A stretch of 64,000 nt of DNA from Chromatiales bacterium. GTDB taxonomy: Bacteria > Pseudomonadota > Gammaproteobacteria > Steroidobacterales > GCA-2729495. This document shows, piece by piece, positions 1 through 64,000 of the stretch (the first letter of the stretch is position 1; the number at the start of each line of letters is the position of its first letter). The stretch lies in NCBI GenBank assembly GCA_020351875.1, contig CP070671.1, forward strand, positions 2,372,155 through 2,436,154. The letters are read 5' to 3'. A program made the position numbers and the translations under genes. The notes below the pieces were generated by a model that was not told the origin of the DNA, did no database searches, and saw only the letters and a list, made by a program, of their open reading frames with translations.

Positions 1-140
1 GGACGCTCGGCGGCGTAATACAGCCACAGCGCTTTCTCGACGACTTCGCGGCCGGCACTGCGGCCGAAGGCCAGGAGCTTTTTCCAGAAGCGAGATTCGG
101 AATAGTCTGCCGCCGGCAGGGTGGTCAGTGCGTGGGACAT
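1..140 (-). CDS. DUF1232 (YkvA-like) protein, N-terminal part only
   Basis: The gene starts at an ATG whose complement is at 138-140 and runs off the left edge of the window, so only about 46 residues are visible. The readable part begins MSHALTTLPAADYSES and contains the segment GREVVEKALWLYYAAER, which is typical of the start of the DUF1232/YkvA family, small membrane-associated proteins of unknown function. It reads in the same direction as the trp genes but lies 103 bases beyond trpA, and no terminator is evident between them. The family assignment rests on this one segment. Confidence 0.6.
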   Translation of the reverse strand, partial: MSHALTTLPAADYSESRFWKKLLAFGRSAGREVVEKALWLYYAAER

Positions 141-243
141 GAGCGGCTCTCAATCAATCGCTGTGCTGCGGACAATGATAGCGGATGGCGGTGGCAGCGA
201 TGCGGCGCTATCCGCACGCTGGATATCGGCGTGGCAAGCGCGG

Positions 244-1029
244 CTAAGCCGGCCGCAGACCCTGCAAAAAGGCCGCCGGGTCGTGACCCGCTTCCAGGTG
301 TTCCACCAGCGCTGAGCCGACGATGACACCGTCGGCATGGCGGCCGATGGACTCAACCTGTGCGGCCTCGCGAATGCCGAAACCCGCGCACACCGGAATT
401 TCGGCTACCGCAGAGACACGGTCCAGGTAGCCGGTGACCTCCGGCGGGATCACCGTACCGCCGCCGGTGATGCCGGTCACGGTGACTGCGTAGACGAAGC
501 CCTTGCTCGCCTGGCACAGCTCGGCCATGCGTTCGTCGGTCGTCGTCGGGGTAATCAGCTGCACCTGGCCAAGACCCGCGTGCGCGAGCGCGTCGCGAAA
601 CTCAGCGCCTTCTTCCAATGGCAGGTCCGGCACGATGAAACCGCACACGCCCGCGTCGGCCGCATCCTGGGCCAGCTGCCGGAAGCCGTAGATGAACAGC
701 GGGTTCAGGTAGCTCATCAGGATCAGCGGTGCAAACGTCTTGCCCGCACGCCGGGCCGCCGTCAGCTGGTCGATGATCCAGTGCAGGCTCACGCCCGCTT
801 CGATCGCGGCGTGACTGGAACGCTGAATCGTCACACCGTCGGCCATCGGATCCGAGAACGGCACGCCGATCTCGATAACTTCGGCGACCGCTGACAGGGC
901 ATCGAGCGTATCGATGAACCGGTCTTTCTGCGGATATCCCGCGGTGATGAACGGCACCAGGCCAACTCGTCGCGCCTGGTTCGCAGCCTCGATCGCGGCG
1001 CTGATTCTGGCGTGCGGCAATTCGTTCAC
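244..1029 (-). CDS. trpA: Tryptophan synthase alpha subunit
   Basis: TrpA (261 aa, normal length) cleaves indole-3-glycerol phosphate to indole and glyceraldehyde 3-phosphate and channels indole to TrpB. The catalytic segment IEIGVPFSDPMADG carries the family's glutamate and aspartate, and the barrel phosphate-binding region GFGIREAAQ is present near the C-terminus. The start is GTG, forming a GTGA overlap with the trpB stop, which implies translational coupling. It is the last gene of the seven-gene trp operon. Nothing is unusual in the protein itself. Confidence 0.97.
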   Translation of the reverse strand: MNELPHARISAAIEAANQARRVGLVPFITAGYPQKDRFIDTLDALSAVAEVIEIGVPFSDPMADGVTIQRSSHAAIEAGVSLHWIIDQLTAARRAGKTFAPLILMSYLNPLFIYGFRQLAQDAADAGVCGFIVPDLPLEEGAEFRDALAHAGLGQVQLITPTTTDERMAELCQASKGFVYAVTVTGITGGGTVIPPEVTGYLDRVSAVAEIPVCAGFGIREAAQVESIGRHADGVIVGSALVEHLEAGHDPAAFLQGLRPA

Positions 1030-2285
1030 GCGGCCCGCCCCGGCGCCTCGCCCGCGTGCATCAGCTTGCTCAGGGTCGGCATGTCCTTGTCGCCGCGACC
1101 GGACAGGCCGATCAGGATTCGTTTGCCCGGATTGTCGTGGGCCCAGCGCCGGGCGTCGGCAAATGCGTGCGCGGTCTCCAGGGCCGGCAGGATGCCCTCA
1201 GCCTCGCAGCATTCCCGCAGGGCCGCCAGCGCATCGGCATCCGTCGCCGACTCGTAGGTCACCCGGCCGATGGTTTTCAGCAGCGCATGCTCCGGCCCCA
1301 CCCCGGCGTAGTCCAGGCCCGCGGACACCGAGTGCGTTTCCTGCACCTGCCCGTTTACATCCTGCAACAGCAGCGACAGGCTGCCATGCAAAATGCCGGG
1401 CGTACCGGTGACCAGCGTGGCCGAGTTCTCGCCGAGCCCGGCGCCACAACCGCCGGCCTCGACACCGATCAACTGCGTGTCCCTGTCGCCCAGCAGCGGA
1501 TGAAACAGCCCGATCGCGTTGGACCCGCCGCCGACACACGCGAAGGCCGCGTCAGCCGGGCCCCCGGCCAGCTCCTGCATCTGCGCGCGCGCTTCCCGGC
1601 CGATGACTGCCTGCAGCTCACGCACCAGGTAAGGATACGGGTGCGGTCCGACCGCGGAACCCAGCAGGTAGTAGCTGCCCTCGGGATCGGCCACCCAGTC
1701 TCGAAACGCCTCGTCGATGGCGGCACGCAAGGTCGCGTCGCCACTGGTCACCGGCGCAACTTCCGCCCCGAGCTGCAGCATGCGGTCCACGTTCGGCCGC
1801 TGCCGCTCCACGTCGACGGCACCCATGTACACGATGCACGGCATACCCGCGCGTGCGCACGCGGCGGCGGTGGCCACACCGTGTTGCCCTGCACCCGTCT
1901 CGGCGATGACCCGCCCAGCGCCCAGGCGCCTGGCGAGCAGGGCCTGGCCCAGCGCGTTGTTGATCTTGTGCGCACCGGTGTGGGCGAGGTCTTCGCGCTT
2001 CAGCCACACGTCCGCGCCCCAGCGTTGGGACAAGCCCCGCGCGTGCGTCAGCGCCGTCGGCCTGCCGACCCAGTCCTGCAATTCGGCACCGAGTTCGGCC
2101 TGGAATGCCGGCGCGTGCAGGTGCTCATCCACCCCGGCCGCCAGCCGCGCCAGGGCCGGCATCAGGGTCTCCGGTGCGTAGCAACCGCCGAACGGCCCGA
2201 AGCGGCCGCGCGCGTCGGGCAGTTCACCGGCGACCAGCTGGCCCAGCAGTTCATCGGCCTGCTTGTCAGTCAGCTCAATTTGCAT
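1026..2285 (-). CDS. trpB: Tryptophan synthase beta subunit
   Basis: TrpB (419 aa) is the PLP enzyme that condenses indole with serine to give tryptophan. The PLP lysine lies in HTGAHKINNALGQALL, the ammonium/activation region in AETGAGQHGVA, and the PLP phosphate loop in GGGSNAIG. It overlaps trpA by 4 bases downstream and the end of trpF by 11 bases upstream, so the three genes are tightly coupled. The length and motifs match the canonical TrpB1 type that partners with TrpA, rather than the longer TrpB2. Confidence 0.97.
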   Translation of the reverse strand: MQIELTDKQADELLGQLVAGELPDARGRFGPFGGCYAPETLMPALARLAAGVDEHLHAPAFQAELGAELQDWVGRPTALTHARGLSQRWGADVWLKREDLAHTGAHKINNALGQALLARRLGAGRVIAETGAGQHGVATAAACARAGMPCIVYMGAVDVERQRPNVDRMLQLGAEVAPVTSGDATLRAAIDEAFRDWVADPEGSYYLLGSAVGPHPYPYLVRELQAVIGREARAQMQELAGGPADAAFACVGGGSNAIGLFHPLLGDRDTQLIGVEAGGCGAGLGENSATLVTGTPGILHGSLSLLLQDVNGQVQETHSVSAGLDYAGVGPEHALLKTIGRVTYESATDADALAALRECCEAEGILPALETAHAFADARRWAHDNPGKRILIGLSGRGDKDMPTLSKLMHAGEAPGRAA

Positions 2286-2883
2286 GCAGGTCCTCCGCCT
2301 TCGCCGCCTCGATGAACGCGACGATTCGTTGCAGGTCTTTCACGCCGCGCTTTCGTTCGACACCGCTGCTGACATCCACACCCCACGGCCGCACCTGCCG
2401 AATAGCGCCTGCTACGTTATCCGGGTCCAGTCCGCCCGCGAGTATCAAGTCGGTGCGCGCCGCGAGCCGCGCCGCCCGTTCCCAGTCCGCTCGCATGCCC
2501 ATCCCGCTGGCGCCAGCCTCGAACAACGCCAGCGGTTGCACTGCCACCGCGTCTTCGTCCAGCTCGCCGAGGTCACGGTAGACCGGCAACGGCACGATAT
2601 CGCCACCCACCGGCAGCGGCGCGAAATCGTCGGCGTCCGTCTGCAACCAGTCTGGTTGAAACACCCGCCGGACTTCGAGCCATTCGTCCGGCGACGGGCG
2701 ATGCATGACCGCGACGCGGATCACATGGTCCGGCAGCCCGTCGCAAAGTTCACGCGCCTGTTGCGGGCTCACGCGCCTGGGTGACGGTGCGAATACGAAA
2801 CCCAACGCATCGGCGCCGGCGTCCACGGCCGTCTCCACCGCTTCAGGCGTGCGGCAACCACAGATCTTGACGAACACGCTCAT
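2275..2883 (-). CDS. trpF: Phosphoribosylanthranilate isomerase
   Basis: TrpF (202 aa) converts phosphoribosylanthranilate to CdRP. The open frame extends further upstream, but the start is set at the ATG at 2883 because the conserved N-terminus MSVFVKICGCRTPEA begins there and the ATG overlaps the trpC stop by 4 bases (ATGA). Catalytic Cys is in KICG and catalytic Asp in LAGGLDPDNV; GVDVSSGVE is the phosphate-binding end. It is a stand-alone gene, not fused to trpC as in enteric bacteria. Confidence 0.96.
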   Translation of the reverse strand: MSVFVKICGCRTPEAVETAVDAGADALGFVFAPSPRRVSPQQARELCDGLPDHVIRVAVMHRPSPDEWLEVRRVFQPDWLQTDADDFAPLPVGGDIVPLPVYRDLGELDEDAVAVQPLALFEAGASGMGMRADWERAARLAARTDLILAGGLDPDNVAGAIRQVRPWGVDVSSGVERKRGVKDLQRIVAFIEAAKAEDLHAN

Positions 2884-3734
2884 ACCGCGCGACCTGCAGT
2901 CAGCAATGCCTGCGCAGCAGCGGCCGGATCTGCCGCGCGCATCAGCGCCGTGCCTACGAGTGCAAGCCCGTAACCCAGCTCGGCGACAGTGGCCGCATGC
3001 GCCGGTTCGACGACGCCGCTCTCGGCAACCTTCGGATAGTTTGCCGGCAACCGTGGCGCCAGCTCTGCAAAGCGTTCGAAGTTGACGCTCAGGCTGCGCA
3101 GGTCGCGGCAATTGACACCCAGGAGCATGCGCACCGCACCGGATTGCACCGCCGGGCCCGCCGCATCCATCACCGGCAGGCAGTGCTCGAGCTCACGTTC
3201 GTCGAAGACTTCCACCAGCGCGAACAGACCGAGCTCCTGCGCGGCCTCCAGCATGCGCTGTAACAGGTCCCGCTCCAGGCAGGCTGCGACCAGCAGCACG
3301 CCGCCGGCGCCTGCCGCCCGCGCTTCCCAGACCTGGTAAGGATCGACCAGGAAATCCTTGCGCATGGCGGGCACCCTTGTCACCGCGCCGGCCACCGCGT
3401 CGAGATCTGCCAGTGAGCCGCGAAACTCCTCCGGCTCGGTCAACACGGACAAGGCCGCTGCCCCGGCATCGACATAGGCCGTGGCCTGGACGACGGGATC
3501 GAGGGCCTCACCGGCCAGTTGCCCCTGGGCCGGCGACCGGCGCTTCACCTCTGCAATCAGGTCGAAGCCCTGCGCGGCAAGGCGCAGCGGCGGCGGCAGT
3601 TCGTGATCAAGCGCGCGCGCCTGCAGCTCCGTGTCCGGCATACGCGCGCGCGCCGCGGCGGCGCGCTCGCGACTGCGGGCCGTCATCCGGACCAGGAAGT
3701 CATTGTTCAATTCTGGACCCTGGCGTGACATCAC
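2880..3734 (-). CDS. trpC: Indole-3-glycerol phosphate synthase
   Basis: TrpC (284 aa) cyclises CdRP to indole-3-glycerol phosphate. Characteristic segments are visible in order: LIAEVKRRSPAQG (catalytic lysine), MRKDFLVDPYQV (second lysine), LVEVFDERELE, LLGVNCRDLRSL and VAESGV. The first possible start is a GTG that shares one base with the trpD stop; an ATG follows directly as the second codon (MM), so either could be used. It is single-domain, with trpF a separate downstream gene. Confidence 0.96.
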   Translation of the reverse strand: MMSRQGPELNNDFLVRMTARSRERAAAARARMPDTELQARALDHELPPPLRLAAQGFDLIAEVKRRSPAQGQLAGEALDPVVQATAYVDAGAAALSVLTEPEEFRGSLADLDAVAGAVTRVPAMRKDFLVDPYQVWEARAAGAGGVLLVAACLERDLLQRMLEAAQELGLFALVEVFDERELEHCLPVMDAAGPAVQSGAVRMLLGVNCRDLRSLSVNFERFAELAPRLPANYPKVAESGVVEPAHAATVAELGYGLALVGTALMRAADPAAAAQALLTAGRAV

Positions 3735-4762
3735 TACATCGTCTCGGCAAAAGTTCTCAGCCGGTCGAGCACCGCTGCGCCTTCGCCGGCATCCAGCGTG
3801 CCGCGTGCGCGGGCGATGCCCGCCGCGAGGTCCGGTTCATTTGCCGTCACTTCCAGCACCAGGCCCGTGCCCAGCAGCAGCGCGTCGCGATGCGCGCCCT
3901 GTTCCTCGCCCCGCAACACGGCCTCCAGCGCGACCGCGTTGTGTTCCGCATCGCCGCCAGCGAGATCTGCCGGGGCGCATCTCGGCAAGCCATAGTCCTG
4001 CGGGTCGCGTTGTTGCTCGTGCACTTCGCCTGGCCGGACATCGAACAGCGCAAAGGTGCCGCAGGGCGTGGCTTCGTCCCAGCCGGGCTCGCCGTGCACG
4101 ACGAAAGCGCGCTGCAGTGGCATGCCCGACAGGCTGTCCGCCAGCAGCCGCGCATGTGGCATGTCGAAGGCACCGAGCAGGTAATAGGGCGGTGCGGCAG
4201 GATTGGCCAGTGGCCCGAGGAAATTAAATACCGTGCGCACTCCCATCGCGGCGCGGACCGGCGCCACCGCTTTCATCGCCGGGTGGAAAAACGGTGCGAA
4301 CAGAAAGGCAAAACCGCACTGTTTCAGGCAGTTCAGCGCCGTGTTCGCATCCGGCGCCAGCGGGACACCCAGCGCCTGCAAGACATCGGCGCTGCCCGAC
4401 CTGGATGACACCGACCGGTTGCCGTGCTTGATCATCGGCACGCCGCAGGCCGCGGCCAGCAGCGCCGTGCCGGTAGACAGGTTAAAGCTGCCCGACAGGT
4501 CCCCGCCGGTGCCCGCACTGTCAGCCGCAGCAAGCCCGTCGGGCAAACGCACCTTGTGGGCCAGGCGGTGCATTTCCCGTGCGAAGCCACGCACCTCCTC
4601 CGCGGTTTCCCCCTTGCTGCGCAGCGCGGCCAGCAGCGCGCCGGCCTGCGCGGGCGCGAGGGATTCATCCGCCAGCATGCGCATCATCTCGGCCGCGTCG
4701 GCCTCGGCCAGGTGTTCGCCGGTCAGCAGACGTTCGAGAAACTCGCCGGGCTTGTTGGCCAT
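3734..4762 (-). CDS. trpD: Anthranilate phosphoribosyltransferase
   Basis: TrpD (342 aa) transfers a phosphoribosyl group from PRPP to anthranilate. The PRPP-binding glycine loop DSAGTGGDLSGSFNLST and the segment KHGNRSVSSRSGSADVLQ with its metal and anthranilate contacts are intact. It lies 11 bases downstream of trpG and shares one base with trpC. TrpG and TrpD are separate genes here, unlike the enteric TrpGD fusion. The length is normal for the family. Confidence 0.96.
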   Translation of the reverse strand: MANKPGEFLERLLTGEHLAEADAAEMMRMLADESLAPAQAGALLAALRSKGETAEEVRGFAREMHRLAHKVRLPDGLAAADSAGTGGDLSGSFNLSTGTALLAAACGVPMIKHGNRSVSSRSGSADVLQALGVPLAPDANTALNCLKQCGFAFLFAPFFHPAMKAVAPVRAAMGVRTVFNFLGPLANPAAPPYYLLGAFDMPHARLLADSLSGMPLQRAFVVHGEPGWDEATPCGTFALFDVRPGEVHEQQRDPQDYGLPRCAPADLAGGDAEHNAVALEAVLRGEEQGAHRDALLLGTGLVLEVTANEPDLAAGIARARGTLDAGEGAAVLDRLRTFAETM

Positions 4763-4773
4763 AACCTGCTCCT

Positions 4774-5355
4774 TCAGTCGGCTTGCAGCGCCAGGAAATT
4801 CTGCAGCAAACGATCACCCTCGGGTGTCAGCACGCTCTCGGGATGAAACTGCACACCTTCCAGGGGCAGTTCGCGATGGCGCACCCCCATGATCTCGCCC
4901 TCCTCCGTGCGCGCGGTCACTTCCAGCACGTCGGGCAACGAGTCGGGCTCTGCCGCCAGCGAATGATAGCGCCCGGCTTCCAGCGGGTTACTCAGCCCGT
5001 CGAAGATGGTTCGCCCGTCGTGCTGCACCAGCGAGGTCTTGCCATGCATCAGGCGCCGGGCCGCGACGATGCGTCCGCCGCTGGCCTGCACCAGGCTCTG
5101 GTGCCCGAGGCAGACGCCGAGCACCGGCGTGCGCCCGGTAAAAGCGTCGATCATCCCCAGCGACACCCCGGCATCATCCGGGCGACCCGGTCCGGGCGAG
5201 ATGCACAGGTGCGAAATATCCAGCGCGAGCGCGTCCGGCACCGTGATTTCGTCGTTGCGATAGACCTGCACGTCTGCGCCAAGCACCAGGAATGCCTGTA
5301 CCAGGTTGTAGGTAAAGGAATCGTAGTTATCGATCAGCAGCAGTCGCGCGCTCAC
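4774..5355 (-). CDS. trpG: Anthranilate synthase glutamine amidotransferase subunit
   Basis: TrpG (193 aa) supplies ammonia from glutamine to TrpE. The class I glutaminase triad is visible: the nucleophile Cys in [10 protein letters not shown] and the His-x-Glu pair in [14 protein letters not shown]. The oxyanion segment [11 protein letters not shown] is also present. The start is GTG, overlapping the trpE stop by 4 bases (GTGA). Such proteins sometimes also serve aminodeoxychorismate synthase as PabA; position in the trp operon makes TrpG the primary role, and the dual role cannot be excluded. Confidence 0.95.
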
Positions 5356-6743
5356 AGACCTTCCTCCGCGATGGCCAGCGCACGGCGCAGTATCGCGCTC
5401 TTGGCCAGGACTTCTTCGTACTCCGTTTGCGGCACGCTGTCCGCGACGATGCCCGCGCCGGCCTGGTAGCTGTAGACACCGTTGCCGAATACGAGGGTGC
5501 GAATCGCGATGGCCTGGTCCATGTCGCCGGTGTGGCCGAAGTAGCCCACCGTGCCGCCATACACGCCACGACGCACCGGCTCCATCATGTCGATCAGCTC
5601 CATGGCCCGCACTTTCGGGGCGCCGACCAGTGTGCCGGCCGGAAACGCGGCCGCAAACAGGTCGAAGGCGTCGCGACCCTCTGCCAGCCGACCCTTCACC
5701 CCGCTCACGATATGCATCACGTGGCTGTAGCGTTCGATCGCGCGGTACGGGTCTACGTACACTGACCCGGCGGCGGCGACACGACCCAGATCGTTTCTCG
5801 CCAGGTCCACGAGCATCACGTGCTCGGCATTTTCCTTTTCGTCGGCGAGCAACGATGCCTCGTGCCTGGCATCTTCTTCTTCGTCTGCGCCCCGCGGTCG
5901 CGTGCCGGCGATGGGGCGCAACGACGCGTCGCCACCGTAGAGCTTCACCAGGGCCTCCGGCGACGAGCCCACGACCTGCAGGTCGCCGGTATCCATGTAG
6001 TACATGTACGGCGACGGATTGAGCAGGCGCAGCGCACGATAAACCTCGAAGGGTGACAGTTCATGTTCGCCGGCAAATCGCACCGACAGGACGATCTGGT
6101 AGATGTCCCCGCTCCTGATGAACTCCTTGCTGCGTGCCACCGCAGCGTGGAACTCGTCGGCGCTGAGGCTCTGCTCTGCCGGCGCGTAGCGACGCCGATC
6201 CCGGGCCGGGGGCAGCGGACCGCGCAGCAGGCGGATCACTTCGCGGCGCAGCTGGGTGCGCTCGGCGTCCGTGCCCGCATGCAGCAGCGCCATGCGGCGC
6301 GTCAGGTGGTCGAAAACCAGCACTGACTCCGTCGCCAGGTAGGCCGCTTCCGGGGAATCCGGGCACGGACCGCCGGCCGGCGGGGCGGGCAGGCGCTCGA
6401 ATTGCCGCACCAGGTCATAGGCCGCCACACCCACCAGCCCACCGTCGAAGGGCACGCCCGGCACGGCCGGCGCCAGCCGCGGTGACGCGGCCAGGGTCTG
6501 GCGCAACAGGTCGAGCAGGGCCTGGCGACCGGCGGGACGTGGCCAGAAGCGCCCCGCAGCCCGCACACCCGTGGCGTCCAGCCGGAATTCCGTGGCCGCG
6601 CCGAAGCCAAGAAAGGAATAGCGCGACAGCTGCGTCCCCTGCTCCACGCTCTCCAGCAGGTAACGCGGGCCGAGCGGCGCGAGCTTCAGGAACGTGGATA
6701 CCGGGGTATCCAGGTCGGCGCTGATGTCAAAAGGCGGTTGCAT
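5352..6743 (-). CDS. trpE: Anthranilate synthase component I
   Basis: TrpE (463 aa) makes anthranilate from chorismate with TrpG. The start is set at the ATG at 6743, giving [14 protein letters not shown]; the frame stays open further upstream, but that stretch is the attenuator. The allosteric tryptophan-binding signature [16 protein letters not shown] is near residue 30, suggesting feedback inhibition. Chorismate-binding segments follow: [50 protein letters not shown] and [11 protein letters not shown]. It is the first structural gene of the operon, directly behind the leader and terminator, with a weak Shine-Dalgarno (GGA about 9 bases upstream). Confidence 0.96.
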
Positions 6744-6792
6744 GCATTTTTTCCGTGCCGTGCTGTTGTTCCCCGGCTTTTTTCCGGGCAAC

Positions 6793-6825
6793 AAAAAACC
6801 CATCGCCGGGGCTCCGGGGATGGGT
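6793..6825 (-). terminator. trp attenuator: intrinsic terminator before trpE
   Basis: On the minus strand ACCCATC pairs with GATGGGT seven bases deep, with four further G-C pairs inside beyond one C-C mismatch and an AGCC loop, followed by a run of six T. It lies between the Trp-rich leader peptide and trpE. An upstream segment GGGGAGGGC at the end of the leader ORF can pair with the 5' terminator arm (CCC-A-TCCCC) with one bulge, which would be the antiterminator. This is the classic layout of transcription attenuation by ribosome stalling on Trp codons. Confidence 0.88.
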
Positions 6826-6848
6826 CTGTCGCCGAAAATACTGACGCG

Positions 6849-6914
6849 CTACTCGGCAGCCCTCCCCATGGCAAGGCTCCACCACCAGTTACGGTTCAGG
6901 TTCGCGGTCTTCAT
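6849..6914 (-). CDS. trpL: trp operon leader peptide
   Basis: A 21-codon ORF starts at ATG (complement of 6912-6914), begins MKTANLNRNWWWSLAMG, and ends with TAG. It carries three consecutive Trp codons (TGG TGG TGG) at positions 10-12. It sits 24 bases upstream of the intrinsic terminator in front of trpE. When Trp-tRNA is scarce a ribosome stalled at the TGG run would free the antiterminator; with enough Trp it would allow the terminator to form. No Shine-Dalgarno is visible before the ATG, see the promoter entry. Confidence 0.9.
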   Translation of the reverse strand: MKTANLNRNWWWSLAMGRAAE

Positions 6915-6952
6915 CGCGGCGAAGTATCGCCGCGCCGCGCCGGGGGCGTCAA
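6915..6952 (-). promoter_or_regulatory. Probable trp promoter with palindrome over the -10 region
   Basis: On the minus strand TTGACG (complement 6947-6952) lies 18 bases from GATACT (6923-6928), a fair sigma-70 pair. GATACT sits inside a perfect 8-bp inverted repeat, CGCGGCGA-TACT-TCGCCGCG (6915-6934), that abuts the trpL ATG. The usual transcription start, about 6-8 bases past the -10 box, would fall at or next to that ATG, so trpL may be translated from a leaderless transcript. The palindrome could also be an operator. No TrpR-box consensus is recognised. This is a prediction from sequence only. Confidence 0.5.
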
Positions 6953-6972
6953 GGGCACCGCGCGGTGTGGTG

Positions 6973-8793
6973 TCAGCCCAGATCGTAGAAAACCGGCAAA
7001 ATGATGGAGAAAGCCAGCCACATGACCAGCGTCAGCGGTATGCCCACCCGCATGAAATCTGAGAACCGGTAGCCGCCGGCACTCATGATGAGCAAGTTGG
7101 TCTGGTAACCGATTGGCGTTGCGAAACTCATATTTGCGCCGAAGATCACGGCCAGGATAAAGGGCTCCACCGGGGCCTGGAGTTCGGCCGCAATGCTGAT
7201 GGCCACCGGCGTGCCAATGACCGCCGCCGCGTTGTTCGAGACCACGTTGGTCAGGATCGTCATCAGCAGAATGAGGCCACTGAGAATCATCGTGACCGGC
7301 AGCGCACCGGTGGCCGCAACGAACAGTTTCGCGATGTAGTCGGCACCGCCAGTTTCCATCATTGCGAAGCCCAGGCCAAGGCTCGCGTCGATGATCATGA
7401 CCACCGGGATGTTGATCGCCTCGCCGACGTCCTTCCAAGTGAGACAACCGGTGGTCAGCATGGCGCCCATGCCGCACAGCGCGGCGACGGAGATCGGCAT
7501 CAGGCCAGTGGCCGCCAGCAGCACCACCAGGGCCATGATGCCGAGCGCCAGTGGCGCGCGGGCTGTGTGCGGCAGGTCCATGGTGGCATCAAGCACCAGC
7601 ATCGATCCGCTTTCACGCAGTTCCTGCACGGCTTCCTTGGCACCCTGTACCAGCAACACGTCACCGGCACGCAGCCGCACCGCACCGAGGTTCGCCGACA
7701 GGTCGTCGTCCATTCGCGCCCGGTGTATCGCCATCGGCAACAGTCGATAACGCGTGGTGAAGTGGGCCGAGTCGAGCGAGCGATGGTGCAGCGGCGAACC
7801 CCGGGTGACGACCACTTCGGCGAGCTGCTGGCCCTCGCTGCTCAGCGGGACTTCTTCGCTGATAGGCTGCTCACCTTCGCCGGCGTTGTAAAGCGTCGCG
7901 CCGAGGATACGCTCGAACTCCTTCAAACGCTCCGACGTATCGCGCACGTAGAGCCGATCGCCCGGCTGCAGTATCACCGACGGCAACTTGGCCACGAACA
8001 GGCTCTCGGTTCGCTGGATGCGGTCGACGCGCATCCTGTTCTCGGTCTTGGCCAGCACTTCGGACAGGGTCTTGCCCGCGGCATAACTGTCTTCGTTCAC
8101 GTACAGCGCTGCACTGAACAACCGTGGCGACGTGTCCGACAGCAGGGCCTTGCGGTCGGGCAGCAGGCGCGGGGCAATCAGCCACAGGAACAACAGCCCG
8201 AAGCCGCCGGCAATCACCACGGGCAGCGTGAAATCGAACATTTCAAAGCGACGCTGGCCGAGATCCGCCGCTATACCCACCACGAGCAGGTTGGTGGACG
8301 TGCCAATGGTCGTCGCCATGCCACCGATCAGCGTGGCCAGGCCCATCGGCATCAGCACGCCGGACGGTGCCCGGCGCGCGCGCAGGCTGCACGCAACCAG
8401 CACCGGCAACAGCATCACGACGATGGGAGTATTGTTCAGGAACGCGCTCAGCGCGGCGCCCAGGACCAGGGTGATGAGCAGCGCGGTCTTCGGCGCGTCC
8501 ATCCAGAATCGCGCCATGATGCTGGCCAGCGGCTGCAGTGCACCAGTGGTTTCCAGGCCGCGCCCGACGATGAGCAACGCGCAGATGGTCACCAGCGCCT
8601 CGTTACCGAAACTGAGGAAGAAATCCGCCGGGCGGATATTCTTGTACGGGAACAGGAAAAAGCCGACCACCAGCAGCAGCACGACCGTCAACCCGGTGGT
8701 CTCCAGCGGGATCCGGTCTTTCGTGAACAGGAACAGCGCCACGCCGGTGAGCAGAATGACGCTGATGGCGTGCCAGTCGGGTAAGGGTGGCAA
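6973..8793 (-). CDS. SLC13/DASS-family transporter with cytosolic TrkA-C domains
   Basis: This is a polytopic inner-membrane carrier of 606 aa. Hydrophobic helices fill about the first 210 residues (TFLLNN-like turn SAFLNNTPIVVM, then GTSTNLLVVG), a soluble stretch of about 190 residues holds two TrkA-C/RCK_C-like domains (RMRVDRIQRTE..., GDRLYVRDTSERL; LRAGDVLLVQGAKE), and a second helix bundle repeats the signature (TNVVSNNAAAVIG, GYQTNLL). Family members move sulfate, dicarboxylates or other anions with Na+. The upstream frame is open, but a TTG preceded by AGGA at 8793 matches the start of the first helix. The substrate cannot be assigned. It reads toward trpL, whose promoter begins 21 bases beyond its stop. 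Confidence 0.85.
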   Translation of the reverse strand: MPPLPDWHAISVILLTGVALFLFTKDRIPLETTGLTVVLLLVVGFFLFPYKNIRPADFFLSFGNEALVTICALLIVGRGLETTGALQPLASIMARFWMDAPKTALLITLVLGAALSAFLNNTPIVVMLLPVLVACSLRARRAPSGVLMPMGLATLIGGMATTIGTSTNLLVVGIAADLGQRRFEMFDFTLPVVIAGGFGLLFLWLIAPRLLPDRKALLSDTSPRLFSAALYVNEDSYAAGKTLSEVLAKTENRMRVDRIQRTESLFVAKLPSVILQPGDRLYVRDTSERLKEFERILGATLYNAGEGEQPISEEVPLSSEGQQLAEVVVTRGSPLHHRSLDSAHFTTRYRLLPMAIHRARMDDDLSANLGAVRLRAGDVLLVQGAKEAVQELRESGSMLVLDATMDLPHTARAPLALGIMALVVLLAATGLMPISVAALCGMGAMLTTGCLTWKDVGEAINIPVVMIIDASLGLGFAMMETGGADYIAKLFVAATGALPVTMILSGLILLMTILTNVVSNNAAAVIGTPVAISIAAELQAPVEPFILAVIFGANMSFATPIGYQTNLLIMSAGGYRFSDFMRVGIPLTLVMWLAFSIILPVFYDLG

Positions 8794-8943
8794 TAGAAGT
8801 CCTGCGCGCGAGCGCGATGGCCTCGATGCAGCAGAGCATAGCGGCGGGCGCGGGTGCGGCCAAATCAGCGTGCCGCGAGGCTCGTCCAGGCGCCGCATCT
8901 GCTAGACTTTGCGGGCCTTCCCGGCTGCGTCATCCCGCCAATT

Positions 8944-11715
8944 ATGTCCTCCACCCAAGTCAACGAAGCCACTGGCCTGCACCCCACCGCGCGGCCGGCG
9001 GAGAAACGCAGCGACATCCAGTTCGGCGCCAAGGATGCCGGCCTGCGCAAGGACGTGCACGACCTCGGCGCGATAATGGGTGAGCTGCTCAAGGAGCAGG
9101 GCGGCGAATCCCTGTTCGACACAGTCGAGCGCGCGCGGCGGCTGGCCATCGACCGACGGGAGGGCGACCGCGAAGCGGGCCAGCGCCTGGACATCTTGCT
9201 GCAGTCGTTGCCCACCGACCTAGCCCGCGACTTCGTGCGCGCATTTTCCACCTACTTTCAGCTGGTCAATACCGCCGAACAGGTGCATCGAATTCGTCGC
9301 CGGCGCGCCTACCTGAAGGATTCGGCCAAACAACAGCCGGGCGGTCTCGAAGCCACCGTCACGCGCCTGAAAGACCTCGGCTTCGACCTGGACGCATTGC
9401 TGGGCCTGTTGGGCGACCTGCAGGTGGAGCCCGTGTTCACCGCGCATCCGTCGGAACCCACGCGACGGACGATCCTGCGCAAGCAACAGGAAATCGTGCG
9501 CCACCTGATCGAAATCCAGAATCCGATCCTGACGCCGCGGGAGACCGCCGCGCACTACGAAAGCATTCGTGACCAGATCACGTCGATCTGGCAAACCGAA
9601 GAGCAGCCCGCGGGCGAGCGCACGTCGTTCGACGAACTGGAGCACGTGCTGTTCTTCGCCACCGAAGTGATCTACCGGGCCGTGCCGGTGTTTTACGAAA
9701 CACTGCGCGAAGCCCTGGTCGGTGTCCACGGCGCCGCGATCACGGAGGCTGAGCTGCCCACCATTTTCCGCCTCGCATCGTGGATTGGCAGCGACATCGA
9801 CAGTCGTCCGGACACCACGGCGCGCACCATTCGCGAAACCCTGTCGCGCCAGCGTGCACTCGCTCTGAACCTGTACCACGACGAGTGCCGAACGCTGGCG
9901 GAGAAACTGAGCCAATCGGGCAACCGCACGAACATTTCCCGGGAACTGGTGGAACGCTCCGACGAGTATGCGGAGCACTTTCCGAACGCCGCCGGCAGCA
10001 TTCCGCTGCGTCACCGGGACATGCTCTACCGGGTTTTCCTGCGCCTGATCATGGCCCGGCTGCAGGCCACCTTCGACGATGACGCGTTCCCGTACGAGTC
10101 GCCCGAAGAATTCCAGAAAGACCTGCAACTGATTGCGGACAGCCTGCAACAGAACAAGGGCCATCACGCCGGCCTGTTTTTCGTCCGCCGGCTGCTGCGG
10201 CGGGTGGAGACCTTCGGTTTCCACTTCATGATGCTGGACATTCGCCAGAACGCGCTGGTGAACCGCCGGGTGGTCGGGCGTTGCCTGCGGGAAGACAACT
10301 GGCTGGACCGCTCGGAAGAAGAGCGGGCCCGGCGGATTGCCGAGGCACTCGAGCGGAACGAGTCGCCCTGCGCGGACCTCGACAACGAAACCCGGCGCGA
10401 CCTGGCGGTATTCCAGGCCATCGCGTTTTGCCGGCGACGCTTCGGCAAGCGCGCGATCGGACCCTACGTGGTGAGCATGGCGCACGGTGTGGATGACGTG
10501 CTGTCCGTCATTCTGCTGGCGCGCTGGGCCGATCTGCGCAAGCGCAACGGCACGGTGCCCCTGGACATCGCTCCGCACTTCGAAACCGTGGAGGATCTCA
10601 GCCGTTGCGGCCACACGATGGCCGAGCTGCTGCGCAACCCCATTTACCGCGATCACCTGGAATGCCGGGGCAACCGCCAGACCGTGGTGGTCAGCTACTC
10701 GGACAGCAACATGGACAGCGGCATGATTCGCGCGCGCTGGTCCCTGTACAAGGCGCAGGCAGACCTCGTGCGGGTGCTGGACGAAGGCGGCGTAGAGCTG
10801 ACCCTTTGCCACGGCCGCGGCGGCACCATCAGTCGCGGGGGCGGCAAGACGCACGCCGCCGTGATGGGTGCACCGCCCGGCGCGGTCAGAGGCCACCTGC
10901 GCGCCACCGAGCGCGGCGGCATGGTGAATTCCAAGTACGGCCTGCGCGGCATCGCCGTGCGTACGCTGGAGCAGGCTGTCAGCGCGGTGGCACTGGCCAC
11001 CGCTGTGCCCGAGAAGGCCGAACCGGAAAAGCTGCAGCGCTGGGGCGATGTCGTGGGCGTAATCGCAGAAGCGAGCCGCAAGCGCTACCAGGACCTGGTA
11101 TACGGCGACGACGACTTCTACGCGTACTTCCGTGCAGCGACTCCGGCAGATGCAATCCAGAGAATGCAGCATCCCGGTCAGGAGGACACGCAGCCGGATG
11201 CGTTGAGAAACCTGCGCGCGGTGCCCTGGGATTTCGCCTGGAGTCAGTGCCGCAACCTGCTGCCAGGCTGGTACGGCAGCGGCACGGGGCTCGCCGCGGC
11301 CGTCGACCGGGCGGGCCTCGATACCATCCGCGAGATGCTGGCGCAGTGGCCGTTCTTCGCGTCGCTGTTGTCAGATCTCGAAATGGTGCTTGGCAAGGCA
11401 GACCTGAACATCGCCAGCCGATACTCGCAGCTGGCAGGACCGCTGCATGAACGCTTCTTCCCGGGCCTGCGGATCGAGTTCGATCTCTGCGTGGAGACGC
11501 TGCTGCGAATCAAGGATCAGCAGGTACTGCTGGAGGAGCAGGCTGCGCTGCGCCGGTCAATCCGCCTGCGCAACCCCTACGTCGACCCGATGAACCTGCT
11601 GCAGGTAGACCTGTTGCGCCGCTGGCGCGCCGGCGGCCGCCAGGATGAAGAACTCTACTCGGCGCTGGTCGCCAGCGTGAACGGCATAGCGCGCGGAATC
11701 CAGGACACCGGGTGA
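8944..11715 (+). CDS. ppc: Phosphoenolpyruvate carboxylase
   Basis: PEPC (923 aa) carboxylates PEP to oxaloacetate, replenishing the TCA cycle. The catalytic His segment is VFTAHPSEPTRRTIL, slightly divergent from the more common TAHPTE; the active-site glycine loop CHGRGGTISRGGGKTHAAV and the downstream VNSKYG region are present, and the protein ends VNGIARGIQDTG, close to the invariant C-terminal RNTG. The ATG at 8944 is chosen because the upstream extension in this frame has no conserved sequence. It is divergent from the SLC13 gene, and its TGA overlaps the next gene by four bases (GTGA). Confidence 0.94.
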   Translation: MSSTQVNEATGLHPTARPAEKRSDIQFGAKDAGLRKDVHDLGAIMGELLKEQGGESLFDTVERARRLAIDRREGDREAGQRLDILLQSLPTDLARDFVRAFSTYFQLVNTAEQVHRIRRRRAYLKDSAKQQPGGLEATVTRLKDLGFDLDALLGLLGDLQVEPVFTAHPSEPTRRTILRKQQEIVRHLIEIQNPILTPRETAAHYESIRDQITSIWQTEEQPAGERTSFDELEHVLFFATEVIYRAVPVFYETLREALVGVHGAAITEAELPTIFRLASWIGSDIDSRPDTTARTIRETLSRQRALALNLYHDECRTLAEKLSQSGNRTNISRELVERSDEYAEHFPNAAGSIPLRHRDMLYRVFLRLIMARLQATFDDDAFPYESPEEFQKDLQLIADSLQQNKGHHAGLFFVRRLLRRVETFGFHFMMLDIRQNALVNRRVVGRCLREDNWLDRSEEERARRIAEALERNESPCADLDNETRRDLAVFQAIAFCRRRFGKRAIGPYVVSMAHGVDDVLSVILLARWADLRKRNGTVPLDIAPHFETVEDLSRCGHTMAELLRNPIYRDHLECRGNRQTVVVSYSDSNMDSGMIRARWSLYKAQADLVRVLDEGGVELTLCHGRGGTISRGGGKTHAAVMGAPPGAVRGHLRATERGGMVNSKYGLRGIAVRTLEQAVSAVALATAVPEKAEPEKLQRWGDVVGVIAEASRKRYQDLVYGDDDFYAYFRAATPADAIQRMQHPGQEDTQPDALRNLRAVPWDFAWSQCRNLLPGWYGSGTGLAAAVDRAGLDTIREMLAQWPFFASLLSDLEMVLGKADLNIASRYSQLAGPLHERFFPGLRIEFDLCVETLLRIKDQQVLLEEQAALRRSIRLRNPYVDPMNLLQVDLLRRWRAGGRQDEELYSALVASVNGIARGIQDTG

Positions 11716-12710
11716 GCCCCGCAATGCGGGCAGCTTTCCTCGACTTCGACAGCCTGGGCCCGGCCGATACCGACCGCAGCCCGCTCACGAACCTGTTGCC
11801 GGGTTGCGAGTTCTTCGGCGCCACCGAACCCCGGCAGCGGCGTGACCGGGTCGCCGGCGCCGAGATCGTGTTCGTCAACAAGGTGGTACTCGACCGGGAA
11901 ACGATCCAGGCGGCGGAACAGCTGCGCCTGATCTGCGTGGCGGCCACCGGCACCGACAACGTAGACCTCGACACCGCGCGGGACCGTGGCATCGGGGTAT
12001 GCAATATCCGCGGCTATTGCACTTCATCTGTCGTCCAACACGTGTTCACGCTCCTGCTCGCCCTGAACCAGCGACTGGCTGCCTACCAGGCGCGCGTCAA
12101 ACGCGGCGACTGGTCGGGCGGTGAGCAGTTCTGCCTGCTGGAGCCACCGTTTCGCGAACTGGCCGGCAAGACGCTCGGTATCGTCGGCCTCGGCGCGCTC
12201 GGCAACAGCGTTGCCGAAGCCGCCGGCGCATTCGGCCTGAAGGTACTGGCAGCCCGCCGACCCTACCGGCTCAGCGACGAATCGCATCTCTATAACGTGG
12301 GCGGCGGTGAGGTCCCGCGCATCGGCTTTGGCGCGCTGCTCTCGCGCGTCGATTACCTGAGCCTGCACTGCCCGCTGACGAACGAGACCCAGGGGCTGAT
12401 CGACGAGGCCGCATTGCAACGGATGCGCGAAGACGCGATCCTGATCAACACGGCGCGGGGTGCGCTGGTCGAACCGACGGCGTTGCTGGCAGCCTTGTCG
12501 GCAGGAAAGCTGGGCGGTGCCGGCATCGATGTGCTGGATACCGAACCGCCGCCCGCCGATCACCCGCTGCTGGCGGCGGAACTGCCGAATCTGATCGTGA
12601 CACCGCACATCGCGTGGGCCGCGCGCGAGGCGCGCCAGCGGGCGATCGACGAGCTGGCTGCCAATGTGGCGGCTTTCCAGCGTGGCGACTCCCGCAACCG
12701 AATCGTGTAA
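11712..12710 (+). CDS. D-isomer 2-hydroxyacid dehydrogenase (hydroxypyruvate reductase type)
   Basis: This is an NAD(P)-dependent cytosolic oxidoreductase of 332 aa. The dinucleotide fold GIVGLGALGNSVAEAAGAFG is central, and the catalytic Arg (LINTARGALV), Glu (DVLDTEPPP) and His (VTPHIAWAA) are all visible. The sequence resembles glycerate dehydrogenase/hydroxypyruvate reductase (HprA), but D-lactate or phosphonate specificity cannot be ruled out. It starts with GTG overlapping the ppc stop by four bases, so the two are translationally coupled. PEPC plus hydroxypyruvate reductase are both serine-cycle enzymes, but nothing else of that cycle is adjacent. Confidence 0.87.
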   Translation: MSPAMRAAFLDFDSLGPADTDRSPLTNLLPGCEFFGATEPRQRRDRVAGAEIVFVNKVVLDRETIQAAEQLRLICVAATGTDNVDLDTARDRGIGVCNIRGYCTSSVVQHVFTLLLALNQRLAAYQARVKRGDWSGGEQFCLLEPPFRELAGKTLGIVGLGALGNSVAEAAGAFGLKVLAARRPYRLSDESHLYNVGGGEVPRIGFGALLSRVDYLSLHCPLTNETQGLIDEAALQRMREDAILINTARGALVEPTALLAALSAGKLGGAGIDVLDTEPPPADHPLLAAELPNLIVTPHIAWAAREARQRAIDELAANVAAFQRGDSRNRIV

Positions 12711-12716
12711 AGCCGG

Positions 12717-15209
12717 TCAGCCTTCGCGCAGCACGGCCACAGGTGGCTCGTTCACCGCACCCCGCGTGGCCAGCGTGCCGCAGAACCCCACGACCAACGC
12801 ACCCGCCAGGCAACCCGCCAGCCACACCCACGGATTCAGCCCGTAATCCAGTTCGAAGGCCTGTTCGGCGATTACCCAGCCCACGGCCGTGGCGCCGAAG
12901 GCGGCCAGCAGGCCCGCCAGCGTGCCCAGCGCGGTGAACTCCACGGCCAGGCCCTGCATGATCTTGCGCCGGCCGGCCCCGAGGGTGTGCAGGATTGCGC
13001 TTTCGAAACGCCGTTCGTCTTTCGTCACCTGGATGGCCGCCAGCAGCACCATGATGCCCGCGAGCAGGGTGAACAGGAACACGTACTGCACTGCAAGCGA
13101 TGCCCGGTCGATGATCATGCGCACCTGGCGCAGGATCACTTCCAGGTCCAGCAGGGTCACGCTGGGGAACTCACGGATAAAGCTGCTCAACATCCGGCGC
13201 TTGTCGGGCGGGATAAATACGCTCGCGATGTAGGTCTGCGGCAATTCTTCGGTCAACCCGGGCGACAACATCACGAAGAAGTTCGGGCGCATGGAGTCCC
13301 ACTCGACGAAACGCAGGCTCGTGACCCGCGCGTCGACGTCTTCACCGCCGATGTTAAAACCAATGGTATCGCCCACCCCGATGCCCAGATCGCGGGCGAT
13401 ACCGATCTCTATGGAGGCCTCGATCTCGCCGGGGTTTGCTGCGCTCCACCACTGTCCGTCCCGAACCTCGTTCGTGTCCGGCAATTCGTCGCGCCAGGTG
13501 AGGTTGCCTTCGCGCTGGGCGAAATTCCTGCCGCGTGGGCTCGGGAAGTCATAGTCGTCGATAGTCTGCCCTTTCACACGGGTCACGCGGCCGCGGAGAA
13601 ACGGCAGGAAATCCGGCGCGGCGCCCGTCTCGCGCACGAAGAATTCGCGGATGCCCGGCCACTCTTCCGGCTCGATGTTGATCAGGAAGTAGTTGGGCGC
13701 GTCTTCGGGCACCGTCCGCTGCCACTCGTTGAGCAGGTCACTGCGCACCAGCGTCAGCAGCAGCAACACCATGAGGCTCAGCGCAAAGGCCACGATCTGC
13801 ACCACGCTTTCACTGCCCCGGCGGGCAATGTTCGCGAGCCCGTACCGCCAGGCCACACCGGCCGCACCGCGAAAGCGTGTGAACGCGACGACCAGCAACC
13901 AGCCGCCCGCCACCGCGACCAGCGTCACCACGACCAGCCCGCCGGCGATCAGGCCCAGCATCAGCAGGTCGCGCACGATGGCGCCGATCATGAACAGCAG
14001 GGCAGCAATCGCGATGCCGTAGCTCAACCCGGTGCCCAGCCGCGGCGGCGGCAGGTCGCGCCGCAATACCCGCATCGGCGGTGTGTCTTTTAATTGCATC
14101 AGGTGCGGCAGCGCAAAGCCCACCGTGATGGTCGCGGCCGTCAGCAGCCCCAGCGTGCCGGCAAACCAGGACGCTGGCGGCAACTCGACCTGCAGCACGC
14201 CGGCCCCGAGCGCCACCAGCACCTGTTGCGCGCCGAAGCCCAGCAGGGTCCCGACGGCTGCGGTCAGGATGATCACCAGGCCGAGCTGCGACAGCGTGCT
14301 GACCTGCACGAAGCCCTGCGTGGCACCGAGGCTTTTCATCAACGCGATGGTGTCCAGGTGGCGCAGCGCATAGCGTCGTGCCGCCATCGCGGTGGCGACT
14401 GCTGCAAGGATCACCGTCACCAGGGAGGCCAGGGTCAGGAAGCGTTGCGCGCGATCGATCGCGGCCGTGATCTGTTCGCCCGCATCTTCCAGCCCGCGCA
14501 TCCGCACGCCCTGGCTCAGGCGCGGTTTCAGCCACGCTCGCCACTCGGTCACGGCATCGGCATCGCCTGCGTAGAGATGGCGGTAAGTGATGCGGCTGCC
14601 GGGCCGGATCACGTCGAAGGACGGAATGTCGTTGATGTTCACCATCAGGCCCGCGGCAAGCTGCGCGAAACCGCCCACACCCTGGCCGGGCTGGTAATCG
14701 AGCACCCGCGTCACGACGACGCTGGACTCACCCACCACCAGCCTGGCCCCGACGTCGACGTCGAGCCGCGCCAGCAAACCGGGCTCGGCCCACGCTTCGC
14801 CCGGTGGCGGGATCGCGTCGGCCCGCACCGCTTCGCCAAACATCTGCGGCGACACCAGCAGTTCGCCACGCAGCGGGTAACCGTCGCTCACCGCCTTGAT
14901 CAGCGCCAGCGAATTGCTCTCTCCGACCAGCGCCATGGTCGGAAAGGTCATGTACTGGACCGCGTCCAGGCCACGGAACCTTGCCTCGTCCAGGTAGTCG
15001 TCCGGGATCGGGTCGGTGGAACTCAGCTCGAGATCGCCGGCCAGTACCGCGCTCGCCTGGGTGCGAATGGCGCTGCCCACGCGGTCGGTGAAGAACCCCA
15101 CCGCCGTCATCGCGGTGACCGCAATCACGATGGCGGCCAGCAAGACTCCCAGCTCGCCCGTGCGCGAATCGCGCCACAGGGTGCGCAAACCGAATCGCAG
15201 GCCGCTCAA
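12717..15209 (-). CDS. ybbP: ABC transporter permease of the YbbP/FtsX class
   Basis: This is a large inner-membrane permease (830 aa) that works with the ATPase encoded just upstream. One N-terminal helix (about residues 20-42) is followed by a periplasmic MacB-type domain, three or four helices around 255-420, a second helix group around 430-490, a second periplasmic domain, and three C-terminal helices. This duplicated FtsX plan is typical of the YbbP/LolC-like group, which act as mechanotransmitters or lipoprotein/lipid extractors rather than channels. The start is TTG, overlapping the ATPase stop by 4 bases. The gene is convergent with the upstream dehydrogenase, with 6 bases between stops. 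Confidence 0.88.
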   Translation of the reverse strand: MSGLRFGLRTLWRDSRTGELGVLLAAIVIAVTAMTAVGFFTDRVGSAIRTQASAVLAGDLELSSTDPIPDDYLDEARFRGLDAVQYMTFPTMALVGESNSLALIKAVSDGYPLRGELLVSPQMFGEAVRADAIPPPGEAWAEPGLLARLDVDVGARLVVGESSVVVTRVLDYQPGQGVGGFAQLAAGLMVNINDIPSFDVIRPGSRITYRHLYAGDADAVTEWRAWLKPRLSQGVRMRGLEDAGEQITAAIDRAQRFLTLASLVTVILAAVATAMAARRYALRHLDTIALMKSLGATQGFVQVSTLSQLGLVIILTAAVGTLLGFGAQQVLVALGAGVLQVELPPASWFAGTLGLLTAATITVGFALPHLMQLKDTPPMRVLRRDLPPPRLGTGLSYGIAIAALLFMIGAIVRDLLMLGLIAGGLVVVTLVAVAGGWLLVVAFTRFRGAAGVAWRYGLANIARRGSESVVQIVAFALSLMVLLLLTLVRSDLLNEWQRTVPEDAPNYFLINIEPEEWPGIREFFVRETGAAPDFLPFLRGRVTRVKGQTIDDYDFPSPRGRNFAQREGNLTWRDELPDTNEVRDGQWWSAANPGEIEASIEIGIARDLGIGVGDTIGFNIGGEDVDARVTSLRFVEWDSMRPNFFVMLSPGLTEELPQTYIASVFIPPDKRRMLSSFIREFPSVTLLDLEVILRQVRMIIDRASLAVQYVFLFTLLAGIMVLLAAIQVTKDERRFESAILHTLGAGRRKIMQGLAVEFTALGTLAGLLAAFGATAVGWVIAEQAFELDYGLNPWVWLAGCLAGALVVGFCGTLATRGAVNEPPVAVLREG

Positions 15210-15877
15210 GACACGACCTGCCCAGCGGCCAGTTCCACGATCCGGTCGCAGCGCGCCGCCAGCTCGCGGTCATGGGTGACCAGTACCAGGGTGGTACGGG
15301 ACCGCCGGTTCAGCTGGAACAACAGCGACGCAACCCGCTCCCCGGTGCTCGTATCGAGATTACCGGTGGGTTCGTCCGCAAACAGGATTTCCGGGCTGGT
15401 AATGAACGCTCGGGATATCGCCACCCGCTGTTTCTCACCACCGGACAGTTGATTGGGGTAATGGCCGAGGCGCTCACCGAGCCCGATGGCCTCCAGCGCT
15501 TCGGTGGCCCGCTCGCGCGCACGCGCCTCGCCGGTGAGCTCCAGCGGCAACATCACGTTCTCCAGCGCGGTGAGCGACGGGACGAGGTGAAAGGACTGAA
15601 ACACGAACCCGACCCGGTCCCCCCGCAGCCGCGCCCGGCCATCTTCGTCCAGGGTGGTCAGGTCTTTGCCGCAAAGCCACACGTGGCCGTGGCTCGGCCG
15701 GTCGAGGCCGGCCAGCAGGGCCAGCAGCGTGGTTTTGCCGGCCCCTGACGGACCCACCAGGGCCACCGATTCGCCCGCCTGCACGGCTATACTGACGTTA
15801 TCCAGTATGGTCAGCGAGCCCTCGGGGCTGCTAACTTCCTTGCCCAGAGCCTCAGTGCGCAACACAGTGTCATCCAT
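15206..15877 (-). CDS. ybbA: ABC transporter ATPase YbbA (LolD-like)
   Basis: This is the ATPase partner of YbbP (223 aa from the chosen ATG). Walker A is GPSGAGKTTLLALLAG, the Q-loop VFQSFHLVPS, the ABC signature LSGGEKQRVAISRA, Walker B ILFADEPTGNLD and the H-loop VTHD. The start is placed at the ATG at 15877, which has GGA seven bases upstream; an in-frame ATG at 15889 is the alternative and would add four residues. The same CATG tetranucleotide also gives the start of divergent tesA. The ybbA-ybbP/tesA arrangement is conserved in gammaproteobacteria. Confidence 0.92.
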   Translation of the reverse strand: MDDTVLRTEALGKEVSSPEGSLTILDNVSIAVQAGESVALVGPSGAGKTTLLALLAGLDRPSHGHVWLCGKDLTTLDEDGRARLRGDRVGFVFQSFHLVPSLTALENVMLPLELTGEARARERATEALEAIGLGERLGHYPNQLSGGEKQRVAISRAFITSPEILFADEPTGNLDTSTGERVASLLFQLNRRSRTTLVLVTHDRELAARCDRIVELAAGQVVS

Positions 15878-16538
15878 GCGGTTATCCATAAAAGGAGTAT
15901 TCGTCCTGCTGCTGTGGGCGGTTGCGGGACCCCTGTCCGCCAGTTCCTCGGCACCGGCCATCCTGGTGGTGGGCGACAGCCTCAGCGCCGGTTTCGGCAT
16001 CGAAGTCTCCGACGGCTGGGTCGCATTGTTACAGGACCGGCTGAACGCGGAAGGTTACGAATATCGGGTGGTCAATGCCAGCATCAGCGGTGACACCACC
16101 GGCGGCGGCCTGCGCCGCCTGCCGCGGGCCCTGGAACGCCATCAACCGTCGATCACCGTGGTCGAACTGGGCGGCAACGACGGCCTGCGCGCAACGCCCG
16201 TCGCGATCATTCGCCGCAACCTGAAACGCATGGTCGAACTGAGCCGGGAAGCCGGATCGGACGTGGTACTGGCCGGCATGCAGCTACCCCCGAATTATGG
16301 TGCGGCCTACACCAACGCCTTCGCCGCGGTCTACGCGGAGGTCGCCGAGGAACTCGAGGTCACCCTGATTCCGTTCTTCATGGACGGCGTCGCCCTGAAC
16401 CCGGAAAAGCTCCTGCCGGACCTGATTCACCCGAACGCCGACGGGCAGCCGGTCCTGCTGGAAAACGCGTGGTCAGCCCTGAAACCCCTGCTCGCCGAAC
16501 CGGCCAGGGCCATGGAAGCGGCTACCGCTCTCCCCTGA
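15876..16538 (+). CDS. tesA: Arylesterase / lysophospholipase L1-like GDSL hydrolase
   Basis: This is a periplasmic SGNH/GDSL hydrolase of 220 aa acting on thioesters or lysophospholipids. A signal peptide of about 25 residues begins MRLSIKGVFVLLLWAVAG. The catalytic Ser is in VVGDSLSAGFG, the oxyanion Gly in SISGDTTGGG, the Asn in ELGGNDGLR, and Asp/His in DLIHPNADGQP. The ATG at 15876 is chosen because it gives a complete signal peptide, although no ribosome-binding site precedes it. Its start overlaps that of ybbA on the other strand. Confidence 0.92.
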   Translation: MRLSIKGVFVLLLWAVAGPLSASSSAPAILVVGDSLSAGFGIEVSDGWVALLQDRLNAEGYEYRVVNASISGDTTGGGLRRLPRALERHQPSITVVELGGNDGLRATPVAIIRRNLKRMVELSREAGSDVVLAGMQLPPNYGAAYTNAFAAVYAEVAEELEVTLIPFFMDGVALNPEKLLPDLIHPNADGQPVLLENAWSALKPLLAEPARAMEAATALP

Positions 16539-16554
16539 GACGCCCGCAGCTTCG

Positions 16555-16580
16555 GTGGGGGCGGCTTTAGCCGCGATTCA
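16555..16580 (+). repeat. REP-like palindrome
   Basis: GTGGGGGCGGCTTTAGCCGC followed by GATTCAAG matches the REP-type element seen at three other places in this window (17233, 42268, 53244), whose core is GTAGGAGCGGCTTCAGCCGC. It is a short GC-rich hairpin 16 bases past the tesA stop. Such elements occur in hundreds of copies in pseudomonads and xanthomonads and are moved by REP-associated transposases. Confidence 0.75.
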
Positions 16581-16604
16581 AGTTCTCGTCTCCCCACCGC
16601 GTGC

Positions 16605-16805
16605 GGGCCGGCCAGTCTCGCCCGTGACGCCGGCTTGCCCTTCGGGTGCCCTGCGCTGCTCACTCGCATCGGGGTCCGGGAGACGGGCCATCCCTGGCCC
16701 CTCTCCCGGAGCCGCACATCCCTGTGCGGCCCCTTCGGGCTGATCCCTCACTCGCTCCGCTGCTCGGCAAGCCGGCTGACTGTCACGGGCGAGACTGGCC
16801 GGCCC
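16605..16805. repeat. Long inverted repeat, 24 + 11 bp arms
   Basis: Bases 16605-16628 are an exact inverted complement of 16782-16805 (24 bp, core GCCAGTCTCGCCCGTGAC), and 16629-16639 of 16766-16776 (11 bp), leaving a 5-base bulge on the right arm. The loop of about 126 bases contains smaller hairpins. No gene or transposase lies inside. It may form a large RNA hairpin or be a non-autonomous mobile element. Confidence 0.75.
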
Positions 16806-16910
16806 ACCCGCTGGCGCTGGTGGCAATCTTCCCGGCCCAGCCTGCCACTGCGGCCCAATACAAACCCTGCTGGTCCCGTTGGGAGCACAAGATCGACCGC
16901 CAGAGATTCA

Positions 16911-17059
16911 CGCCGTCGTCGCGGGGTGATCACTCTTCCGGGCGTCGTCCCGGAGGAGCGGAGCCAGGGATGGCGGGAGCGACGGAGGGCCGATCCGAGC
17001 CCGGACAGGGACGTCCGGGTGAGGTTAAGCCCGGAAGAGACATGGCCCCACGGCGACGG
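16911..17059. repeat. Dispersed ~150-bp hairpin element, copy A
   Basis: This is nearly the same sequence as copy B at 53345-53493. The shared core, around 16943-16996, includes CCCGGAGGAGCGGAGCCAGG and GATGGCGGGAGCGACGGAGG. The outer arms form an imperfect ~30-bp inverted repeat ending in CTCTTCCGGGC / GCCCGGAAGAG. Several arm differences between the copies keep G-U pairing possible in RNA. After the right arm both copies continue with similar bases (CCACCAA...CTCAAGGG), so the repeat unit probably extends to about 17085. Confidence 0.8.
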
Positions 17060-17232
17060 CAGTCCACCAATCTCAAGGGGCTCTTGATTCCTGGAGACTA
17101 AGGGGGTCGCGCAGGCATCGCGGCTGGTCGCTCACACACATCCATGTGCTCGTCGCTCACGCGCATCCCTGCGCTCCGCGACACTTAGGCTTCCTGCCTG
17201 TCGCGCGACATCAGGTCGTCCTGACCAAGCAA

Positions 17233-17243
17233 GCCGCTCCTAC
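17233..17243 (-). repeat. REP half-site at the end of the vWA gene
   Basis: On the minus strand the bases read GTAGGAGCGGC, the left half of the local REP consensus, followed by TTGC instead of TTCAGCC. The TAG inside it (17240-17242) is the stop codon of the von Willebrand A gene read on this strand. Confidence 0.6.
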
Positions 17244-18232
17244 TGGAGCGTCGTCAACGCCACAAACGTCCCGCCGTTCCGCTCACAAAGCGTCCGCATC
17301 AAATTCGCAAACCGCAACGCATTCGTCATGCGCCCACCGGCAAGCTGCGTCGGGAAGCCGACGCCGTGGATGCGGACCAGCCGATTGCCGAACTGGTCGG
17401 CGCGGTTCACCCGTTCGATGTAGCGAGCCACCGCTTCGACGGAGCCGCGCGGGAAATCGTCGCCGAACACGTAGATGCTCATCGACTTGCCCGGTTCGTA
17501 GAAGGTGTTGATTGCCTCGGTGATGCCCTCGACCGGGCTCGAGTCGCTGTAAGGGTTCCAGTTCGCGAGGCGATTGATGATGTTGCGGCGAGCCGACTCC
17601 GAGTCGGGTATCCAGCGCCCCGCGTAGGTCGAGAACATGTACTTGCCCTCGTCATTCAGCACCTGGATGCCCTTGACCCGGGGGTATACCGTGAGCGCCT
17701 CCTGCACCTTGCGCAGCACCAGCCGCCACGGGCCCTGGAACATGCTGCCCGACGTGTCGATCACGAACAGGATGTACTCGCTGTCTACCGGGATACCGCC
17801 CACGGTAGTCTGGTTCTCAGGCGGGCGGTAGTCGGCGAGCAGTCGCTGCATTTCCTCGGTGAGGCGCTGGCGGGCCGCGAGGAGTTCACCCATCACCTCG
17901 TCGTCCACCGGGTCGTCGCCCTGGGTGGCCGCGAAACGGCCCTGTAATTCGGACAGTTCGCCGCGCAGCCGGGCCAGTTGCTCTTCGGTGGATTCCAGGT
18001 CCTGGCGCGTGGTGACCATTTCCCGGTTCAGGATGGCCGTCTCGCCACGAATTTCGAACAGTTCTTTCTGCAACTTGGCCAACAGCGCGTCCAGGTCTTC
18101 CTTGCTGCGCTCGATGGTCAGAGGCTCGTAGATCTTCACCAGCACCAGCAGCAGGATCACCGCGCCAAAACCACAGGTGATTGCGTCCAGGAACGACAGG
18201 CTGAAGGTCTCCATGTCGCGGCGCTTCCTCAC
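17240..18232 (-). CDS. Membrane-anchored vWA protein with ExbD-like helix (second copy)
   Basis: 330 aa. An N-terminal transmembrane helix (residues about 12-33, SLSFLDAITCGFGAVILLLV) carries an acidic residue, Asp16, at the position where ExbD/TolR have their proton-carrying Asp. A coiled coil (about 45-135) leads to a periplasmic von Willebrand A domain with a full MIDAS start, VIDTSGS (159-163). The GTG at 18232 is chosen because it overlaps the previous stop (GTGA); the next in-frame ATG would leave the helix intact. It is a paralogue of the gene just upstream and last in the operon. Its TAG stop lies in a REP half-site. Function unknown. Confidence 0.85.
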   Translation of the reverse strand: MRKRRDMETFSLSFLDAITCGFGAVILLLVLVKIYEPLTIERSKEDLDALLAKLQKELFEIRGETAILNREMVTTRQDLESTEEQLARLRGELSELQGRFAATQGDDPVDDEVMGELLAARQRLTEEMQRLLADYRPPENQTTVGGIPVDSEYILFVIDTSGSMFQGPWRLVLRKVQEALTVYPRVKGIQVLNDEGKYMFSTYAGRWIPDSESARRNIINRLANWNPYSDSSPVEGITEAINTFYEPGKSMSIYVFGDDFPRGSVEAVARYIERVNRADQFGNRLVRIHGVGFPTQLAGGRMTNALRFANLMRTLCERNGGTFVALTTLQ

Positions 18233-19326
18233 GGCCAGTCCCTCGACGGGGTCAGGAACGAGCCGCGGGTGGACAGCGCCAGCCCCCACAGCAGCCCGGG
18301 GGCCTGCGGGTCACCGTCCATCGGGTACAGCACCACATTAATCGGCGACCGTTTCGGCAGCTCCCGCAACGCTCTTTCAAAATAATCCCGGCGCTTGTCG
18401 GGCCGGACCTTCTCCACTTTCGACGGCGCGGACTTGCCCTGGGTCGGCAGGCCGTCGGTCAACAGGTAGATGTTGTCCGGCGGCGGGTCCAGCAGGCTGG
18501 CGGTCCGGAAGGCGTTATAGAGACTCGTCCCTTTTTCCGGCGTCAGGGCTTTCAACGCATCGACAGCCCGTGTGAGCTCCGAGCCGTCCGTCACCTCCAG
18601 CCACCGCCCGGTGGTGCCGGCCACTACGCTCTCCGCGGTTTCGTTGAACGTGTAGATCTGGAAACGGGTGCCGGGGACGATCTGGGCGGTCAGCCAGTCT
18701 ACCGTCCTGACGGTCTGCAGCCACTTCGGCGCGCGCCGGCGACGGGCCTCGGGCATATTGCGGAAACGGATCACGTTCACGTAGGTGCGCGCGAGCATGC
18801 TGTTGGATGCATCCACGAGAATGAGGACGCGGTTGCCGCCCATCTTCATGCCGGTAAGGTATTGCCGGTTGCCGTCGCCGACAAAGCTGCGAATCCTGCG
18901 CCCGGTCTGCGGCGTTTCCGGGGTGGTTTGCGAGGCGAGCCGCTCTTTCGCCTTTTCCAGGCGCTCGATGTCGGCCTGCAGGTCTTCGACGCTGTCGACA
19001 CGTGCCAGCGACCGGTTGTCCAGCTCGGACAACTGCTCGCGCAGCATGGCCAGGGTTTCCTCGAGCCTTGCCTGCTCTTCTTCGGCCGACAGTTTTTTCC
19101 GGCGGTCGGAGTCGAGCACGGTGCGCACCCGCACCATTTTCTTCCGGCCGTCGAGCACTTCTTCTTCCAGGCGATTGGTCTCGGCCTGCAGTTCCACGTT
19201 CGCCTTGCTGGCCCGCACCGAGACCTGCGCGTTGATCACCATGAAGAACAACACCACGGCCCCGAGACCGCAGGCCATCACGTCGAGGAAAGACAGGTTG
19301 AAGACGTTGAACTGCCTACGCGCCAT
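18229..19326 (-). CDS. Membrane-anchored vWA protein with ExbD-like helix (first copy)
   Basis: 365 aa. It has the same plan as its downstream paralogue: a helix NLSFLDVMACGLGAVVLFFM (10-29) with Asp15 in an F-[LI]-D-V-M context very close to ExbD, a Glu/Lys-rich coiled coil at about 44-133, then a vWA domain with MIDAS residues VDASNS (172-176), a GTSLYN threonine loop and LLTDGLP. The vWA fold usually binds a partner protein through a divalent metal. It overlaps the FHA gene by 11 bases upstream and the second vWA gene by 4 downstream. Together with the ExbB-like protein it could form the rotor/stator pair of a proton-driven complex (inference). Confidence 0.85.
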   Translation of the reverse strand: MARRQFNVFNLSFLDVMACGLGAVVLFFMVINAQVSVRASKANVELQAETNRLEEEVLDGRKKMVRVRTVLDSDRRKKLSAEEEQARLEETLAMLREQLSELDNRSLARVDSVEDLQADIERLEKAKERLASQTTPETPQTGRRIRSFVGDGNRQYLTGMKMGGNRVLILVDASNSMLARTYVNVIRFRNMPEARRRRAPKWLQTVRTVDWLTAQIVPGTRFQIYTFNETAESVVAGTTGRWLEVTDGSELTRAVDALKALTPEKGTSLYNAFRTASLLDPPPDNIYLLTDGLPTQGKSAPSKVEKVRPDKRRDYFERALRELPKRSPINVVLYPMDGDPQAPGLLWGLALSTRGSFLTPSRDWP

Positions 19327-20677
19327 CCGCCGGTACCTCGATCACCACGCGAAACTCCCGCGGCGGGCTGCCGACGCTGATGACATCGCCGGCCTGCAGG
19401 ACCGCCGAGCCGTCGATGGCATGACCGTTCAAGCGCGTGCCGTAGCGGCTGTGGTCCCGCAACGTGATGCGGCCATCCTCGCTCTGCACGCTGCAGTGGC
19501 GCCGGGACACGCCGGCGATGGTGCTGTCGAGCGCGATCCCGTAGTCACCCGGTGTGAGCGCAGTGCCGATACTCAACGCACCGGCTCCCAGGCGATAGGC
19601 CCGGTTGCCGTCGAGCAGGTGCGTAGGCAGTGCGGCTGCCCGGGTTTCCGGGGCCGGCGTATCGGGGGCGGCCGGTTGATCCCAGGGCAGCCGGGTAATC
19701 AGCCGCATGGCGCCGTCTGTCTTGCGGCTCGCGGCGCGTATCGCACCGCTCGCCACTGCGCCCGGTTCGAGGACGAAAACAGCGGTGTCCGGCAGCGCAC
19801 TGAGCGCTGCGACGACTCCGGGAAAAGCCGCCAGGCGCGAGCCCAGCTGCACTGCGGCCGGGCGCCCGGCCGGCAATAACGCGCGCAGGCGCTGCAGCAA
19901 CGGCTGGCAGGCCTCCGTCACGCGCGCGGCCAGTGCCGCCTGCTCGAGCCGGGCCTCGAAAGTGCCGGCCCGGGCAGACAATTCAGCCTCGACCGCAGGC
20001 CCGCGCGTCAACTCATCGAGCCAGTCGTCCAACCGGTCGTATAGCGCCTGTTCCGAGTCCGCGTCGTGCAACGGATCGAAACGGGCGTCGTTCACGAAGC
20101 AACTCGCGAGATAGGCCATCACCACACGCTCCAGCCGCTCCACACCGATGTCCGCGAGGCAGTGGCGCTCGCCGAGACCCGCCTGCCCGTCCTGGACGAT
20201 CTGGACCAGGTCGGTCGCGTGCAGACGGGCCTCAACGGCAAACAGCGCCCGGCCGGGATATTCCCGGCGCGTCGCCGCGACGGCAGCGTCGACGAATCCC
20301 GCCACCGGCATGCCTTCTTCCTGCGCGATCCCGAGCAACAATCCCAGTTGCTCTGCCGTCCAGCTCGCGGGCACCGCAAACACCGCGGCATCGCAATCGC
20401 TGCCATGGGCCTGCCATAACCCAGCCAGTTGCGCGTGCGCCAGGTCAGCGGCGTTGTGCGCCAGGCCCACCGGCTGGGCAAAGGACTCTTCCGACAGCGC
20501 CTCCCAGTACCGGTTGTGCAGCCGGCGAGGGTATCGGCGGGCCACGGCCCTGGCCTGGCGACCGAACAGCAGGTCACCATCCGGTGCGACGGCGTATCCC
20601 GGCTCCTCGAAACGGAGTTCGCCCGCCACCACGCCGGTTAGCGACGCGTCGTTGAACTCGATGGCCAGCGCGCTCAT
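19316..20677 (-). CDS. Hsp70/actin-fold protein with C-terminal FHA domain
   Basis: 453 aa, no signal peptide or membrane helix, so cytosolic. The first ~330 residues have the look of a degenerate Hsp70-type ATPase (AVFAVPASWTAEQLGLLLG, then FVDAAVAATRREYPGRALFAVE; later VQLGSRLAAFPGVV). Residues about 360-445 form a forkhead-associated domain (LSIGT..., VSRRHCSVQSEDG, RYGTRLNG), which binds phosphothreonine peptides. With the Ser/Thr kinase in the same operon this is probably the phospho-reader of the pathway. It overlaps the vWA gene by 11 bases. I know of no named family with exactly this pairing. Confidence 0.75.
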   Translation of the reverse strand: MSALAIEFNDASLTGVVAGELRFEEPGYAVAPDGDLLFGRQARAVARRYPRRLHNRYWEALSEESFAQPVGLAHNAADLAHAQLAGLWQAHGSDCDAAVFAVPASWTAEQLGLLLGIAQEEGMPVAGFVDAAVAATRREYPGRALFAVEARLHATDLVQIVQDGQAGLGERHCLADIGVERLERVVMAYLASCFVNDARFDPLHDADSEQALYDRLDDWLDELTRGPAVEAELSARAGTFEARLEQAALAARVTEACQPLLQRLRALLPAGRPAAVQLGSRLAAFPGVVAALSALPDTAVFVLEPGAVASGAIRAASRKTDGAMRLITRLPWDQPAAPDTPAPETRAAALPTHLLDGNRAYRLGAGALSIGTALTPGDYGIALDSTIAGVSRRHCSVQSEDGRITLRDHSRYGTRLNGHAIDGSAVLQAGDVISVGSPPREFRVVIEVPADGA

Positions 20678-20686
20678 GGGCAGTGG

Positions 20687-21484
20687 CTAGGCAGCCTGCA
20701 GGTGTCGGATCAGGCGCTGGTCGACGTAGGTTTCGGTTTCGAAAACCAGCCGCTCCTGCAACAACTGCAGCTGGTGGACCAGGAACATCAGCACGATGCT
20801 GATGATCAGGGCGATGAACGTCGAGTTGAAGGCCACGCCCAGGCTCTCGGTCACGCCGCTGATATCGCCGTCGACCGCCCGGTGCGCCAGGCCCAGCGCG
20901 GCACCAATACCGCGCACGGTACCGATGAAGCCAATGGACGGGATCGCCCAGGCAATGTAACGAATCATCGACAACTCCGACTCCAGCCGCTCGGCCTCGG
21001 AAGTCATCATCGTGTGCGTTGCCGATGAAACGTCCTGCACGTTGCGCGTGGCGCCGAACCTCTGCAGTGCAGACCGCAGGGCCCGCGGCAACAGCAGCCC
21101 CTGCTCTTTGTCTGGCAGGGCCTCCAGTTGTCGCGCATATTCACGCGTGTCCTCGGGCAGTATTCGCACACCTTCGGCAACGGGCACGAGCTCCTGGTTC
21201 AACAGGCCCCGTTCGCCCGTCGCGTCATAGGCCTTGTAACCCATGATCGCCAGTGCCCAGAGCATCATGATGAAACAGGCTTCCTGTTCGAAGTCCTGCA
21301 CGATCACGAACAGCGACCGCTCCGGAATGTATTCCGGATCCTCCGCGATCAGCATGCGTTGCTCCTCCTGCACGGCTGCCGCGTTGGGCCGGATTACCGA
21401 CACGTATATCGCGTGCACGATAATCACCGAGATGATCAACGAGAACACCTGGTAGACAAACTCGGTGGAAAAACTTCTGTTCAT
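20687..21484 (-). CDS. MotA/TolQ/ExbB-family proton channel subunit
   Basis: 265 aa inner-membrane protein. Helices are at about 10-31, 70-86, 172-200 and 214-238. The third and fourth form the conserved channel pair; IPSIGFIGTVRGIGAAL matches the ExbB/TolQ signature. In known systems a pentamer of this subunit uses the proton-motive force with a dimer of an Asp-bearing single-helix partner (ExbD, TolR, MotB). The only such partners here are the two vWA proteins encoded downstream. The extra N-terminal helices are not usual for TolQ. No exbD or tonB is adjacent. Confidence 0.85.
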   Translation of the reverse strand: MNRSFSTEFVYQVFSLIISVIIVHAIYVSVIRPNAAAVQEEQRMLIAEDPEYIPERSLFVIVQDFEQEACFIMMLWALAIMGYKAYDATGERGLLNQELVPVAEGVRILPEDTREYARQLEALPDKEQGLLLPRALRSALQRFGATRNVQDVSSATHTMMTSEAERLESELSMIRYIAWAIPSIGFIGTVRGIGAALGLAHRAVDGDISGVTESLGVAFNSTFIALIISIVLMFLVHQLQLLQERLVFETETYVDQRLIRHLQAA

Positions 21485-21502
21485 GTCGATCCTGCGACTG
21501 CT

Positions 21503-21838
21503 TTAAATATCCGAAGGCAACGCGATGGCGAGGTCAGCGGCCAAAGGCTTCGACGGCGTGAACTCCTCGAGGTCTTCGTCCTCGGCGCCGGCAACGGCTG
21601 CCTCGATGCGCGCGAGCTCATCTTCCATGTCCTCGGTGCTCATTTCCGGGATGGCCGGTGGTGTCCCGGCTTCGGGTTCCGCCTGCTCCCCGGTACCTGC
21701 CGCCGGCGCCCTGCCGCCGGTCTCCACCTGCGTCAGCACGGGCACGCCGTCCTGGACGGCGCTGCGCACGACCTGCTCGGCCGCCCAGGTCACCCCCAGC
21801 GCAGCGACCGCAATCAGCAGGATTCGCAGCATATGCAT
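21503..21838 (-). CDS. Small membrane-anchored acidic protein
   Basis: 111 aa. An N-terminal hydrophobic segment (about 4-20, LRILLIAVAALGVTWAA) is probably an uncleaved anchor or signal peptide. It is followed by a Pro/Gly/Ala linker and an acidic region rich in Glu/Asp (residues about 63-92, including AEDEDLEEF). No family is recognised. It lies 3 bases past the PEGA gene and 18 before the ExbB-like gene, so it is surely part of the same operon. A role as an assembly or linker subunit is only a guess. Confidence 0.7.
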   Translation of the reverse strand: MHMLRILLIAVAALGVTWAAEQVVRSAVQDGVPVLTQVETGGRAPAAGTGEQAEPEAGTPPAIPEMSTEDMEDELARIEAAVAGAEDEDLEEFTPSKPLAADLAIALPSDI

Positions 21839-21841
21839 CGC

Positions 21842-24277
21842 CTAGTTCTCCGCCCCGTCGGCGTCCACCCATCTTGCAAGCCGAAAGCCGACATCGAGCC
21901 GGCCACGGTCACCAAAGTCGCGAAACGACCAGCGCAGTTCGCTGATGCTCGCGTGACGCCAGCTCGAGCCGCGAATGACATGATACTGGCCCTTGTCGGC
22001 TCCGAGGGGATCTGTCGTGACCCCGCTGGTGCGGGTATTCACCGAGTACAGGTCGTGCATCCACTCGGCCGCGTTGCCGCCCAGGTCGTGCAGGCCCAGC
22101 ACGCTGGCGCGAAACTGCCCCACCGGTGATGTGACCGGAAAACCGTCGTTGTAGTTCTTGAGCACATTGGTCAGCACGCCCTTCGCCGAGCGGTCGGCGA
22201 AATTACCGGCGCCGCTCGTCGGCGGCATGCGGGGCCCCCAGGGATACTTCAGCGTCTCGGCACCCGCATTGTGACGGGCGGCCCACGCCCACTCGGCCTC
22301 CGTCGGCAGGCGATACCCGTTGGTTGCCGGGTCCGCCAAGCGGAAGGCACCCCCCAGCGCCACGTACGCCGGCGGCAGGCCATCCTGCGCGCTCAGCCAG
22401 TTGCAGTAAGCGACCGCGTCGGCCCAGGACAGCATCACGGCGGGATGATCGCCGATGCTGAGCTCCCGAAAGGTCTCGGCCCCGGAGGTATGCTGCGCAC
22501 TGAACGCCCGGTACTCGCTGTTCGTCACTTCTTTCGTCGCGATGTAAAAACGCCTGGTCAGGCGCACCTCGCGCTCGGTTTCATTCGCCCGCCGGCCCTG
22601 TTCGCGGCGCGGAGCGCCCATTCGAAACTGGCCCGGATCGACCAGCACGAGCTTGGCGCCCTGGCCGGTGGTGATCTTGCGCGGCGTGCGCGCGAGGACC
22701 GCCTGCGCCTCGGTCAGCATCCGAACTTCGACCAGTTGCGGCAGACCCGGCTTCGGCGTCACCTGGGCACGAAAATCGGCAAAGCCCGCCTTGCGGACCA
22801 GGATGTCGTGCGCCCGCGCGGGCAAGGTCAGGGTTTGCTGACCCTGGCCCACGCTGCGACCGTCAACCAGCACGGTGGCATCGGCCGGCATGCCGACGAT
22901 GCGTACCTCCCCCAGGACGGGTTCCAGCGTCAGTTTCAGCGTCTTCGGCTGACGATCCGGCATGTTCACCCGGCGCGTGACCGTGGTGTAACCGGCTTTC
23001 GACACGATCACGTTGTAGCTCGCCCCCGGCTTCAACTCGGCGTCCACCGGCGTGGTGCCACGGTAGCGATTGTTGATGCTGACCGCCGCACCGGCGGGCT
23101 GGCTGCGCACGGTCAGGATGCCGTCGGCCACCGCCAGCTCGATGGCCGGCAGTTCAATCTGCTGTCCGGGCTCCACGGTGAGCTGCTGGCGCCAGGGTGT
23201 GTAGCCGTCACGCCGGATCACGAGTTCATGGGTGCCGGCCAGCAACTCGATGGTGCCGGGCGTGACGCCGAGCACGTCCTCGCCAACAAAGACCTCGGCT
23301 TCCGGCGGCGTCGTCGTCACGCGCACGTCCGCCCAGGCTGGCTCCAGCGTCACGGTCACTTCCTGCCGCCGGCCCAGGCCTTCCACCTCCACGCTGGTCT
23401 CCAGCGGCAGGTAGCGCTCGGCGACGACCCGCAACGCGTGAGGCCCCGCCACCAGCTCGATTTCGTCGGTCGGCGCGGTGCCTGCCGGTGCCCCATCGAC
23501 GGACACCTCGGCCGGCACGCCCGGGCCGGTCAGCACCACGATGCGACCGGGCAACTTCGTCATTTCGAAACGAAATTCCTGGCTCGGTCCCCGCAGGACC
23601 CGGATGTCTTCTACCTGCTTTGCGTAACCCTCCGCCGACAACAGCACGCGATACTCGCCGGGCCAGAGCAGGTAGCGTCCGCCAAAGGGGACTTTCACGA
23701 GCCCACCGGCAATCTGGATTTCGGCGGCGACCGGTTCCACGTCAAGCCTTATTGCCTGGGCGGTGAACAGAAACAGCGCAACCGCCAGCAGGATGCCCAG
23801 GGCGGCCCAGACCGCATAGCGCCAACGGCGTTGCGGCGATGGCTCGTCAGTGCGGCCGGTCACGGTGTCCCGACGCTGCCGGGCAACGGCAGTGATGACC
23901 GGTTCGTCTTCTGCCGGTGCCGCCTCGATTTCGGGCGGCAGGGTCTGGTATTCGTCCTGGGTCTGGGCCACGCGGAAGTGCCACTGACCGTCGGCGATGG
24001 CGCATTCGATGCGGGCGGTATCGGTGCCGATCACATCGCCGTCGGTGAGCCAGCGCGCGGCATCGACCGGGTTACCGTTCAGTACCAGCCGCGCGCCGGG
24101 CGCTGGCTGCAGCAGCGGCCGCCCGTCGAGATCACTGACCTGGGCGATGGGTGCCGATCCCACCGCCCCGGGCACCCGCAGCGCGCAGTCGGCACCCGCG
24201 CCCAGGGCCAGCGGCAGATCTCCGGGCCCAAAACGGCGCTCACCGGCCGGCGTGTCAACGCGAATTTCGAGGCTCAA
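21842..24277 (-). CDS. FHA-like, PEGA-repeat protein with formylglycine-enzyme-like C-terminal domain
   Basis: 811 aa, probably anchored with its C-terminus in the periplasm. Residues about 1-105 look like a degenerate FHA domain; a helix at about 154-175 crosses the membrane; then come about five PEGA-type beta repeats (motifs such as AEVFVGEDVLGVTPGTIEL, AAVSINNRYRGTTPVDAEL). From about residue 546 there is an FGE/sulfatase-modifying-factor fold (PGQFRMGAP, YRLPTEAEWAWAAR, LGGNAAEWMHD, RGSSWRHAS...VGFRLAR). The two Cys that catalyse formylglycine formation are not seen (RGSSWRHAS in their place), so this is more likely a binding domain. TTG start overlapping the kinase stop (TTGA). Confidence 0.82.
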   Translation of the reverse strand: MSLEIRVDTPAGERRFGPGDLPLALGAGADCALRVPGAVGSAPIAQVSDLDGRPLLQPAPGARLVLNGNPVDAARWLTDGDVIGTDTARIECAIADGQWHFRVAQTQDEYQTLPPEIEAAPAEDEPVITAVARQRRDTVTGRTDEPSPQRRWRYAVWAALGILLAVALFLFTAQAIRLDVEPVAAEIQIAGGLVKVPFGGRYLLWPGEYRVLLSAEGYAKQVEDIRVLRGPSQEFRFEMTKLPGRIVVLTGPGVPAEVSVDGAPAGTAPTDEIELVAGPHALRVVAERYLPLETSVEVEGLGRRQEVTVTLEPAWADVRVTTTPPEAEVFVGEDVLGVTPGTIELLAGTHELVIRRDGYTPWRQQLTVEPGQQIELPAIELAVADGILTVRSQPAGAAVSINNRYRGTTPVDAELKPGASYNVIVSKAGYTTVTRRVNMPDRQPKTLKLTLEPVLGEVRIVGMPADATVLVDGRSVGQGQQTLTLPARAHDILVRKAGFADFRAQVTPKPGLPQLVEVRMLTEAQAVLARTPRKITTGQGAKLVLVDPGQFRMGAPRREQGRRANETEREVRLTRRFYIATKEVTNSEYRAFSAQHTSGAETFRELSIGDHPAVMLSWADAVAYCNWLSAQDGLPPAYVALGGAFRLADPATNGYRLPTEAEWAWAARHNAGAETLKYPWGPRMPPTSGAGNFADRSAKGVLTNVLKNYNDGFPVTSPVGQFRASVLGLHDLGGNAAEWMHDLYSVNTRTSGVTTDPLGADKGQYHVIRGSSWRHASISELRWSFRDFGDRGRLDVGFRLARWVDADGAEN

Positions 24278-26586
24278 ATCGGTTCCTCACACCTGACGAC
24301 CACCGGTGGTGTCGTGCCATCCGCCGCGACGCGGAATGCACGCCGCGCGTCACGGTATCCCTCTCGCGTGCCGACCGCCACGTAGCTGCCTGGCCGCAGG
24401 TCGACCGTGCGCGTCGCGAATACACCCAGCCGCCCGACCTTGTAGATCACGACGTCGGTGAGACTATCGGACTCGAAACGCACCGGCACGGGTGTCGCCG
24501 CGATCTGCAGTGCGCGCTCCAGCGCCGCGATCTGCGCGGCCAGCTTGCTGCCCATGGGCTGCTCTTTGCGCGCTGTGTCCGCCAGGGCCCGTGCCTTTTG
24601 CCAAACGCGTTCGTCATTCAGCTTGTCGGCGTTGGCGACTTCGGCATCCAGGCGGGCAGACAACTCGGCGCGGCGCCGAGCGGTTGCCAGGCCCTGCCTG
24701 GCCGACTGCAGGGTCGAATCGATTCCCAGCGCAGATTCGTACTGGCCCACCGCGCCTTCCCAGTCTTCTTCGGCCGCCAGTTCCCTCGCGCGGGTCTCGA
24801 AGGTCACCACTTGCTGCAGCCTCTCTTCGGCCGCGATCTGCGACAGCGCGGCGCGTGCATCGGCATCGCCCGGCCGGGTGCGCAATGCGGCCTGGAATGC
24901 GCGCCGGCCCGCAGCCCAGTCGCGGCTAGCAATGGCCGTGTAGCCCGCGGCCATCTGCTGTTCATAGGCGGCCTGCGACAGCGCGCCCTCGGTTCGCGCA
25001 ACACCCTCCTGCGCCGGCCTCCAGTCGGGGTCTATCGCCAGCGCTTCGCGGTAAAAGCCGGCGGCGGCGGCGAGGTCGCCGGCCGATTCTTTCGCGGTCG
25101 CGTCGCTCATCAACGCCAGCACTTCCTGCAGCCGGCCGGCACGCTCCAGCCCGCGCTTTGCCGCGTCGTTGTCGCTGTCGACCGCCAGCGCCAGTTCGTA
25201 GCGGTCGAGCGCCGTCGCCCGATCCCCGGCAAGGAGTGCCGTTTCCGCCTCGGCCAGCGCAGTCGCGAGAACCTCCGGCACGCGGGTCTCGATCACTTTC
25301 AACAGGGTCAACGCGCGCCGGTAACCCGTTGCCGCCACCGGGTAGTTGCGTTCCCGGTAACGTGAATCGCCGTCGGCGGCCAATCGTTCGGCTTCCGTCC
25401 AGTCGGCTCCGCCCCAGCGCGCGACGCCCTGTTCCTCCAGGCGATCCCGTAACACGAGCAACTCGCCGAGCACTTCGTCGGCGCCGGCCTGCTCTTCGGG
25501 CGACGAGGCCTGGTCCGGAAGTTCCTCCGGCGGCTCTTCCGCAGGCGCCTGAGCCGGTGCCGGGCTCACCGTGACCGGGCCGCGCTCCTCGACGACGGAT
25601 GGCAGCAGGAATACCACGCCGAGCACTGCGCCAAGCAACACGACAAAGGCCACCAGGACCCAGCTGCCCGGCAGGCCGCTGGCGCGCCGGCCCGGGGTAA
25701 CGGGAGTCGGTCGGGCAGTTGCAGGTGCCGCCTTCGGTCGCCGCCGCACGGGTTGAATGACGCCCGCGGCCGGACCCGCATCTGCTGCCACTTCGTCCAG
25801 CACGCTGCGCACCGCGGCCATGCCCACCGGACGTCGAGTCGCATCTTTGTGCAGGGTGGCTGCCAGCAAGCTGCGCAGCGCGGCCGGGATCGGCTTGCCG
25901 GTACCGTCGAGTTCGGGAATCTCCGGCACCTCCTCGCGCACGCGTTCCGGCGTGGCTCCGGGGTGAAACAGCGGCTGGCCGGACAGCAATTCGTAGAACA
26001 GCGCGCCGAAGCCGTAGACGTCGTCAGCGACCTCGGGCGGGTTACCGTCGAGTTGCTGCGGACTCATGTACGGCAGGGAACCACCGCCGCGCAGACTCGC
26101 GGCCGAGGAGTCCCGGCCCGCAGCGATTCCGAAATCGGCCAGGTAGGCGACGCCGCGGGGATCCACCAACACGTTCGACGGCTTCAGATCGCGGTGCACG
26201 AGGCCTTCGCGATGCGCGTATTCCAGCGCGTCACAAACCATCTGGCACTGCACCAGTAAATCGGTCAATGCGCCGCCGCGCCGCTGCAGGAGGCTGCCGC
26301 CGGGCACGTACTGCATCGAAATGAAGTACCGGCCGTCGGTCTCGTGGAAGTCGTGCACGCGCACGATGTTCGGATGCTGCAGCTGGCGTGCCTTGCGGCA
26401 CTCGTCCCGCAACAGGCGGACGTGCCGATCCGAGCCCGCGAGCGCGGGCGCAAGAATTTTCAGCGCCAGGTCCTGGTCGAGTTCGCGGTCCTGGGCCAGC
26501 CACACCTCGCCGCTACCGCCCTCACCGAGGCGGCTACGAAGTTCGAAACGGTCGCCGAGAACGACGCCTGGAGACAATTCCGTCAT
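24274..26586 (-). CDS. Transmembrane Ser/Thr protein kinase with TPR-like and PEGA-like extracytoplasmic part
   Basis: 770 aa. The cytosolic Hanks-type kinase domain (about 14-270) is complete: glycine loop LGEGGSGEVW, Lys43 in ALKIL, HRDLKPSN at 131-138, DFG at 151-153 and SLPYMSPQQLDG. One helix (about 303-325) follows a Pro/Arg-rich linker. The periplasmic half is helical, with TPR-like units between about 395 and 690, and ends in a short PEGA-like beta segment. This is an intact kinase and probably the controlling sensor of the operon. A preceding lipoprotein gene lies 42 bases upstream. Confidence 0.9.
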   Translation of the reverse strand: MTELSPGVVLGDRFELRSRLGEGGSGEVWLAQDRELDQDLALKILAPALAGSDRHVRLLRDECRKARQLQHPNIVRVHDFHETDGRYFISMQYVPGGSLLQRRGGALTDLLVQCQMVCDALEYAHREGLVHRDLKPSNVLVDPRGVAYLADFGIAAGRDSSAASLRGGGSLPYMSPQQLDGNPPEVADDVYGFGALFYELLSGQPLFHPGATPERVREEVPEIPELDGTGKPIPAALRSLLAATLHKDATRRPVGMAAVRSVLDEVAADAGPAAGVIQPVRRRPKAAPATARPTPVTPGRRASGLPGSWVLVAFVVLLGAVLGVVFLLPSVVEERGPVTVSPAPAQAPAEEPPEELPDQASSPEEQAGADEVLGELLVLRDRLEEQGVARWGGADWTEAERLAADGDSRYRERNYPVAATGYRRALTLLKVIETRVPEVLATALAEAETALLAGDRATALDRYELALAVDSDNDAAKRGLERAGRLQEVLALMSDATAKESAGDLAAAAGFYREALAIDPDWRPAQEGVARTEGALSQAAYEQQMAAGYTAIASRDWAAGRRAFQAALRTRPGDADARAALSQIAAEERLQQVVTFETRARELAAEEDWEGAVGQYESALGIDSTLQSARQGLATARRRAELSARLDAEVANADKLNDERVWQKARALADTARKEQPMGSKLAAQIAALERALQIAATPVPVRFESDSLTDVVIYKVGRLGVFATRTVDLRPGSYVAVGTREGYRDARRAFRVAADGTTPPVVVRCEEPI

Positions 26587-26628
26587 GGAGCAACGGGGCG
26601 TCGCGCAACTTCGCGCGGCGCCGGGCTG

Positions 26629-27873
26629 TCAGTCAACGGGTGGCTCTATGGGTTCACCGGCGGACTCCGACAACGTCACCAGGCCCGTCTCGCGCGAGTA
26701 GATCTCGCGCAGAATCCGGCGCCATTCCCGGTATTTCTCTTCCGCGGTGCCGGTCAGCCGTCGGGTTTGCCCGTCCACTTCGATCAGCAGCGGCTCGGCC
26801 TCCGCGTCAAAAGAGTCGCCAAGTTCTTTCAGCGAGTCGCGGTGCAGGTTGGCTTCGGTGGACTTGCCCATTCCGCTCTTGAACACTTCCATGCCGCCGA
26901 CGATCGCCGTGGTAGTAATCGCGGAATTGCCGCCACCGTTGGCCTCGTAGGCCACCGCACCCAGTATCGCCGCCAGGCCCATCAACTGGCGCATTCGCGC
27001 CGAGCGCTTCAGCTCCTGGTAGGTCAGCGTCTCTTCGCGGGACATGCGCCGCCAGTCTTCATACGGCGTGGACAATTCGTAGTACAGGCTCGCGTAGTAC
27101 TCATTCAGCGTGTCGACGAGTATGTACTCGCGTTCCCGGACGGCTCGCATGCGCTGCATCATCGGATCGTCTTCGGCGGGCAGACGCTTCACGACATAGC
27201 GGCCCTTCTTTTCTTCCAGGTACTCGTCGAAGGCATCGGGCACGAGGTCTGCTGCAAAACGCAACTCGGACACCTGGCGAACCCGTTCCAGGTCGCGCGC
27301 GGATATTCCCTGGCGCAACTTCAACAGGTCGTTGGCCACTTCGTTGTAAAGGGACTGATACGGATCCTGGCTGCGATCGCGGTAGTTTGAATAGGCCTTC
27401 TGGGCAACTTTCGCCTTGTAGGTCTTGTTCATCCACTCCCGGCCGGTGGCATCCCAGGCCGCAACCCGCAATTCCACGTTGAGTCCGTCGGAGCGGTCGA
27501 TCCGCCCGCCAACCAGCAGGTCAACGGCATCGGAACGCTCGGGCACAACCCAGACAGAGCCCCAGTAACCGCTGTCTTCCAGGGTGGCCTTCAGGTGGTA
27601 CGGCATGAACCGCGCCTCGGCTCGGCGAACAGCGGGAAAGGTAAAGCCGTCGGGTTCCGTCACGTCGTCCGGCACGCCCGGATCGAACAGCATGATGCCG
27701 ACGTCGAGAAGTTCGGCAGGCGGCACGTCGGTCTCGGCGCGCACCATTTCGACCTGGTCGTACTCCACCGTGCGCGACGCCGCGCAGCCGCTGATCACGG
27801 CCGCCAGTAGCAGCAGCTCGACCAGGCGAATCAGCCGGGCAAACGGGGATTGTTGGTTCTGTGGACTATGCAT
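26629..27873 (-). CDS. Lipoprotein of unknown function
   Basis: 414 aa with a signal peptide ending in a lipobox, LLLAAVISGCAAS; the residue after Cys is Ala, which favours outer-membrane sorting. The mature part is mixed alpha/beta, with VGIMLFDPGVPDD near the start, a central charged helical region, and a hydrophobic patch LMGLAAILGAVAYEANGG around 285-305. I do not recognise a family, although related lipoproteins seem to occur with such kinase/vWA operons. It is 6 bases past the Gly-rich lipoprotein gene and 42 before the kinase. Confidence 0.75.
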   Translation of the reverse strand: MHSPQNQQSPFARLIRLVELLLLAAVISGCAASRTVEYDQVEMVRAETDVPPAELLDVGIMLFDPGVPDDVTEPDGFTFPAVRRAEARFMPYHLKATLEDSGYWGSVWVVPERSDAVDLLVGGRIDRSDGLNVELRVAAWDATGREWMNKTYKAKVAQKAYSNYRDRSQDPYQSLYNEVANDLLKLRQGISARDLERVRQVSELRFAADLVPDAFDEYLEEKKGRYVVKRLPAEDDPMMQRMRAVREREYILVDTLNEYYASLYYELSTPYEDWRRMSREETLTYQELKRSARMRQLMGLAAILGAVAYEANGGGNSAITTTAIVGGMEVFKSGMGKSTEANLHRDSLKELGDSFDAEAEPLLIEVDGQTRRLTGTAEEKYREWRRILREIYSRETGLVTLSESAGEPIEPPVD

Positions 27874-27879
27874 AGCAGA

Positions 27880-28839
27880 TTACTTTTTCTTGATACCCAT
27901 GTGCCGACGGTATTCGTCCCACAGTGCGTCACGAATCTGCGGATCCGTTTCGGCCATGGCGGCTTCGCGAATTTGCTCCGCAACCTGGTCTTCGCCCGTG
28001 CCGTCGGTCGGGATGTCTTCCGGAATCTCGGCAACCCTGCCGCTGTCACGATCCGACGATTCGAAGTCACCGCCTTCGCCGTCGTAGGTGACCTTATCCT
28101 GGCCTTCGCCGGCGTTCGCACCGGCGGCGCCCTGGCTCTGGCTGTCGGATCCGCTCGATCCGTCAGTGCTGCCACCTTCCATGCCACCTGCCATACCGCC
28201 GCTCATGCCGCCGGCCTGGCCCATGCTGCCTCCCTGGTCACCGCTCATGCCGCCGCCAACGTCGCCGAAGCCACCCATGCCACCCGTACCGGCCTGCTCG
28301 ACCTGGGCCGCATCCGCAGCCTCCCGATCTGCAGCCCCACGGCCGGAGCCCTGGCCGGTGCCGGCGATACGTTCCTGCTCGCCCTGCATTTCACCGTCGA
28401 AATCTCCAAGGGAACCATCGAAGATGGCTTCGAGATCGGCATCGCTGCCATACGTGCCGGCGCCCTGCCCGGCACTCCCGCCCTGCCCCTGCTGGGAACC
28501 TTCACCCTGCTGGGAACCTTCACCCTGCTGGGAGCCCTCGCCTTGCTGGGAACCCTGTCCCTGCTCCTCGCCACCGACGGACGGCATGCTGCCGCTGGAC
28601 CCAGAGCTGCCGGGCAATTGCTCGCCGCTTTGCGGCATACCGCCGCCGGACGACCCGGAAGACGGGAACGGTGAGCCGCTGCTGCCCGAGGAACCACTGC
28701 TGCCCGAGGAGCCGGACTGCGGGGATGGCAACGAGCTGCCGGACGACCCGGAGCCGCCCATCGAGCTTGAGCTGCACCCGGCCACGGCCAGCAGCAGAAT
28801 TAGTACCGGAATTGAGACGGGTTTAATCAATGAGTCCAT
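27880..28839 (-). CDS. Gly/Ser/Gln-rich lipoprotein with tandem repeats
   Basis: 319 aa; signal peptide and lipobox LLLAVAGCSSS. Almost the whole mature protein is low complexity: GSSGSSGSS runs, four GSQQGE units (about residues 94-118) and a GGMSGGMAGGMEGG stretch. Only the last ~40 residues look folded (DQVAEQIREAAMAETDPQIR, then LWDEYRRHMGIKKK). It may be a flexible outer-membrane tether for the complex below. It is the first gene of the tight operon, with a perfect TATAAT about 20 bases upstream. No family recognised. Confidence 0.75.
   Translation of the reverse strand: MDSLIKPVSIPVLILLLAVAGCSSSSMGGSGSSGSSLPSPQSGSSGSSGSSGSSGSPFPSSGSSGGGMPQSGEQLPGSSGSSGSMPSVGGEEQGQGSQQGEGSQQGEGSQQGEGSQQGQGGSAGQGAGTYGSDADLEAIFDGSLGDFDGEMQGEQERIAGTGQGSGRGAADREAADAAQVEQAGTGGMGGFGDVGGGMSGDQGGSMGQAGGMSGGMAGGMEGGSTDGSSGSDSQSQGAAGANAGEGQDKVTYDGEGGDFESSDRDSGRVAEIPEDIPTDGTGEDQVAEQIREAAMAETDPQIRDALWDEYRRHMGIKKK
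28483..28554 (-). repeat. Four 18-bp tandem repeats inside the Gly-rich lipoprotein gene
   Basis: Four imperfect 18-base units with the plus-strand core CCCTGCTGGGAACC encode the GSQQGE repeats. The second and third units differ by a single base, indicating recent slippage. Because 18 is a multiple of 3, copy changes would lengthen or shorten the protein without a frameshift. Confidence 0.8.
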
Positions 28840-28859
28840 TCCTGTCCGCCAGGGCCCAA

Positions 28860-28865
28860 ATTATA
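28860..28865 (-). promoter_or_regulatory. Perfect -10 box before the kinase/vWA operon
   Basis: The minus strand reads TATAAT here, 20 bases upstream of the ATG of the Gly-rich lipoprotein, predicting a very short 5' leader. The -35 region at 17-18 bases spacing (ATGATAG) matches poorly, so activation by another factor is possible. Confidence 0.45.
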
Positions 28866-28955
28866 AGGGAGGCACCATCAGCCTATCATTTGGAACCCGG
28901 CACAGGCGCCGAGTTCACAATATTTCGCTACGTAAAAGCCGAAGGTTTCGGCCCC

Positions 28956-29630
28956 TCAGCCGGCCTTGCCGTTGTCAGCCACGGGCAATTCGGCAAACAG
29001 GCGCTCGGCGGTCATCCGACACAACTCTGCAAAGGTCACCGGATCCTCCCGACCGGTGTCGTAGGCGAAATTCAGTTCACCGCTCCCCTCCCAGACGACG
29101 GTGCCGGACTCGGCATCCCAGATCTGCAGGAAGATGCGCAGGTTGCCCTGCTTGGTGTCGAACATGCGCAGCCCCAGAAAAGAAAAGCGACCCCGGTTGC
29201 CCTGGGAAAACCCCGCCAGGCTGAGCTGGGCCAGGTAGCGCACACGACTCGTTTCACCAACGTCTGCGAGCACGTCGGCATCGAGAATGCCGGTCTGCAG
29301 GTAATCCCGGTACATCGCCTTGTATTCCTGATCGAGGTTGGCTTTATTCACCCCGTTCAGCACCTCGGCGAGCCCCCGGATTTCGAGCGCCGGTCGCGCA
29401 TCGCTAAGGGCCTTCGCAAAACTCTGCGCCAGCGCCTGCTTGTCGGCTTCCCGCCCGGTACCCGCTGCCGGCGTCAGAAAACCAATACCGTGAGCCTCGA
29501 GGTCCGTTGCCCCGAGACTCAGGCCCGTGTGCTCCACGTTGTAATTGAGCTGGCCCCTAGTGCAGGCTGCAAGCATCAGGCTCGCGCACAGCGCCACGCC
29601 GCATTGGCTCAATCGACCTTGTCTAACCAT
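28956..29630 (-). CDS. Lipoprotein of unknown function (penicillin-binding-protein-activator-like size)
   Basis: 224 aa from the ATG at 29630; the open frame is longer but only this start gives a lipoprotein signal, ALCASLMLAACTRG. The mature part has conserved-looking folded segments: GIGFLTPAAGTG, LAQLSLAGFSQGNRGRFSF, VWEGSGELNFAYD. This suggests a small envelope protein of mixed alpha/beta fold, but no family is named with confidence. It is 116 bases upstream of the TATAAT-led operon and may be transcribed separately, although it shares orientation and a lipoprotein character with the two genes that follow. Confidence 0.7.
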   Translation of the reverse strand: MVRQGRLSQCGVALCASLMLAACTRGQLNYNVEHTGLSLGATDLEAHGIGFLTPAAGTGREADKQALAQSFAKALSDARPALEIRGLAEVLNGVNKANLDQEYKAMYRDYLQTGILDADVLADVGETSRVRYLAQLSLAGFSQGNRGRFSFLGLRMFDTKQGNLRIFLQIWDAESGTVVWEGSGELNFAYDTGREDPVTFAELCRMTAERLFAELPVADNGKAG

Positions 29631-29802
29631 AAGATTTAACGAATCACACCGTCCCGGGTTGACAGAGTTTGCCAGACTCCGGGCCGGGAGCCACGCGGTG
29701 CTGTAGACTCGCCGCCCACCGCCGGGCCCTTCATCCGGCGTGACCTGCGATTCGAAAACCACCGGGTGGGGCCGCATTCGCGGCAGCCGACGGAGGCAAA
29801 TA

Positions 29803-31161
29803 ATGGCTCAAACCGCCGAGTCCGGCGTGAAACTAGGCTACCTGTGGCTGCAGCCCGGCGTAACGCGCACCAATGGCCGCGCATTGCTTTTCTGCGGCCT
29901 GACCGGCATTCCGGTCCTGGCCTTCATCAATTTCATCCAGCCCGTCATCCTGGAAGTCATTCTCGGGATTCCGAAAGACTCCCAGGGAGCGCTGACCGCC
30001 AACCTGGCCGTGGCGCAGGAGGTCATCCTGCTGCTGCTGGTGGGTCCTTTTGGTGCGCTGGCCGATCGCATCGGCCGGCGACCCATCGTCGCCCTGGGCT
30101 ACCTGTTCGTCGCCGCCGGCTTTGTCGCCTACCCGTGGGCCGGATCGGCGATTCAGCTCGTCCTGATCCGGTCACTGTACGCCGTGGGCGCCGCTGCAAT
30201 CGTCGCCTCGTACTCGGCCCTGCTCGCCGACTATCCCCAGGAACGATCCCGCGGCAAGCTCGTGGCGCTGCTCGGTGTGTTGAACGGTCTCGGCATCGTT
30301 CTGCTCGGGACCATCGGTGGCAACCTGCCGAAATGGCTGGCCGCGACCGGCATCCCGGAGACCGGGGCGAGCCGAATCGCGATGGCCGCGGTGGCGTTGA
30401 TGTGCGCAGTCAGCGCGCTGATCCTGTTTGTCGGCTTTCGCGGCGGGCGTCCCGGCACCGGGCAGCAGCGCCAGCCCCTCGCAACGCTGCTGCGTACGGG
30501 GCTGGCCGAAGCGCGCAATCCCCGCATCGCGCTGGCTTATGGCTCGGCCTTTGCCGCGCGCGGCGATGTGGTCGTGATCGGGACCTATGTGTCGCTGTGG
30601 ATATCGCAGGCCGGCATCGCCCAGGGCATGAGCGCCACCGAAGCGCAGGGCCGGGCCGGCATCGAGTTCGGCATCGTTAACCTGGCGGCGCTACTCGTCG
30701 CCCCGCTGCTCGGGATTCTGAACGACCGGATCCCGCGCGTGCCGGCCCTGGCGATCGGCATGGCGCTGGCGGCCGTCGGCTATCTCGTTTTCGGCCTGCA
30801 GTCTGACCCGCTGGCAAACTTCGCCTTTGTCGCCGCAATCCTGCTGGGCATTGGCCAGATGAGTTCCATCCTGGCCGGCCAGACACTCATCTCCCAGGAA
30901 GCCCGCCCGGAGATCGCCGGGTCGGTCATCGGGGTGTTCAGTTTCTTCGGGGCCATCGGGACGCTGGTGGGCAGCTGGGTCGGCGGCCAGTTGTTTGGCC
31001 TGTGGCGCCCCGGCGCGCCGTTCCTGCTGATGGGCACTTTCAACGTGCTGATTTGTGCGGCGGCGATCTATGTCAGCGCGCTGGAAGGTCGCGGCAAACC
31101 CACCGCGAAGGGAGATTTGCTAGCATCCACGGCCGTTGCCCAGGAGGACCGACCACAATGA
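29803..31161 (+). CDS. MFS transporter
   Basis: 452 aa, about 12 transmembrane helices, inner membrane. The MFS loop 2-3 motif is GPFGALADRIGRRPIVALGY and a second weaker copy is GILNDRIPRV. A strong GGAGG six bases before the ATG at 29803 fixes the start. It is a paralogue of the carrier at 57791-59113: both share the [LM]ADYPQ[EH]RSRG and ARNPRI/ARRNPRI segments and the ARGD motif. Its stop overlaps the MaoC gene (ATGA), so the carrier is co-expressed with fatty-acid or acyl-CoA enzymes. Substrate unknown, perhaps an organic acid. Confidence 0.85.
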   Translation: MAQTAESGVKLGYLWLQPGVTRTNGRALLFCGLTGIPVLAFINFIQPVILEVILGIPKDSQGALTANLAVAQEVILLLLVGPFGALADRIGRRPIVALGYLFVAAGFVAYPWAGSAIQLVLIRSLYAVGAAAIVASYSALLADYPQERSRGKLVALLGVLNGLGIVLLGTIGGNLPKWLAATGIPETGASRIAMAAVALMCAVSALILFVGFRGGRPGTGQQRQPLATLLRTGLAEARNPRIALAYGSAFAARGDVVVIGTYVSLWISQAGIAQGMSATEAQGRAGIEFGIVNLAALLVAPLLGILNDRIPRVPALAIGMALAAVGYLVFGLQSDPLANFAFVAAILLGIGQMSSILAGQTLISQEARPEIAGSVIGVFSFFGAIGTLVGSWVGGQLFGLWRPGAPFLLMGTFNVLICAAAIYVSALEGRGKPTAKGDLLASTAVAQEDRPQ

Positions 31162-31631
31162 ATGATGCAGCTGCCGGCGCGCTGGCCGAATTGCAGGCCC
31201 AGGTGGGCCAGGAAGTTCACTGCAGCGAGTGGCTGGAGGTGTCCCAGGACCTCGTGAACCGGTTTGCCGATGCCACCGGCGATCACCAGTGGATTCATGT
31301 CGACCCGGATCGGGCCGCGGCCGAGTCTCCCTACGGGGGGACGATAGCGCACGGCTACCTGACCCTGTCGCTGTACCCGATGCTGCGCGGCCTGGTGGAT
31401 GGCGACAAACCGATGTTTCCGGGCGTGACCAACGTGATCAACTATGGCCTGAACAAGCTCCGCTTTCCCAACGCGGTTCGCGTCGGCAACCGGATACGCG
31501 CCCGCTGCACGCTGGTGAATGTCGAAGAAGCCAAGGGCAGCCTGCAGATTACCGAGCAGTACGCGGTGGAAGTCGAAGGTGAGGAGCGCCCGGCCTGTGT
31601 GGCCGAGTGCGTGATGCGCCTGTACTTCTGA
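31158..31631 (+). CDS. MaoC-family hydratase
   Basis: 157 aa hot-dog-fold protein. The hydratase signature is present: FADATGDHQWIHVDPDRAA followed by PYGGTIAHGYLTLSL, with the catalytic Asp and His. Members hydrate (R)-specific trans-2-enoyl-CoA or related acyl-CoA substrates, including side-chain intermediates of steroids. The ATG is chosen by its 4-base overlap with the MFS stop and the CAGGAGG ten bases ahead. It is followed after 11 bases by a crotonase gene. Confidence 0.88.
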   Translation: MNDAAAGALAELQAQVGQEVHCSEWLEVSQDLVNRFADATGDHQWIHVDPDRAAAESPYGGTIAHGYLTLSLYPMLRGLVDGDKPMFPGVTNVINYGLNKLRFPNAVRVGNRIRARCTLVNVEEAKGSLQITEQYAVEVEGEERPACVAECVMRLYF

Positions 31632-31642
31632 CTCAAACCGCC

Positions 31643-32431
31643 ATGTCAGACCAGCACCTGTTGGTCAGCCTCCAGGACGGCGTGCTGACGCTGACGATCA
31701 ACCGGCCGGCAAAGCGCAACGCGCTGAGCCTCGCCCTGCTGGACGACCTTGCCGCGACACTCAACGCGCATGCCGCCGACCCGGGCTTGCGCGCAGCCGT
31801 GATCACGGCAGCCGGCGACCGCTGTTTCGCCGCCGGCGGTGACCTCGATGAACTCGACTCGGCCCGCACGGAAGCCGACGCGGCAGACATGTCCCGCCGG
31901 GGCCGGGCGGCACTGGATACCGTGCGCCAGTTTCCGCTGCCGGTGGTAGGCGCGCTGAACGGCCTGGCGCTGGGCGGCGGCGCCGAGCTGGCCATGGCCT
32001 GTGACCTGCGCATCGCAAGTCGGAATGCCGAAATCGGCTTCCTGCAGGGACAGCTGAACGTGACCACGGCCTGGGGCGGCGGCATCGACCTGTGCCTGGC
32101 GATCGGAGTCCCTCGGGCGCTGGAGTTATTTGCATCGGCCCGGGTCATACCAGCCGCCGAAGCCGGCGAGCTTGGCCTCGTGAACTACGTGTGTCAGGCC
32201 GAGCAAACCCTTAACGACGGACTGGCAGAGTTTCTGCGTCCCTGGCTCCAGCGCAGCCCGCGCGTGCTGCGGGGATTCAAATCCATCACGAAGGCCGCGC
32301 GGCTGACACTCCATGCGGAGGTCGCTCCGGTGGAAGAAGGGGAGCTCGCCGTCACGTGGGCCCACCAGGACCACTGGGACGCGGTCGCCGCCGCGGCGGC
32401 CCGGCGCAAGAGCGGGCGGCAGCGCGACTGA
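31643..32431 (+). CDS. Enoyl-CoA hydratase/isomerase (crotonase) family protein
   Basis: 262 aa. Crotonase features are INRPAKRNALS near the start, the oxyanion-hole segments FAAGGDLDEL and NGLALGGGAELAMACDLRIAS, and a C-terminal helical region. The usual hydratase Glu position (GQLNVTTAWGG in place of PEVGLG) is altered, so it may be an isomerase, hydrolase or another crotonase activity. Start ATG at 31643. It forms a unit with the MFS and MaoC genes, and its stop is one base from that of the converging fadD. Confidence 0.85.
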   Translation: MSDQHLLVSLQDGVLTLTINRPAKRNALSLALLDDLAATLNAHAADPGLRAAVITAAGDRCFAAGGDLDELDSARTEADAADMSRRGRAALDTVRQFPLPVVGALNGLALGGGAELAMACDLRIASRNAEIGFLQGQLNVTTAWGGGIDLCLAIGVPRALELFASARVIPAAEAGELGLVNYVCQAEQTLNDGLAEFLRPWLQRSPRVLRGFKSITKAARLTLHAEVAPVEEGELAVTWAHQDHWDAVAAAAARRKSGRQRD

Positions 32432-32432
32432 T

Positions 32433-34100
32433 TCAGGCCGGCTCGTCGCGCAGCGCGCGGCGCAGAATCTTGCCCACGTTCGACTTCGGCAACTCGTCCC
32501 GGAACTCCACCTGCTTCGGGATCTTGTAGCGCGCCAGGTGTTGCCGACAGAACTCGCGCAAACCCTGCGCGTCGATGCGCGCTCCTGGCTGCACCACGAC
32601 AAAGGCCTTGACGATCTCTCCCAACTCGGCGTCTTCCATCCCGATGACGGCGGCTTCCGCGACGTCGTCATGCAGCGTCAGGATGTTTTCGATTTCGTTC
32701 GGGTACACGTTGAAGCCGGATACCAGGATCATGTCCTTCTTGCGATCCACGATCTTGAAATAGCCGTGCTCATCGACCGTTGCAACGTCCCCCGTTTTCA
32801 AATAGTTGTCGTCGGTCATCACGGCGTTGGTCGACTCGTCCTTGCCCCAGTAACCGGCCATTACCTGCGGCCCGCGCACGCACAGCTCTCCAGGCTCGCC
32901 CATCGGAACCTCCTGGCCGGCGTCGTCGCGCAACGACACCTCGGTGCTCGGCAACGGCAGACCGATGCAGCCGGTATAGGCCTCCAGGTCGGGGCGATTA
33001 CTGGTGACGACCGGCGACGTCTCCGACAGCCCGTAGCCTTCAATGATCTCGGTCCCGGTCAGCTGGGCCCAGGCGCGGGCCGTGAAGTCCATGACGGCCA
33101 TGCCACCGGCCGACGCGATCTTCAGGGATGAGAAGTCGAGCTCGGCGAAGTCCGGGTAATCCACGAGACTCTGGTACAGCGTGTTGACGCCGGTGATCGT
33201 GTTGAACCGCCACTTGCCGAGTTCGGCGACGAAACCACGCGTATCGCGCGGATCGGTAATCAATATGTTGTGCCCGCCCAGGTCCAGGTACGCGAAACAG
33301 TTACAGGTGAGCGCATACACGTGATAGAGGGGCAACGCCGTAATCACGATTTCCTCACCCGGTTTGCAGATGCTACTGAACCAGACGTTGATCTGATTCA
33401 CGTTGGCCACCATATTCCCGTGACTCAGCATCGCACCCTTCGACAACCCGGTGGTCCCGCCGGTGTACTGCAAAAAGGCAAGGTCCTGCGCAGCCACGGC
33501 CGGCGGCTCCAACTGCCTGCGGTCCGCCTGCAACATGGCATCGAAACTCAGGGCGCCGGGCAGCCGATAAGGCGGCACCAGGCGCTTGACGTAGCGCACA
33601 GCAAAATTCACGACCTGGCGTTTCGGGAAACCGAGCATGTCACCGATGCCCGTCACAACCACGTGTTCGACGGGCGTCTGGTTGATGACCTCGGCCAGCG
33701 TCGCACCCGCGTTCGCCACGATCACGATGGCGCGCGCCCCCGAATCGTCGAGCTGGTGGTGCAACTCCCGAGGAGTGTACAGCGGGTTGACGTTGACGAC
33801 CACGAGGCCCGCCCGCAGGGTCCCGAGCAGGGCGATGGGGTACTGCAACAGGTTCGGCATCATCAACGCGACGCGGTCACCTTTGCGCAAGCCCAGGCGG
33901 TTCTGCAGTGCCGACGCAAACCGCGCGCTCAGCTCGTCCAGCTCGGCGTAAGTGATGGTGCGACCAAAATTAGTGAAGGCCGGCGCGTCGGGGAAACGGG
34001 CACACGCGTCTTCCAGCATCGACACGAGCGATCGTTGCGGGTCCAGCTCGAGCTCCGCGGGCACGCCGGGCGGATAGCTCCTGAGCCAGATCCTTTCCAT
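32433..34100 (-). CDS. fadD: Long-chain acyl-CoA ligase
   Basis: 555 aa AMP-forming ligase activating fatty acids with ATP and CoA, normally membrane-peripheral. Adenylation motifs are complete: QYTGGTTGLSKGAMLSH (P-loop), GYGLSETSPV, LKTGDVATVDEHGYFKIVDR, KKDMILVSGFNVYPNEIE (FACS signature) and the catalytic Lys near the end in PKSNVGKILRRAL. The ATG at 34100 is preceded by AGGGG; the frame is open further upstream but without conserved residues. It is divergent from the HMG-CoA reductase fusion gene. Confidence 0.93.
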   Translation of the reverse strand: MERIWLRSYPPGVPAELELDPQRSLVSMLEDACARFPDAPAFTNFGRTITYAELDELSARFASALQNRLGLRKGDRVALMMPNLLQYPIALLGTLRAGLVVVNVNPLYTPRELHHQLDDSGARAIVIVANAGATLAEVINQTPVEHVVVTGIGDMLGFPKRQVVNFAVRYVKRLVPPYRLPGALSFDAMLQADRRQLEPPAVAAQDLAFLQYTGGTTGLSKGAMLSHGNMVANVNQINVWFSSICKPGEEIVITALPLYHVYALTCNCFAYLDLGGHNILITDPRDTRGFVAELGKWRFNTITGVNTLYQSLVDYPDFAELDFSSLKIASAGGMAVMDFTARAWAQLTGTEIIEGYGLSETSPVVTSNRPDLEAYTGCIGLPLPSTEVSLRDDAGQEVPMGEPGELCVRGPQVMAGYWGKDESTNAVMTDDNYLKTGDVATVDEHGYFKIVDRKKDMILVSGFNVYPNEIENILTLHDDVAEAAVIGMEDAELGEIVKAFVVVQPGARIDAQGLREFCRQHLARYKIPKQVEFRDELPKSNVGKILRRALRDEPA

Positions 34101-34266
34101 GTTGACCCCTGACGTGCGTTGAACCGCGGGCATTGTCGCACCCGGCACAGGTCTTTGCACCCGGGACCGGTGCGCGGCGGCGGCCTGTGCCGACGTGGCG
34201 AAGGCGCGGCATTCCTGCTACGTTGCGCCCGCAGCCCCATGTAGTTATCAGTCATTGGAGTCAGCC

Positions 34267-36516
34267 GTGGGCGGGTCCAGGATTCCCAACTTCTACCGAA
34301 TGAGCGTCAGTGAGCGCGTGCGTGCGGTGCACGAGCGCGGCTTGTTAACCGATACGGATTTCGAGCGACTGGTTACCGGCGACATGACGCTGGACCTCAG
34401 CGCCGCGGACAAGATGATCGAGAACGTGATCGGGGTGCTCGGCATGCCGATCGGCCTCGCGCTGAACTTCCTGGTCAACAGCCGCGAGTACGTGGTGCCG
34501 CTGGCGGTGGAAGAACCGTCGATCGTGGCAGCCCTGAGCGCAGCGGCGAAGCAGGCGCGGTCCGCGGGCGGTTTCGCCGCGACCTCTACCGCCCCGGTGC
34601 TGATCGGCCAGATCCAGGTGCTCGACGCACCCGACCTGCAGCGTGCCAAATCCAGCATCCTTGAGCACAAGCAGGAGGTCATCGACCTGGCCAACAGCTT
34701 CCATCCCCGCATGGTGGCGCGCGGCGGGGGTGCCGTGGGGCTGGAAGTGAACAGCTTCCCCATGACCTCGGCAGACGGCGAAATGCTGGTGGTCAACCTG
34801 CTGGTAGACACCCGCGACGCGATGGGTGCGAACCTCGTGAACGGCATGTGCGAAGGCGTGGCCTCACTGATCGAAAGCCTGACGGAGGGCAAGGTCTTCC
34901 TGCGCATCCTGTCGAACCTGACGGACCGCGCCCTCGCCTGTGCGGAGGTCACGCTGCCCGTCGACCAGCTGGGCGGCAAGGGGTTTGCCGGCGAGCAGGT
35001 GCGCGACGGCGTCATCGTGGCGGCCGATTTCGCGCACGCGGACCCGTACCGGGCGGCTACGCACAACAAGGGCATCATGAACGGCATCGACGCAGTCGCG
35101 CTGGCAACGGGCAATGACTGGCGCGCGATCGAAGCCGGTGCCCACGCCTATGCGGCGCGGCACGGCCGTTACACCTCATTGTCCCAGTGGTGGAAAGACG
35201 AAGACGGGAACCTGCGCGGTCGCCTGGAGCTGCCATTGAAAGTCGGCATCGTCGGCGGCCCGCTCGAGTCCAACCCGGCCGTGGCGATGAATCTGCGCCT
35301 GCTGGGCGTGAACCGCGCCACCGAGCTTGCCGAGGTGATGGCGGCGGTGGGGCTGGCACAGAACTTCGCCGCATTGCGGGCCCTGGCGACGGAAGGCGTT
35401 CAGAGCGGCCACATGACCCTGCACGCGCGCAGCGTGGTGAAAGCGGCCGGCACGCCACCGGACCTGTTCAACGAAGTGCTGGAAGACCTGTTGCGCAGTG
35501 GCGAAATCAAGGTCTGGAAGGCCCGCGAAATACTCGAAGAACGCCAGCAGCCGCGCAGCAGCGGCAGGCACGTAACGCGGACGGACGTCGAAACGGGTAC
35601 GGGTTTCGGCAAGGTGATACTGCTCGGCGAACACGCCGTGGTATACGGCCGCCACGCCCTCGCGTGCCCGATTCCGCTCGCGATGCGGGCCGTCGTGGAA
35701 GATGGCGACCAGGGCGTGCAACTGCTGATTCCGCGCTGGGGCATCGAATACCAGCTGGCCAAGCCACCGGAGCAGCGCCGGTCCTTCGAACGCGCCGCGG
35801 GGGCCATCATGGACCAGCTGGGCCTCGGTGACCGGCCCATTCGTATCGAGGTGTTTCCGGACGTGCCCCGCGGCATGGGCCTGGGCGGCTCGGCGGCCCT
35901 GGCAGTCGCGATCATTCGCGCGCTGGACCTGCACTTCCGGCTCGGCCTGTCCGACGATCAGGTCAACCAGCTGGCTTTCGAGTCGGAGCAAATTGCCCAC
36001 GGCAACCCGAGCGGCATCGACAACACGGTGGCCACCTATGGCCAGCCGCTGCTGTTCCGCAAAGGCAACCCGCCGCTGGTCGAACCGCTGCACGTGCCGG
36101 AGCCCCTGAGCCTGGTGGTCGGCATGACCCACAAGGAAGGCCTGACCGCCACCACGGTCGCCCGGGTTCGCGAATCGCGGGACCGCAACCCACGTTTATA
36201 CGAAAAGGTCTTCGACGATATCGACGCACTGGCCCTGCAGGCAGTTGCCGCACTCCAGGACCGGGACATGGCCGCGCTGGGTGAACTCATGAACGTGTGC
36301 CAGGGCCTGCTGAACGCTTTACAGGTGTCAACGCCGGAACTGGAGCAACTGATCGGTATCGCCCGCCGCGCGGGCGCCGTGGGGGCGAAACTGACCGGCG
36401 GTGGTGGTGGCGGTGCGATGGTGGCACTGTGTCCCGATAACGCGGACGAGGTGCAGGCCGCCATCGAGCGGCGCGGTTTCCGAACGCTGCGCTTTGCAGC
36501 GGGATCGACATCCTGA
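34267..36516 (+). CDS. Fused class II HMG-CoA reductase and mevalonate kinase
   Basis: 749 aa with two complete enzymes in one frame. Residues 1-~428 form a class II (bacterial) HMG-CoA reductase: ENVIGVLGMPIG with catalytic Glu52, HNKGIMNGID with Lys268, ATGNDWRAIEAGAH with Asp284 and GHMTLHARS with His382. After a short linker, residues ~444-749 form a GHMP-type mevalonate kinase: GFGKVILLGEHAVVYG, the ATP loop RGMGLGGSAA (535-544), catalytic Asp585 in PSGIDNTVATYG and KLTGGGGGGAM. It would turn HMG-CoA into mevalonate and then 5-phosphomevalonate. The GTG at 34267 has TTGGAG six bases ahead. The idi gene follows with overlap. Both halves keep all key residues, so this is a genuine fusion. 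Confidence 0.93.
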   Translation: MGGSRIPNFYRMSVSERVRAVHERGLLTDTDFERLVTGDMTLDLSAADKMIENVIGVLGMPIGLALNFLVNSREYVVPLAVEEPSIVAALSAAAKQARSAGGFAATSTAPVLIGQIQVLDAPDLQRAKSSILEHKQEVIDLANSFHPRMVARGGGAVGLEVNSFPMTSADGEMLVVNLLVDTRDAMGANLVNGMCEGVASLIESLTEGKVFLRILSNLTDRALACAEVTLPVDQLGGKGFAGEQVRDGVIVAADFAHADPYRAATHNKGIMNGIDAVALATGNDWRAIEAGAHAYAARHGRYTSLSQWWKDEDGNLRGRLELPLKVGIVGGPLESNPAVAMNLRLLGVNRATELAEVMAAVGLAQNFAALRALATEGVQSGHMTLHARSVVKAAGTPPDLFNEVLEDLLRSGEIKVWKAREILEERQQPRSSGRHVTRTDVETGTGFGKVILLGEHAVVYGRHALACPIPLAMRAVVEDGDQGVQLLIPRWGIEYQLAKPPEQRRSFERAAGAIMDQLGLGDRPIRIEVFPDVPRGMGLGGSAALAVAIIRALDLHFRLGLSDDQVNQLAFESEQIAHGNPSGIDNTVATYGQPLLFRKGNPPLVEPLHVPEPLSLVVGMTHKEGLTATTVARVRESRDRNPRLYEKVFDDIDALALQAVAALQDRDMAALGELMNVCQGLLNALQVSTPELEQLIGIARRAGAVGAKLTGGGGGGAMVALCPDNADEVQAAIERRGFRTLRFAAGSTS

Positions 36517-37091
36517 ACGCGGTTCACAAAACGGTATCGAGCCCCGGCGAATCCCTGATTCTCGTCGACGACGAGGACCGGGAAGTCGGCTTCGCGTCGA
36601 AGCAACACTGTCACGACGGTGACGGCGTATTGCACCGGGCGTTTTCGGCCTTCCTGTTCAACGACGCCGGTGAGCTGCTGCTGCAACAGCGCAGCGCGCT
36701 AAAGCCGCTTTGGCCCCTGTACTGGTCCAACAGCTGCTGCAGCCACCCCCGCGAGGGCGAGTCCGTCGAAGCAGCGGTGCAGCGCAGGATTCGTGAAGAG
36801 CTCGGCCTGGAAAGCCGGCCCCGTTTTCTTTACAAGTTCACCTACCACGCACGGTTCGGCGAGCTTGGCTCAGAACGGGAGTTCTGTTGGGTATACGCAG
36901 GTCGCCACAAGGGGGAAGTCGTGGTGCACCCGGAAGAAATTGCCGCGATCCGCTATGTCAGCCCGGCCGAGCTGACTGCAGAAATCGCAGCGGCGCCGGA
37001 CCAGTTCACGCCGTGGTTCAAGATGGAGTGGCAACGGATTGCAAGTGACCACCTCGGCGAGTTACTCGGTGAGGTAACAGGCAGGAGATAA
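36513..37091 (+). CDS. idi: Isopentenyl-diphosphate delta-isomerase, type I
   Basis: The enzyme interconverts IPP and DMAPP. The Nudix-like core is clear: LHRAFSAFLFN, SNSCCSHPREGE (catalytic Cys and a metal His), REELGLE and EREFCWV (Glu-x-x-x metal/acid region). The only usual start codon in the frame is TTG at 36630, but that would cut off KQHCHDGDGVLH, whose first His aligns with a metal ligand of E. coli Idi. The frame is open back to the end of the preceding gene, so translation most likely begins at CTG 36513 (CTGA overlapping the upstream stop, with GCGGGA eight bases ahead), giving 192 aa. ATC or ATT starts are alternatives. Confidence 0.83.
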   Translation: MNAVHKTVSSPGESLILVDDEDREVGFASKQHCHDGDGVLHRAFSAFLFNDAGELLLQQRSALKPLWPLYWSNSCCSHPREGESVEAAVQRRIREELGLESRPRFLYKFTYHARFGELGSEREFCWVYAGRHKGEVVVHPEEIAAIRYVSPAELTAEIAAAPDQFTPWFKMEWQRIASDHLGELLGEVTGRR

Positions 37092-37096
37092 CAACA

Positions 37097-37909
37097 ATGG
37101 CGAACGTCGTCGTCACCGGCAGCACCAAGGGCATAGGCCACGGGCTGGCGGAAGAATTCATCCGCCGCAACCACAACGTCACCGTGTCGAGCCGCAGCCA
37201 GGCTGACGCCGAACGCGTGGCAGCGGAACTCACTGCAATGGGCCCGGGCAAGGCCACCGGCATAGCCTGTGACGTCAGCATCAAGTCGCAGGTGCAGGGC
37301 CTGTGGGACCATGCGGTCGCCACTTTCGGCAGCGTCGACATCTGGATCAACAATGCCGGGCACGCCACGGCGCGCTTCCTGGTTCACGATCTGCCGGAAA
37401 ACCTCGTGCACACGCTGATCGACAGCAATCTGAAGGGCGCGGTTTTCGGCTCGCAGGTGGCCATCGGCGGCATGCGTAAACGGGGCCACGGAGCGCTCTA
37501 CAACATGCTCGGCGGCAGCTTCCAGGGCAACCGGCTGACGCCGAACATGGGCGTTTACAGCGCGACCAAGTCAGGCATCTGGCGGCTAACCAAGTACCTT
37601 CTCGAAGAGAACAAGGGCGAAGGCCTGATGATCGGCAGCATCAGCCCTGGCATGCTGATCAGCGACAACTGGTTCGACGAGCAGAAGCTCCTGACGGAAG
37701 AAGAGTGGCTCGAGGTCAAACCGGTGCTGAACACGCTGTGCGACTACGTGGAAACTGCGACACCCTGGATTGTCGATGAAGTGCTCGCAAACAAGACCTA
37801 CGGCAAGCGCATCGCGTGGCTGACCGGCGGCAAGATCATGAAACGTTTCTTCGACGCGAAGGTGCTCGGGAAGAAACGGGATCTCTTTAGCCGGTATGGG
37901 CTACCGTAG
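37097..37909 (+). CDS. Short-chain dehydrogenase/reductase (chlorophyllide b reductase-like)
   Basis: 270 aa Rossmann-fold oxidoreductase. The cofactor loop is VTGSTKGIGHGLAEEF, with a following SSRSQADAERV that suggests NADP(H). NNAG is in VDIWINNAGHAT, and the catalytic Tyr-x-x-x-Lys is VYSATKSG with SPGML downstream. The TGSTKGIG and DIWINNAG stretches recall plant and bacterial NYC1/NOL-type reductases, but the bacterial substrate is unknown. AGGAG of its ribosome-binding site lies inside the idi end, 5 bases separate the genes, and co-transcription with the isoprenoid genes is likely. Confidence 0.82.
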   Translation: MANVVVTGSTKGIGHGLAEEFIRRNHNVTVSSRSQADAERVAAELTAMGPGKATGIACDVSIKSQVQGLWDHAVATFGSVDIWINNAGHATARFLVHDLPENLVHTLIDSNLKGAVFGSQVAIGGMRKRGHGALYNMLGGSFQGNRLTPNMGVYSATKSGIWRLTKYLLEENKGEGLMIGSISPGMLISDNWFDEQKLLTEEEWLEVKPVLNTLCDYVETATPWIVDEVLANKTYGKRIAWLTGGKIMKRFFDAKVLGKKRDLFSRYGLP

Positions 37910-38088
37910 AATCCACCAGGATATCCGGGCCCGATAACGGCAACCTAAACCGGGGCGCGGCGGCGCTTGGGGTAGTTGGTCGCCTTGGTTCAATAGAACC
38001 CGGACGCGGCGCCCGGGAACCTGGAACGCCCGGCGTCCCGCCTGAGCTCTATCTCGAGCGCTCGCTCCTCACGTTCGGTGGCCGGCAA

Positions 38089-38113
38089 CTTAAGAGAACT
38101 TTTCCCTCTTAAG
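38089..38113 (-). terminator. Hairpin at the end of the sugar dehydrogenase gene
   Basis: CTTAAGAG at 38089-38096 pairs with CTCTTAAG at 38106-38113 around a 9-base loop. The TAA stop of the dehydrogenase gene read on the minus strand lies inside the right arm. There is no T run after it on either strand, so it may protect the 3' end rather than terminate transcription. The 170 bases between it and the SDR gene (37910-38088) hold nothing recognised. Confidence 0.5.
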
Positions 38114-39398
38114 GACTCGCATACCTGACACGCCAGACGATGTTCGCCGCATCGTCCGCCACCAGCAGCGATCCGTCTGGCAGTTCGGCAAGTCCCACCG
38201 CGCGGCCGCGCACGGTGCCTTTCGCATCATCTGCAACGAATCCGGTCAGGAAGGGCTCAATCTCGCCGGTCGGCGAGCCGTCTGCGAAAGGCAGAAACAC
38301 CACGTCCGGGCCGATGAACGACGGGCGGCCAACCCCCGCGCGACGCGCGACGAAAGCACCATTGCGATAGCGGGATGGAAAGGCTTTGCCCTGGTAGAAC
38401 AGCAGGCCCAGCGGCACGGAATGCCCGCCCAGTGCCAGGTCAGGCACGCGCGCCTGCTCGGCCGCCGCGGCCACGGCGTCCGGGTCCTTTCGCGACCACG
38501 TCGGGTCCGGGTACGTGCCGAAGTACACGTAGGGCCAGCCATAGAACGCCCCGTCGACCACGCGCGTGAGATAGTCGGGCGGGGTATCGGCCCCGATACT
38601 GTCGCGCTCGTTCACGGTGGCCCACAGATCGCCCGTCGCGGGATCGATGGCCAGGCCGACCGGGTTGCGCAAACCGGTGGCGTAGAGGCGTTTACCCGAG
38701 CCGTCGGGCCGCAGCGTCCAGATGGCGGCCCGCTCGGGCTGTTCATTGCCGGCTGCATTCACGTCAGTCGCGGAGCCGACGGTGACGTAGAGCTGCGCAC
38801 CGTCCGGCGTCGCGATCACGTTGCGGGTCCAGTGGTTGTTCCACGGATTGGCCTGGTGGCCGGCGGGCAAGTCCAGGATTTTCTGCGGCGGGCCGTTCAG
38901 CCTGACCGCGTCCGGCAGATAGGCAAAGCGCACCAGGGAATCCGTGTTCGCCACGTAAAGAAAATCGCCCAGCAGCAGCATGCCAAAGGGTTGATTGAGC
39001 CCGTCGATGAACCTGTGGCGCTGAATGCCATCGCTGGTCTGCCGCAACAGGATGATGCTGTCAGCCGACGGGCCGAACGCGTTCTGCTGAGACAGTGTTT
39101 CGATCACGTCGGGCGGAAAGCCGCCCATGCTCTCCGTGCGCGCCTGCGCGACCAGCACGTCGCCGTTGGGCAGCACGTACAACCAGCGCCCGCTGTCGAA
39201 GCCGTCGGCGAAGCGCTCGACGCTGAAGCCCGGCGGTGCGGACGGCTGCTCGCCCGCCGCCCAGCCCACGACGACCGGGCGCTTGTACGTCGCGCCACCC
39301 AGCGGCGGCAGTTCCGGCACCGGCGGGCTGCCGGGCGGCCGCGCATCCACCGCACCCGCCGCGACCAGCGCGAGCATAAAGATCAGTAGACGTTGCAT
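38109..39398 (-). CDS. PQQ-dependent sugar dehydrogenase family protein (sorbosone/glucose dehydrogenase-like)
   Basis: 429 aa exported protein with signal peptide MQRLLIFMLALVAAGAVDA. The six-bladed beta-propeller repeats are visible: FSVERFADGFDSGRWLYVLPNGDVLVAQ, NQPFGMLLLGDFLYVANTD, RNVIATPDGAQLYVTVGS, ATGLRNPVGLAIDPATGDLWATVNERD and GEIEPFLTGFV. The family (soluble glucose dehydrogenase, L-sorbosone dehydrogenase) binds PQQ and calcium in the periplasm; whether this copy uses PQQ is not certain. It is a single gene between the SDR and hsp20. Confidence 0.82.
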   Translation of the reverse strand: MQRLLIFMLALVAAGAVDARPPGSPPVPELPPLGGATYKRPVVVGWAAGEQPSAPPGFSVERFADGFDSGRWLYVLPNGDVLVAQARTESMGGFPPDVIETLSQQNAFGPSADSIILLRQTSDGIQRHRFIDGLNQPFGMLLLGDFLYVANTDSLVRFAYLPDAVRLNGPPQKILDLPAGHQANPWNNHWTRNVIATPDGAQLYVTVGSATDVNAAGNEQPERAAIWTLRPDGSGKRLYATGLRNPVGLAIDPATGDLWATVNERDSIGADTPPDYLTRVVDGAFYGWPYVYFGTYPDPTWSRKDPDAVAAAAEQARVPDLALGGHSVPLGLLFYQGKAFPSRYRNGAFVARRAGVGRPSFIGPDVVFLPFADGSPTGEIEPFLTGFVADDAKGTVRGRAVGLAELPDGSLLVADDAANIVWRVRYASP

Positions 39399-39431
39399 GG
39401 CCAGAGCATAGCCCAGCTGGCCCCGGGAAAA

Positions 39432-39460
39432 AAAAGAGGGGGCTCAAAGCCCCCTCTTTT
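39432..39460 (-). terminator. Intrinsic terminator after hsp20
   Basis: A perfect 12-bp stem, AAAAGAGGGGGC / GCCCCCTCTTTT, with a 5-base loop. On the minus strand it is followed by a T run (eight in all), 20 bases past the Hsp20 stop. On the plus strand it would also give a T tail but no gene reads into it. Confidence 0.9.
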
Positions 39461-39479
39461 GCGGTCCACTGCCAGGACC

Positions 39480-39917
39480 TCAGTTCACTTTCACTTCTAT
39501 GGACTTCGGCTGCTCCGCCTCGACTTTGGGCAGGTAAACCTTCAGTACGCCGTCCTTGCTCTCCGCAGAAATACCGCCCTGATCCACGTCCGGCGGCAGG
39601 CAGAAGCTGCGCGAGAACTGCCCGTAGAAGCTCTCGATACGGTGCTGCTTCTCGGTGTCGTCCGTCTTCTCGTAGCGGCGCTCACCTTTGATGGTAATGA
39701 CACCATCGTGCACGCTGACCTCGACGTCTTCCCTGCTCACTTCCGGCAGCTCGGCCTTGATGATGTAGGCCTTGTCGGTCTCGGCAATGTCGGCCGCCGG
39801 ACGCCACTCGGAGATGGCACGCCCCTCGGCCGACAGCAAATCCCGGCCGCCGGCGCGGCCGTAACGGCTCAACATGTCGTCCAGTTCACGAAACGGGTTC
39901 CAGGTCACCAGGCTCAT
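39480..39917 (-). CDS. Small heat-shock protein (Hsp20/alpha-crystallin family)
   Basis: 145 aa ATP-independent holdase chaperone of the cytosol. The alpha-crystallin domain spans about 37-135: AYIIKAELPEVSREDVEVSV, ITIKGERRYEK, GQFSRSFCLPPDVD and the closing GVLKVYLPKVEAE. The start is the ATG at 39917 with GGAGG eight bases ahead (MSLVTWNPFRELDDML). It is a single-gene unit behind a heat-shock promoter and in front of a strong terminator. It is closer to the HspA/Hsp17 group than to IbpA. Confidence 0.93.
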   Translation of the reverse strand: MSLVTWNPFRELDDMLSRYGRAGGRDLLSAEGRAISEWRPAADIAETDKAYIIKAELPEVSREDVEVSVHDGVITIKGERRYEKTDDTEKQHRIESFYGQFSRSFCLPPDVDQGGISAESKDGVLKVYLPKVEAEQPKSIEVKVN

Positions 39918-39975
39918 CGGTTTAACCTCCAGCAATCAATCACTTGTCCGGGTCCATCCCGGTGCATAGACAGCT

Positions 39976-40002
39976 ATCTGGGGTCAGTCTGCGTTTTTTC
40001 AA
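39976..40002 (-). promoter_or_regulatory. Sigma-32-type heat-shock promoter of hsp20
   Basis: The minus strand reads TTGAAA (complement 39997-40002), 13 bases, then CCCCAGAT (39976-39983), close to the sigma-32 consensus CTTGAAA-N11-16-CCCCATnT. Transcription would start near 39968, about 50 bases before the hsp20 ATG. The gene's function supports the call. Confidence 0.75.
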
Positions 40003-40068
40003 CCGGGCAGCTTGCGGCGGTGATCCGCATTTTTACGTATACGGCGAGTGCCCGGGCGGCCCCTGGAA

Positions 40069-40989
40069 TCAGGCGCCGGCCGCGCCTGGCTTGATGATCA
40101 GGGCGTCGCAGTCCAGGCGGTCCAGCACGCTTTCGGCCGTGCTGCCGATGAGCCAGCGATGGAGTCTGCTGCGGGCGACCGCACCCGTGACGACCAGGTC
40201 GGCACCCAGCCGGGCAGCGGCCTCCGGGATCACTTTGCGCGGATCGCCGGTCTCCAGCAGCACCTGGGCGTCCGGCAAGCCCCGACCGGCGACCAGGTCA
40301 TCCAGGGCCCGGCGGTGCACGACCTGTGGCGTCTCGCCGCGGAACGGCGGCGGCAGAGCGGCGCCCGGCGCCACGAAAGGTACGTATTCCCCGGCGAGAT
40401 ACGCGTGCAGCACCTGCAGGTGACCCTGCCACGCTGACGCTAACAGCTCGCCGGCGTTCAGCAGGCTGTCATCCAGCGCTGCGGGTTTATCGTGCTCGTG
40501 GACGGGGTCCACCGCAACCATGACCTGCCGGTAGCCGTCGAATTCAGCAGACCGAACCAGCAACACGGGCGACTCCAGTTTGCGAATCAATTGCCAGTCG
40601 GTATTCACCAGGCCGAAGCGTTGCAAAGGCGAATGGTGAAAGGTGCCGGCCACGACCAGGTCGGGCTGGTAATCGGCCACCGCCTGCAACACGCCATCCG
40701 CCACCGGGTAGCACCATTGGGCCGCGACGGACGTGGTGACGCCCTCCGCGTCACCTGTGTTCGCTAACGCGGCCAGTTCGTCGCGCCGGGCCACCACCAG
40801 CTCGTCGCGGGCCGCCTGGAGATCCGGAGAGTCGCTGAAGCGTTCGCCGGCAAGGTAAGGATCGTAGACGACGGCGACCAGGTGGACGCTCGCGCCAAAG
40901 CGCCCGGCTACCGCAAACGCCCGGGCGGCAATGATCGGCCCCAGTTCGGTAGGCGGAATCGCTGCCAGGATGCGACGCGGCGGCTGCAT
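40069..40989 (-). CDS. Tandem universal stress protein (UspE-like)
   Basis: 306 aa, two Usp domains in one chain, as in UspE. The first half (PDLVVAGTFHHSPLQRFGL) lacks a complete ATP loop. The second carries a G-2X-G-9X-G-S/T type motif, VVTGAVARSRLHRWLIGSTAE, which points to nucleotide binding by that half. It is cytosolic and usually induced on growth arrest. It lies 7 bases downstream of the Cys/Met metabolism gene and is probably co-transcribed with it, although a link in function is not obvious. Confidence 0.87.
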   Translation of the reverse strand: MQPPRRILAAIPPTELGPIIAARAFAVAGRFGASVHLVAVVYDPYLAGERFSDSPDLQAARDELVVARRDELAALANTGDAEGVTTSVAAQWCYPVADGVLQAVADYQPDLVVAGTFHHSPLQRFGLVNTDWQLIRKLESPVLLVRSAEFDGYRQVMVAVDPVHEHDKPAALDDSLLNAGELLASAWQGHLQVLHAYLAGEYVPFVAPGAALPPPFRGETPQVVHRRALDDLVAGRGLPDAQVLLETGDPRKVIPEAAARLGADLVVTGAVARSRLHRWLIGSTAESVLDRLDCDALIIKPGAAGA

Positions 40990-40996
40990 ACCGACC

Positions 40997-42142
40997 TCAG
41001 CCGAGCGCCTCGCGCAGCGCGTCGATCAGGTCGGCGGTATCTTCCAGGCCCACCGATGCGCGCACCAGGCCATCCGTAATCCCGACGCGGTGGCGCTCGG
41101 CTTCTTCGACGTCCGCGTGGGTCATCGTGACCGGGTGGGTAATCAGTGACTCGACGGAGCCAAGGTTCTCGGCGAGGCTCCACAAGTCGATGCAGTCCAT
41201 CAATGCCTTGCCGGAGGCCAGGCCACCGGCGACCTCGAACCACAGCATCGCGCCAAAACCACTGGCCTGCGACCGCGCGAGGTCCGCCTGGGCGAACGAT
41301 TCCAGGCCCGGGTAACAAACCTTTGTCACCTTGGGGTGAGCCTCCAGGAATTGCGCGATGGCCAGCGCGCTGGCCGACTGGCGCTCCAGGCGCACCGACA
41401 AGGTCTTGCAGCCCTGCAGGGTCAGGAACGCGACGAACGGTGACATGATCGTGCCGGTCGCGTTCTGGACGAAGCGCACCTGATCATCGAGATCCTGCGT
41501 GGCGGTGATGACGGCACCACCGACCGTCGCGTTGTGGCCGTCGAAGTACTTGGTGGTGCTGTGCACGACGATGTCGGCGCCCAATTCCAGGGGCCGCTGG
41601 TAGTACGGCGTCAGGAAGGTGTTGTCCACCGCGTGGGGGATGCCGCGGGCGCGAGTGAGCTTCGAGACTGCCGCGAGATCGGTGAGTTTCAGCGTGGGGT
41701 TGGCCGGCGTCTCTGTCAGCACCAGGCGCGTGTTGTCCCGCAGGCTGGCAGCCACTGCGTCCGTGTCGGACGTGTCCGCAAAAGTGAACTCGACGCCGAA
41801 GCGACTGTAAATCTTGGTGGCCAGCCGGTAAGTGCCGCCGTAGGCCACGTCGGAAATGACGCAATGGTCGCCGGCGTTCAGACAGGCCATGAACAGTGCG
41901 TTGATGGCAGCCATCCCGGTGCCGTAACAGCTGCAGTCGGCGCCCCCTTCCAGGTCAGCAAGCTTGACTTCCAGTGCCCGGACGGTCGGGTTCGCCGAGC
42001 GGGAATACGAATAGCCCTTCGCCAGGTACTCGTCCACCGAGTCCTGCACGTAGGTCGTGGTCTGATAGATAGGCGTGAGGATCGACCCGCTGACCGGGTC
42101 GGGTTCGACGCCGCTGTGAATTTGCCTGGTGGTGAAGCCCAT
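40997..42142 (-). CDS. Cystathionine gamma-synthase / beta-lyase family PLP enzyme
   Basis: 381 aa Cys/Met-metabolism enzyme of fold type I. The PLP Lys is in HSTTKYFDGHNATVGGA, the cofactor-stacking Tyr in YSYSRSANPTVRALE, and the glycine segment SCYGTGMAAI and ETPANPTLKLTD are present. Sequence alone does not separate gamma-synthase (MetB), beta-lyase (MetC) and gamma-lyase; the family includes all three. ATG start at 42142. It is followed by the UspE-like gene. Confidence 0.88.
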   Translation of the reverse strand: MGFTTRQIHSGVEPDPVSGSILTPIYQTTTYVQDSVDEYLAKGYSYSRSANPTVRALEVKLADLEGGADCSCYGTGMAAINALFMACLNAGDHCVISDVAYGGTYRLATKIYSRFGVEFTFADTSDTDAVAASLRDNTRLVLTETPANPTLKLTDLAAVSKLTRARGIPHAVDNTFLTPYYQRPLELGADIVVHSTTKYFDGHNATVGGAVITATQDLDDQVRFVQNATGTIMSPFVAFLTLQGCKTLSVRLERQSASALAIAQFLEAHPKVTKVCYPGLESFAQADLARSQASGFGAMLWFEVAGGLASGKALMDCIDLWSLAENLGSVESLITHPVTMTHADVEEAERHRVGITDGLVRASVGLEDTADLIDALREALG

Positions 42143-42267
42143 GGCCCGCCGTCTCCTGACCGGCCCCTGCGGCCGGCGTTACTGGGCCGCGGAGTTTAGC
42201 AGGCCCGCCCGGGCGTTGTGCGCACAGGTCGGGCCCGTTGATCTGAGCCGCGGCGCCGGTCTGCAAG

Positions 42268-42293
42268 TTCGCGGCTGAAGCCGCTCCTACAAG
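42268..42293 (-). repeat. REP-like palindrome supplying a stop codon
   Basis: The minus strand reads CTTGTAGGAGCGGCTTCAGC then CGCGAA, a textbook form of the pseudomonad/xanthomonad REP core. The TAG in it (42287-42289) is the stop of the acyl-CoA dehydrogenase gene, so the element reached into or replaced the original 3' end. Confidence 0.8.
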
Positions 42294-44059
42294 AGTTCCT
42301 CGGGTACGCCCAGCACCGCGCCGGCGCCGCTGCTGAGTGCCTTGGCATAGGCGCCCGCCTGCGGCATCACCTGCTGGGCGTAAAACTCCGCCGTGGCCAG
42401 CTTTGCCCGGTGAAAATCGGGGTCCACCGTGTTGTTGGCAAGGGCCGCCACCGCGGCCTCGGCCGCGCGCGCCATTTGCCAGCCGCCCGCGACGACGCCG
42501 GTCAGCATCAGCAGGTTGTTGGCTACCGCACCGGCAGCCACCGGGTCTTTGCCGGCATGTTCCAGCACCCAGTCGACGGCGGCGCTCAGCGAGTCGATGC
42601 CTTCGGCGAGGGCGCTACGCACCGTCTGCAGGTCCGCCTGCCCGGCCAGCCGGCCTTCGGTCTCGCGCATGTCATCCAGCAGGGCCCGGAAAGCGCGGCC
42701 TTCGTCGCGCAGGGTCTTGCGCCCGATCAGGTCGTTGGCCTGGATGCCTGTTGTGCCTTCGTAGATGGTCGTGATGCGCGCGTCGCGATAGTGCTGGGCC
42801 ACCCCGGTTTCTTCCACGTAACCCATGCCACCGTGCACCTGGATGGCCAGCGACGTCAGCACCTGTGACGTTTCCGTGCACCAGCCCTTCACCACCGGTG
42901 TGAGCAGCTGAACCCGCGCATCGTGCGCCGCCCGGGCCCCCTTCTCGGGATTGCGGTGGGCATGATCGAGGTGCGCCCCCGTCACCAGCGCCAGTGCGCG
43001 CATGGCCTCGGTGGTTGCCTTGATGGTCATCAGCATGCGCCGCACGTCCGGGTGATGCACGATGGGTGCCGGCCCGTCGCGACCGACCACCGGCCCCTGC
43101 ACGCGGTCGCGCGCGTAGGCCAGGGCCTGCTGATAGGCGCGCTCGGAAATCGCGACGCCTTCGAGGCCTACCCCGATACGGGCGTGGTTCATCATCGTGA
43201 ACATGCAGGCCAGGCCGTGATTCGGTGCACCGACCAGGTAGCCCAGCGCGTTCTCGTAAGCCATCACGCAGGTGGGACTGCCGTGAATGCCGAGTTTGTG
43301 TTCTACCGATACCGGGCGCACCGAGTTCGCGTCGCCGAGGCTGCCGTCGGGATTGATCAGCCGTTTGGGCACCGCGAACAGTGAAATGCCGCGTGTGCCT
43401 GCCGGCGCATCCGGCAGCCGGGCGAGCACCAGGTGCATGACATTGTCCGTCATGTCGTGGTCACCCCAGGTGATGTAGATCTTCTGCCCGGTAATCCGAA
43501 ACGCGTCACCATCCGGTGCGGCCACTGTGCGCACGGCCGACAGGTCCGAACCGGCCTGCGGCTCGGTCAGGTTCATCGTGCCGGTCCACGCGCCGGTCAC
43601 CATCTTCTCGAGCACCATGGCTTTCAGCGCGTCGTCCGCGTGCAGCTCGACCGCCCGCGCGGCGCCCTGGGTCAGCAGCGGGCACAACGACCATGCGAGG
43701 CTCGCCGACTGCCACATTTCCTCGACGGCCAGGCCCACCAGGTATGGTAAGCCCTGGCCGCCGAAATCCGGCGACTGCGCGAGGCCCGCCCAACCGTTTT
43801 CCGCAAACTGGCGGTACGCGTCCGCGAACTCCTCCGGCACGACAACCCGATCGTTTTCAACCCGCGTACCCTGACTGTCACCCACGCTGTTGATGGGCGC
43901 GACGACACCGGCCGCGAACCCGGCCGCTTCCTCGAGCACGGCCTCGACCAGGTCGTCGGTTGCCTCTTCGTAACCGGGCAGTTGGCCGACCGCTTCGAGC
44001 CCGGCCAGCTCGCGCAGCACAAACAGCATGTCCTTGACCGGGGCGCGATAGTCCGTCAT
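42287..44059 (-). CDS. Acyl-CoA dehydrogenase, long C-terminal (DmdC/AcdA-like) type
   Basis: 590 aa FAD enzyme introducing a 2,3-double bond into an acyl-CoA. It is longer than the usual ~385 aa because of an N-terminal segment (MTDYRAPVKDMLFVLREL) and a C-terminal extension, the layout of the DmdC group (3-methylmercaptopropionyl-CoA dehydrogenase) and related broad acyl-CoA dehydrogenases. Visible motifs: WTGTMNLTEPQAGSDLSAVRT, HGSPTCVMAYENALGYLVG, QVHGGMGYVEETGVAQHYRD and the catalytic-loop IYEGTTGIQANDLIGRK. The start is the ATG at 44059. Its last codons and TAG lie in a REP. Substrate is not decided by sequence. Confidence 0.88.
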   Translation of the reverse strand: MTDYRAPVKDMLFVLRELAGLEAVGQLPGYEEATDDLVEAVLEEAAGFAAGVVAPINSVGDSQGTRVENDRVVVPEEFADAYRQFAENGWAGLAQSPDFGGQGLPYLVGLAVEEMWQSASLAWSLCPLLTQGAARAVELHADDALKAMVLEKMVTGAWTGTMNLTEPQAGSDLSAVRTVAAPDGDAFRITGQKIYITWGDHDMTDNVMHLVLARLPDAPAGTRGISLFAVPKRLINPDGSLGDANSVRPVSVEHKLGIHGSPTCVMAYENALGYLVGAPNHGLACMFTMMNHARIGVGLEGVAISERAYQQALAYARDRVQGPVVGRDGPAPIVHHPDVRRMLMTIKATTEAMRALALVTGAHLDHAHRNPEKGARAAHDARVQLLTPVVKGWCTETSQVLTSLAIQVHGGMGYVEETGVAQHYRDARITTIYEGTTGIQANDLIGRKTLRDEGRAFRALLDDMRETEGRLAGQADLQTVRSALAEGIDSLSAAVDWVLEHAGKDPVAAGAVANNLLMLTGVVAGGWQMARAAEAAVAALANNTVDPDFHRAKLATAEFYAQQVMPQAGAYAKALSSGAGAVLGVPEELL

Positions 44060-44217
44060 TCGCGTATGTCTCCGTGACGCTTTCTCAGGGCAGACCCCCA
44101 ATCTTAGCAATCCCGGCTTCCCGGGACATACCGGACCGCGCAGTTTTCGCCCACCGCTCTGCTAACATTCGCCCGCCCCAATCGCCCGGGGCCCAGCCAC
44201 CACCGCGCGAGCCGGAT

Positions 44218-45081
44218 ATGACGACCCACGACAACTCATTCATTCTCACCGTCGACTGCCCCGACACGATCGGCATCGTGGCGGCGGTGGCCGGGTGCCT
44301 GAGCGACCAGGGGTTGTTCGTCGAAGAATCGGCGCATTTCGGCGACCGTGATACCGGTCACTTCTTCATGCGCACGGTCTTCACGCCGCAAAAGGGGCAC
44401 TACTCCCGCGGCGAATTCAGCGATCGCTTCGAGCCCATCGCCCGCAAGTTTGCGATGAACTGGCGGGTCCACGACATGAAGGTCCGCCCGCGCGTGCTGA
44501 TCATGGCCTCGCGGCACGAACACTGTGTGAACGACCTGCTGTATCGATATCGCACCGGTGCGTTGCCGATGGACATACCGGCCATCATTTCCAACCACCT
44601 GGACCTCGCCGGCCTGGCAGAGTGGCATCGCGTGCCTTACTACCACATCCCGGTAACGCCGGAGACCAAGCCCGAGGCAGAAGCGCGCATGCTCGAAATC
44701 GTTGCGGACACCAACACCGATCTCGTCGTGCTGGCGCGCTACATGCAGGTGTTGTCAGAGCCAACCTGCGAACAACTCGCCGGCCGGGTCATCAATATCC
44801 ACCATTCTTTCCTGCCCGGCTTCAAGGGCGCCCGGCCCTATCAGAAAGCCTATGCCCGCGGCGTGAAACTGATTGGCGCGACAGCCCACTACGTCACGCC
44901 AGACCTCGACGAGGGGCCAATCATTCAACAGGGCGTGGAACGGGTCGACCACACGCACTCGCCCGACGAGCTGGCGGCCGTGGGACGCGACGTGGAGAGC
45001 CTGACGCTGGCGCGCGCGGTGAAGCTGCACATCGAGCAGCGCGTGTTTATCAACGGCAGCAAGACCGTAATCCTGCGCTGA
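44218..45081 (+). CDS. purU: Formyltetrahydrofolate deformylase
   Basis: 287 aa. It hydrolyses 10-formyl-THF to formate and THF, balancing one-carbon pools. Residues 1-~85 form an ACT domain (DCPDTIGIVAAVAGCLSDQG, HFFMRTVFTP), and the rest the formyltransferase fold: PRVLIMASRHEHCVNDLLYR, INIHHSFLPGFKGARPYQKA, the catalytic IGATAHYVTPDLDEGPIIQQ with His and Asp. The ATG at 44218 begins the ACT domain directly; the longer open frame upstream is intergenic. It is a single gene between two minus-strand genes. Confidence 0.95.
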   Translation: MTTHDNSFILTVDCPDTIGIVAAVAGCLSDQGLFVEESAHFGDRDTGHFFMRTVFTPQKGHYSRGEFSDRFEPIARKFAMNWRVHDMKVRPRVLIMASRHEHCVNDLLYRYRTGALPMDIPAIISNHLDLAGLAEWHRVPYYHIPVTPETKPEAEARMLEIVADTNTDLVVLARYMQVLSEPTCEQLAGRVINIHHSFLPGFKGARPYQKAYARGVKLIGATAHYVTPDLDEGPIIQQGVERVDHTHSPDELAAVGRDVESLTLARAVKLHIEQRVFINGSKTVILR

Positions 45082-45109
45082 TTGTCGGCGGGCTCGCCGC
45101 CTGGCAGAT

Positions 45110-46183
45110 TCAGCCGGCTTTGCGGGCGCGCACGACGGGCCGCAGCAGTCCCGCTGCTTCGCGCAGAGTTGCCTCGGTGGTCGGCCAGTCGATACACGCA
45201 TCCGTCACCGACACGCCGTACTCCAGGTCGGCCGGGTTATCCCTGAGCTTCTGGTTGCCGGCGTGCAGGTGACTCTCGAGCATGAAACCGATAATCGACC
45301 GATTGCCGTTCACGACCTGCTCCACACAGTCGCGCGCGACCAGGGGCTGGAGCGACGGGTCCTTGTTGGAGTTGCCGTGGCTGCAGTCGATGACCACGTG
45401 GGCCGGCAACCTGGCCGCGGCGAGGGCTTTTTCGGTGAGCGCCACGCTGACGGAATCGTAGTTCGGCCGCCCGCCGCCACCGCGCAGCACGATGTGGCCG
45501 TAAGGGTTGCCCCGGGTGCGAAAAACCGCGCTGCGGCCGTCCTGGTTGATACCCAGGAACGCGTGCGGCTCGCGGGCCGACTCCAGCGCGTTGATCGCCA
45601 CGTCCAGCGACCCATCGGTGCCGTTCTTGAAACCCACCGGCGTGGACAAGCCGCTGGCCATTTCGCGATGGGTCTGCGACTCGGTGGTCCGGGCGCCGAT
45701 CGCCGCCCACGAAATCAGGTCGCCGAAGTACTGCGGCATGATCGGATCGAGAGCCTCGGTTGCCGTAGGCAGGCCCATTTCACTCAGGTCCAGCAGCAGG
45801 CGTCGCGCTGTCCGAATGCCCTTTTCGATATGGAAGGAATCATCCATATCCGGATCGTTGACCAGCCCCTTCCAGCCCACCGTGGTGCGCGGTTTCTCGA
45901 AATACACGCGCATCACGATCACCAGGACGTCCTGAAGTTCATCAGCCAGCTTTTTCAGGCGCCGCGCGTAGTCCATTGCGGCATCCACATCGTGTATGGA
46001 ACACGGCCCCACGACCGTGAACAGCCGCGGGTCCCGGTCGTCCATGATCTCGCGCAGCGTGCGGCGGCTGCGCAGCACGGTGGTTTCCGCCGCCGGGGTG
46101 GCTGGCAACTCCGCCTTCACCTCGGCCGGTGATGGCAACACCTGCTTGTCGGCGACGTTGACGTTGTAAAGCTGGTTTTCCAT
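45110..46183 (-). CDS. aroG: 3-deoxy-7-phosphoheptulonate synthase, class I (AroG type)
   Basis: 357 aa. It condenses PEP and erythrose 4-phosphate, the first step of the shikimate route that feeds the trp operon. Conserved class I segments: TVVGPCSIHDVDAAMDYA, VMRVYFEKPRTTVGWKGL, GARTTESQTHREMASGLS, GFKNGTDGSLDVAI, VLRGGGGRPNYD, DCSHGNSNKDPS and SVTDACIDW. The feedback amino acid is not readable from sequence. ATG start at 46183 with GAGG further upstream; it ends convergent with purU. Confidence 0.94.
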   Translation of the reverse strand: MENQLYNVNVADKQVLPSPAEVKAELPATPAAETTVLRSRRTLREIMDDRDPRLFTVVGPCSIHDVDAAMDYARRLKKLADELQDVLVIVMRVYFEKPRTTVGWKGLVNDPDMDDSFHIEKGIRTARRLLLDLSEMGLPTATEALDPIMPQYFGDLISWAAIGARTTESQTHREMASGLSTPVGFKNGTDGSLDVAINALESAREPHAFLGINQDGRSAVFRTRGNPYGHIVLRGGGGRPNYDSVSVALTEKALAAARLPAHVVIDCSHGNSNKDPSLQPLVARDCVEQVVNGNRSIIGFMLESHLHAGNQKLRDNPADLEYGVSVTDACIDWPTTEATLREAAGLLRPVVRARKAG

Positions 46184-46337
46184 AGCCGGCCACCTCTGCG
46201 GCCGCGGGCCCAGGGCCTGTTTCGGGGGGCGCAAGGATACCAGTTGTCGGCGCTAATGCTGCCCCGGGAATTGACCGGTCGCGCTTGCTGCCGTGCGGGA
46301 TAGAATAGGGATCGGGGACAGCGCAGGATGGCGACGG

Positions 46338-47141
46338 GTGTCCACAGTCAAAATGCCGCGGGCGCGGCAGACCCTCGGCAAGTACCGGATCGAGAAGCGC
46401 CTGGCCGTCGGCCCGCGGGCCTCGGTCTATCGCGCCTATGACACGATTCACGGGACCTGGGTCGCATTGAAGATCGCCGACCCCGCGGTCATCTCGGAGG
46501 CCTTTCTCGAGGACTTCCGTCGCGAGGCCCGCCTGTCGGTAAAGATGGAGCACCCGAACGTGCTGCCCATCCAGAACGCCTGCTTTCTCGACGGGCTGTT
46601 CGTCATTGCGATGCCGCTTGGCCACGAAACCCTGGCCGACCGCATGACCCGGCGCATGTCCACCCGGCTGGCGCTGGATTTCACCCGCCAGGCCCTGGCC
46701 GCGCTGGCCCATGCCCACAGTCGCAACATCATTCACTGCGACGTGAAGCCTGACAATTTCATCCTGTTTGACGACAACCGCCTGAAGCTGACGGATTTCG
46801 GTTTTTCGAAAGTCATGGTCCGCCCGGGGCAGAAAGGTTCCGGCTCGGGCACCGTCGGCTACCTCGCCCCGGAACAGGCGCTCGGTCGGCCGATGTTCCA
46901 GTCCGACGTCTTCGCACTGTCGTTGATGATCTACGAGCTGTTCAGCGGGTCACTGCCCGAGTGGCCCTTTCAGTGGCCGCCGCCGGGCTATTCACGGATT
47001 CGCGGCAAGCTGCGCCCGAAGGTGTTGCGCTGGTTGCGCAAAGGCATGGAATACAAACCGCAGGCGCGCTATCGCAACGCGGTCGCCATGGAGCGCGCCT
47101 TCGACGAGATCCCGCTGAAGCTGGTGGCGCGTCGTGGCTGA
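46338..47141 (+). CDS. Cytosolic Ser/Thr protein kinase with altered ATP loop
   Basis: About 267 aa, a bare kinase domain with no membrane helix. The phosphate loop is LAVGPRASVYRAY, lacking the usual GxGxxG; the ATP lysine is in VALKIA; the catalytic loop is HCDVKPDNFIL, so HRD becomes HCD (a non-RD kinase); DFGFSK and the APE-like LAPEQALG are intact. It is probably active but atypical. The start is set at GTG 46338 (AGGA 9 bases ahead); ATG 46353 is the alternative. It overlaps a PP2C gene by 8 bases, a classic kinase/phosphatase pair. Confidence 0.85.
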   Translation: MSTVKMPRARQTLGKYRIEKRLAVGPRASVYRAYDTIHGTWVALKIADPAVISEAFLEDFRREARLSVKMEHPNVLPIQNACFLDGLFVIAMPLGHETLADRMTRRMSTRLALDFTRQALAALAHAHSRNIIHCDVKPDNFILFDDNRLKLTDFGFSKVMVRPGQKGSGSGTVGYLAPEQALGRPMFQSDVFALSLMIYELFSGSLPEWPFQWPPPGYSRIRGKLRPKVLRWLRKGMEYKPQARYRNAVAMERAFDEIPLKLVARRG

Positions 47142-47991
47142 GCGCCGCAAGAAAACCAGGCTGGTCGCCACAACGCTGGACAAACCCAAGCTGTACCTGG
47201 GCGAGCAGGACGACGAGCGCGCCGTCTACCGGACCAAGCTCGGGCAGGTGGCAGCCGTCAGTGTTGGTGACGCCGAGAAGAATGGGCCGAACGAAGATTC
47301 GGCCGCCATCATCCCGGTGAACGATACGCACGTCGTACTGGCGGTGGCGGACGGCGTTGGTGGCCTGGCCGGCGCGCGGCGTGCATCGAATCTCACGGTA
47401 CAGGCGCTGCGCAAGGCCCTGAACAGCAACGCGGAGGCGCCGGGGCGCAGCCTGCGCTCGGCGATCCTGGACGGCATCGACGCGGCGAACAGCGCAATCC
47501 TGGAATCCGGCGGCGGGGGTGCCAGTACCCTCGCACTGGCGGAAATCGGTCCCGATTACGTGCGCCCCTACCACGTCGGCGACTCCATCGTGCTGATCTG
47601 CGGGCAGCGCGGCAAACTCAAGCTATACACCACGCCGCATTCCCCGGTGGGCTTTGCGATGGAGGCCGGGCTGCTGGACGAAAAAGAAGCCATGGAGCAC
47701 ACCGAACTGAACCTGATCTTCAACGTGATCGGGTCCTCGGACATGCGGGTCGAGGTGGGTTCCGAGCTACCCCTCGCACCGCGCGACACGCTGCTGCTGG
47801 CCAGTGACGGGCTCACCGACAACGTCCTGCAAGACGAGATCATCGCCGCGGTGCGCTCAGGCCCGTTGGACCGGGCCATCAACCGAGTGGCGAACCTGGC
47901 CCTGGAACGCATGCGCGGGGACACGGCGAATACGCCCTCGAAACCGGACGACCTGACCGCCCTGCTATTCCGCCGCCACCCACCACGCTAG
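47134..47991 (+). CDS. PP2C-type Ser/Thr protein phosphatase
   Basis: 285 aa. It removes phosphates placed by Ser/Thr kinases. The PPM metal-binding segments are present in order: NGPNEDSAAIIP, VLAVADGVGGLAGAR (DGxGG), PYHVGDSIVLI (GDS), TLLLASDGLTDNV (DG) and KPDDLTALLF (DD). The start is GTG, lying inside the end of the kinase gene. It can serve the adjacent kinase and, as no other phosphatase is seen in the window, possibly also the membrane kinase at 24274-26586 (inference). Confidence 0.9.
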   Translation: MAERRKKTRLVATTLDKPKLYLGEQDDERAVYRTKLGQVAAVSVGDAEKNGPNEDSAAIIPVNDTHVVLAVADGVGGLAGARRASNLTVQALRKALNSNAEAPGRSLRSAILDGIDAANSAILESGGGGASTLALAEIGPDYVRPYHVGDSIVLICGQRGKLKLYTTPHSPVGFAMEAGLLDEKEAMEHTELNLIFNVIGSSDMRVEVGSELPLAPRDTLLLASDGLTDNVLQDEIIAAVRSGPLDRAINRVANLALERMRGDTANTPSKPDDLTALLFRRHPPR

Positions 47992-48097
47992 AAATTCGGG
48001 GGGACAGTTTGCCCGTTTACCACGATGTGGATGGCCGGCGGACCAAGTCCCGTGCGGAAATAGGTAAACTGTGCCCCGAATTTGCCGGAGAACGACA

Positions 48098-49036
48098 ATG
48101 ACAAGGGAATCGACGCTGAAACCATTCGCCTATGGCGACATCTTTGCTGGCGCCACACTGCTGAACGACCCGGAGGACGATCACGCCGGCCCGGGGCGCA
48201 TCATCCAGTACGACAGTGACCTGAATGAGAAGGGCGTGCTGTGGGCCGAGGGGACGACCCACCTGGTCGGCGGACTGAAGTTCGGCCCGGACGGCAATCT
48301 GTGGGCCTTCGACAGTAACGCGCACTGCGTGCTGCGAGTCAGCCCCGACGGCAACCAGATGCCGCAGATCAAGTTTGCCGACCGGTCGTTTTCCAACTGC
48401 AATTTCGCACCCGACGGCACCATATTGATGGGCGAGCACCTGGTTGGCAGCGAAAGCCGCTTTCCCCTCGGCACGACGCTGTCGCACGTCCCGGGTACTG
48501 AAGTCTTCGGCTACGGCCACGTGTGGCGTTTCACGCTCGATGGCGAGAGAGTGGCCGAGTATGAGACGGAAACAACCGGCGGCATGACCGGTTTCCTCGG
48601 TTGCACGACGTCGAGCCTCGCCCCGGACGGTAAGACGCTGATCTACAGCTCCGAAACCGGGCCAAAGATCTTCCAGTACGACGTCGAGGCGGACCGGCAA
48701 CTGCCCGACCTTGTGACTTTTACGCCCGAGAGCCGCCAGATGGTGCTGGTGGCCACGCACCGGCCGGACGGCACCCTGCTGATGATCAAGGCAGTGTCCC
48801 GCGAAGAATTCGTGATGGTGCACCTGAGTCCGGACGCCGACGAACTGCGCACCTATGAACTGCCCGGACCGGGCTGGGCCATCATTGCCCCGTCGCTGGA
48901 CCCGAACGTGGTGCTGCTGGGGAATTTTTTCACCGGCACCGTGGCGAAGTTCGACCTCGACAGCGGCGAAGTGCTCGCTCAGACTGACGTCGGTGTCCAG
49001 CGGTCGCTGGCCGGCATCGCCCAGTACGAGGGCTAG
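48098..49036 (+). CDS. SMP-30/NHL-type beta-propeller protein
   Basis: 312 aa, no signal peptide. Repeated blades are visible: GLKFGPDGNLWAFDSNAHCVLRVSPDG, SNCNFAPDGTILMGEH, SSLAPDGKTLIYSSETG, ATHRPDGTLLMIKA, and the closing GNFFTGTVAKFDLDSGEVLA. The fold is that of gluconolactonase/SMP-30 or NHL proteins; catalytic metal ligands could not be picked out, so function is open. Start ATG 48098 with GGAG ahead. It is a single gene ending at a bidirectional hairpin shared with the Rieske gene, and stands at the edge of the catabolic block. Confidence 0.72.
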   Translation: MTRESTLKPFAYGDIFAGATLLNDPEDDHAGPGRIIQYDSDLNEKGVLWAEGTTHLVGGLKFGPDGNLWAFDSNAHCVLRVSPDGNQMPQIKFADRSFSNCNFAPDGTILMGEHLVGSESRFPLGTTLSHVPGTEVFGYGHVWRFTLDGERVAEYETETTGGMTGFLGCTTSSLAPDGKTLIYSSETGPKIFQYDVEADRQLPDLVTFTPESRQMVLVATHRPDGTLLMIKAVSREEFVMVHLSPDADELRTYELPGPGWAIIAPSLDPNVVLLGNFFTGTVAKFDLDSGEVLAQTDVGVQRSLAGIAQYEG

Positions 49037-49061
49037 CGAACACCTGACGCCATCATCAGCA

Positions 49062-49085
49062 AACGGCCGGCAAAAGCCGGCCGTT
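49062..49085. terminator. Hairpin between converging beta-propeller and Rieske genes
   Basis: A perfect 10-bp stem, AACGGCCGGC / GCCGGCCGTT, with an AAAA loop, followed on the plus strand by GTTCC. It lies 26 bases past the propeller gene and 27 past the Rieske gene, so it can serve both strands. The T run is short. Confidence 0.7.
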
Positions 49086-49111
49086 GTTCCTGAACTTCCT
49101 GCTGGAAGCGT

Positions 49112-50263
49112 CTAGCCTGCCGCCTTGAGTTCGGCCTTCGCCGCCCCGCCTGCCTGCAGCGGAATCGCGTCCAGCACCCAGCCCTTGTGATCGCGGCGCG
49201 CGGGGCTCGGGATCGCGTACGCAACCTTGATGCGATTGCTTTCCACCTTGTCCACGTCGATACGCCAGCCCTCGGCATCCCATTCCTTCAGTTTCTCCCG
49301 ATACATCAGGATGACCTTGTCCGCCGGCACCATGAATTCCTTGGTGTTGGTCGGCGGCGTCAGGACCGGGCGCAGATCTTCGATCACGACCTTATCCTGG
49401 TCGGCCACGTACTGGTTACGCTCGATCATGTAAGCGTCGTGCTTGTCTTCCAGGAAGCCGTTACGCATGCAGAGCAGGTACAGGTGAATGTTGCCGTCAT
49501 CCAGCGGCCGCTCGAACAGGTACTGATGGAACCAGATGGTCTCGCTCGCATGGATGTACGTCCAGACCATGTTCGGCCCGTGATGGCCGGTTCCCACTTC
49601 CAGATCACCGGCTTGCGTGCGGCCTTCCGCCATCTGACCTTCGGGCAGCGGCGGTGCGTTGAAGGTGTGCCAGAAGCCGTTGCCCCAAGAGGCCCAGTCC
49701 GGCTTCGCCTCGATGCGCATGTCACCGATCTTGTACTCTTCGTCTTCACCGCCGAAGCCATGCGTATCGTGCACGAACTCATTGTGCGCCGGGTCGATAC
49801 CGTTCTCGATGGACCGCTCGTAGTTACCCTTGATGCCATAGTGCTGCAGCGTGGGGTGCCAGCCTTCCTGGTCGTATTCCGGCACGTCCATGATCGGTGG
49901 GCGCTCGTTTTCACCCAGCTCGCCGAGGAACGCGAAGACCATGCCGTAGCGCTCTTCCACCGGGTACGCGTCGATGCGCGTGCGCGCGGGGACGCTGCCG
50001 TTGGGCCCCAGAGACGGAATCTTCTTGCAGTTGCCGTCGCCGTCGAACTGCCACCCGTGATACGGGCACTGCACGCAGTCACCGCGAACCTTGCCGCCGG
50101 ACAGCGAACCGCCGCGGTGGGTGCAGGTGTTGCTCAGACAGTGCGCCTGGCCTTCCGAGTCGCGAAAAACGACGAAATCCTGACCCAGGGCCTGGACTTT
50201 CAAAGGCTTATCCGCCTCCACCTCTTCTGCAGTGGCCATCGGATACCAGAAATTGATGTACAT
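49112..50263 (-). CDS. Rieske non-heme iron oxygenase, alpha subunit
   Basis: 383 aa. The Rieske [2Fe-2S] ligands are CTHRGG (Cys, His) and CPYHGW (Cys, His) near residues 45-70. The mononuclear iron site is NGIDPAHNEFVHDTHG (Asp-x2-His-x4-His). The overall length and this DPAH-x4-H form place it near the mono-oxygenase/demethylase-like group that needs a reductase, not seen nearby. Likely substrates are aromatic or polycyclic acids or N-methyl or O-methyl groups. Start ATG 50263 with GGAG ahead. It is the oxygenase of the catabolic block. Confidence 0.9.
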   Translation of the reverse strand: MYINFWYPMATAEEVEADKPLKVQALGQDFVVFRDSEGQAHCLSNTCTHRGGSLSGGKVRGDCVQCPYHGWQFDGDGNCKKIPSLGPNGSVPARTRIDAYPVEERYGMVFAFLGELGENERPPIMDVPEYDQEGWHPTLQHYGIKGNYERSIENGIDPAHNEFVHDTHGFGGEDEEYKIGDMRIEAKPDWASWGNGFWHTFNAPPLPEGQMAEGRTQAGDLEVGTGHHGPNMVWTYIHASETIWFHQYLFERPLDDGNIHLYLLCMRNGFLEDKHDAYMIERNQYVADQDKVVIEDLRPVLTPPTNTKEFMVPADKVILMYREKLKEWDAEGWRIDVDKVESNRIKVAYAIPSPARRDHKGWVLDAIPLQAGGAAKAELKAAG

Positions 50264-50368
50264 ATTTTTCTCCTCGAGCGCCGCGGGCTCCGGCGGACGC
50301 GGCTTTCATCTCCAAAACTATAGGCGGGTTCGGCCCGCCGGCCAATACGGATTCTCCGACCCCTCGCC

Positions 50369-51538
50369 TCAGGCCTCGCGGGCCCGGGCAATGGCGACCA
50401 GCGCGAGTGCCGCGACAATGACGCCGGCACCGGCAAAAAGCGGGCTGTTGACGCCCAGGCTCGCGAAAAGCAGCCCGGATATGGGCGGCCCGACAGACCG
50501 GCCCATCCAGCTCCCGGACTGGTAAACACCCAGCACCAGCCCCCGCTCGGTGTCCGCCGCCTGTTTCGTGACCAGGCTCGACATCGTGGTGATGAACAGC
50601 GCCCCGCCCGCGGCAGTGAAAGTGATGCCGAAGATCATGAAGGGCCAGGTGGGCGCCTGGGTCATGATCAGCAACCCGGCGCAGTAGCTGATCAGCCCGG
50701 CCATCACCAGCCGACCTTCGCCAAAAATCGGCACGATGCGGCCCACGAGCACGCCCTGTACCAGGCCTACCAGCAAGCCCAGGTACGTGAAAATTGCCCC
50801 GACTTCCCGCGGCCCCCAGCCGTAGCGCTCACCCGACCACAGCGGGAAGATCGTCTCGAACAGCGCCATCGCCACGTAGACCATGAAACCGATCAGCACC
50901 ATGGTGGCCAGCGCCGGCTTGCGCATGACCCGGCGCGTCGCAGCCAGCTGGCTTTCTGCGTGTTCGCTGTTGGCCCGCTCTCGCTGCTCGGGGGTCAGGC
51001 TCTCGCGCAGGAAGACGATCGCCGCGATACAGGTCACGGCGCAGATTACCGACGCGGTGATGGCCGGCCAGAAAAGATTGGCCGACTCCGCATCGGAACC
51101 GCCGAGTATGCCGCCCATTGCCGGGCCGACGATGAAACCCAGGCTGATGGCCCCACCGATCAGTCCCAGGCCACCCGCCCGCTTCTCCGCGGGCGTGATG
51201 TCGGTGACATAGGCCATCGCAACCGGCAGGTTGCCGGAGGTCAGCCCATTCAACGCGCGGGCAATTGCCAGCATCCACAAGTTGTCGGCAAAAGCCAGCA
51301 GCAGGTAGCCGCCAACCTGCCCGGCCAGGCTCAGCACCAGCAGCGGCTTGCGGCCGAAGCGGTCGCTCAGGCGACCCCAGATCGGTGACGACAGGAACTG
51401 GCCCACGGAGAACAGGCCAATGATGGTGGTTGCCACCGCAGGCGACGCACCCAGGTTCTCCGCGAAGAACAGGAAACTCGGCAGCACGAGCCCGAAGCCC
51501 AGGCCGGAGAGCAGAATGGTCGTCAGCAGGATCGGCAT
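50369..51538 (-). CDS. MFS efflux-type transporter (TetA/drug:proton antiporter-like)
   Basis: 389 aa, 12 helices. Motif A is WGRLSDRFGRKPLLVLSLAG; the motif-C-like segment LGFIVGPAMGGILGG in helix 5 is typical of antiporters. The start ATG at 51538 begins directly in helix 1, without a cytosolic N-terminal tail. It is downstream of, and co-directional with, nothing else close except the Rieske gene 105 bases beyond, so it may export products or uptake a substrate analogue for the block. Substrate unknown. Confidence 0.85.
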   Translation of the reverse strand: MPILLTTILLSGLGFGLVLPSFLFFAENLGASPAVATTIIGLFSVGQFLSSPIWGRLSDRFGRKPLLVLSLAGQVGGYLLLAFADNLWMLAIARALNGLTSGNLPVAMAYVTDITPAEKRAGGLGLIGGAISLGFIVGPAMGGILGGSDAESANLFWPAITASVICAVTCIAAIVFLRESLTPEQRERANSEHAESQLAATRRVMRKPALATMVLIGFMVYVAMALFETIFPLWSGERYGWGPREVGAIFTYLGLLVGLVQGVLVGRIVPIFGEGRLVMAGLISYCAGLLIMTQAPTWPFMIFGITFTAAGGALFITTMSSLVTKQAADTERGLVLGVYQSGSWMGRSVGPPISGLLFASLGVNSPLFAGAGVIVAALALVAIARAREA

Positions 51539-51739
51539 GGGCGGGGCGGCTCGGTTCGAGATGCAATTTGTCGCCAGCGACGGACGACACGAGGCGGCGT
51601 ACTATCCGGGAAAGGCCGCCGACTGTAAACAAGGCACCCCCTCGGCCAACCGGGCCGTGGGCAAAGGCCGGACCGGCGGTTGCGGGCAGCCGCCGCGTGG
51701 CTGGAAACTCTGTGTCATCGCCGAACACGGAGAACCGGA

Positions 51740-53233
51740 ATGCGCTTCCGCCACGATCCCGACGGGGCCCGCCTGCCCATCAAGGTGGATACCACGACAA
51801 ACGGCGAGTTTGCCCCCCGCCCGCTCGACAAAAGCGCGCGTGCCGCCAACGCACTGGCGAGCGAGAAGGCCGGTGAACATGCAAAACGCGCCGGCCTGAG
51901 TCGGCGCAGTTTCCTGACCTCGACCTGCGGGGCAGCCAGCACGTTACTCGCCTTCAATGAGGCGCATGCGGCTGCCGGCAAGACCGGCGGCTTTTTCGAC
52001 ATCCCCCAGGTCGCAGCGCTCGAGCGGGCTGCGGCCGACGCGAGCCTGGCCGGCCAGGAGTTCATTTTCGACATCCAGGGCCACCACGTGAATCCGCTGG
52101 AGCGTTGGCGCGCGCCGTCCATGTTCACGGCCATGGGCCTGAAATTCATGCCGCAGAGCAGGTGCGACTACCTGGACCCCGACAGCGAGTGGGGCCACAT
52201 GAAGTGCTTCACCGGCCAGGCCTTTGCGAAGGAAATGTTCCTGGACAGCGACACCGACATTGCCGTGCTGACCTTCACGCCAACCTCCTACGAAGACATG
52301 CCGCTGACGGATGACGAAGCGGCCGCAACACGCGAACTGGTGCAGGCCATGGACGGCAATCACCGTCTGCTGGTGCACGGGCGGGTCGTCCCGAACATCG
52401 ACGGCGATATCGACCGGATGGCAGAACTGAAAGAGCAGTGGGACGTCAGCGCGTGGAAGACTTACACGCAGGCGAGCGTGGACGGCTCGGAAGGCTGGTG
52501 GCTCGACGACGAGAACTACGGTGCCCCGCTGATCGAGATGGCACGCCAAACTGGCGTGAACGTGATCTGCATTCACAAGGGGCTGCCGCTGCCCGTGGCC
52601 TTCATGACGAAAGACAATCGTCTCTACGGCGGTTGCCGCGACGTGGGCAAGGCGGCGAAAGAAAACCCCGACATCGATTTCATCATCTATCACTCGGGCT
52701 ACGACATTAAGGACAAGGACGGGCCGTTTGAGCCGGGCGACCACCGGATCGGCGTCGACTCCCTGATCCAGTCGCTCGTGGAGAATGAGATCCCCCCGAA
52801 CAGCAACGTGTACGCCGAGCTGGGCACGACGTGGCGCTACCTGATGCGGGATCCACAAGAAGCGGCCCACGTGATGGGCAAGCTCCTGCAATACGTCGGT
52901 GAAAACCGGGTGGTCTGGGGCACGGACTCGATCTGGTACGGCTCGCCGCAGGACCAGATCCAGGCCTTCCGCACGTTCCAGATCGCGCCGGAATTTCGCG
53001 AACAGTACGGCTACCCGGAAATCACGCCCCAATTACGCGCGAAGATCTTCGGGCTGAATGCGACGAAACCGTACCGGGTCAGTGCGGACGTGGTGCAGGA
53101 ATACCTGGGCAGCGACATGGTGGCCCGCGAACGGGAAAACTACCGCAACGCACCCGACCCGACCTTCCTGACCTATGGTCCCAGGACACGCCGCGAGTTC
53201 CTGGACCTACTGCGACTCAAGGGCCACTCCTAG
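51740..53233 (+). CDS. Tat-exported amidohydrolase family protein
   Basis: 497 aa. An unusually long n-region of about 50 residues precedes a twin-arginine motif, SRRSFL (54-59), and a hydrophobic stretch with a probable cut after AHA near residue 77. The remainder is an amidohydrolase-2 type TIM barrel: FIFDIQGHHVNPLERW (metal His-x-His-like), VNVICIHKGLP, DFIIYHSGYD and, near the end, VVWGTDSIWYGSPQDQIQAF with the catalytic Asp. The subfamily includes decarboxylases and hydrolases of aromatic acids. Start ATG 51740, GGAG ahead. A REP and copy B of the hairpin element follow. Confidence 0.83.
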   Translation: MRFRHDPDGARLPIKVDTTTNGEFAPRPLDKSARAANALASEKAGEHAKRAGLSRRSFLTSTCGAASTLLAFNEAHAAAGKTGGFFDIPQVAALERAAADASLAGQEFIFDIQGHHVNPLERWRAPSMFTAMGLKFMPQSRCDYLDPDSEWGHMKCFTGQAFAKEMFLDSDTDIAVLTFTPTSYEDMPLTDDEAAATRELVQAMDGNHRLLVHGRVVPNIDGDIDRMAELKEQWDVSAWKTYTQASVDGSEGWWLDDENYGAPLIEMARQTGVNVICIHKGLPLPVAFMTKDNRLYGGCRDVGKAAKENPDIDFIIYHSGYDIKDKDGPFEPGDHRIGVDSLIQSLVENEIPPNSNVYAELGTTWRYLMRDPQEAAHVMGKLLQYVGENRVVWGTDSIWYGSPQDQIQAFRTFQIAPEFREQYGYPEITPQLRAKIFGLNATKPYRVSADVVQEYLGSDMVARERENYRNAPDPTFLTYGPRTRREFLDLLRLKGHS

Positions 53234-53243
53234 CGCAGAATTA

Positions 53244-53269
53244 GGTGGGAGCGGCTTAAGCCGCGATTC
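53244..53269 (+). repeat. REP-like palindrome
   Basis: GTGGGAGCGGCTTAAGCCGC followed by GATTCC, a further copy of the REP core, 10 bases past the amidohydrolase stop and in the same orientation as the copy after tesA. Confidence 0.75.
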
Positions 53270-53344
53270 CGCCGAATCCGCGGGCGTGCCGGGGAACCGC
53301 GATGGTCAGGCTTGGGATCCTTAAAAGCCCTGCCGGCGCATCAC

Positions 53345-53493
53345 GCCGTCGCCACGGGGCGTTAACTCTTCCGGGCGTCGTCCCGGAGGAGCGGAGCCAG
53401 GGATGGCGGGAGCGACGGAGGGCCGATCCGACTGAGCACAGGGATGTGCGATGGAGGTTTAGCCCGGAAGAGTTAACGCCCCGTGGCGACGGC
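53345..53493. repeat. Dispersed ~150-bp hairpin element, copy B
   Basis: Bases 53345-53376 and 53462-53493 are a perfect 32-bp inverted repeat (inner end GTTAACTCTTCCGGGC / GCCCGGAAGAGTTAAC). The 85-base loop carries the core shared with copy A at 16911-17059 (CCCGGAGGAGCGGAGCCAGG, then GATGGCGGGAGCGACGGAGG). It can form a very stable cruciform or RNA hairpin. There is no room for a gene in it, and short reading frames across it are artefacts. With flanks the unit extends to about 53515. Confidence 0.85.
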
Positions 53494-53576
53494 AACCCAC
53501 CAACCTCAAGGGCTCTTCATCCCCAGAGACAAAGCGACGCGCTTGGTCGTATCGGCCTGCACGGCACCAAAGAAAA

Positions 53577-53596
53577 AGGAGGACCAAAGTCCTCCT
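53577..53596 (-). terminator. Intrinsic terminator after the cupin gene
   Basis: AGGAGGAC / GTCCTCCT form an 8-bp stem with a 4-base loop. On the minus strand it is followed by TTTTCTTT, 27 bases past the cupin stop. Confidence 0.85.
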
Positions 53597-53623
53597 CTTC
53601 CGTTACGACATTTTAGAAAGCCG

Positions 53624-54598
53624 TTAGCGCCGGGATTTCTTCTTCGGCGCCTTCTGCGTCCCTTCCTTCACCCCCACCGGCGCATGATTGTGCAGGTGCC
53701 GCACCTGGGCATCGTCGTGGTAGTGCTGGTGCTCGAAGTCCGGCGGACCGTGCGGGTGGTTGTGGCCATCGGAGGCCGCCCATTCGTACAGCTGCGGCCG
53801 CTGCCGGTACAGGTGCGCCGCTGCGCGCATCTTGTTTTCGTCCGGATTGGCCCACGGATTGAAATGAAAGTAGTTGTGCAGCTTCGAGTCCGTGCGGCCG
53901 ACGGCGATGCAGCCCAGCTTGCACTTGAACGCGCCGTGGTCGATGTACGGCGGCCGCCAGAAGTAACCACCGGTGGGCAGGTCGCCGAACTGCATCATCC
54001 AGGACGCGCCCCAGATGTGGTAACTCTCTTCGGCGCAGTCGTGGTAGGAAATATTGTTCTGCTGGAACTCCGGCGACATGTAGTACAGGAAGGTGATGGC
54101 CTGCGTGAGCACGTCGTAGTGCAGAATCTTGATGCCTACGCCTGTCGCCACCGACGGCGACACCAGGTTGCCCGGGCCCCACGGGGCATCGTTGTAGGCG
54201 TTGAACGAATTGAAGCTCTCCGTCAGGGCCAACTGGTGGTTCCGATCGGATTCCACGAAGCTCGGCTCGGAATCGTTGAACATCACCAGGGCCTCGGCGC
54301 CCTTCGGCACGCTCATCGCACCGAGGTGCTGGCCCGCGGGGACAAAGGCGTAGTGGCCCTCGCCCCAGACTTCATTACCGACCTTGACGCCGCCGTTCAG
54401 CACGAAGAACTCCATGTCGGAGTAGCTCATGCCGGCCTTGCGCTTGAAACCGCCGTCGAAACGCACTTTCAGGGTGCAGGCGCCTGTATCCGTATCCAGC
54501 GACAGCACTTTGTAGTGGCTGCCCTTGAAGCCGTTCAGGTCGAATTTCTTGAACGGTGCGTCCAGTTCTACATAGGGCTCGATATGTGGTCTTGCCAC
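53624..54598 (-). CDS. Two-domain cupin protein with His-rich basic tail
   Basis: 324 aa. Two beta-barrel halves are suggested: the first with MEFFVLNGGVKVGNEVWGEG and YAFVPAGQHLG (cupin motifs 1 and 2), the second with SYHIWGASWMMQFGDLPTGGY. Ring-cleaving dioxygenases and isomerases occur in this superfamily, but the classical metal triad is incomplete here, so the function is open. The C-terminus is rich in His (HNHPHGPPDFEHQHYHDD) and ends in the basic KAPKKKSRR. GTG start with AAGGAG seven bases ahead. It reads with the next three genes (to 56699) as one minus-strand unit. Confidence 0.72.
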   Translation of the reverse strand: MARPHIEPYVELDAPFKKFDLNGFKGSHYKVLSLDTDTGACTLKVRFDGGFKRKAGMSYSDMEFFVLNGGVKVGNEVWGEGHYAFVPAGQHLGAMSVPKGAEALVMFNDSEPSFVESDRNHQLALTESFNSFNAYNDAPWGPGNLVSPSVATGVGIKILHYDVLTQAITFLYYMSPEFQQNNISYHDCAEESYHIWGASWMMQFGDLPTGGYFWRPPYIDHGAFKCKLGCIAVGRTDSKLHNYFHFNPWANPDENKMRAAAHLYRQRPQLYEWAASDGHNHPHGPPDFEHQHYHDDAQVRHLHNHAPVGVKEGTQKAPKKKSRR

Positions 54599-54631
54599 AG
54601 TCTTTCTCCTTGTTCGCGATGAAGCCGCGGT

Positions 54632-54898
54632 CTACCAGACCACTCTGTGCTTGCGCTTTGGCTCTTTCGGGATTTCCGCTTTCGGGATCTTGCGGAGCAG
54701 GTCGCCGTCCACATTGAAACCCCTGGTCTGGATTGTCTTCAGGAAGTCACGAATCCATTTCTTGCGCTTGGGTTCGAGTTCTTCCATTTCCTTGACGATT
54801 GCGCGATGACGGATCTTCTGCTCCGCCACGTTCTCGTCCATCCATGCCTGCGCCGTCTTGTTGCGCTTCGGCTTCTTGTCTTGCACTCGCTGTGCCAT
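54632..54898 (-). CDS. Small basic protein of unknown function
   Basis: 88 aa, highly charged (KKPKRNKTAQ near the start, PKEPKRKHRVVW at the end), mostly helical by composition, no membrane segment. The ribosome-binding site GAGAGGAGAG precedes the ATG. It is 33 bases before the cupin gene and 70 after the deacetylase gene. Its length and good ribosome-binding site make it a real gene. No family recognised; nucleic-acid or polyanion binding is only a guess from charge. Confidence 0.65.
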   Translation of the reverse strand: MAQRVQDKKPKRNKTAQAWMDENVAEQKIRHRAIVKEMEELEPKRKKWIRDFLKTIQTRGFNVDGDLLRKIPKAEIPKEPKRKHRVVW

Positions 54899-54968
54899 GG
54901 TTTTGCTCTCTCCTCTCGTTGCCGGCGGTTGCCCGCCAGCTCAATGGTCTCCGGTCGCGGCTGAGCCG

Positions 54969-56015
54969 CTATTTCATGTATTGCTTGCGGTACCAGTCGT
55001 TCACTTCGTCACCGGTGGTCAGCCACACGTCCTTGTGACTGGCGATATACCGGAACGCGCGCGCCAGGTGCTTGAACTTGTTCGGCTGGCCCACGTGGAA
55101 GGTGTGCAGACAAATGGGCATGCACCGCGCATTGGTCGCCCCCTCTTCGTACAGCACGTCGAACTGGTCGATGATCATGTCGCCAAAGGCCTCGGATGAC
55201 ACGCCCAGGTTCAGGAAGGCCGGGATGTCGTTGATCTCGACAGTGTACGGCACCGCAATCAGGTTGTTCTTTGGTGTGTTGAACCGGAACGGATGATCGT
55301 CGGCCGTGTAGTCGCAGAGATACTCGACGCCATACTCTTCCAGGAGCCGCGGTGTGTTGTCGGTGTGGGTCAGGAAGGGGCTGAGCCAACCCTTGGTCTG
55401 GCGGCCGAGGGTCTTTTTCATCTCCCCGAGGACCGCCTCGAGAATCTTGCGCTCCTTGGCCTCTGGCAGCGCATTCAGGCTGCCGTCCGGGTTGCGGGTA
55501 TTGCCGATGAAGTTCGCCGGCGCGTTGTTGATGCCGTGGCCGATCCACGCCCATTTGCGCTTCTCGCCCTCTTCGATGATGCGCGGGTACTCGCGAATGA
55601 TTTCACCGTTCAGGCAGACAGTGCCGCGCATGCCGCACTCGTCCATCAGCTCCATCATGCGCCACAGGCCAACGCGGTTGCCGTAGTCGCGCCAGCCGTA
55701 GTTGAGTGGATCCGGCGAGAACCCGGAAGTACCCGGAATCAGCGAGGTTCCCGGTATGTCTGCCGGAAAATGTTCGATGTTGATGTAGGGCATCACCGCC
55801 ACGCGGGCGCCCTTGGGCAGCTTGAACTTCGGCCGGTCTATGATCGGCACAAAATCGTAGTGTTGTGACTGGGTCAGCTTGGCGCGGCTGACCGCTTTCT
55901 TCTTCGGTGCCGCTTTGCGCACCGCCTTCTTGCGAGCCGTAGTCTTGCGGGCCGTCTTGCGTGTGGCCTTTTTTTTCGCTGCAGTCTTGCGCCTGGTCTT
56001 TTTTCTCGCTGCCAT
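54969..56015 (-). CDS. Polysaccharide deacetylase-family (NodB/PuuE-like) hydrolase with histone-H1-like tail
   Basis: 348 aa. Residues 1-~46 are almost only Lys, Arg, Ala and Thr (KKTRRKTAAKKKATRKTA and similar), like bacterial H1-type tails, without a signal peptide. The rest is a NodB-type barrel: ARVAVMPYINIEHFPAD, GTVCLNGEIIREYPRIIEEG, WAWIGHGINNAPAN, GWLSPFLTHTDNTPRLLEEYG and a late CLHTFHVGQPNKF. The GHG and T-x-N-T-P pattern is like the PuuE allantoinase branch that hydrolyses cyclic ureides, not chitin. ATG start with GGAG ahead. The tail is an unusual fusion. Substrate unknown. Confidence 0.78.
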   Translation of the reverse strand: MAARKKTRRKTAAKKKATRKTARKTTARKKAVRKAAPKKKAVSRAKLTQSQHYDFVPIIDRPKFKLPKGARVAVMPYINIEHFPADIPGTSLIPGTSGFSPDPLNYGWRDYGNRVGLWRMMELMDECGMRGTVCLNGEIIREYPRIIEEGEKRKWAWIGHGINNAPANFIGNTRNPDGSLNALPEAKERKILEAVLGEMKKTLGRQTKGWLSPFLTHTDNTPRLLEEYGVEYLCDYTADDHPFRFNTPKNNLIAVPYTVEINDIPAFLNLGVSSEAFGDMIIDQFDVLYEEGATNARCMPICLHTFHVGQPNKFKHLARAFRYIASHKDVWLTTGDEVNDWYRKQYMK

Positions 56016-56072
56016 CAGTCTTACTCCCCGTCACTAGCTGATTGTCTGCGCCCCAAGGCGCTGCCCGCGGCC

Positions 56073-56699
56073 TCAGAGACCGTTCAAGTATTCCATGGCC
56101 TCCGCCTTGGAGATCACGTCACCGTACTTCGCGTTGATGTCGAACAGGTTGGCCTCGTGCGGGCCTTCATGCCGGTCGCCGATGCATTCGCGCACGCAGA
56201 TGGGCCGATAACCGTGCTGGACGGCATCCACTGCGGTCGCGCGAATACACCCGGACGTGGTGCAGCCGGTAATGATCAATGTGTCTACACGCAGTCCGTT
56301 CAGCGTCGCCACCAGCGAGGTCCCGAAGAAGGCGCTCGCATACTGCTTGGTGATGATCACTTCCCCCGGCTGCGGAATGACGTCTTCACAGAAGGCCGCA
56401 TAGGGGTTCCCCTCCACCAGGTCCTTCAGCACCGGGGCCTTCTTGACCCAGACGCCACCGTCTTCGTAGTTGGGCTGCGTGTAGCGCACCTGCGTGTGAA
56501 TGATCGGCACGCCCTTGGCGCGCGCCAGGTCCAGGAAGTCGGGCATCTGCTGCACGCACTCGACCACTCCCGGTGCATAGAGCGGCGAGCCTTCGGTCGT
56601 GTAACCCTGCAATAGGTCAATCACGATGATCGCCGATTTCTCGCCGAAACCCAGCCGGCTGTCCCATACGCCTTCGTAATTACTTTCCTGAGTGGCCAT
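56073..56699 (-). CDS. Cysteine hydrolase of the isochorismatase family
   Basis: 208 aa. The catalytic triad is complete: Asp in IIVIDLLQGYT, Lys in IITKQYASAFFGTSL, Cys in TLIITGCTTSGCIRATAVDA. The GCTTSGCIRATA form is close to N-carbamoylsarcosine amidohydrolase and related amidases, rather than to isochorismatase proper. It is the first gene of the minus-strand group with the deacetylase, small and cupin genes. A hydrolase of carbamoyl or amide groups fits with the PuuE-like neighbour. Confidence 0.88.
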   Translation of the reverse strand: MATQESNYEGVWDSRLGFGEKSAIIVIDLLQGYTTEGSPLYAPGVVECVQQMPDFLDLARAKGVPIIHTQVRYTQPNYEDGGVWVKKAPVLKDLVEGNPYAAFCEDVIPQPGEVIITKQYASAFFGTSLVATLNGLRVDTLIITGCTTSGCIRATAVDAVQHGYRPICVRECIGDRHEGPHEANLFDINAKYGDVISKAEAMEYLNGL

Positions 56700-57109
56700 G
56701 CGCCCTTCCCCCGGTTATCTGTAAGCCACGGCACGCCGGCAAACGCATGACTGGAGACCACCACCCACACGGCTGAACTGGAGACCGGAGCCGACTGGCT
56801 GACCGGCGCCTCTTCGTTCTTCTGCTAGTTAGCGCCCGAGCGCTGCATGTTGGCACCGAAGCACCTGCCCTGCAACAGTTTCGCCGCTCCGGCGCCCGCG
56901 GCATGGGCACGCTCGCCCAGCAGCTCACCGGGCGTCCGAGTGCGGCACGCGCATGGGCGCTGGCCGGGCTTTCGCCGCCCGGGGGCCAGCGGATGTCGAT
57001 CATGCCCGAAGCGCGGTTGAGAGGCTGGATTTCCCCTGGCCAGCCTTGCCACGAGGCCATGGAATGCCTGATATTGAATCTATTAATCAGACACTGCGAG
57101 GATCCCGTC
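56700..57109. other. 410-base gene-free stretch
   Basis: No supported gene lies between the divergent hydrolase and the next plus-strand gene. Open frames exist on both strands but lack conserved segments and have no ribosome-binding site. The last ~40 bases, with ATTGAATCTATTAATCAG, are AT-rich against the surrounding sequence and may hold the promoter of the following gene. No repeat or terminator seen. Confidence 0.5.
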
Positions 57110-57715
57110 ATGGCCAACCCACAGGCCCATTTGGCAGAAGTGCCGCCGCACGAGCCCAAAAAGTCCAACGTCGTCGACAACTTCAAGACGATGTCCGGTT
57201 TTGAAGGCCGGGAAGCCGAACTTGGCAAATCGCTGAACGTGATGCTGAAGACCCTGTCGAACACGGCGGGTTATGCGCACGAGGTCAATGACGCGCTCGT
57301 CAAAATGCACCTGAATGCGATGCAGTTCGCGAAAGACCAGGACAAGATCGACGAATGGGTGGAACACGACGTGAAGACCATGTCGCCGATCAACAAGCGC
57401 ATGGCGAACATCATTCGCAAGACCGGCCAAAAGGAGATTGCGCTGGTGGGTCTGTTCGACCGCACCGCGTGCTTTTACCAGCTGGCCTTGGAAAACGAGG
57501 GCGAGACCGGTGTCCGCCGGTGGAAAGAACCCTTCGGATACGTGCTCGAGCAAGCCAAGCGCATCGGTCAATTCGACATGACGGTGGAAGAGATCCACGA
57601 CAAGTTCTTTCGCCCTCGCCTGCTGGGCTATGCCAAGGAGATGGGGGTAGAACTCGAGATTTCGGATATCGACGAAGACGGCTGGATTACGTGCCGGCTG
57701 GTCGACGACGACTGA
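57110..57715 (+). CDS. Protein of unknown function
   Basis: 201 aa, soluble, no signal. The ATG at 57110 with GAGG eight bases ahead is chosen. It is mostly helical and charged: GREAELGKSLNVMLKTLSN, VDHD-like VEHDVKTMSPINKRMANIIRK, then ACFYQLALENEGETGVRR, and an acidic end, ISDIDEDGWITCRLVDDD. An L-2-amino-thiazoline-4-carboxylic-acid-hydrolase-like look (a repeated family in catabolic clusters) is possible but not shown. It has its own strong terminator. Placed with the catabolic genes. Confidence 0.7.
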   Translation: MANPQAHLAEVPPHEPKKSNVVDNFKTMSGFEGREAELGKSLNVMLKTLSNTAGYAHEVNDALVKMHLNAMQFAKDQDKIDEWVEHDVKTMSPINKRMANIIRKTGQKEIALVGLFDRTACFYQLALENEGETGVRRWKEPFGYVLEQAKRIGQFDMTVEEIHDKFFRPRLLGYAKEMGVELEISDIDEDGWITCRLVDDD

Positions 57716-57742
57716 CGCACCAGCGCCATCACCTATACTGCA

Positions 57743-57770
57743 AGCCCGGCGACCTGCCGGGCTTTTTTTT
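57743..57770 (+). terminator. Intrinsic terminator
   Basis: AGCCCGGC / GCCGGGCT, an 8-bp stem with a 5-base loop, followed by eight T. It ends the transcript of the 201-aa unknown protein and stands 20 bases before the next MFS gene. Confidence 0.93.
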
Positions 57771-57790
57771 GCCGCCGGGACAGGCCAGCG

Positions 57791-59113
57791 ATGCCAGCCG
57801 AATCTGTTGAAACCGCTCACCGCCTGGGGCCCATCCGGCTTAGCGCGGGCGTCGCGCCGCGCAATGCACTGACCTTTTTCTACGCCGCCTTTTTCACGAT
57901 CGGCCTGGTCTCGGTAGTCGGCTTCCTGCAGCCCTACCTGCTCAGTGAAAACCTGGGTCTCGACCCGGCTGACGAAGGCCGCGTGAGTTCATTGTTGCAG
58001 GTCAGTTACGAGTTTGTGGTGTTACTGGCCGTGGGGCCTTTGGGTGCGCTGGCGGACAAGATAGGCCGCCGGCCCATCTGGAGCCTCGGCTTCCTGTGGA
58101 TCGGCGCGTCATTCATGGTGTTTCCGCTGGTCGAGACGGTGCCGCAGCTGGTGATGTGTCGAATGTTCTTCGGCATCGGCTCGGCCTGTTGCACCTGCAT
58201 GATGGCCACGGTGCTGGCGGACTACCCGCAGCACCGCTCGCGGGGCCTGATGGCCGCCGGGACGGGCGTCTCCAACGGCCTTGGTGCATTGACCATGGTC
58301 ATCGTGCTGTCGCAGCTACCCACCGTGTTTGCGGAGGCCGGGTACACGACCCGGATGTCCGGCCAGTTGACCTACTGGCTCGGTGCCGGACTCGCGATCG
58401 TGACGGCGGCGATTGTGTTCCGGGGTCTGAAACCCGGCAAGCCGGGCAAGCCGCAACCGCGTGCCAGCCTGGCGCGCCTGCTGCTGCAGGGGAGTACCGC
58501 GGCCAGGCGAAACCCCCGCATCCTGCTGGTGTGCGCCGAAGCCTTCGTCGCCCGGGGCGACCTGGTGGTGTTCTCGACCTTTTTCAGCCTGTGGGCCAGG
58601 CAGGCCGGCATGGAGGACGGGCTGAGCCTGGAATCGGCCATGGCGGCGGCGGGAAGGTTCGCCGCCCTGGTCGGTCTTGCAAACCTGCTGTGGGCTCCGG
58701 TCTGGGGCATCGTGCTGGACCGCTTCGACCGCGCGAGCGTGCTGGCTGCCGGGCTGGCCATCGCGGCCGCCGGCTATATCTGGGTGGGGTTTTCCCCAGA
58801 CCCGCTGGCAGTGGCCTTCATTCCCGCTGTCGTACTGCTCGGCATTGGCGAGGCCAGCGCAATTCTCGGCGGCGCGGCCCTTGTCGGCCAGGAAGCCCCG
58901 GAGGACATTCGGGGTTCGGTCCTGGGCCTTTACAACTTCTGCGGCTCGCTGGGCATCCTGACCATTGCCGCACTGGGCGGCTGGCTGTTCGATGCCTGGA
59001 TGCCGGGCGCGCCGTTCGTGGTGGTCGGGGGCATCAACGCCGTGATCATGCTGGCCGCGATCTGGGTGCGTCGACAGACCGGTTATCGGGCGCCGGGGGC
59101 CGCGCCGGGCTGA
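57791..59113 (+). CDS. MFS transporter, paralogue of the one at 29803
   Basis: 440 aa, about 12 helices. MFS motif A is GPLGALADKIGRRPIWSLGF. It shares the VLADYPQHRSRG, ARRNPRI and EAFVARGDLVVFSTF stretches with the carrier at 29803-31161, so they come from one family, possibly moving similar organic acids or amphipathic compounds. The start ATG at 57791 comes soon after the upstream terminator, so a promoter must lie very close or the terminator is partial. It precedes a TonB receptor gene, which suggests uptake across both membranes. Confidence 0.85.
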   Translation: MPAESVETAHRLGPIRLSAGVAPRNALTFFYAAFFTIGLVSVVGFLQPYLLSENLGLDPADEGRVSSLLQVSYEFVVLLAVGPLGALADKIGRRPIWSLGFLWIGASFMVFPLVETVPQLVMCRMFFGIGSACCTCMMATVLADYPQHRSRGLMAAGTGVSNGLGALTMVIVLSQLPTVFAEAGYTTRMSGQLTYWLGAGLAIVTAAIVFRGLKPGKPGKPQPRASLARLLLQGSTAARRNPRILLVCAEAFVARGDLVVFSTFFSLWARQAGMEDGLSLESAMAAAGRFAALVGLANLLWAPVWGIVLDRFDRASVLAAGLAIAAAGYIWVGFSPDPLAVAFIPAVVLLGIGEASAILGGAALVGQEAPEDIRGSVLGLYNFCGSLGILTIAALGGWLFDAWMPGAPFVVVGGINAVIMLAAIWVRRQTGYRAPGAAPG

Positions 59114-59273
59114 AATTCGCGGACTGCCCCCGGATCCGTCTGTTGCGTTAGCGCAACGGCTGCATTTCTGACGAGTAGTTGCTAAGCTCCGCGCCCATGG
59201 GACATAGCCGACGCCACACGGGAAGCGTTGGGCGCTCGCCACAAACCATCTTTACAGAACAGGGGATTCGCAG

Positions 59274-61433
59274 ATGAAGCATCGCTGCCTGATGGGTGCG
59301 GCTGCTGCCGCCGCCGTGCTGAACGCCGGCCCGGCGCTGGCCCAAATGGATGAAATCGTGGTGGAAGCCACGCGTCGCGAGGCGGACCTGCAGTCTGTGC
59401 CGCTGGCCGTCACGGCACTGGGCGCAGAACAGATCGCGAAACTGCAGATCGACACCACCCAGGACATTGGCGACAACGTGCCGAACCTGCAGACCTACAC
59501 GGTCACTGCCGGTGCGCAGGCGCTGCAGCTGCACGCGCGCGGCGCAAGCGTGCAGAACCCCGGCTTCAACACCTCCGAATCGCCCGTAGGCTTCTACGTG
59601 GACGACGTGTATCACGGCCGCCTGGCGTCGATCAACCTGGACCTGACCGACATCGAGCGCATCGAAGTGCTGCGCGGCCCGCAGGCCACGCTGTACGGCC
59701 GGAACACCATAGCGGGTGCCGTAAAGGTCATCACCCGCTCGCCGGGTGACGAACTCTTTGCCAATGCCTCCGTTGGCGCCGGCGACTATGACACTGTGCA
59801 GGCCAAGGGCGCGATCGGTGGCCCGATCATCGAAGGTGCGCTGGCAGCCTCGCTGGCCGTCAACTACCACCAGCGCGACGAGGGCTGGATCGACAATCCC
59901 ACGACCGGCGACGAGCTCGGCGAATTCGAAAACAAGATCGGCCGGCTCAAACTTCACTACTACGGTATCGACAATCTGGACGTGAACCTCAGCGTCTGGG
60001 GCGTGGACGCGCAAAACGACGGCTACAACGGGATTCCCTACGTGCCTTTCCTGCAGTCCAGCCCGACGGGTCCCGCCAGCCCCCTCGGCAATTTCTACGA
60101 CAACTTCTCATCTGGGGGCGTTAGCGACGGCGATACGGACCAGAGCGGCGGCAACCTGCAGGTCACCTGGGACGTCTGGGGCATGCAGCTGCGCAGCATT
60201 ACGGCCATTGCGGATATCGACGATGAATTCAGCTTCGATCTCGCCGGTGGCGGGCTCGGCGGTGTCGCTGGTAGTGACGGCCTGCTGGTGGACTCCTCAT
60301 CCAACATGGATTCCTGGAGCCAGGAATTTCAGCTTCTTGGCACGAGCTTCAGTGACAAGCTGAGCTGGATCGCCGGCTTCTTCTACCTGAACGAAGACGG
60401 CGACCAGGTTTACACCGGCGTTCTTGCCCCGTTCTTCGACTTCCGCGAAGACGTTGAAAACGAAACCGACAGCTATGCTGCATTCGCCGAGGGCACCTGG
60501 CAGTTCACCGATCGGCTGAGTGCCACTGTAGGCCTGCGCTGGAGCAAGGACGAGAAGGACTACCGCATCACCTGTTCCGACGGGCCGGGCGGAGGCAACT
60601 CCTGTACGCCGACGCCGTCGGGTAGCTTCACCGTCAGCCTGGACGAGAACTACGACGAATGGACGCCGAAGTTCGGTCTTGATTACCAGATCAACGAGAA
60701 GTGGCTGACCTACCTGACCGCAGCCAAGGGCTTCCAGGCCGGTGGCTTTCAGACCCTGTGCTTTGGCAACTTGCAGTGCGCGGCCCGGGATTACGACCCG
60801 CAGACCGTCTGGTCCTACGAGGCGGGCTTCAAGGGCGACATGCTGGACGACACGGTGCGCCTGAACGCCGCGGTGTTCTATGCCGCCTACGAAGACATCC
60901 AGCAGACCGTCCCGACGCCCGTGTTCGATAATAACGTTCCGCCGAACATCATCGGTACGACATTCCCCCTCGACAACGTCGATGACGTGGACGTATGGGG
61001 TGTCGAACTGGAGACCTTCTGGACGCCCGTCGAAAACCTGAACTTCTTCGGCTCGCTCGGCTTCATGGATGCCGACGACGTGAGTGCCACGGGCAATGAC
61101 TTGCCCTCCAACCCGGACCTGACCGTGCGGTTGGGCTTCGACTACACCCGGGAACTGACCAGCGCCATAGAACTCTTTTTTGGCGCGGACCTGAACTACT
61201 CGGACAACTACTACACCGAAGTCAACAATGACCTGCAGATCGATGATTACACGCGCGGTAATGGCTTTATTGGCATCGGGCGACCGGATGGTCGCTGGCA
61301 GCTGGTAGGGACCATGAAGAACATCAGCGACGAAGACGACAACGTGTCGGGCCTTAACGTGCCCTTCGCGACCAATATCCGTACGCCGCTGCCGCCGCGG
61401 GAGTACATGGTGACCTTGAAGGTCGCTTACTGA
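59274..61433 (+). CDS. TonB-dependent receptor
   Basis: 719 aa outer-membrane importer. Signal peptide of about 23 residues ending ALAQ, then a TonB-box-like IVVEATRREADLQSVPLAVT, a plug domain with IERIEVLRGPQATLYGRNTIAGAV, and a 22-strand barrel ending VTLKVAY with a terminal aromatic residue. The type (RGPQ..LYGRNTIAG) is the broad class used by sediment and marine bacteria for organic compounds as well as siderophores; no metal-related genes are near, so an organic substrate of this block is likely. A strong terminator follows. Confidence 0.93.
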   Translation: MKHRCLMGAAAAAAVLNAGPALAQMDEIVVEATRREADLQSVPLAVTALGAEQIAKLQIDTTQDIGDNVPNLQTYTVTAGAQALQLHARGASVQNPGFNTSESPVGFYVDDVYHGRLASINLDLTDIERIEVLRGPQATLYGRNTIAGAVKVITRSPGDELFANASVGAGDYDTVQAKGAIGGPIIEGALAASLAVNYHQRDEGWIDNPTTGDELGEFENKIGRLKLHYYGIDNLDVNLSVWGVDAQNDGYNGIPYVPFLQSSPTGPASPLGNFYDNFSSGGVSDGDTDQSGGNLQVTWDVWGMQLRSITAIADIDDEFSFDLAGGGLGGVAGSDGLLVDSSSNMDSWSQEFQLLGTSFSDKLSWIAGFFYLNEDGDQVYTGVLAPFFDFREDVENETDSYAAFAEGTWQFTDRLSATVGLRWSKDEKDYRITCSDGPGGGNSCTPTPSGSFTVSLDENYDEWTPKFGLDYQINEKWLTYLTAAKGFQAGGFQTLCFGNLQCAARDYDPQTVWSYEAGFKGDMLDDTVRLNAAVFYAAYEDIQQTVPTPVFDNNVPPNIIGTTFPLDNVDDVDVWGVELETFWTPVENLNFFGSLGFMDADDVSATGNDLPSNPDLTVRLGFDYTRELTSAIELFFGADLNYSDNYYTEVNNDLQIDDYTRGNGFIGIGRPDGRWQLVGTMKNISDEDDNVSGLNVPFATNIRTPLPPREYMVTLKVAY

Positions 61434-61460
61434 TCGCGCAAGCAGTGCATTGATGCACAG

Positions 61461-61490
61461 GGCCGGCAGGTGCCATGACACCTGCCGGCC
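61461..61490 (+). terminator. Intrinsic terminator after the TonB receptor
   Basis: GGCCGGCAGGTG / CACCTGCCGGCC, a perfect 12-bp stem with a 6-base loop, then TTCTTCTTT. It is 27 bases past the TonB receptor stop. Confidence 0.9.
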
Positions 61491-61585
61491 TTCTTCTTTG
61501 CGACAGAGCAGTGTCTGAAGCCAGTGATCATGGTCTCGCTTAACGGCGGCCTTCTGGGCTAATCTTGCGGCCGTCCGGGGGTGCC

Positions 61586-62773
61586 ATGAAGCGATTCGTC
61601 GAGATCCTGATTCTGCTGACCGTCGTGATTAGCCTGGTCTACTGGCAGGACCCGTGGCTGTGGCGGCGTTACGCGGGCACCCTTTCGCAGTTAGCGGGCT
61701 CTGCCCCGCGGCTGCTGACGCCAAATGAAGTGATCCGCGGCAGCGGCGAACCGGCGCTCGAAGTCGCCGCTGCAGGCGAACGCAGCGTGAGCGACGAAGC
61801 CTTCACCGCAGCGGTAGAGTTTGCGCAGCGCTTCGACAGTTATGCGCTGGTGGTGCTGCAGGGCAACCGCGTGCAGCACGAGTGGTACGCCCCGGGCTGG
61901 GATGCAACCAGCCTCACGCAGTCGCAGTCCATGCACAAGTCGCTGCAGGCTTTGCTGATCGGGGTCGCGCTGGAAGCCGGTGACATCGAATCGCCGCAGG
62001 ATCCCGTCGGCCGCTACGTCACCGAATGGGCCAGCGATCCCCGCGGCGCCATCACGCTGGAACAGCTGATGATGATGTCGTCCGGGCTCGCACAATACCG
62101 GTTCACGCTGAATCCCTTCACCGACGACTACCGCTGGCTTTATTCCGGTGACACGCTCGGCCCCACGCTGCGCAACCCGCAGGCCGACTGGGCACCGGGC
62201 GACAAGTTCGACTACAACAACATCAATGCCGAATTACTGGGCCTGGTGATCGAGCGCGCCACCGGCCAGCGCTACCCCCGGTATCTCGAGCAGAAGCTCT
62301 GGCAACCCATGGGCGGCGGTGAGGCGCGGGTCTGGCTGGACCACGAAGACGGCGACGCCTTTACGTCCTGCTGCCTGATGGCGACGGCCCGCGACTGGGC
62401 CCGCGTCGGCCAGGTCATGTTGAACCGGGGCGAGTATGCGGGCCGCCGCATCGTGAGCGCGGAATGGGTCGACCGGATGGTCAGCCCCGCGCCGGTGTCG
62501 AAATGGTACGGGTGGCAGACCTGGCTCGCCTACGACGAACAGGTGAACCCGCGCGCGGAGCTGGCTTCTGCCGGCGGCGCCTACGCGCGCAGCGAGGCTT
62601 TTCTTGCGGAAGACGTCTACTATTTCTCCGGCCGTGGCGCGCAACGGGTCTACGTGGTGCCATCGCGGGAGTTGGTCATCGTTCGCCTGGGTCCGGCCCT
62701 CGGGCCCAGGCCGCTGAAACCTGGTTGGGACAATGCATATCTCGTCAACACGATTATTCGCGGCATGGACTAG
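61586..62773 (+). CDS. Serine hydrolase of the class C beta-lactamase/esterase family
   Basis: 395 aa. A membrane anchor or uncleaved signal (FVEILILLTVVISLVYW, about 3-20) puts the enzyme in the periplasm. Ser-x-x-Lys is SMHKS, Tyr-x-Asn is YNN in KFDYNNINAEL, and FSGRGAQRVYV near the C-terminus replaces the KTG box. Such proteins are usually esterases or peptidases and only rarely beta-lactamases; 6-aminohexanoate dimer hydrolase (NylB) is a family member of similar layout. ATG at 61586. Its end overlaps the next gene by 41 bases. Confidence 0.83.
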   Translation: MKRFVEILILLTVVISLVYWQDPWLWRRYAGTLSQLAGSAPRLLTPNEVIRGSGEPALEVAAAGERSVSDEAFTAAVEFAQRFDSYALVVLQGNRVQHEWYAPGWDATSLTQSQSMHKSLQALLIGVALEAGDIESPQDPVGRYVTEWASDPRGAITLEQLMMMSSGLAQYRFTLNPFTDDYRWLYSGDTLGPTLRNPQADWAPGDKFDYNNINAELLGLVIERATGQRYPRYLEQKLWQPMGGGEARVWLDHEDGDAFTSCCLMATARDWARVGQVMLNRGEYAGRRIVSAEWVDRMVSPAPVSKWYGWQTWLAYDEQVNPRAELASAGGAYARSEAFLAEDVYYFSGRGAQRVYVVPSRELVIVRLGPALGPRPLKPGWDNAYLVNTIIRGMD

Positions 62774-64000
62774 ACCGGTCCGCCAGTTTGCACTGGTGCT
62801 CACGGGCGCCATCGCACTGCAGGGCTGTGAGCCGGGTCCGCCGGAGATAGAAGCGGACGTGCTGATCATCGGCGCCGGCATTGCCGGGCTGTCGGCGGCG
62901 CTGGAGGCTAGCGAAGCGGGCGCAACCGTCACGCTGCTGGACATGAATTCCGTCGGCGGCGGTCACGCGGTGCAGGCCGGGGGCCTGTTCATGGTCGATA
63001 CGCCACTGCAGGCGGTGAAAGGTATCGAAGACAGTGTTGACCTGGCCATCGCCGACATGCAGGCCTGGGGCGAAGACGCCGATCTCGCCTGGCTGCGGCG
63101 TTACGTGGAGGCCTCGCGCCCGGAGGTCTACGACTGGCTGACCCGCCTGGGCGTCGAGTTCGCGTTGCTGATGCCGGCGCCGGGCGAAACTTCCGTACCC
63201 CGCTTTCACTTCACGCGCGGCACGTCTGTGAATGTCGTGGTGCCGATGATGCGCACCGCACTCGATCGCGCGGGTGTTCGCTGGCGGATGAATACCGAGG
63301 CCACCGGCATCGGCGTTGCCGAAGACGGCACCTGGGAGATCGCCGCGAGAAACCTGCGTTTGGGCGATACGGAGCAGCTGAAAGCCCGGTCTGTCGTGAT
63401 CGCGACGGGCGGCTTTGAAGGCAACCTGGAACGCGTGCGGGCGAACTGGCTGCCCGGCGTCGAGCAGCCCAAGCGCCTGCTGAATGGCGCCGGCCGCTTT
63501 GCCACGGGCTCCGGGCTGGATCTCGGCGCGCAGGCCGGCGCGGTACTCAATCGCCTGAACAAGCAGACGATCTTCGTGACCGGGTTTCCGAACCCGCGCG
63601 ACCCGAGCGGTGAACATGGCCTGCTGGCCATGAACCCCACGGCGATCTTCGTCGACAACAGCGGGCGACGCTTCATGAACGAGGACGTGCCGCGCAAGAC
63701 GCTGGAGACCACGGTCCTGGCGATGCCGGGGCAAAGCTACTGGATGATCTTCGACAACAAGGGCCGGCGGCGTCTGCAGGTACGCGGCGCGCCGTGGCTG
63801 GACCGGGACACGCTGGACAGCGAGATTCTCGGCAACCCGGAGATCGTGCAACGTGGCGATGACATCGCCACACTGGCCGCCGCCGCGGGCCTGCCGCCCA
63901 GCGAACTCGAACTGACGATTGCGGCCTACAACGCGCAGGTTGTACTGGGCGAAGAAGACCAGTTCGGCCGCTTCAGTGCGGATATCGAAGAAGACAAACC
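62733..64000 (+). CDS. FAD-dependent oxidoreductase lipoprotein (flavocytochrome c/KstD-like), incomplete
   Basis: The gene runs off the right end of the window; 422 residues are visible. The ATG at 62733 gives a lipoprotein signal, ALVLTGAIALQGCEPG. The FAD-binding fold is VLIIGAGIAGLSAALEASEAG with GGLFMVDTP, and RSVVIATGGFEGNLE is the second dinucleotide-type segment. MNEDVPRKTLE and AIFVDNSGRRFM match fumarate reductase flavoprotein and 3-ketosteroid dehydrogenase relatives. Lipid anchoring is uncommon for this family and implies action at the cell envelope. It overlaps the serine hydrolase gene by 41 bases and is probably translated with it. Confidence 0.85.
   Translation, partial: MHISSTRLFAAWTRPVRQFALVLTGAIALQGCEPGPPEIEADVLIIGAGIAGLSAALEASEAGATVTLLDMNSVGGGHAVQAGGLFMVDTPLQAVKGIEDSVDLAIADMQAWGEDADLAWLRRYVEASRPEVYDWLTRLGVEFALLMPAPGETSVPRFHFTRGTSVNVVVPMMRTALDRAGVRWRMNTEATGIGVAEDGTWEIAARNLRLGDTEQLKARSVVIATGGFEGNLERVRANWLPGVEQPKRLLNGAGRFATGSGLDLGAQAGAVLNRLNKQTIFVTGFPNPRDPSGEHGLLAMNPTAIFVDNSGRRFMNEDVPRKTLETTVLAMPGQSYWMIFDNKGRRRLQVRGAPWLDRDTLDSEILGNPEIVQRGDDIATLAAAAGLPPSELELTIAAYNAQVVLGEEDQFGRFSADIEEDK

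Follow-up and report, generated by a model that had tools for sequence, protein, structure and literature searches.

Introduction

Proton-driven 5:2 motors power bacterial outer-membrane work. Within the 64,000-nucleotide stretch of a Chromatiales bacterium genome analysed here (the window), an initial annotation had described nine minus-strand genes as a kinase-controlled, ExbB-driven envelope machine in which no ExbD, TolR or MotB accompanies the channel subunit, and which corresponds to no described system. This locus raises the question of what could take the place of ExbD in such a machine, and whether the gene set, the kinase and the absence of a precedent hold beyond this one genome. 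In this work, we combined profile and fold searches with comparative analyses of homologous loci, and we weighed the resulting motor model against sensory, secretory and anti-phage readings of the same genes.

Results

Gene organization of the locus

The nine genes at 17240-28839 are indeed tightly packed on the minus strand, and all nine reading frames are open (Table 1). From the first to the last gene, the intergenic gaps measure 6, 42, -4, 3, 18, 9, -11 and -61 bases, in agreement with the five junctions said to overlap or to lie at most 6 bases apart. Pfam searches backed the domain calls for the kinase, PEGA, FGE-type and MotA_ExbB domains, as well as FHA in the 453-aa protein and VWA_2 in the 365-aa protein; the Gly/Ser-rich lipoprotein had no Pfam match. 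Promoter-like matches in the region numbered 2, compared to 1.4 expected. The small protein encoded upstream of the ExbB-like gene was detected in 12 of 80 loci with its own profile. For vWA2, translation probably begins at a GTG (18232) that overlaps the vWA1 stop.

Table 1. Features of the operon and its upstream region, in order of transcription (positions in the window).
Feature	Position	Strand	Remarks
Promoter-like match	28860..28889	-	10/12, TATAAT, directly upstream of first gene; weak evidence
Gly/Ser-rich lipoprotein	27880..28839	-	First gene of the set; low complexity
Lipoprotein Lip2	26629..27873	-	CsgG/FlgT/PelC/TolB-N-like alpha/beta domain (about 49-190), long helical hairpin
Kinase/TPR protein	24274..26586	-	Ser/Thr kinase domain (15-258), TM (310-328), TPR-type region
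PEGA/FGE protein	21842..24277	-	Membrane protein; N-domain preceding the TM, four PEGA repeats, FGE-type domain
Small protein	21503..21838	-	N-terminal TM/signal helix; poorly conserved
ExbB/TolQ-like channel subunit	20687..21484	-	MotA_ExbB E 1.2e-14 (Pfam)
ExbB-like T189 codon	20918..20920	-	Aligns with TolQ T145
ExbB-like T222 codon	20819..20821	-	Aligns with TolQ T178
Hsp70-NBD-fold protein	19316..20677	-	C-terminal FHA, E 7.6e-11 (Pfam)
vWA1	18229..19326	-	One TM helix, coiled coil, vWA; VWA_2 E 4.7e-6 (Pfam)
vWA1 TM Asp codon (D15)	19282..19284	-	Invariant
vWA2	17240..18289	-	One TM helix (FLD..CGFGA), coiled coil, vWA
vWA2 TM Asp codon (D35 of long ORF)	18185..18187	-	Invariant

Conservation of the gene set

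The gene set is conserved together in other genomes, as shown by the gene order of their loci. The main sample comprised 80 named loci picked by vWA2, with each gene counted only where the upstream sequence suffices. Among those, vWA1 was present in 69 of 72 loci, almost always in the same order relative to vWA2, followed by ExbB (58/62), the PEGA/FGE protein (51/56), the kinase/TPR protein (48/54), Lip2 (45/52) and the Hsp70-like protein (48/66). These counts retain as misses three orphan vWA2 loci (L116, L118 and L121; 3/72), which carry neither vWA1 nor ExbB and suggest that vWA2 may serve another use. Regarding the other exceptions for ExbB, the gene is placed after vWA2 in L088, was not seen in L096, and was also missing from L172, a locus adjoining a masked stretch. 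Two further sets of 28 and 18 loci, chosen by us among the matches, displayed the same gene order apart from the exceptions just named; vWA1 was present in all 28 loci chosen by ExbB, and the Lip2, TM-TPR/kinase and PEGA/FGE genes lay upstream of ExbB in each of the 24 long loci (24/24), which came from 23 genomes of the same taxonomic order. Three alignments (A6, A7 and A8) included 36/51, 35/47 and 29/57 named-locus rows, respectively, each with the window added. This co-occurrence is more than chance. Matches at E <1e-80 occurred in 48 of 60 genomes of the order, that of the window included, and a further search gave 583 matching stretches, of which one gene can give two; on this count, hundreds of genomes probably encode the operon.

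The vWA pair as a candidate motor axle

The genome carries seven MotA/ExbB-family genes, five of which have an ExbD gene no farther than about 1.5 kb away, and another of which we read as an ExbB with a TonB-like tail; the one in the operon is accompanied by vWA genes instead. Six ExbD matches were found in the genome, none of them in the operon and the nearest more than 100 kb away. The reported absence of ExbD/TolR/MotB stands with regard to ExbD genes in the operon, but the function itself is probably covered by both vWA proteins. Their profiles align over nearly their full length (hhalign E 1.1e-29), showing vWA1 and vWA2 to be paralogues over almost the entire protein. VWA_2 was matched by 9 of 21 vWA2 family members in Pfam, and the vWA2 of the window itself had no Pfam VWA match; we infer a periplasmic location for its vWA domain. 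A PDB search with the vWA1 profile was discarded, as it returned mostly coiled-coil matches and two weak vWA-type rows (E 0.09-0.1).

Each protein begins with an ExbD/TolR-like transmembrane helix with an Asp that is invariant in the alignments, in 71 of 71 filled rows for vWA1 (75 rows, 4 gapped at this position) and in 81 of 81 rows for vWA2, window row included. On the channel side, T189 and T222 of the ExbB-like protein are Thr in 64 of 64 aligned rows. Given this helix, its invariant Asp and the conserved pore threonines, the axle of the motor is most likely formed by the vWA pair in place of ExbD. The ExbD/TolR profile (PF02472), searched over the whole genome at E 0.001, did not match the vWA proteins, so the likeness of the helix rests on a short motif.

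A core of this kind has a precedent. Williams-Jones et al. (2025; PMC12204202, Fig. 4c,d) predicted, with AF3 models, a TolQ-like protein combined with paired vWA proteins, starting from Idiomarina query genes, and described vWA genes in heterologous pairs, a pore helix with Asp, a Thr ring and no tolR/exbD. The operon studied here shares with this TPH-vWA/TolQ-like family the tolQ-like gene beside vWA genes (58/62), the heterologous pairs (69/72), the pore Asp (71/71 and 81/81) and the absence of tolR/exbD nearby, as well as T189/T222 (64/64), with a ring judged from residues only. Conversely, the lipoprotein, TM-TPR/kinase, PEGA/FGE and Hsp70/FHA genes are not discussed in the text of that paper, where the word "kinase" is absent and FHA occurs once, in a passage on FhaC, which indicates that this text holds no discussion of the larger gene set. 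The initial statement that no such system had been described is thus incorrect for the core, and holds for the wider set as far as that text goes.

ExbD, TolR and MotB are homodimers. By analogy, vWA1 and vWA2 could form two separate homodimeric motors that share one type of ExbB-like ring, and the existence of orphan vWA2 genes would fit this arrangement. However, the two genes occur jointly, with a constant arrangement, in 69 of 72 loci, and heterologous pairs are also reported in PMC12204202; we consider two separate motors unlikely and favour a mixed dimer.

Lip2 and the PEGA/FGE protein

Lip2 constitutes a conserved family. In its AlphaFold2 model (pLDDT 82.4), the alpha/beta domain resembled FlgT, PelC, CsgG and TolB, all with Z 8.1-11.8, and its best Foldseek E-value was 1.0e-3, none being lower. 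This fold is common to many lipoproteins, and the four proteins were inseparable in this comparison; what Lip2 shares with TolB is the alpha/beta fold, and a kinship to TolB in particular was not adopted. The FGE-type domain of the PEGA/FGE protein lacks Cys in residues 766-804, and the protein seems to be a pseudo-FGE/PEGA scaffold. The FHA-like N-terminus previously attributed to it was not recovered, given that none of 30 family members had a Pfam FHA match at E 0.01.

The Hsp70-fold/FHA protein and the optional kinase

The Hsp70-fold/FHA protein, probably cytoplasmic, had no Pfam HSP70 match; its AlphaFold2 model (mean pLDDT 93.3) matched Hsp70s in Foldseek with prob 1.00 and E-values down to 4.5e-15, so that the earlier Hsp70-like call is backed by fold rather than by Pfam. 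Its ATP motifs are degenerate.

The kinase of the window is readily recognized (Pkinase E 8.9e-40), and its TPR-type region matches TPR_12 weakly (E 0.011). Across the family, the Pfam kinase domain was found in 18 of 49 homologues and TPR_2 in 43 of 49 members. At the level of loci, the kinase domain was undetected in 29 of 51 (in three of these, L129, L144 and L159, the sequence starts at a contig boundary), and both kinase motifs were kept in only 9 of the 22 detected domains. The kinase alignment (A5; 48/51 homologues and the window row, rows <430 aa left out) is gappy, and for this reason presence of the kinase was taken from separate domain searches. Kinase control does not hold as a defining trait, since in most homologues the domain is undetected or devoid of its motifs while the TM-TPR part is retained, and the kinase part is optional in the family. 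To see whether the kinase domain and the Hsp70-like partner are lost jointly, we placed both on a rapidly built LG+G4 tree (52 rows), which gave 6 changes for the kinase and 2 for the partner, with independent pairs too few for a sign test; the number of independent changes behind the kinase link is small. For the lineage of the window, we regard kinase control as an even proposition.

These observations bear on whether the complex is a sensor and not a force machine, with vWA, PEGA/TPR and pseudo-FGE domains sensing the envelope and signalling inward to the kinase and FHA parts. Many of its domains are of a binding type, FHA and kinase parts are present in the version of the window, all 22 loci with a kinase domain also carry the Hsp70-like partner, and there is no obvious effector. 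Against this, the kinase is often undetected or devoid of its motifs, whereas Asp and Thr of the pore are constant throughout. This contrast suggests that selection acts on the motor rather than on this signal output, and a purely sensory complex appears improbable.

Comparison with known systems

Tol-Pal (TolQRA, TolB and Pal) shares with the operon an inner-membrane motor and, among other relatives, the resemblance of the Lip2 domain to the TolB N-domain. It differs in that no TolR (PF02472), TolA, propeller or Pal was found by Pfam among the ten proteins of the operon region; the lack of TolR and a separate TolQ/TolR-like/TolB_N set elsewhere in the genome led us to reject a Tol-Pal copy. 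The GldLM/GldKN apparatus of type IX secretion likewise combines a motor with an FGE-type protein. The top NCBIfam match of the FGE-type protein was GldK, at 102.2 bits for a cut-off of 350, and GldJ was also matched; beyond these GldK/GldJ-type matches on the FGE domain, the matches listed for the ten proteins included no T9SS model.

The threonine phosphorylation pathway of type VI secretion (PpkA, Fha, TagQRST) includes a kinase (PpkA), Fha, an FGE-like protein and a lipoprotein, all of which are resembled by parts of the operon, and to our knowledge lacks ExbB and the vWA pair. The operon could accordingly be read as a T6SS control module, and TIGR03354 (TagH) was matched at 26.3 bits, the cut-off being 120.25. 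Nevertheless, the kinase is not conserved, and the genome (95.57% complete) had 0 matches to the sheath protein VipB (PF05943), a search whose control matched 1 of 14 genomes, E. coli. To the extent that VipB is diagnostic, this refutes a T6SS module here, and we judge it highly improbable.

Zorya resembles the operon in ZorAB, a MotA/ExbB-type motor with an unusual partner, and the ExbB-like protein has a weak ZorA match (E 3e-4). However, no ZorB, ZorC or ZorD appeared among the matches listed for the ten proteins (for the kinase, the best 25 of 33), and the set is a conserved chromosomal one, widespread in the order (48/60 genomes) unlike patchy defence genes. The weakness of the ZorA match and the commonness of the set led us to reject an anti-phage motor, which has hardly any likelihood. 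The many PADLOC matches of the kinase (PD-T4-6, E to 2.6e-60) were set aside as general Ser/Thr kinase similarity.

Discussion

Taken together, our results point to a trans-envelope motor of the 5:2 type, in which the ExbB-like protein would form a pentameric inner-membrane channel, and vWA1 and vWA2, each contributing an ExbD/TolR-like pore helix, would form a (probably mixed) dimeric axle. This axle may be turned or cycled by protons passing the two Asp and two rings of threonine, and the force would be carried outward through coiled coils and two adhesion-type vWA heads in the periplasm. On the outer side, Lip2 is the likely partner, with the TM-TPR and PEGA/pseudo-FGE proteins as a putative periplasmic scaffold or sensor; in the lineage of the window and some others, the active kinase and the FHA-bearing Hsp70-fold protein would add cytoplasmic phospho-control. 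The output of such a machine might serve envelope maintenance or a surface function. We hold the motor core with considerable confidence and the proposal of a vWA-axle motor as a whole with rather less, as the best supported reading of the operon; the assignment of Lip2 as target of the motor is tentative.

With regard to the core predicted in 2025, the new elements are the conserved whole operon, the Lip2 fold, the Hsp70-fold protein and the pseudo-FGE/PEGA scaffold, and neither this broader, widely conserved set of genes nor its role seems to have been described. There is nearly an even chance that these loci constitute a separate motor class beside Ton, Tol, Mot, Gld, Agl and Zor, spread over several phyla and characterized by a mixed vWA axle that rotates directly within an ExbB-like ring, an outer-membrane Lip2 target reached via the PEGA/pseudo-FGE/TPR scaffold, and optional kinase/FHA control. 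The full gene set turns a predicted motor core into a testable machine, with Lip2 as candidate outer-membrane partner, a scaffold and an optional phospho-switch, and a heterodimeric axle with vWA heads, if true, would be an unusual route for force across the envelope.

Operon organization and gene assignments

The nine minus-strand open reading frames that the initial annotation had placed at 17240-28839 were all found at those coordinates, with intergenic gaps of 6, 42, -4, 3, 18, 9, -11 and -61 bases. Pfam matches confirmed the Ser/Thr kinase domain, the ExbB/TolQ-type subunit (MotA_ExbB), the FHA domain, and the PEGA and FGE-like protein, which carries four PEGA repeats and an FGE-type domain; the Hsp70-like assignment proved correct by fold (AF2 model, Foldseek). 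Of the two proposed vWA proteins, vWA1 was identified by Pfam VWA_2, and vWA2, whose window sequence gave no Pfam vWA match, by its family (VWA_2 in 9/21 members) and by a nearly full-length alignment between the vWA2 and vWA1 profiles (E 1.1e-29). A promoter-like match (10/12) lies directly upstream of the first gene, 2 such matches being seen against 1.4 expected by chance. Homologues of the adjacent lipoprotein-like gene were found upstream of the operon in L038, L041 and L042 (n=28 loci, several too short to tell), and this gene may be a part-time tenth member. Elsewhere in the window, the permease, ATPase and esterase genes form an arrangement that we take to resemble ybbAP-tesA.

Coordinates of the operon genes and neighboring features in the window
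Feature	Position	Strand	Description
vWA2	17240-18289	-	vWA protein
vWA1	18229-19326	-	vWA protein
Hsp70-like	19316-20677	-	Hsp70 fold, C-terminal FHA
ExbB-like	20687-21484	-	Channel subunit
Small protein	21503-21838	-
PEGA/FGE	21842-24277	-	PEGA repeats, FGE-type domain
TM-TPR/kinase	24274-26586	-	Ser/Thr kinase domain
Lip2	26629-27873	-	Lipoprotein
First gene	27880-28839	-	Gly/Ser-rich low-complexity lipoprotein
Upstream gene	28956-29777	-	Lipoprotein-like, directly upstream of operon
Permease region	12717-16538		Genes for an FtsX-type permease and an ABC ATPase, in divergent orientation to a GDSL esterase gene
Fusion gene	34195-36516	+	Single 773-aa ORF, HMG-CoA reductase (PF00368) fused to GHMP kinase (PF00288/PF08544), mevalonate-pathway type

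The vWA pair and the ExbB-like channel

Both vWA proteins begin with a basic stretch followed by a membrane helix (FLD..CGFGA), whose Asp is present in 71/71 filled vWA1 rows (4/75 rows are gapped there) and 81/81 vWA2 rows; the MIDAS-type D.S.S residues are likewise invariant (73/73 filled and 81/81 rows, respectively). A motif search returned two of the six ExbD proteins of the own genome, and both carry LTPMLDVVF at the corresponding place. When the ExbB-like protein was aligned with TolQ of known structure (E 0.0072), T189 and T222 fell on TolQ T145 and T178, each being Thr in 64/64 rows. According to the accessible text of PMC12204202, such Asp and Thr residues make up the proton path in related motors. 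The own genome holds seven MotA/ExbB-family genes, five of which lie next to ExbD genes by coordinates, and that of the window is grouped with the vWA pair. From the pore-helix Asp, the Thr residues and these gene neighbors, it seems most likely that the vWA pair takes the place of ExbD. Another of the seven, an ExbB-like protein (L189, 5618-6784, minus strand), apparently carries a TonB-like C-terminal part in the same ORF.

Other proteins of the operon

Lip2 matched no Pfam family, apart from single weak matches in two of 36 members. Its AF2 model (pLDDT 82.4) comprises an alpha/beta domain and a long helical hairpin; this domain matches FlgT, PelC, CsgG and TolB at Z 8.1-11.8 by structure comparison, and the top Foldseek rows were mainly TolB and LptE (best E 1.0e-3). 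Since several proteins of the FlgT, PelC, CsgG and TolB types form rings at the outer membrane, Lip2 is a candidate outer partner.

In the Hsp70-like protein, what we take to be the Hsp70 phosphate-binding motifs are not conserved, so it may not hydrolyze ATP. The FGE-type domain of the window contains no Cys in 766-804, the stretch presumed to hold the catalytic Cys positions, and across rows Cys is among the four commonest residues at 801 only (6/58), which makes formylglycine chemistry unlikely. All 15 clear cases of PEGA/FGE proteins without the N-domain (the part ahead of the TM) come with an Hsp70-like gene, and all 14 evaluable loci without an Hsp70-like gene retain the N-domain. The small protein was recognized in only 12/80 loci.

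A kinase domain was detected by Pfam in 18/49 homologues of the TM-TPR/kinase protein (TPR_2 in 43/49), and by a custom profile in 22/51 loci. The Hsp70-like protein accompanies 22/22 loci with the domain versus 15/29 without a detected kinase, three of the latter (L129, L144, L159) starting at a contig edge. Nine of the 22 kinase-domain loci retain DFG together with an HRD-type (or HGD) loop, all with FHA; seven have FHA and not both motifs; and the remaining six lack FHA as well as the full motif pair, L137 keeping DFG alone. FHA is still present in six loci without a detected kinase. Together with the N-domain/Hsp70-like pattern, these distributions fit a kinase-FHA link, but few independent changes lie behind them. 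The kinase is an accessory module, and the description of the machine as kinase-controlled applies to the lineage of the window at most, not to the operon in general.

Conservation and distribution

A strong ExbB-like homologue (E < 1e-80) was found in 48/60 genomes searched, own genome counted. In 28 loci fetched around ExbB-like matches, and hence all containing ExbB by choice, vWA1 was present in 28 and vWA2 in 27 (absent from L037), and in all 24 long loci (L033-L056, 23 genomes) the Lip2, TM-TPR/kinase and PEGA/FGE genes lie upstream in the same order. Genome G057 carries, alongside the main version, a divergent second operon version (L055; ExbB 35% identical), in which no Hsp70-like gene was recognized.

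With the own genome counted in each sample, the vWA1 profile matched 21/274 genomes from the class, including G148 at 5e-11 only, whose locus (L098) lacks vWA1, and 14/299 from the phylum, 12 of them from one family of another class. ExbB and vWA1 each occur in 17/18 loci picked from these samples, gene order being kept except in L088 (ExbB after vWA2) and the Hsp70-like gene being often absent. Around one Desulfobacteraceae genome, presence was recorded in 3/198 genomes sampled from its phylum, this genome counted.

A vWA2-profile scan of named genome contigs returned at least 583 matching stretches, of which one gene can yield two. By title, the best 80 loci retained belong to Gammaproteobacteria, other Proteobacteria, Desulfobacterales, other former Deltaproteobacteria, Acidobacteriota, Myxococcales and one Phycisphaerales; as all 80 titles are marked MAG, single taxon names may reflect misbinning. 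Orphan vWA2 copies, with vWA1 and ExbB not nearby, were seen in L116, L118, L121 (near 10000) and L188 (3992-5026), the L121 genome having two.

Prior description and proposed function

The accessible text of PMC12204202 (Mol Biol Evol 2025) describes a second vWA family, whose membrane-tethered members are encoded in tight linkage with tolQ homologues, without tolR/exbD and mostly as heterologous pairs. It further describes a pore helix of TolR/ExbD type bearing Asp and a Thr ring, backed by AF3 models, and gives no deletion phenotypes for vWA transducers. The window operon shares each of these features that was tested here. Because "kinase" has 0 occurrences in that text and "FHA" 1, in a passage on FhaC, it is silent on the rest of the operon. 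Literature searches of titles and abstract openings met no description of the wider gene set, and neither two further papers on this motor class nor a 2026 review citing PMC12204202 mentions von Willebrand or vWA domains, respectively, in the parts accessible. The proposal that no such system had been described holds for the conserved whole operon, which is new as far as these searches show, but not for its core, already published as a prediction (PMC12204202).

Motor identity is supported by the invariant residues and by models already published for a core of this kind; we infer the partner, force direction and task. In our best reading, the operon would encode a proton-driven motor with the vWA pair as axle, accompanied by a scaffold and an optional phospho-switch, and through this axle the outer envelope would receive force or torque.
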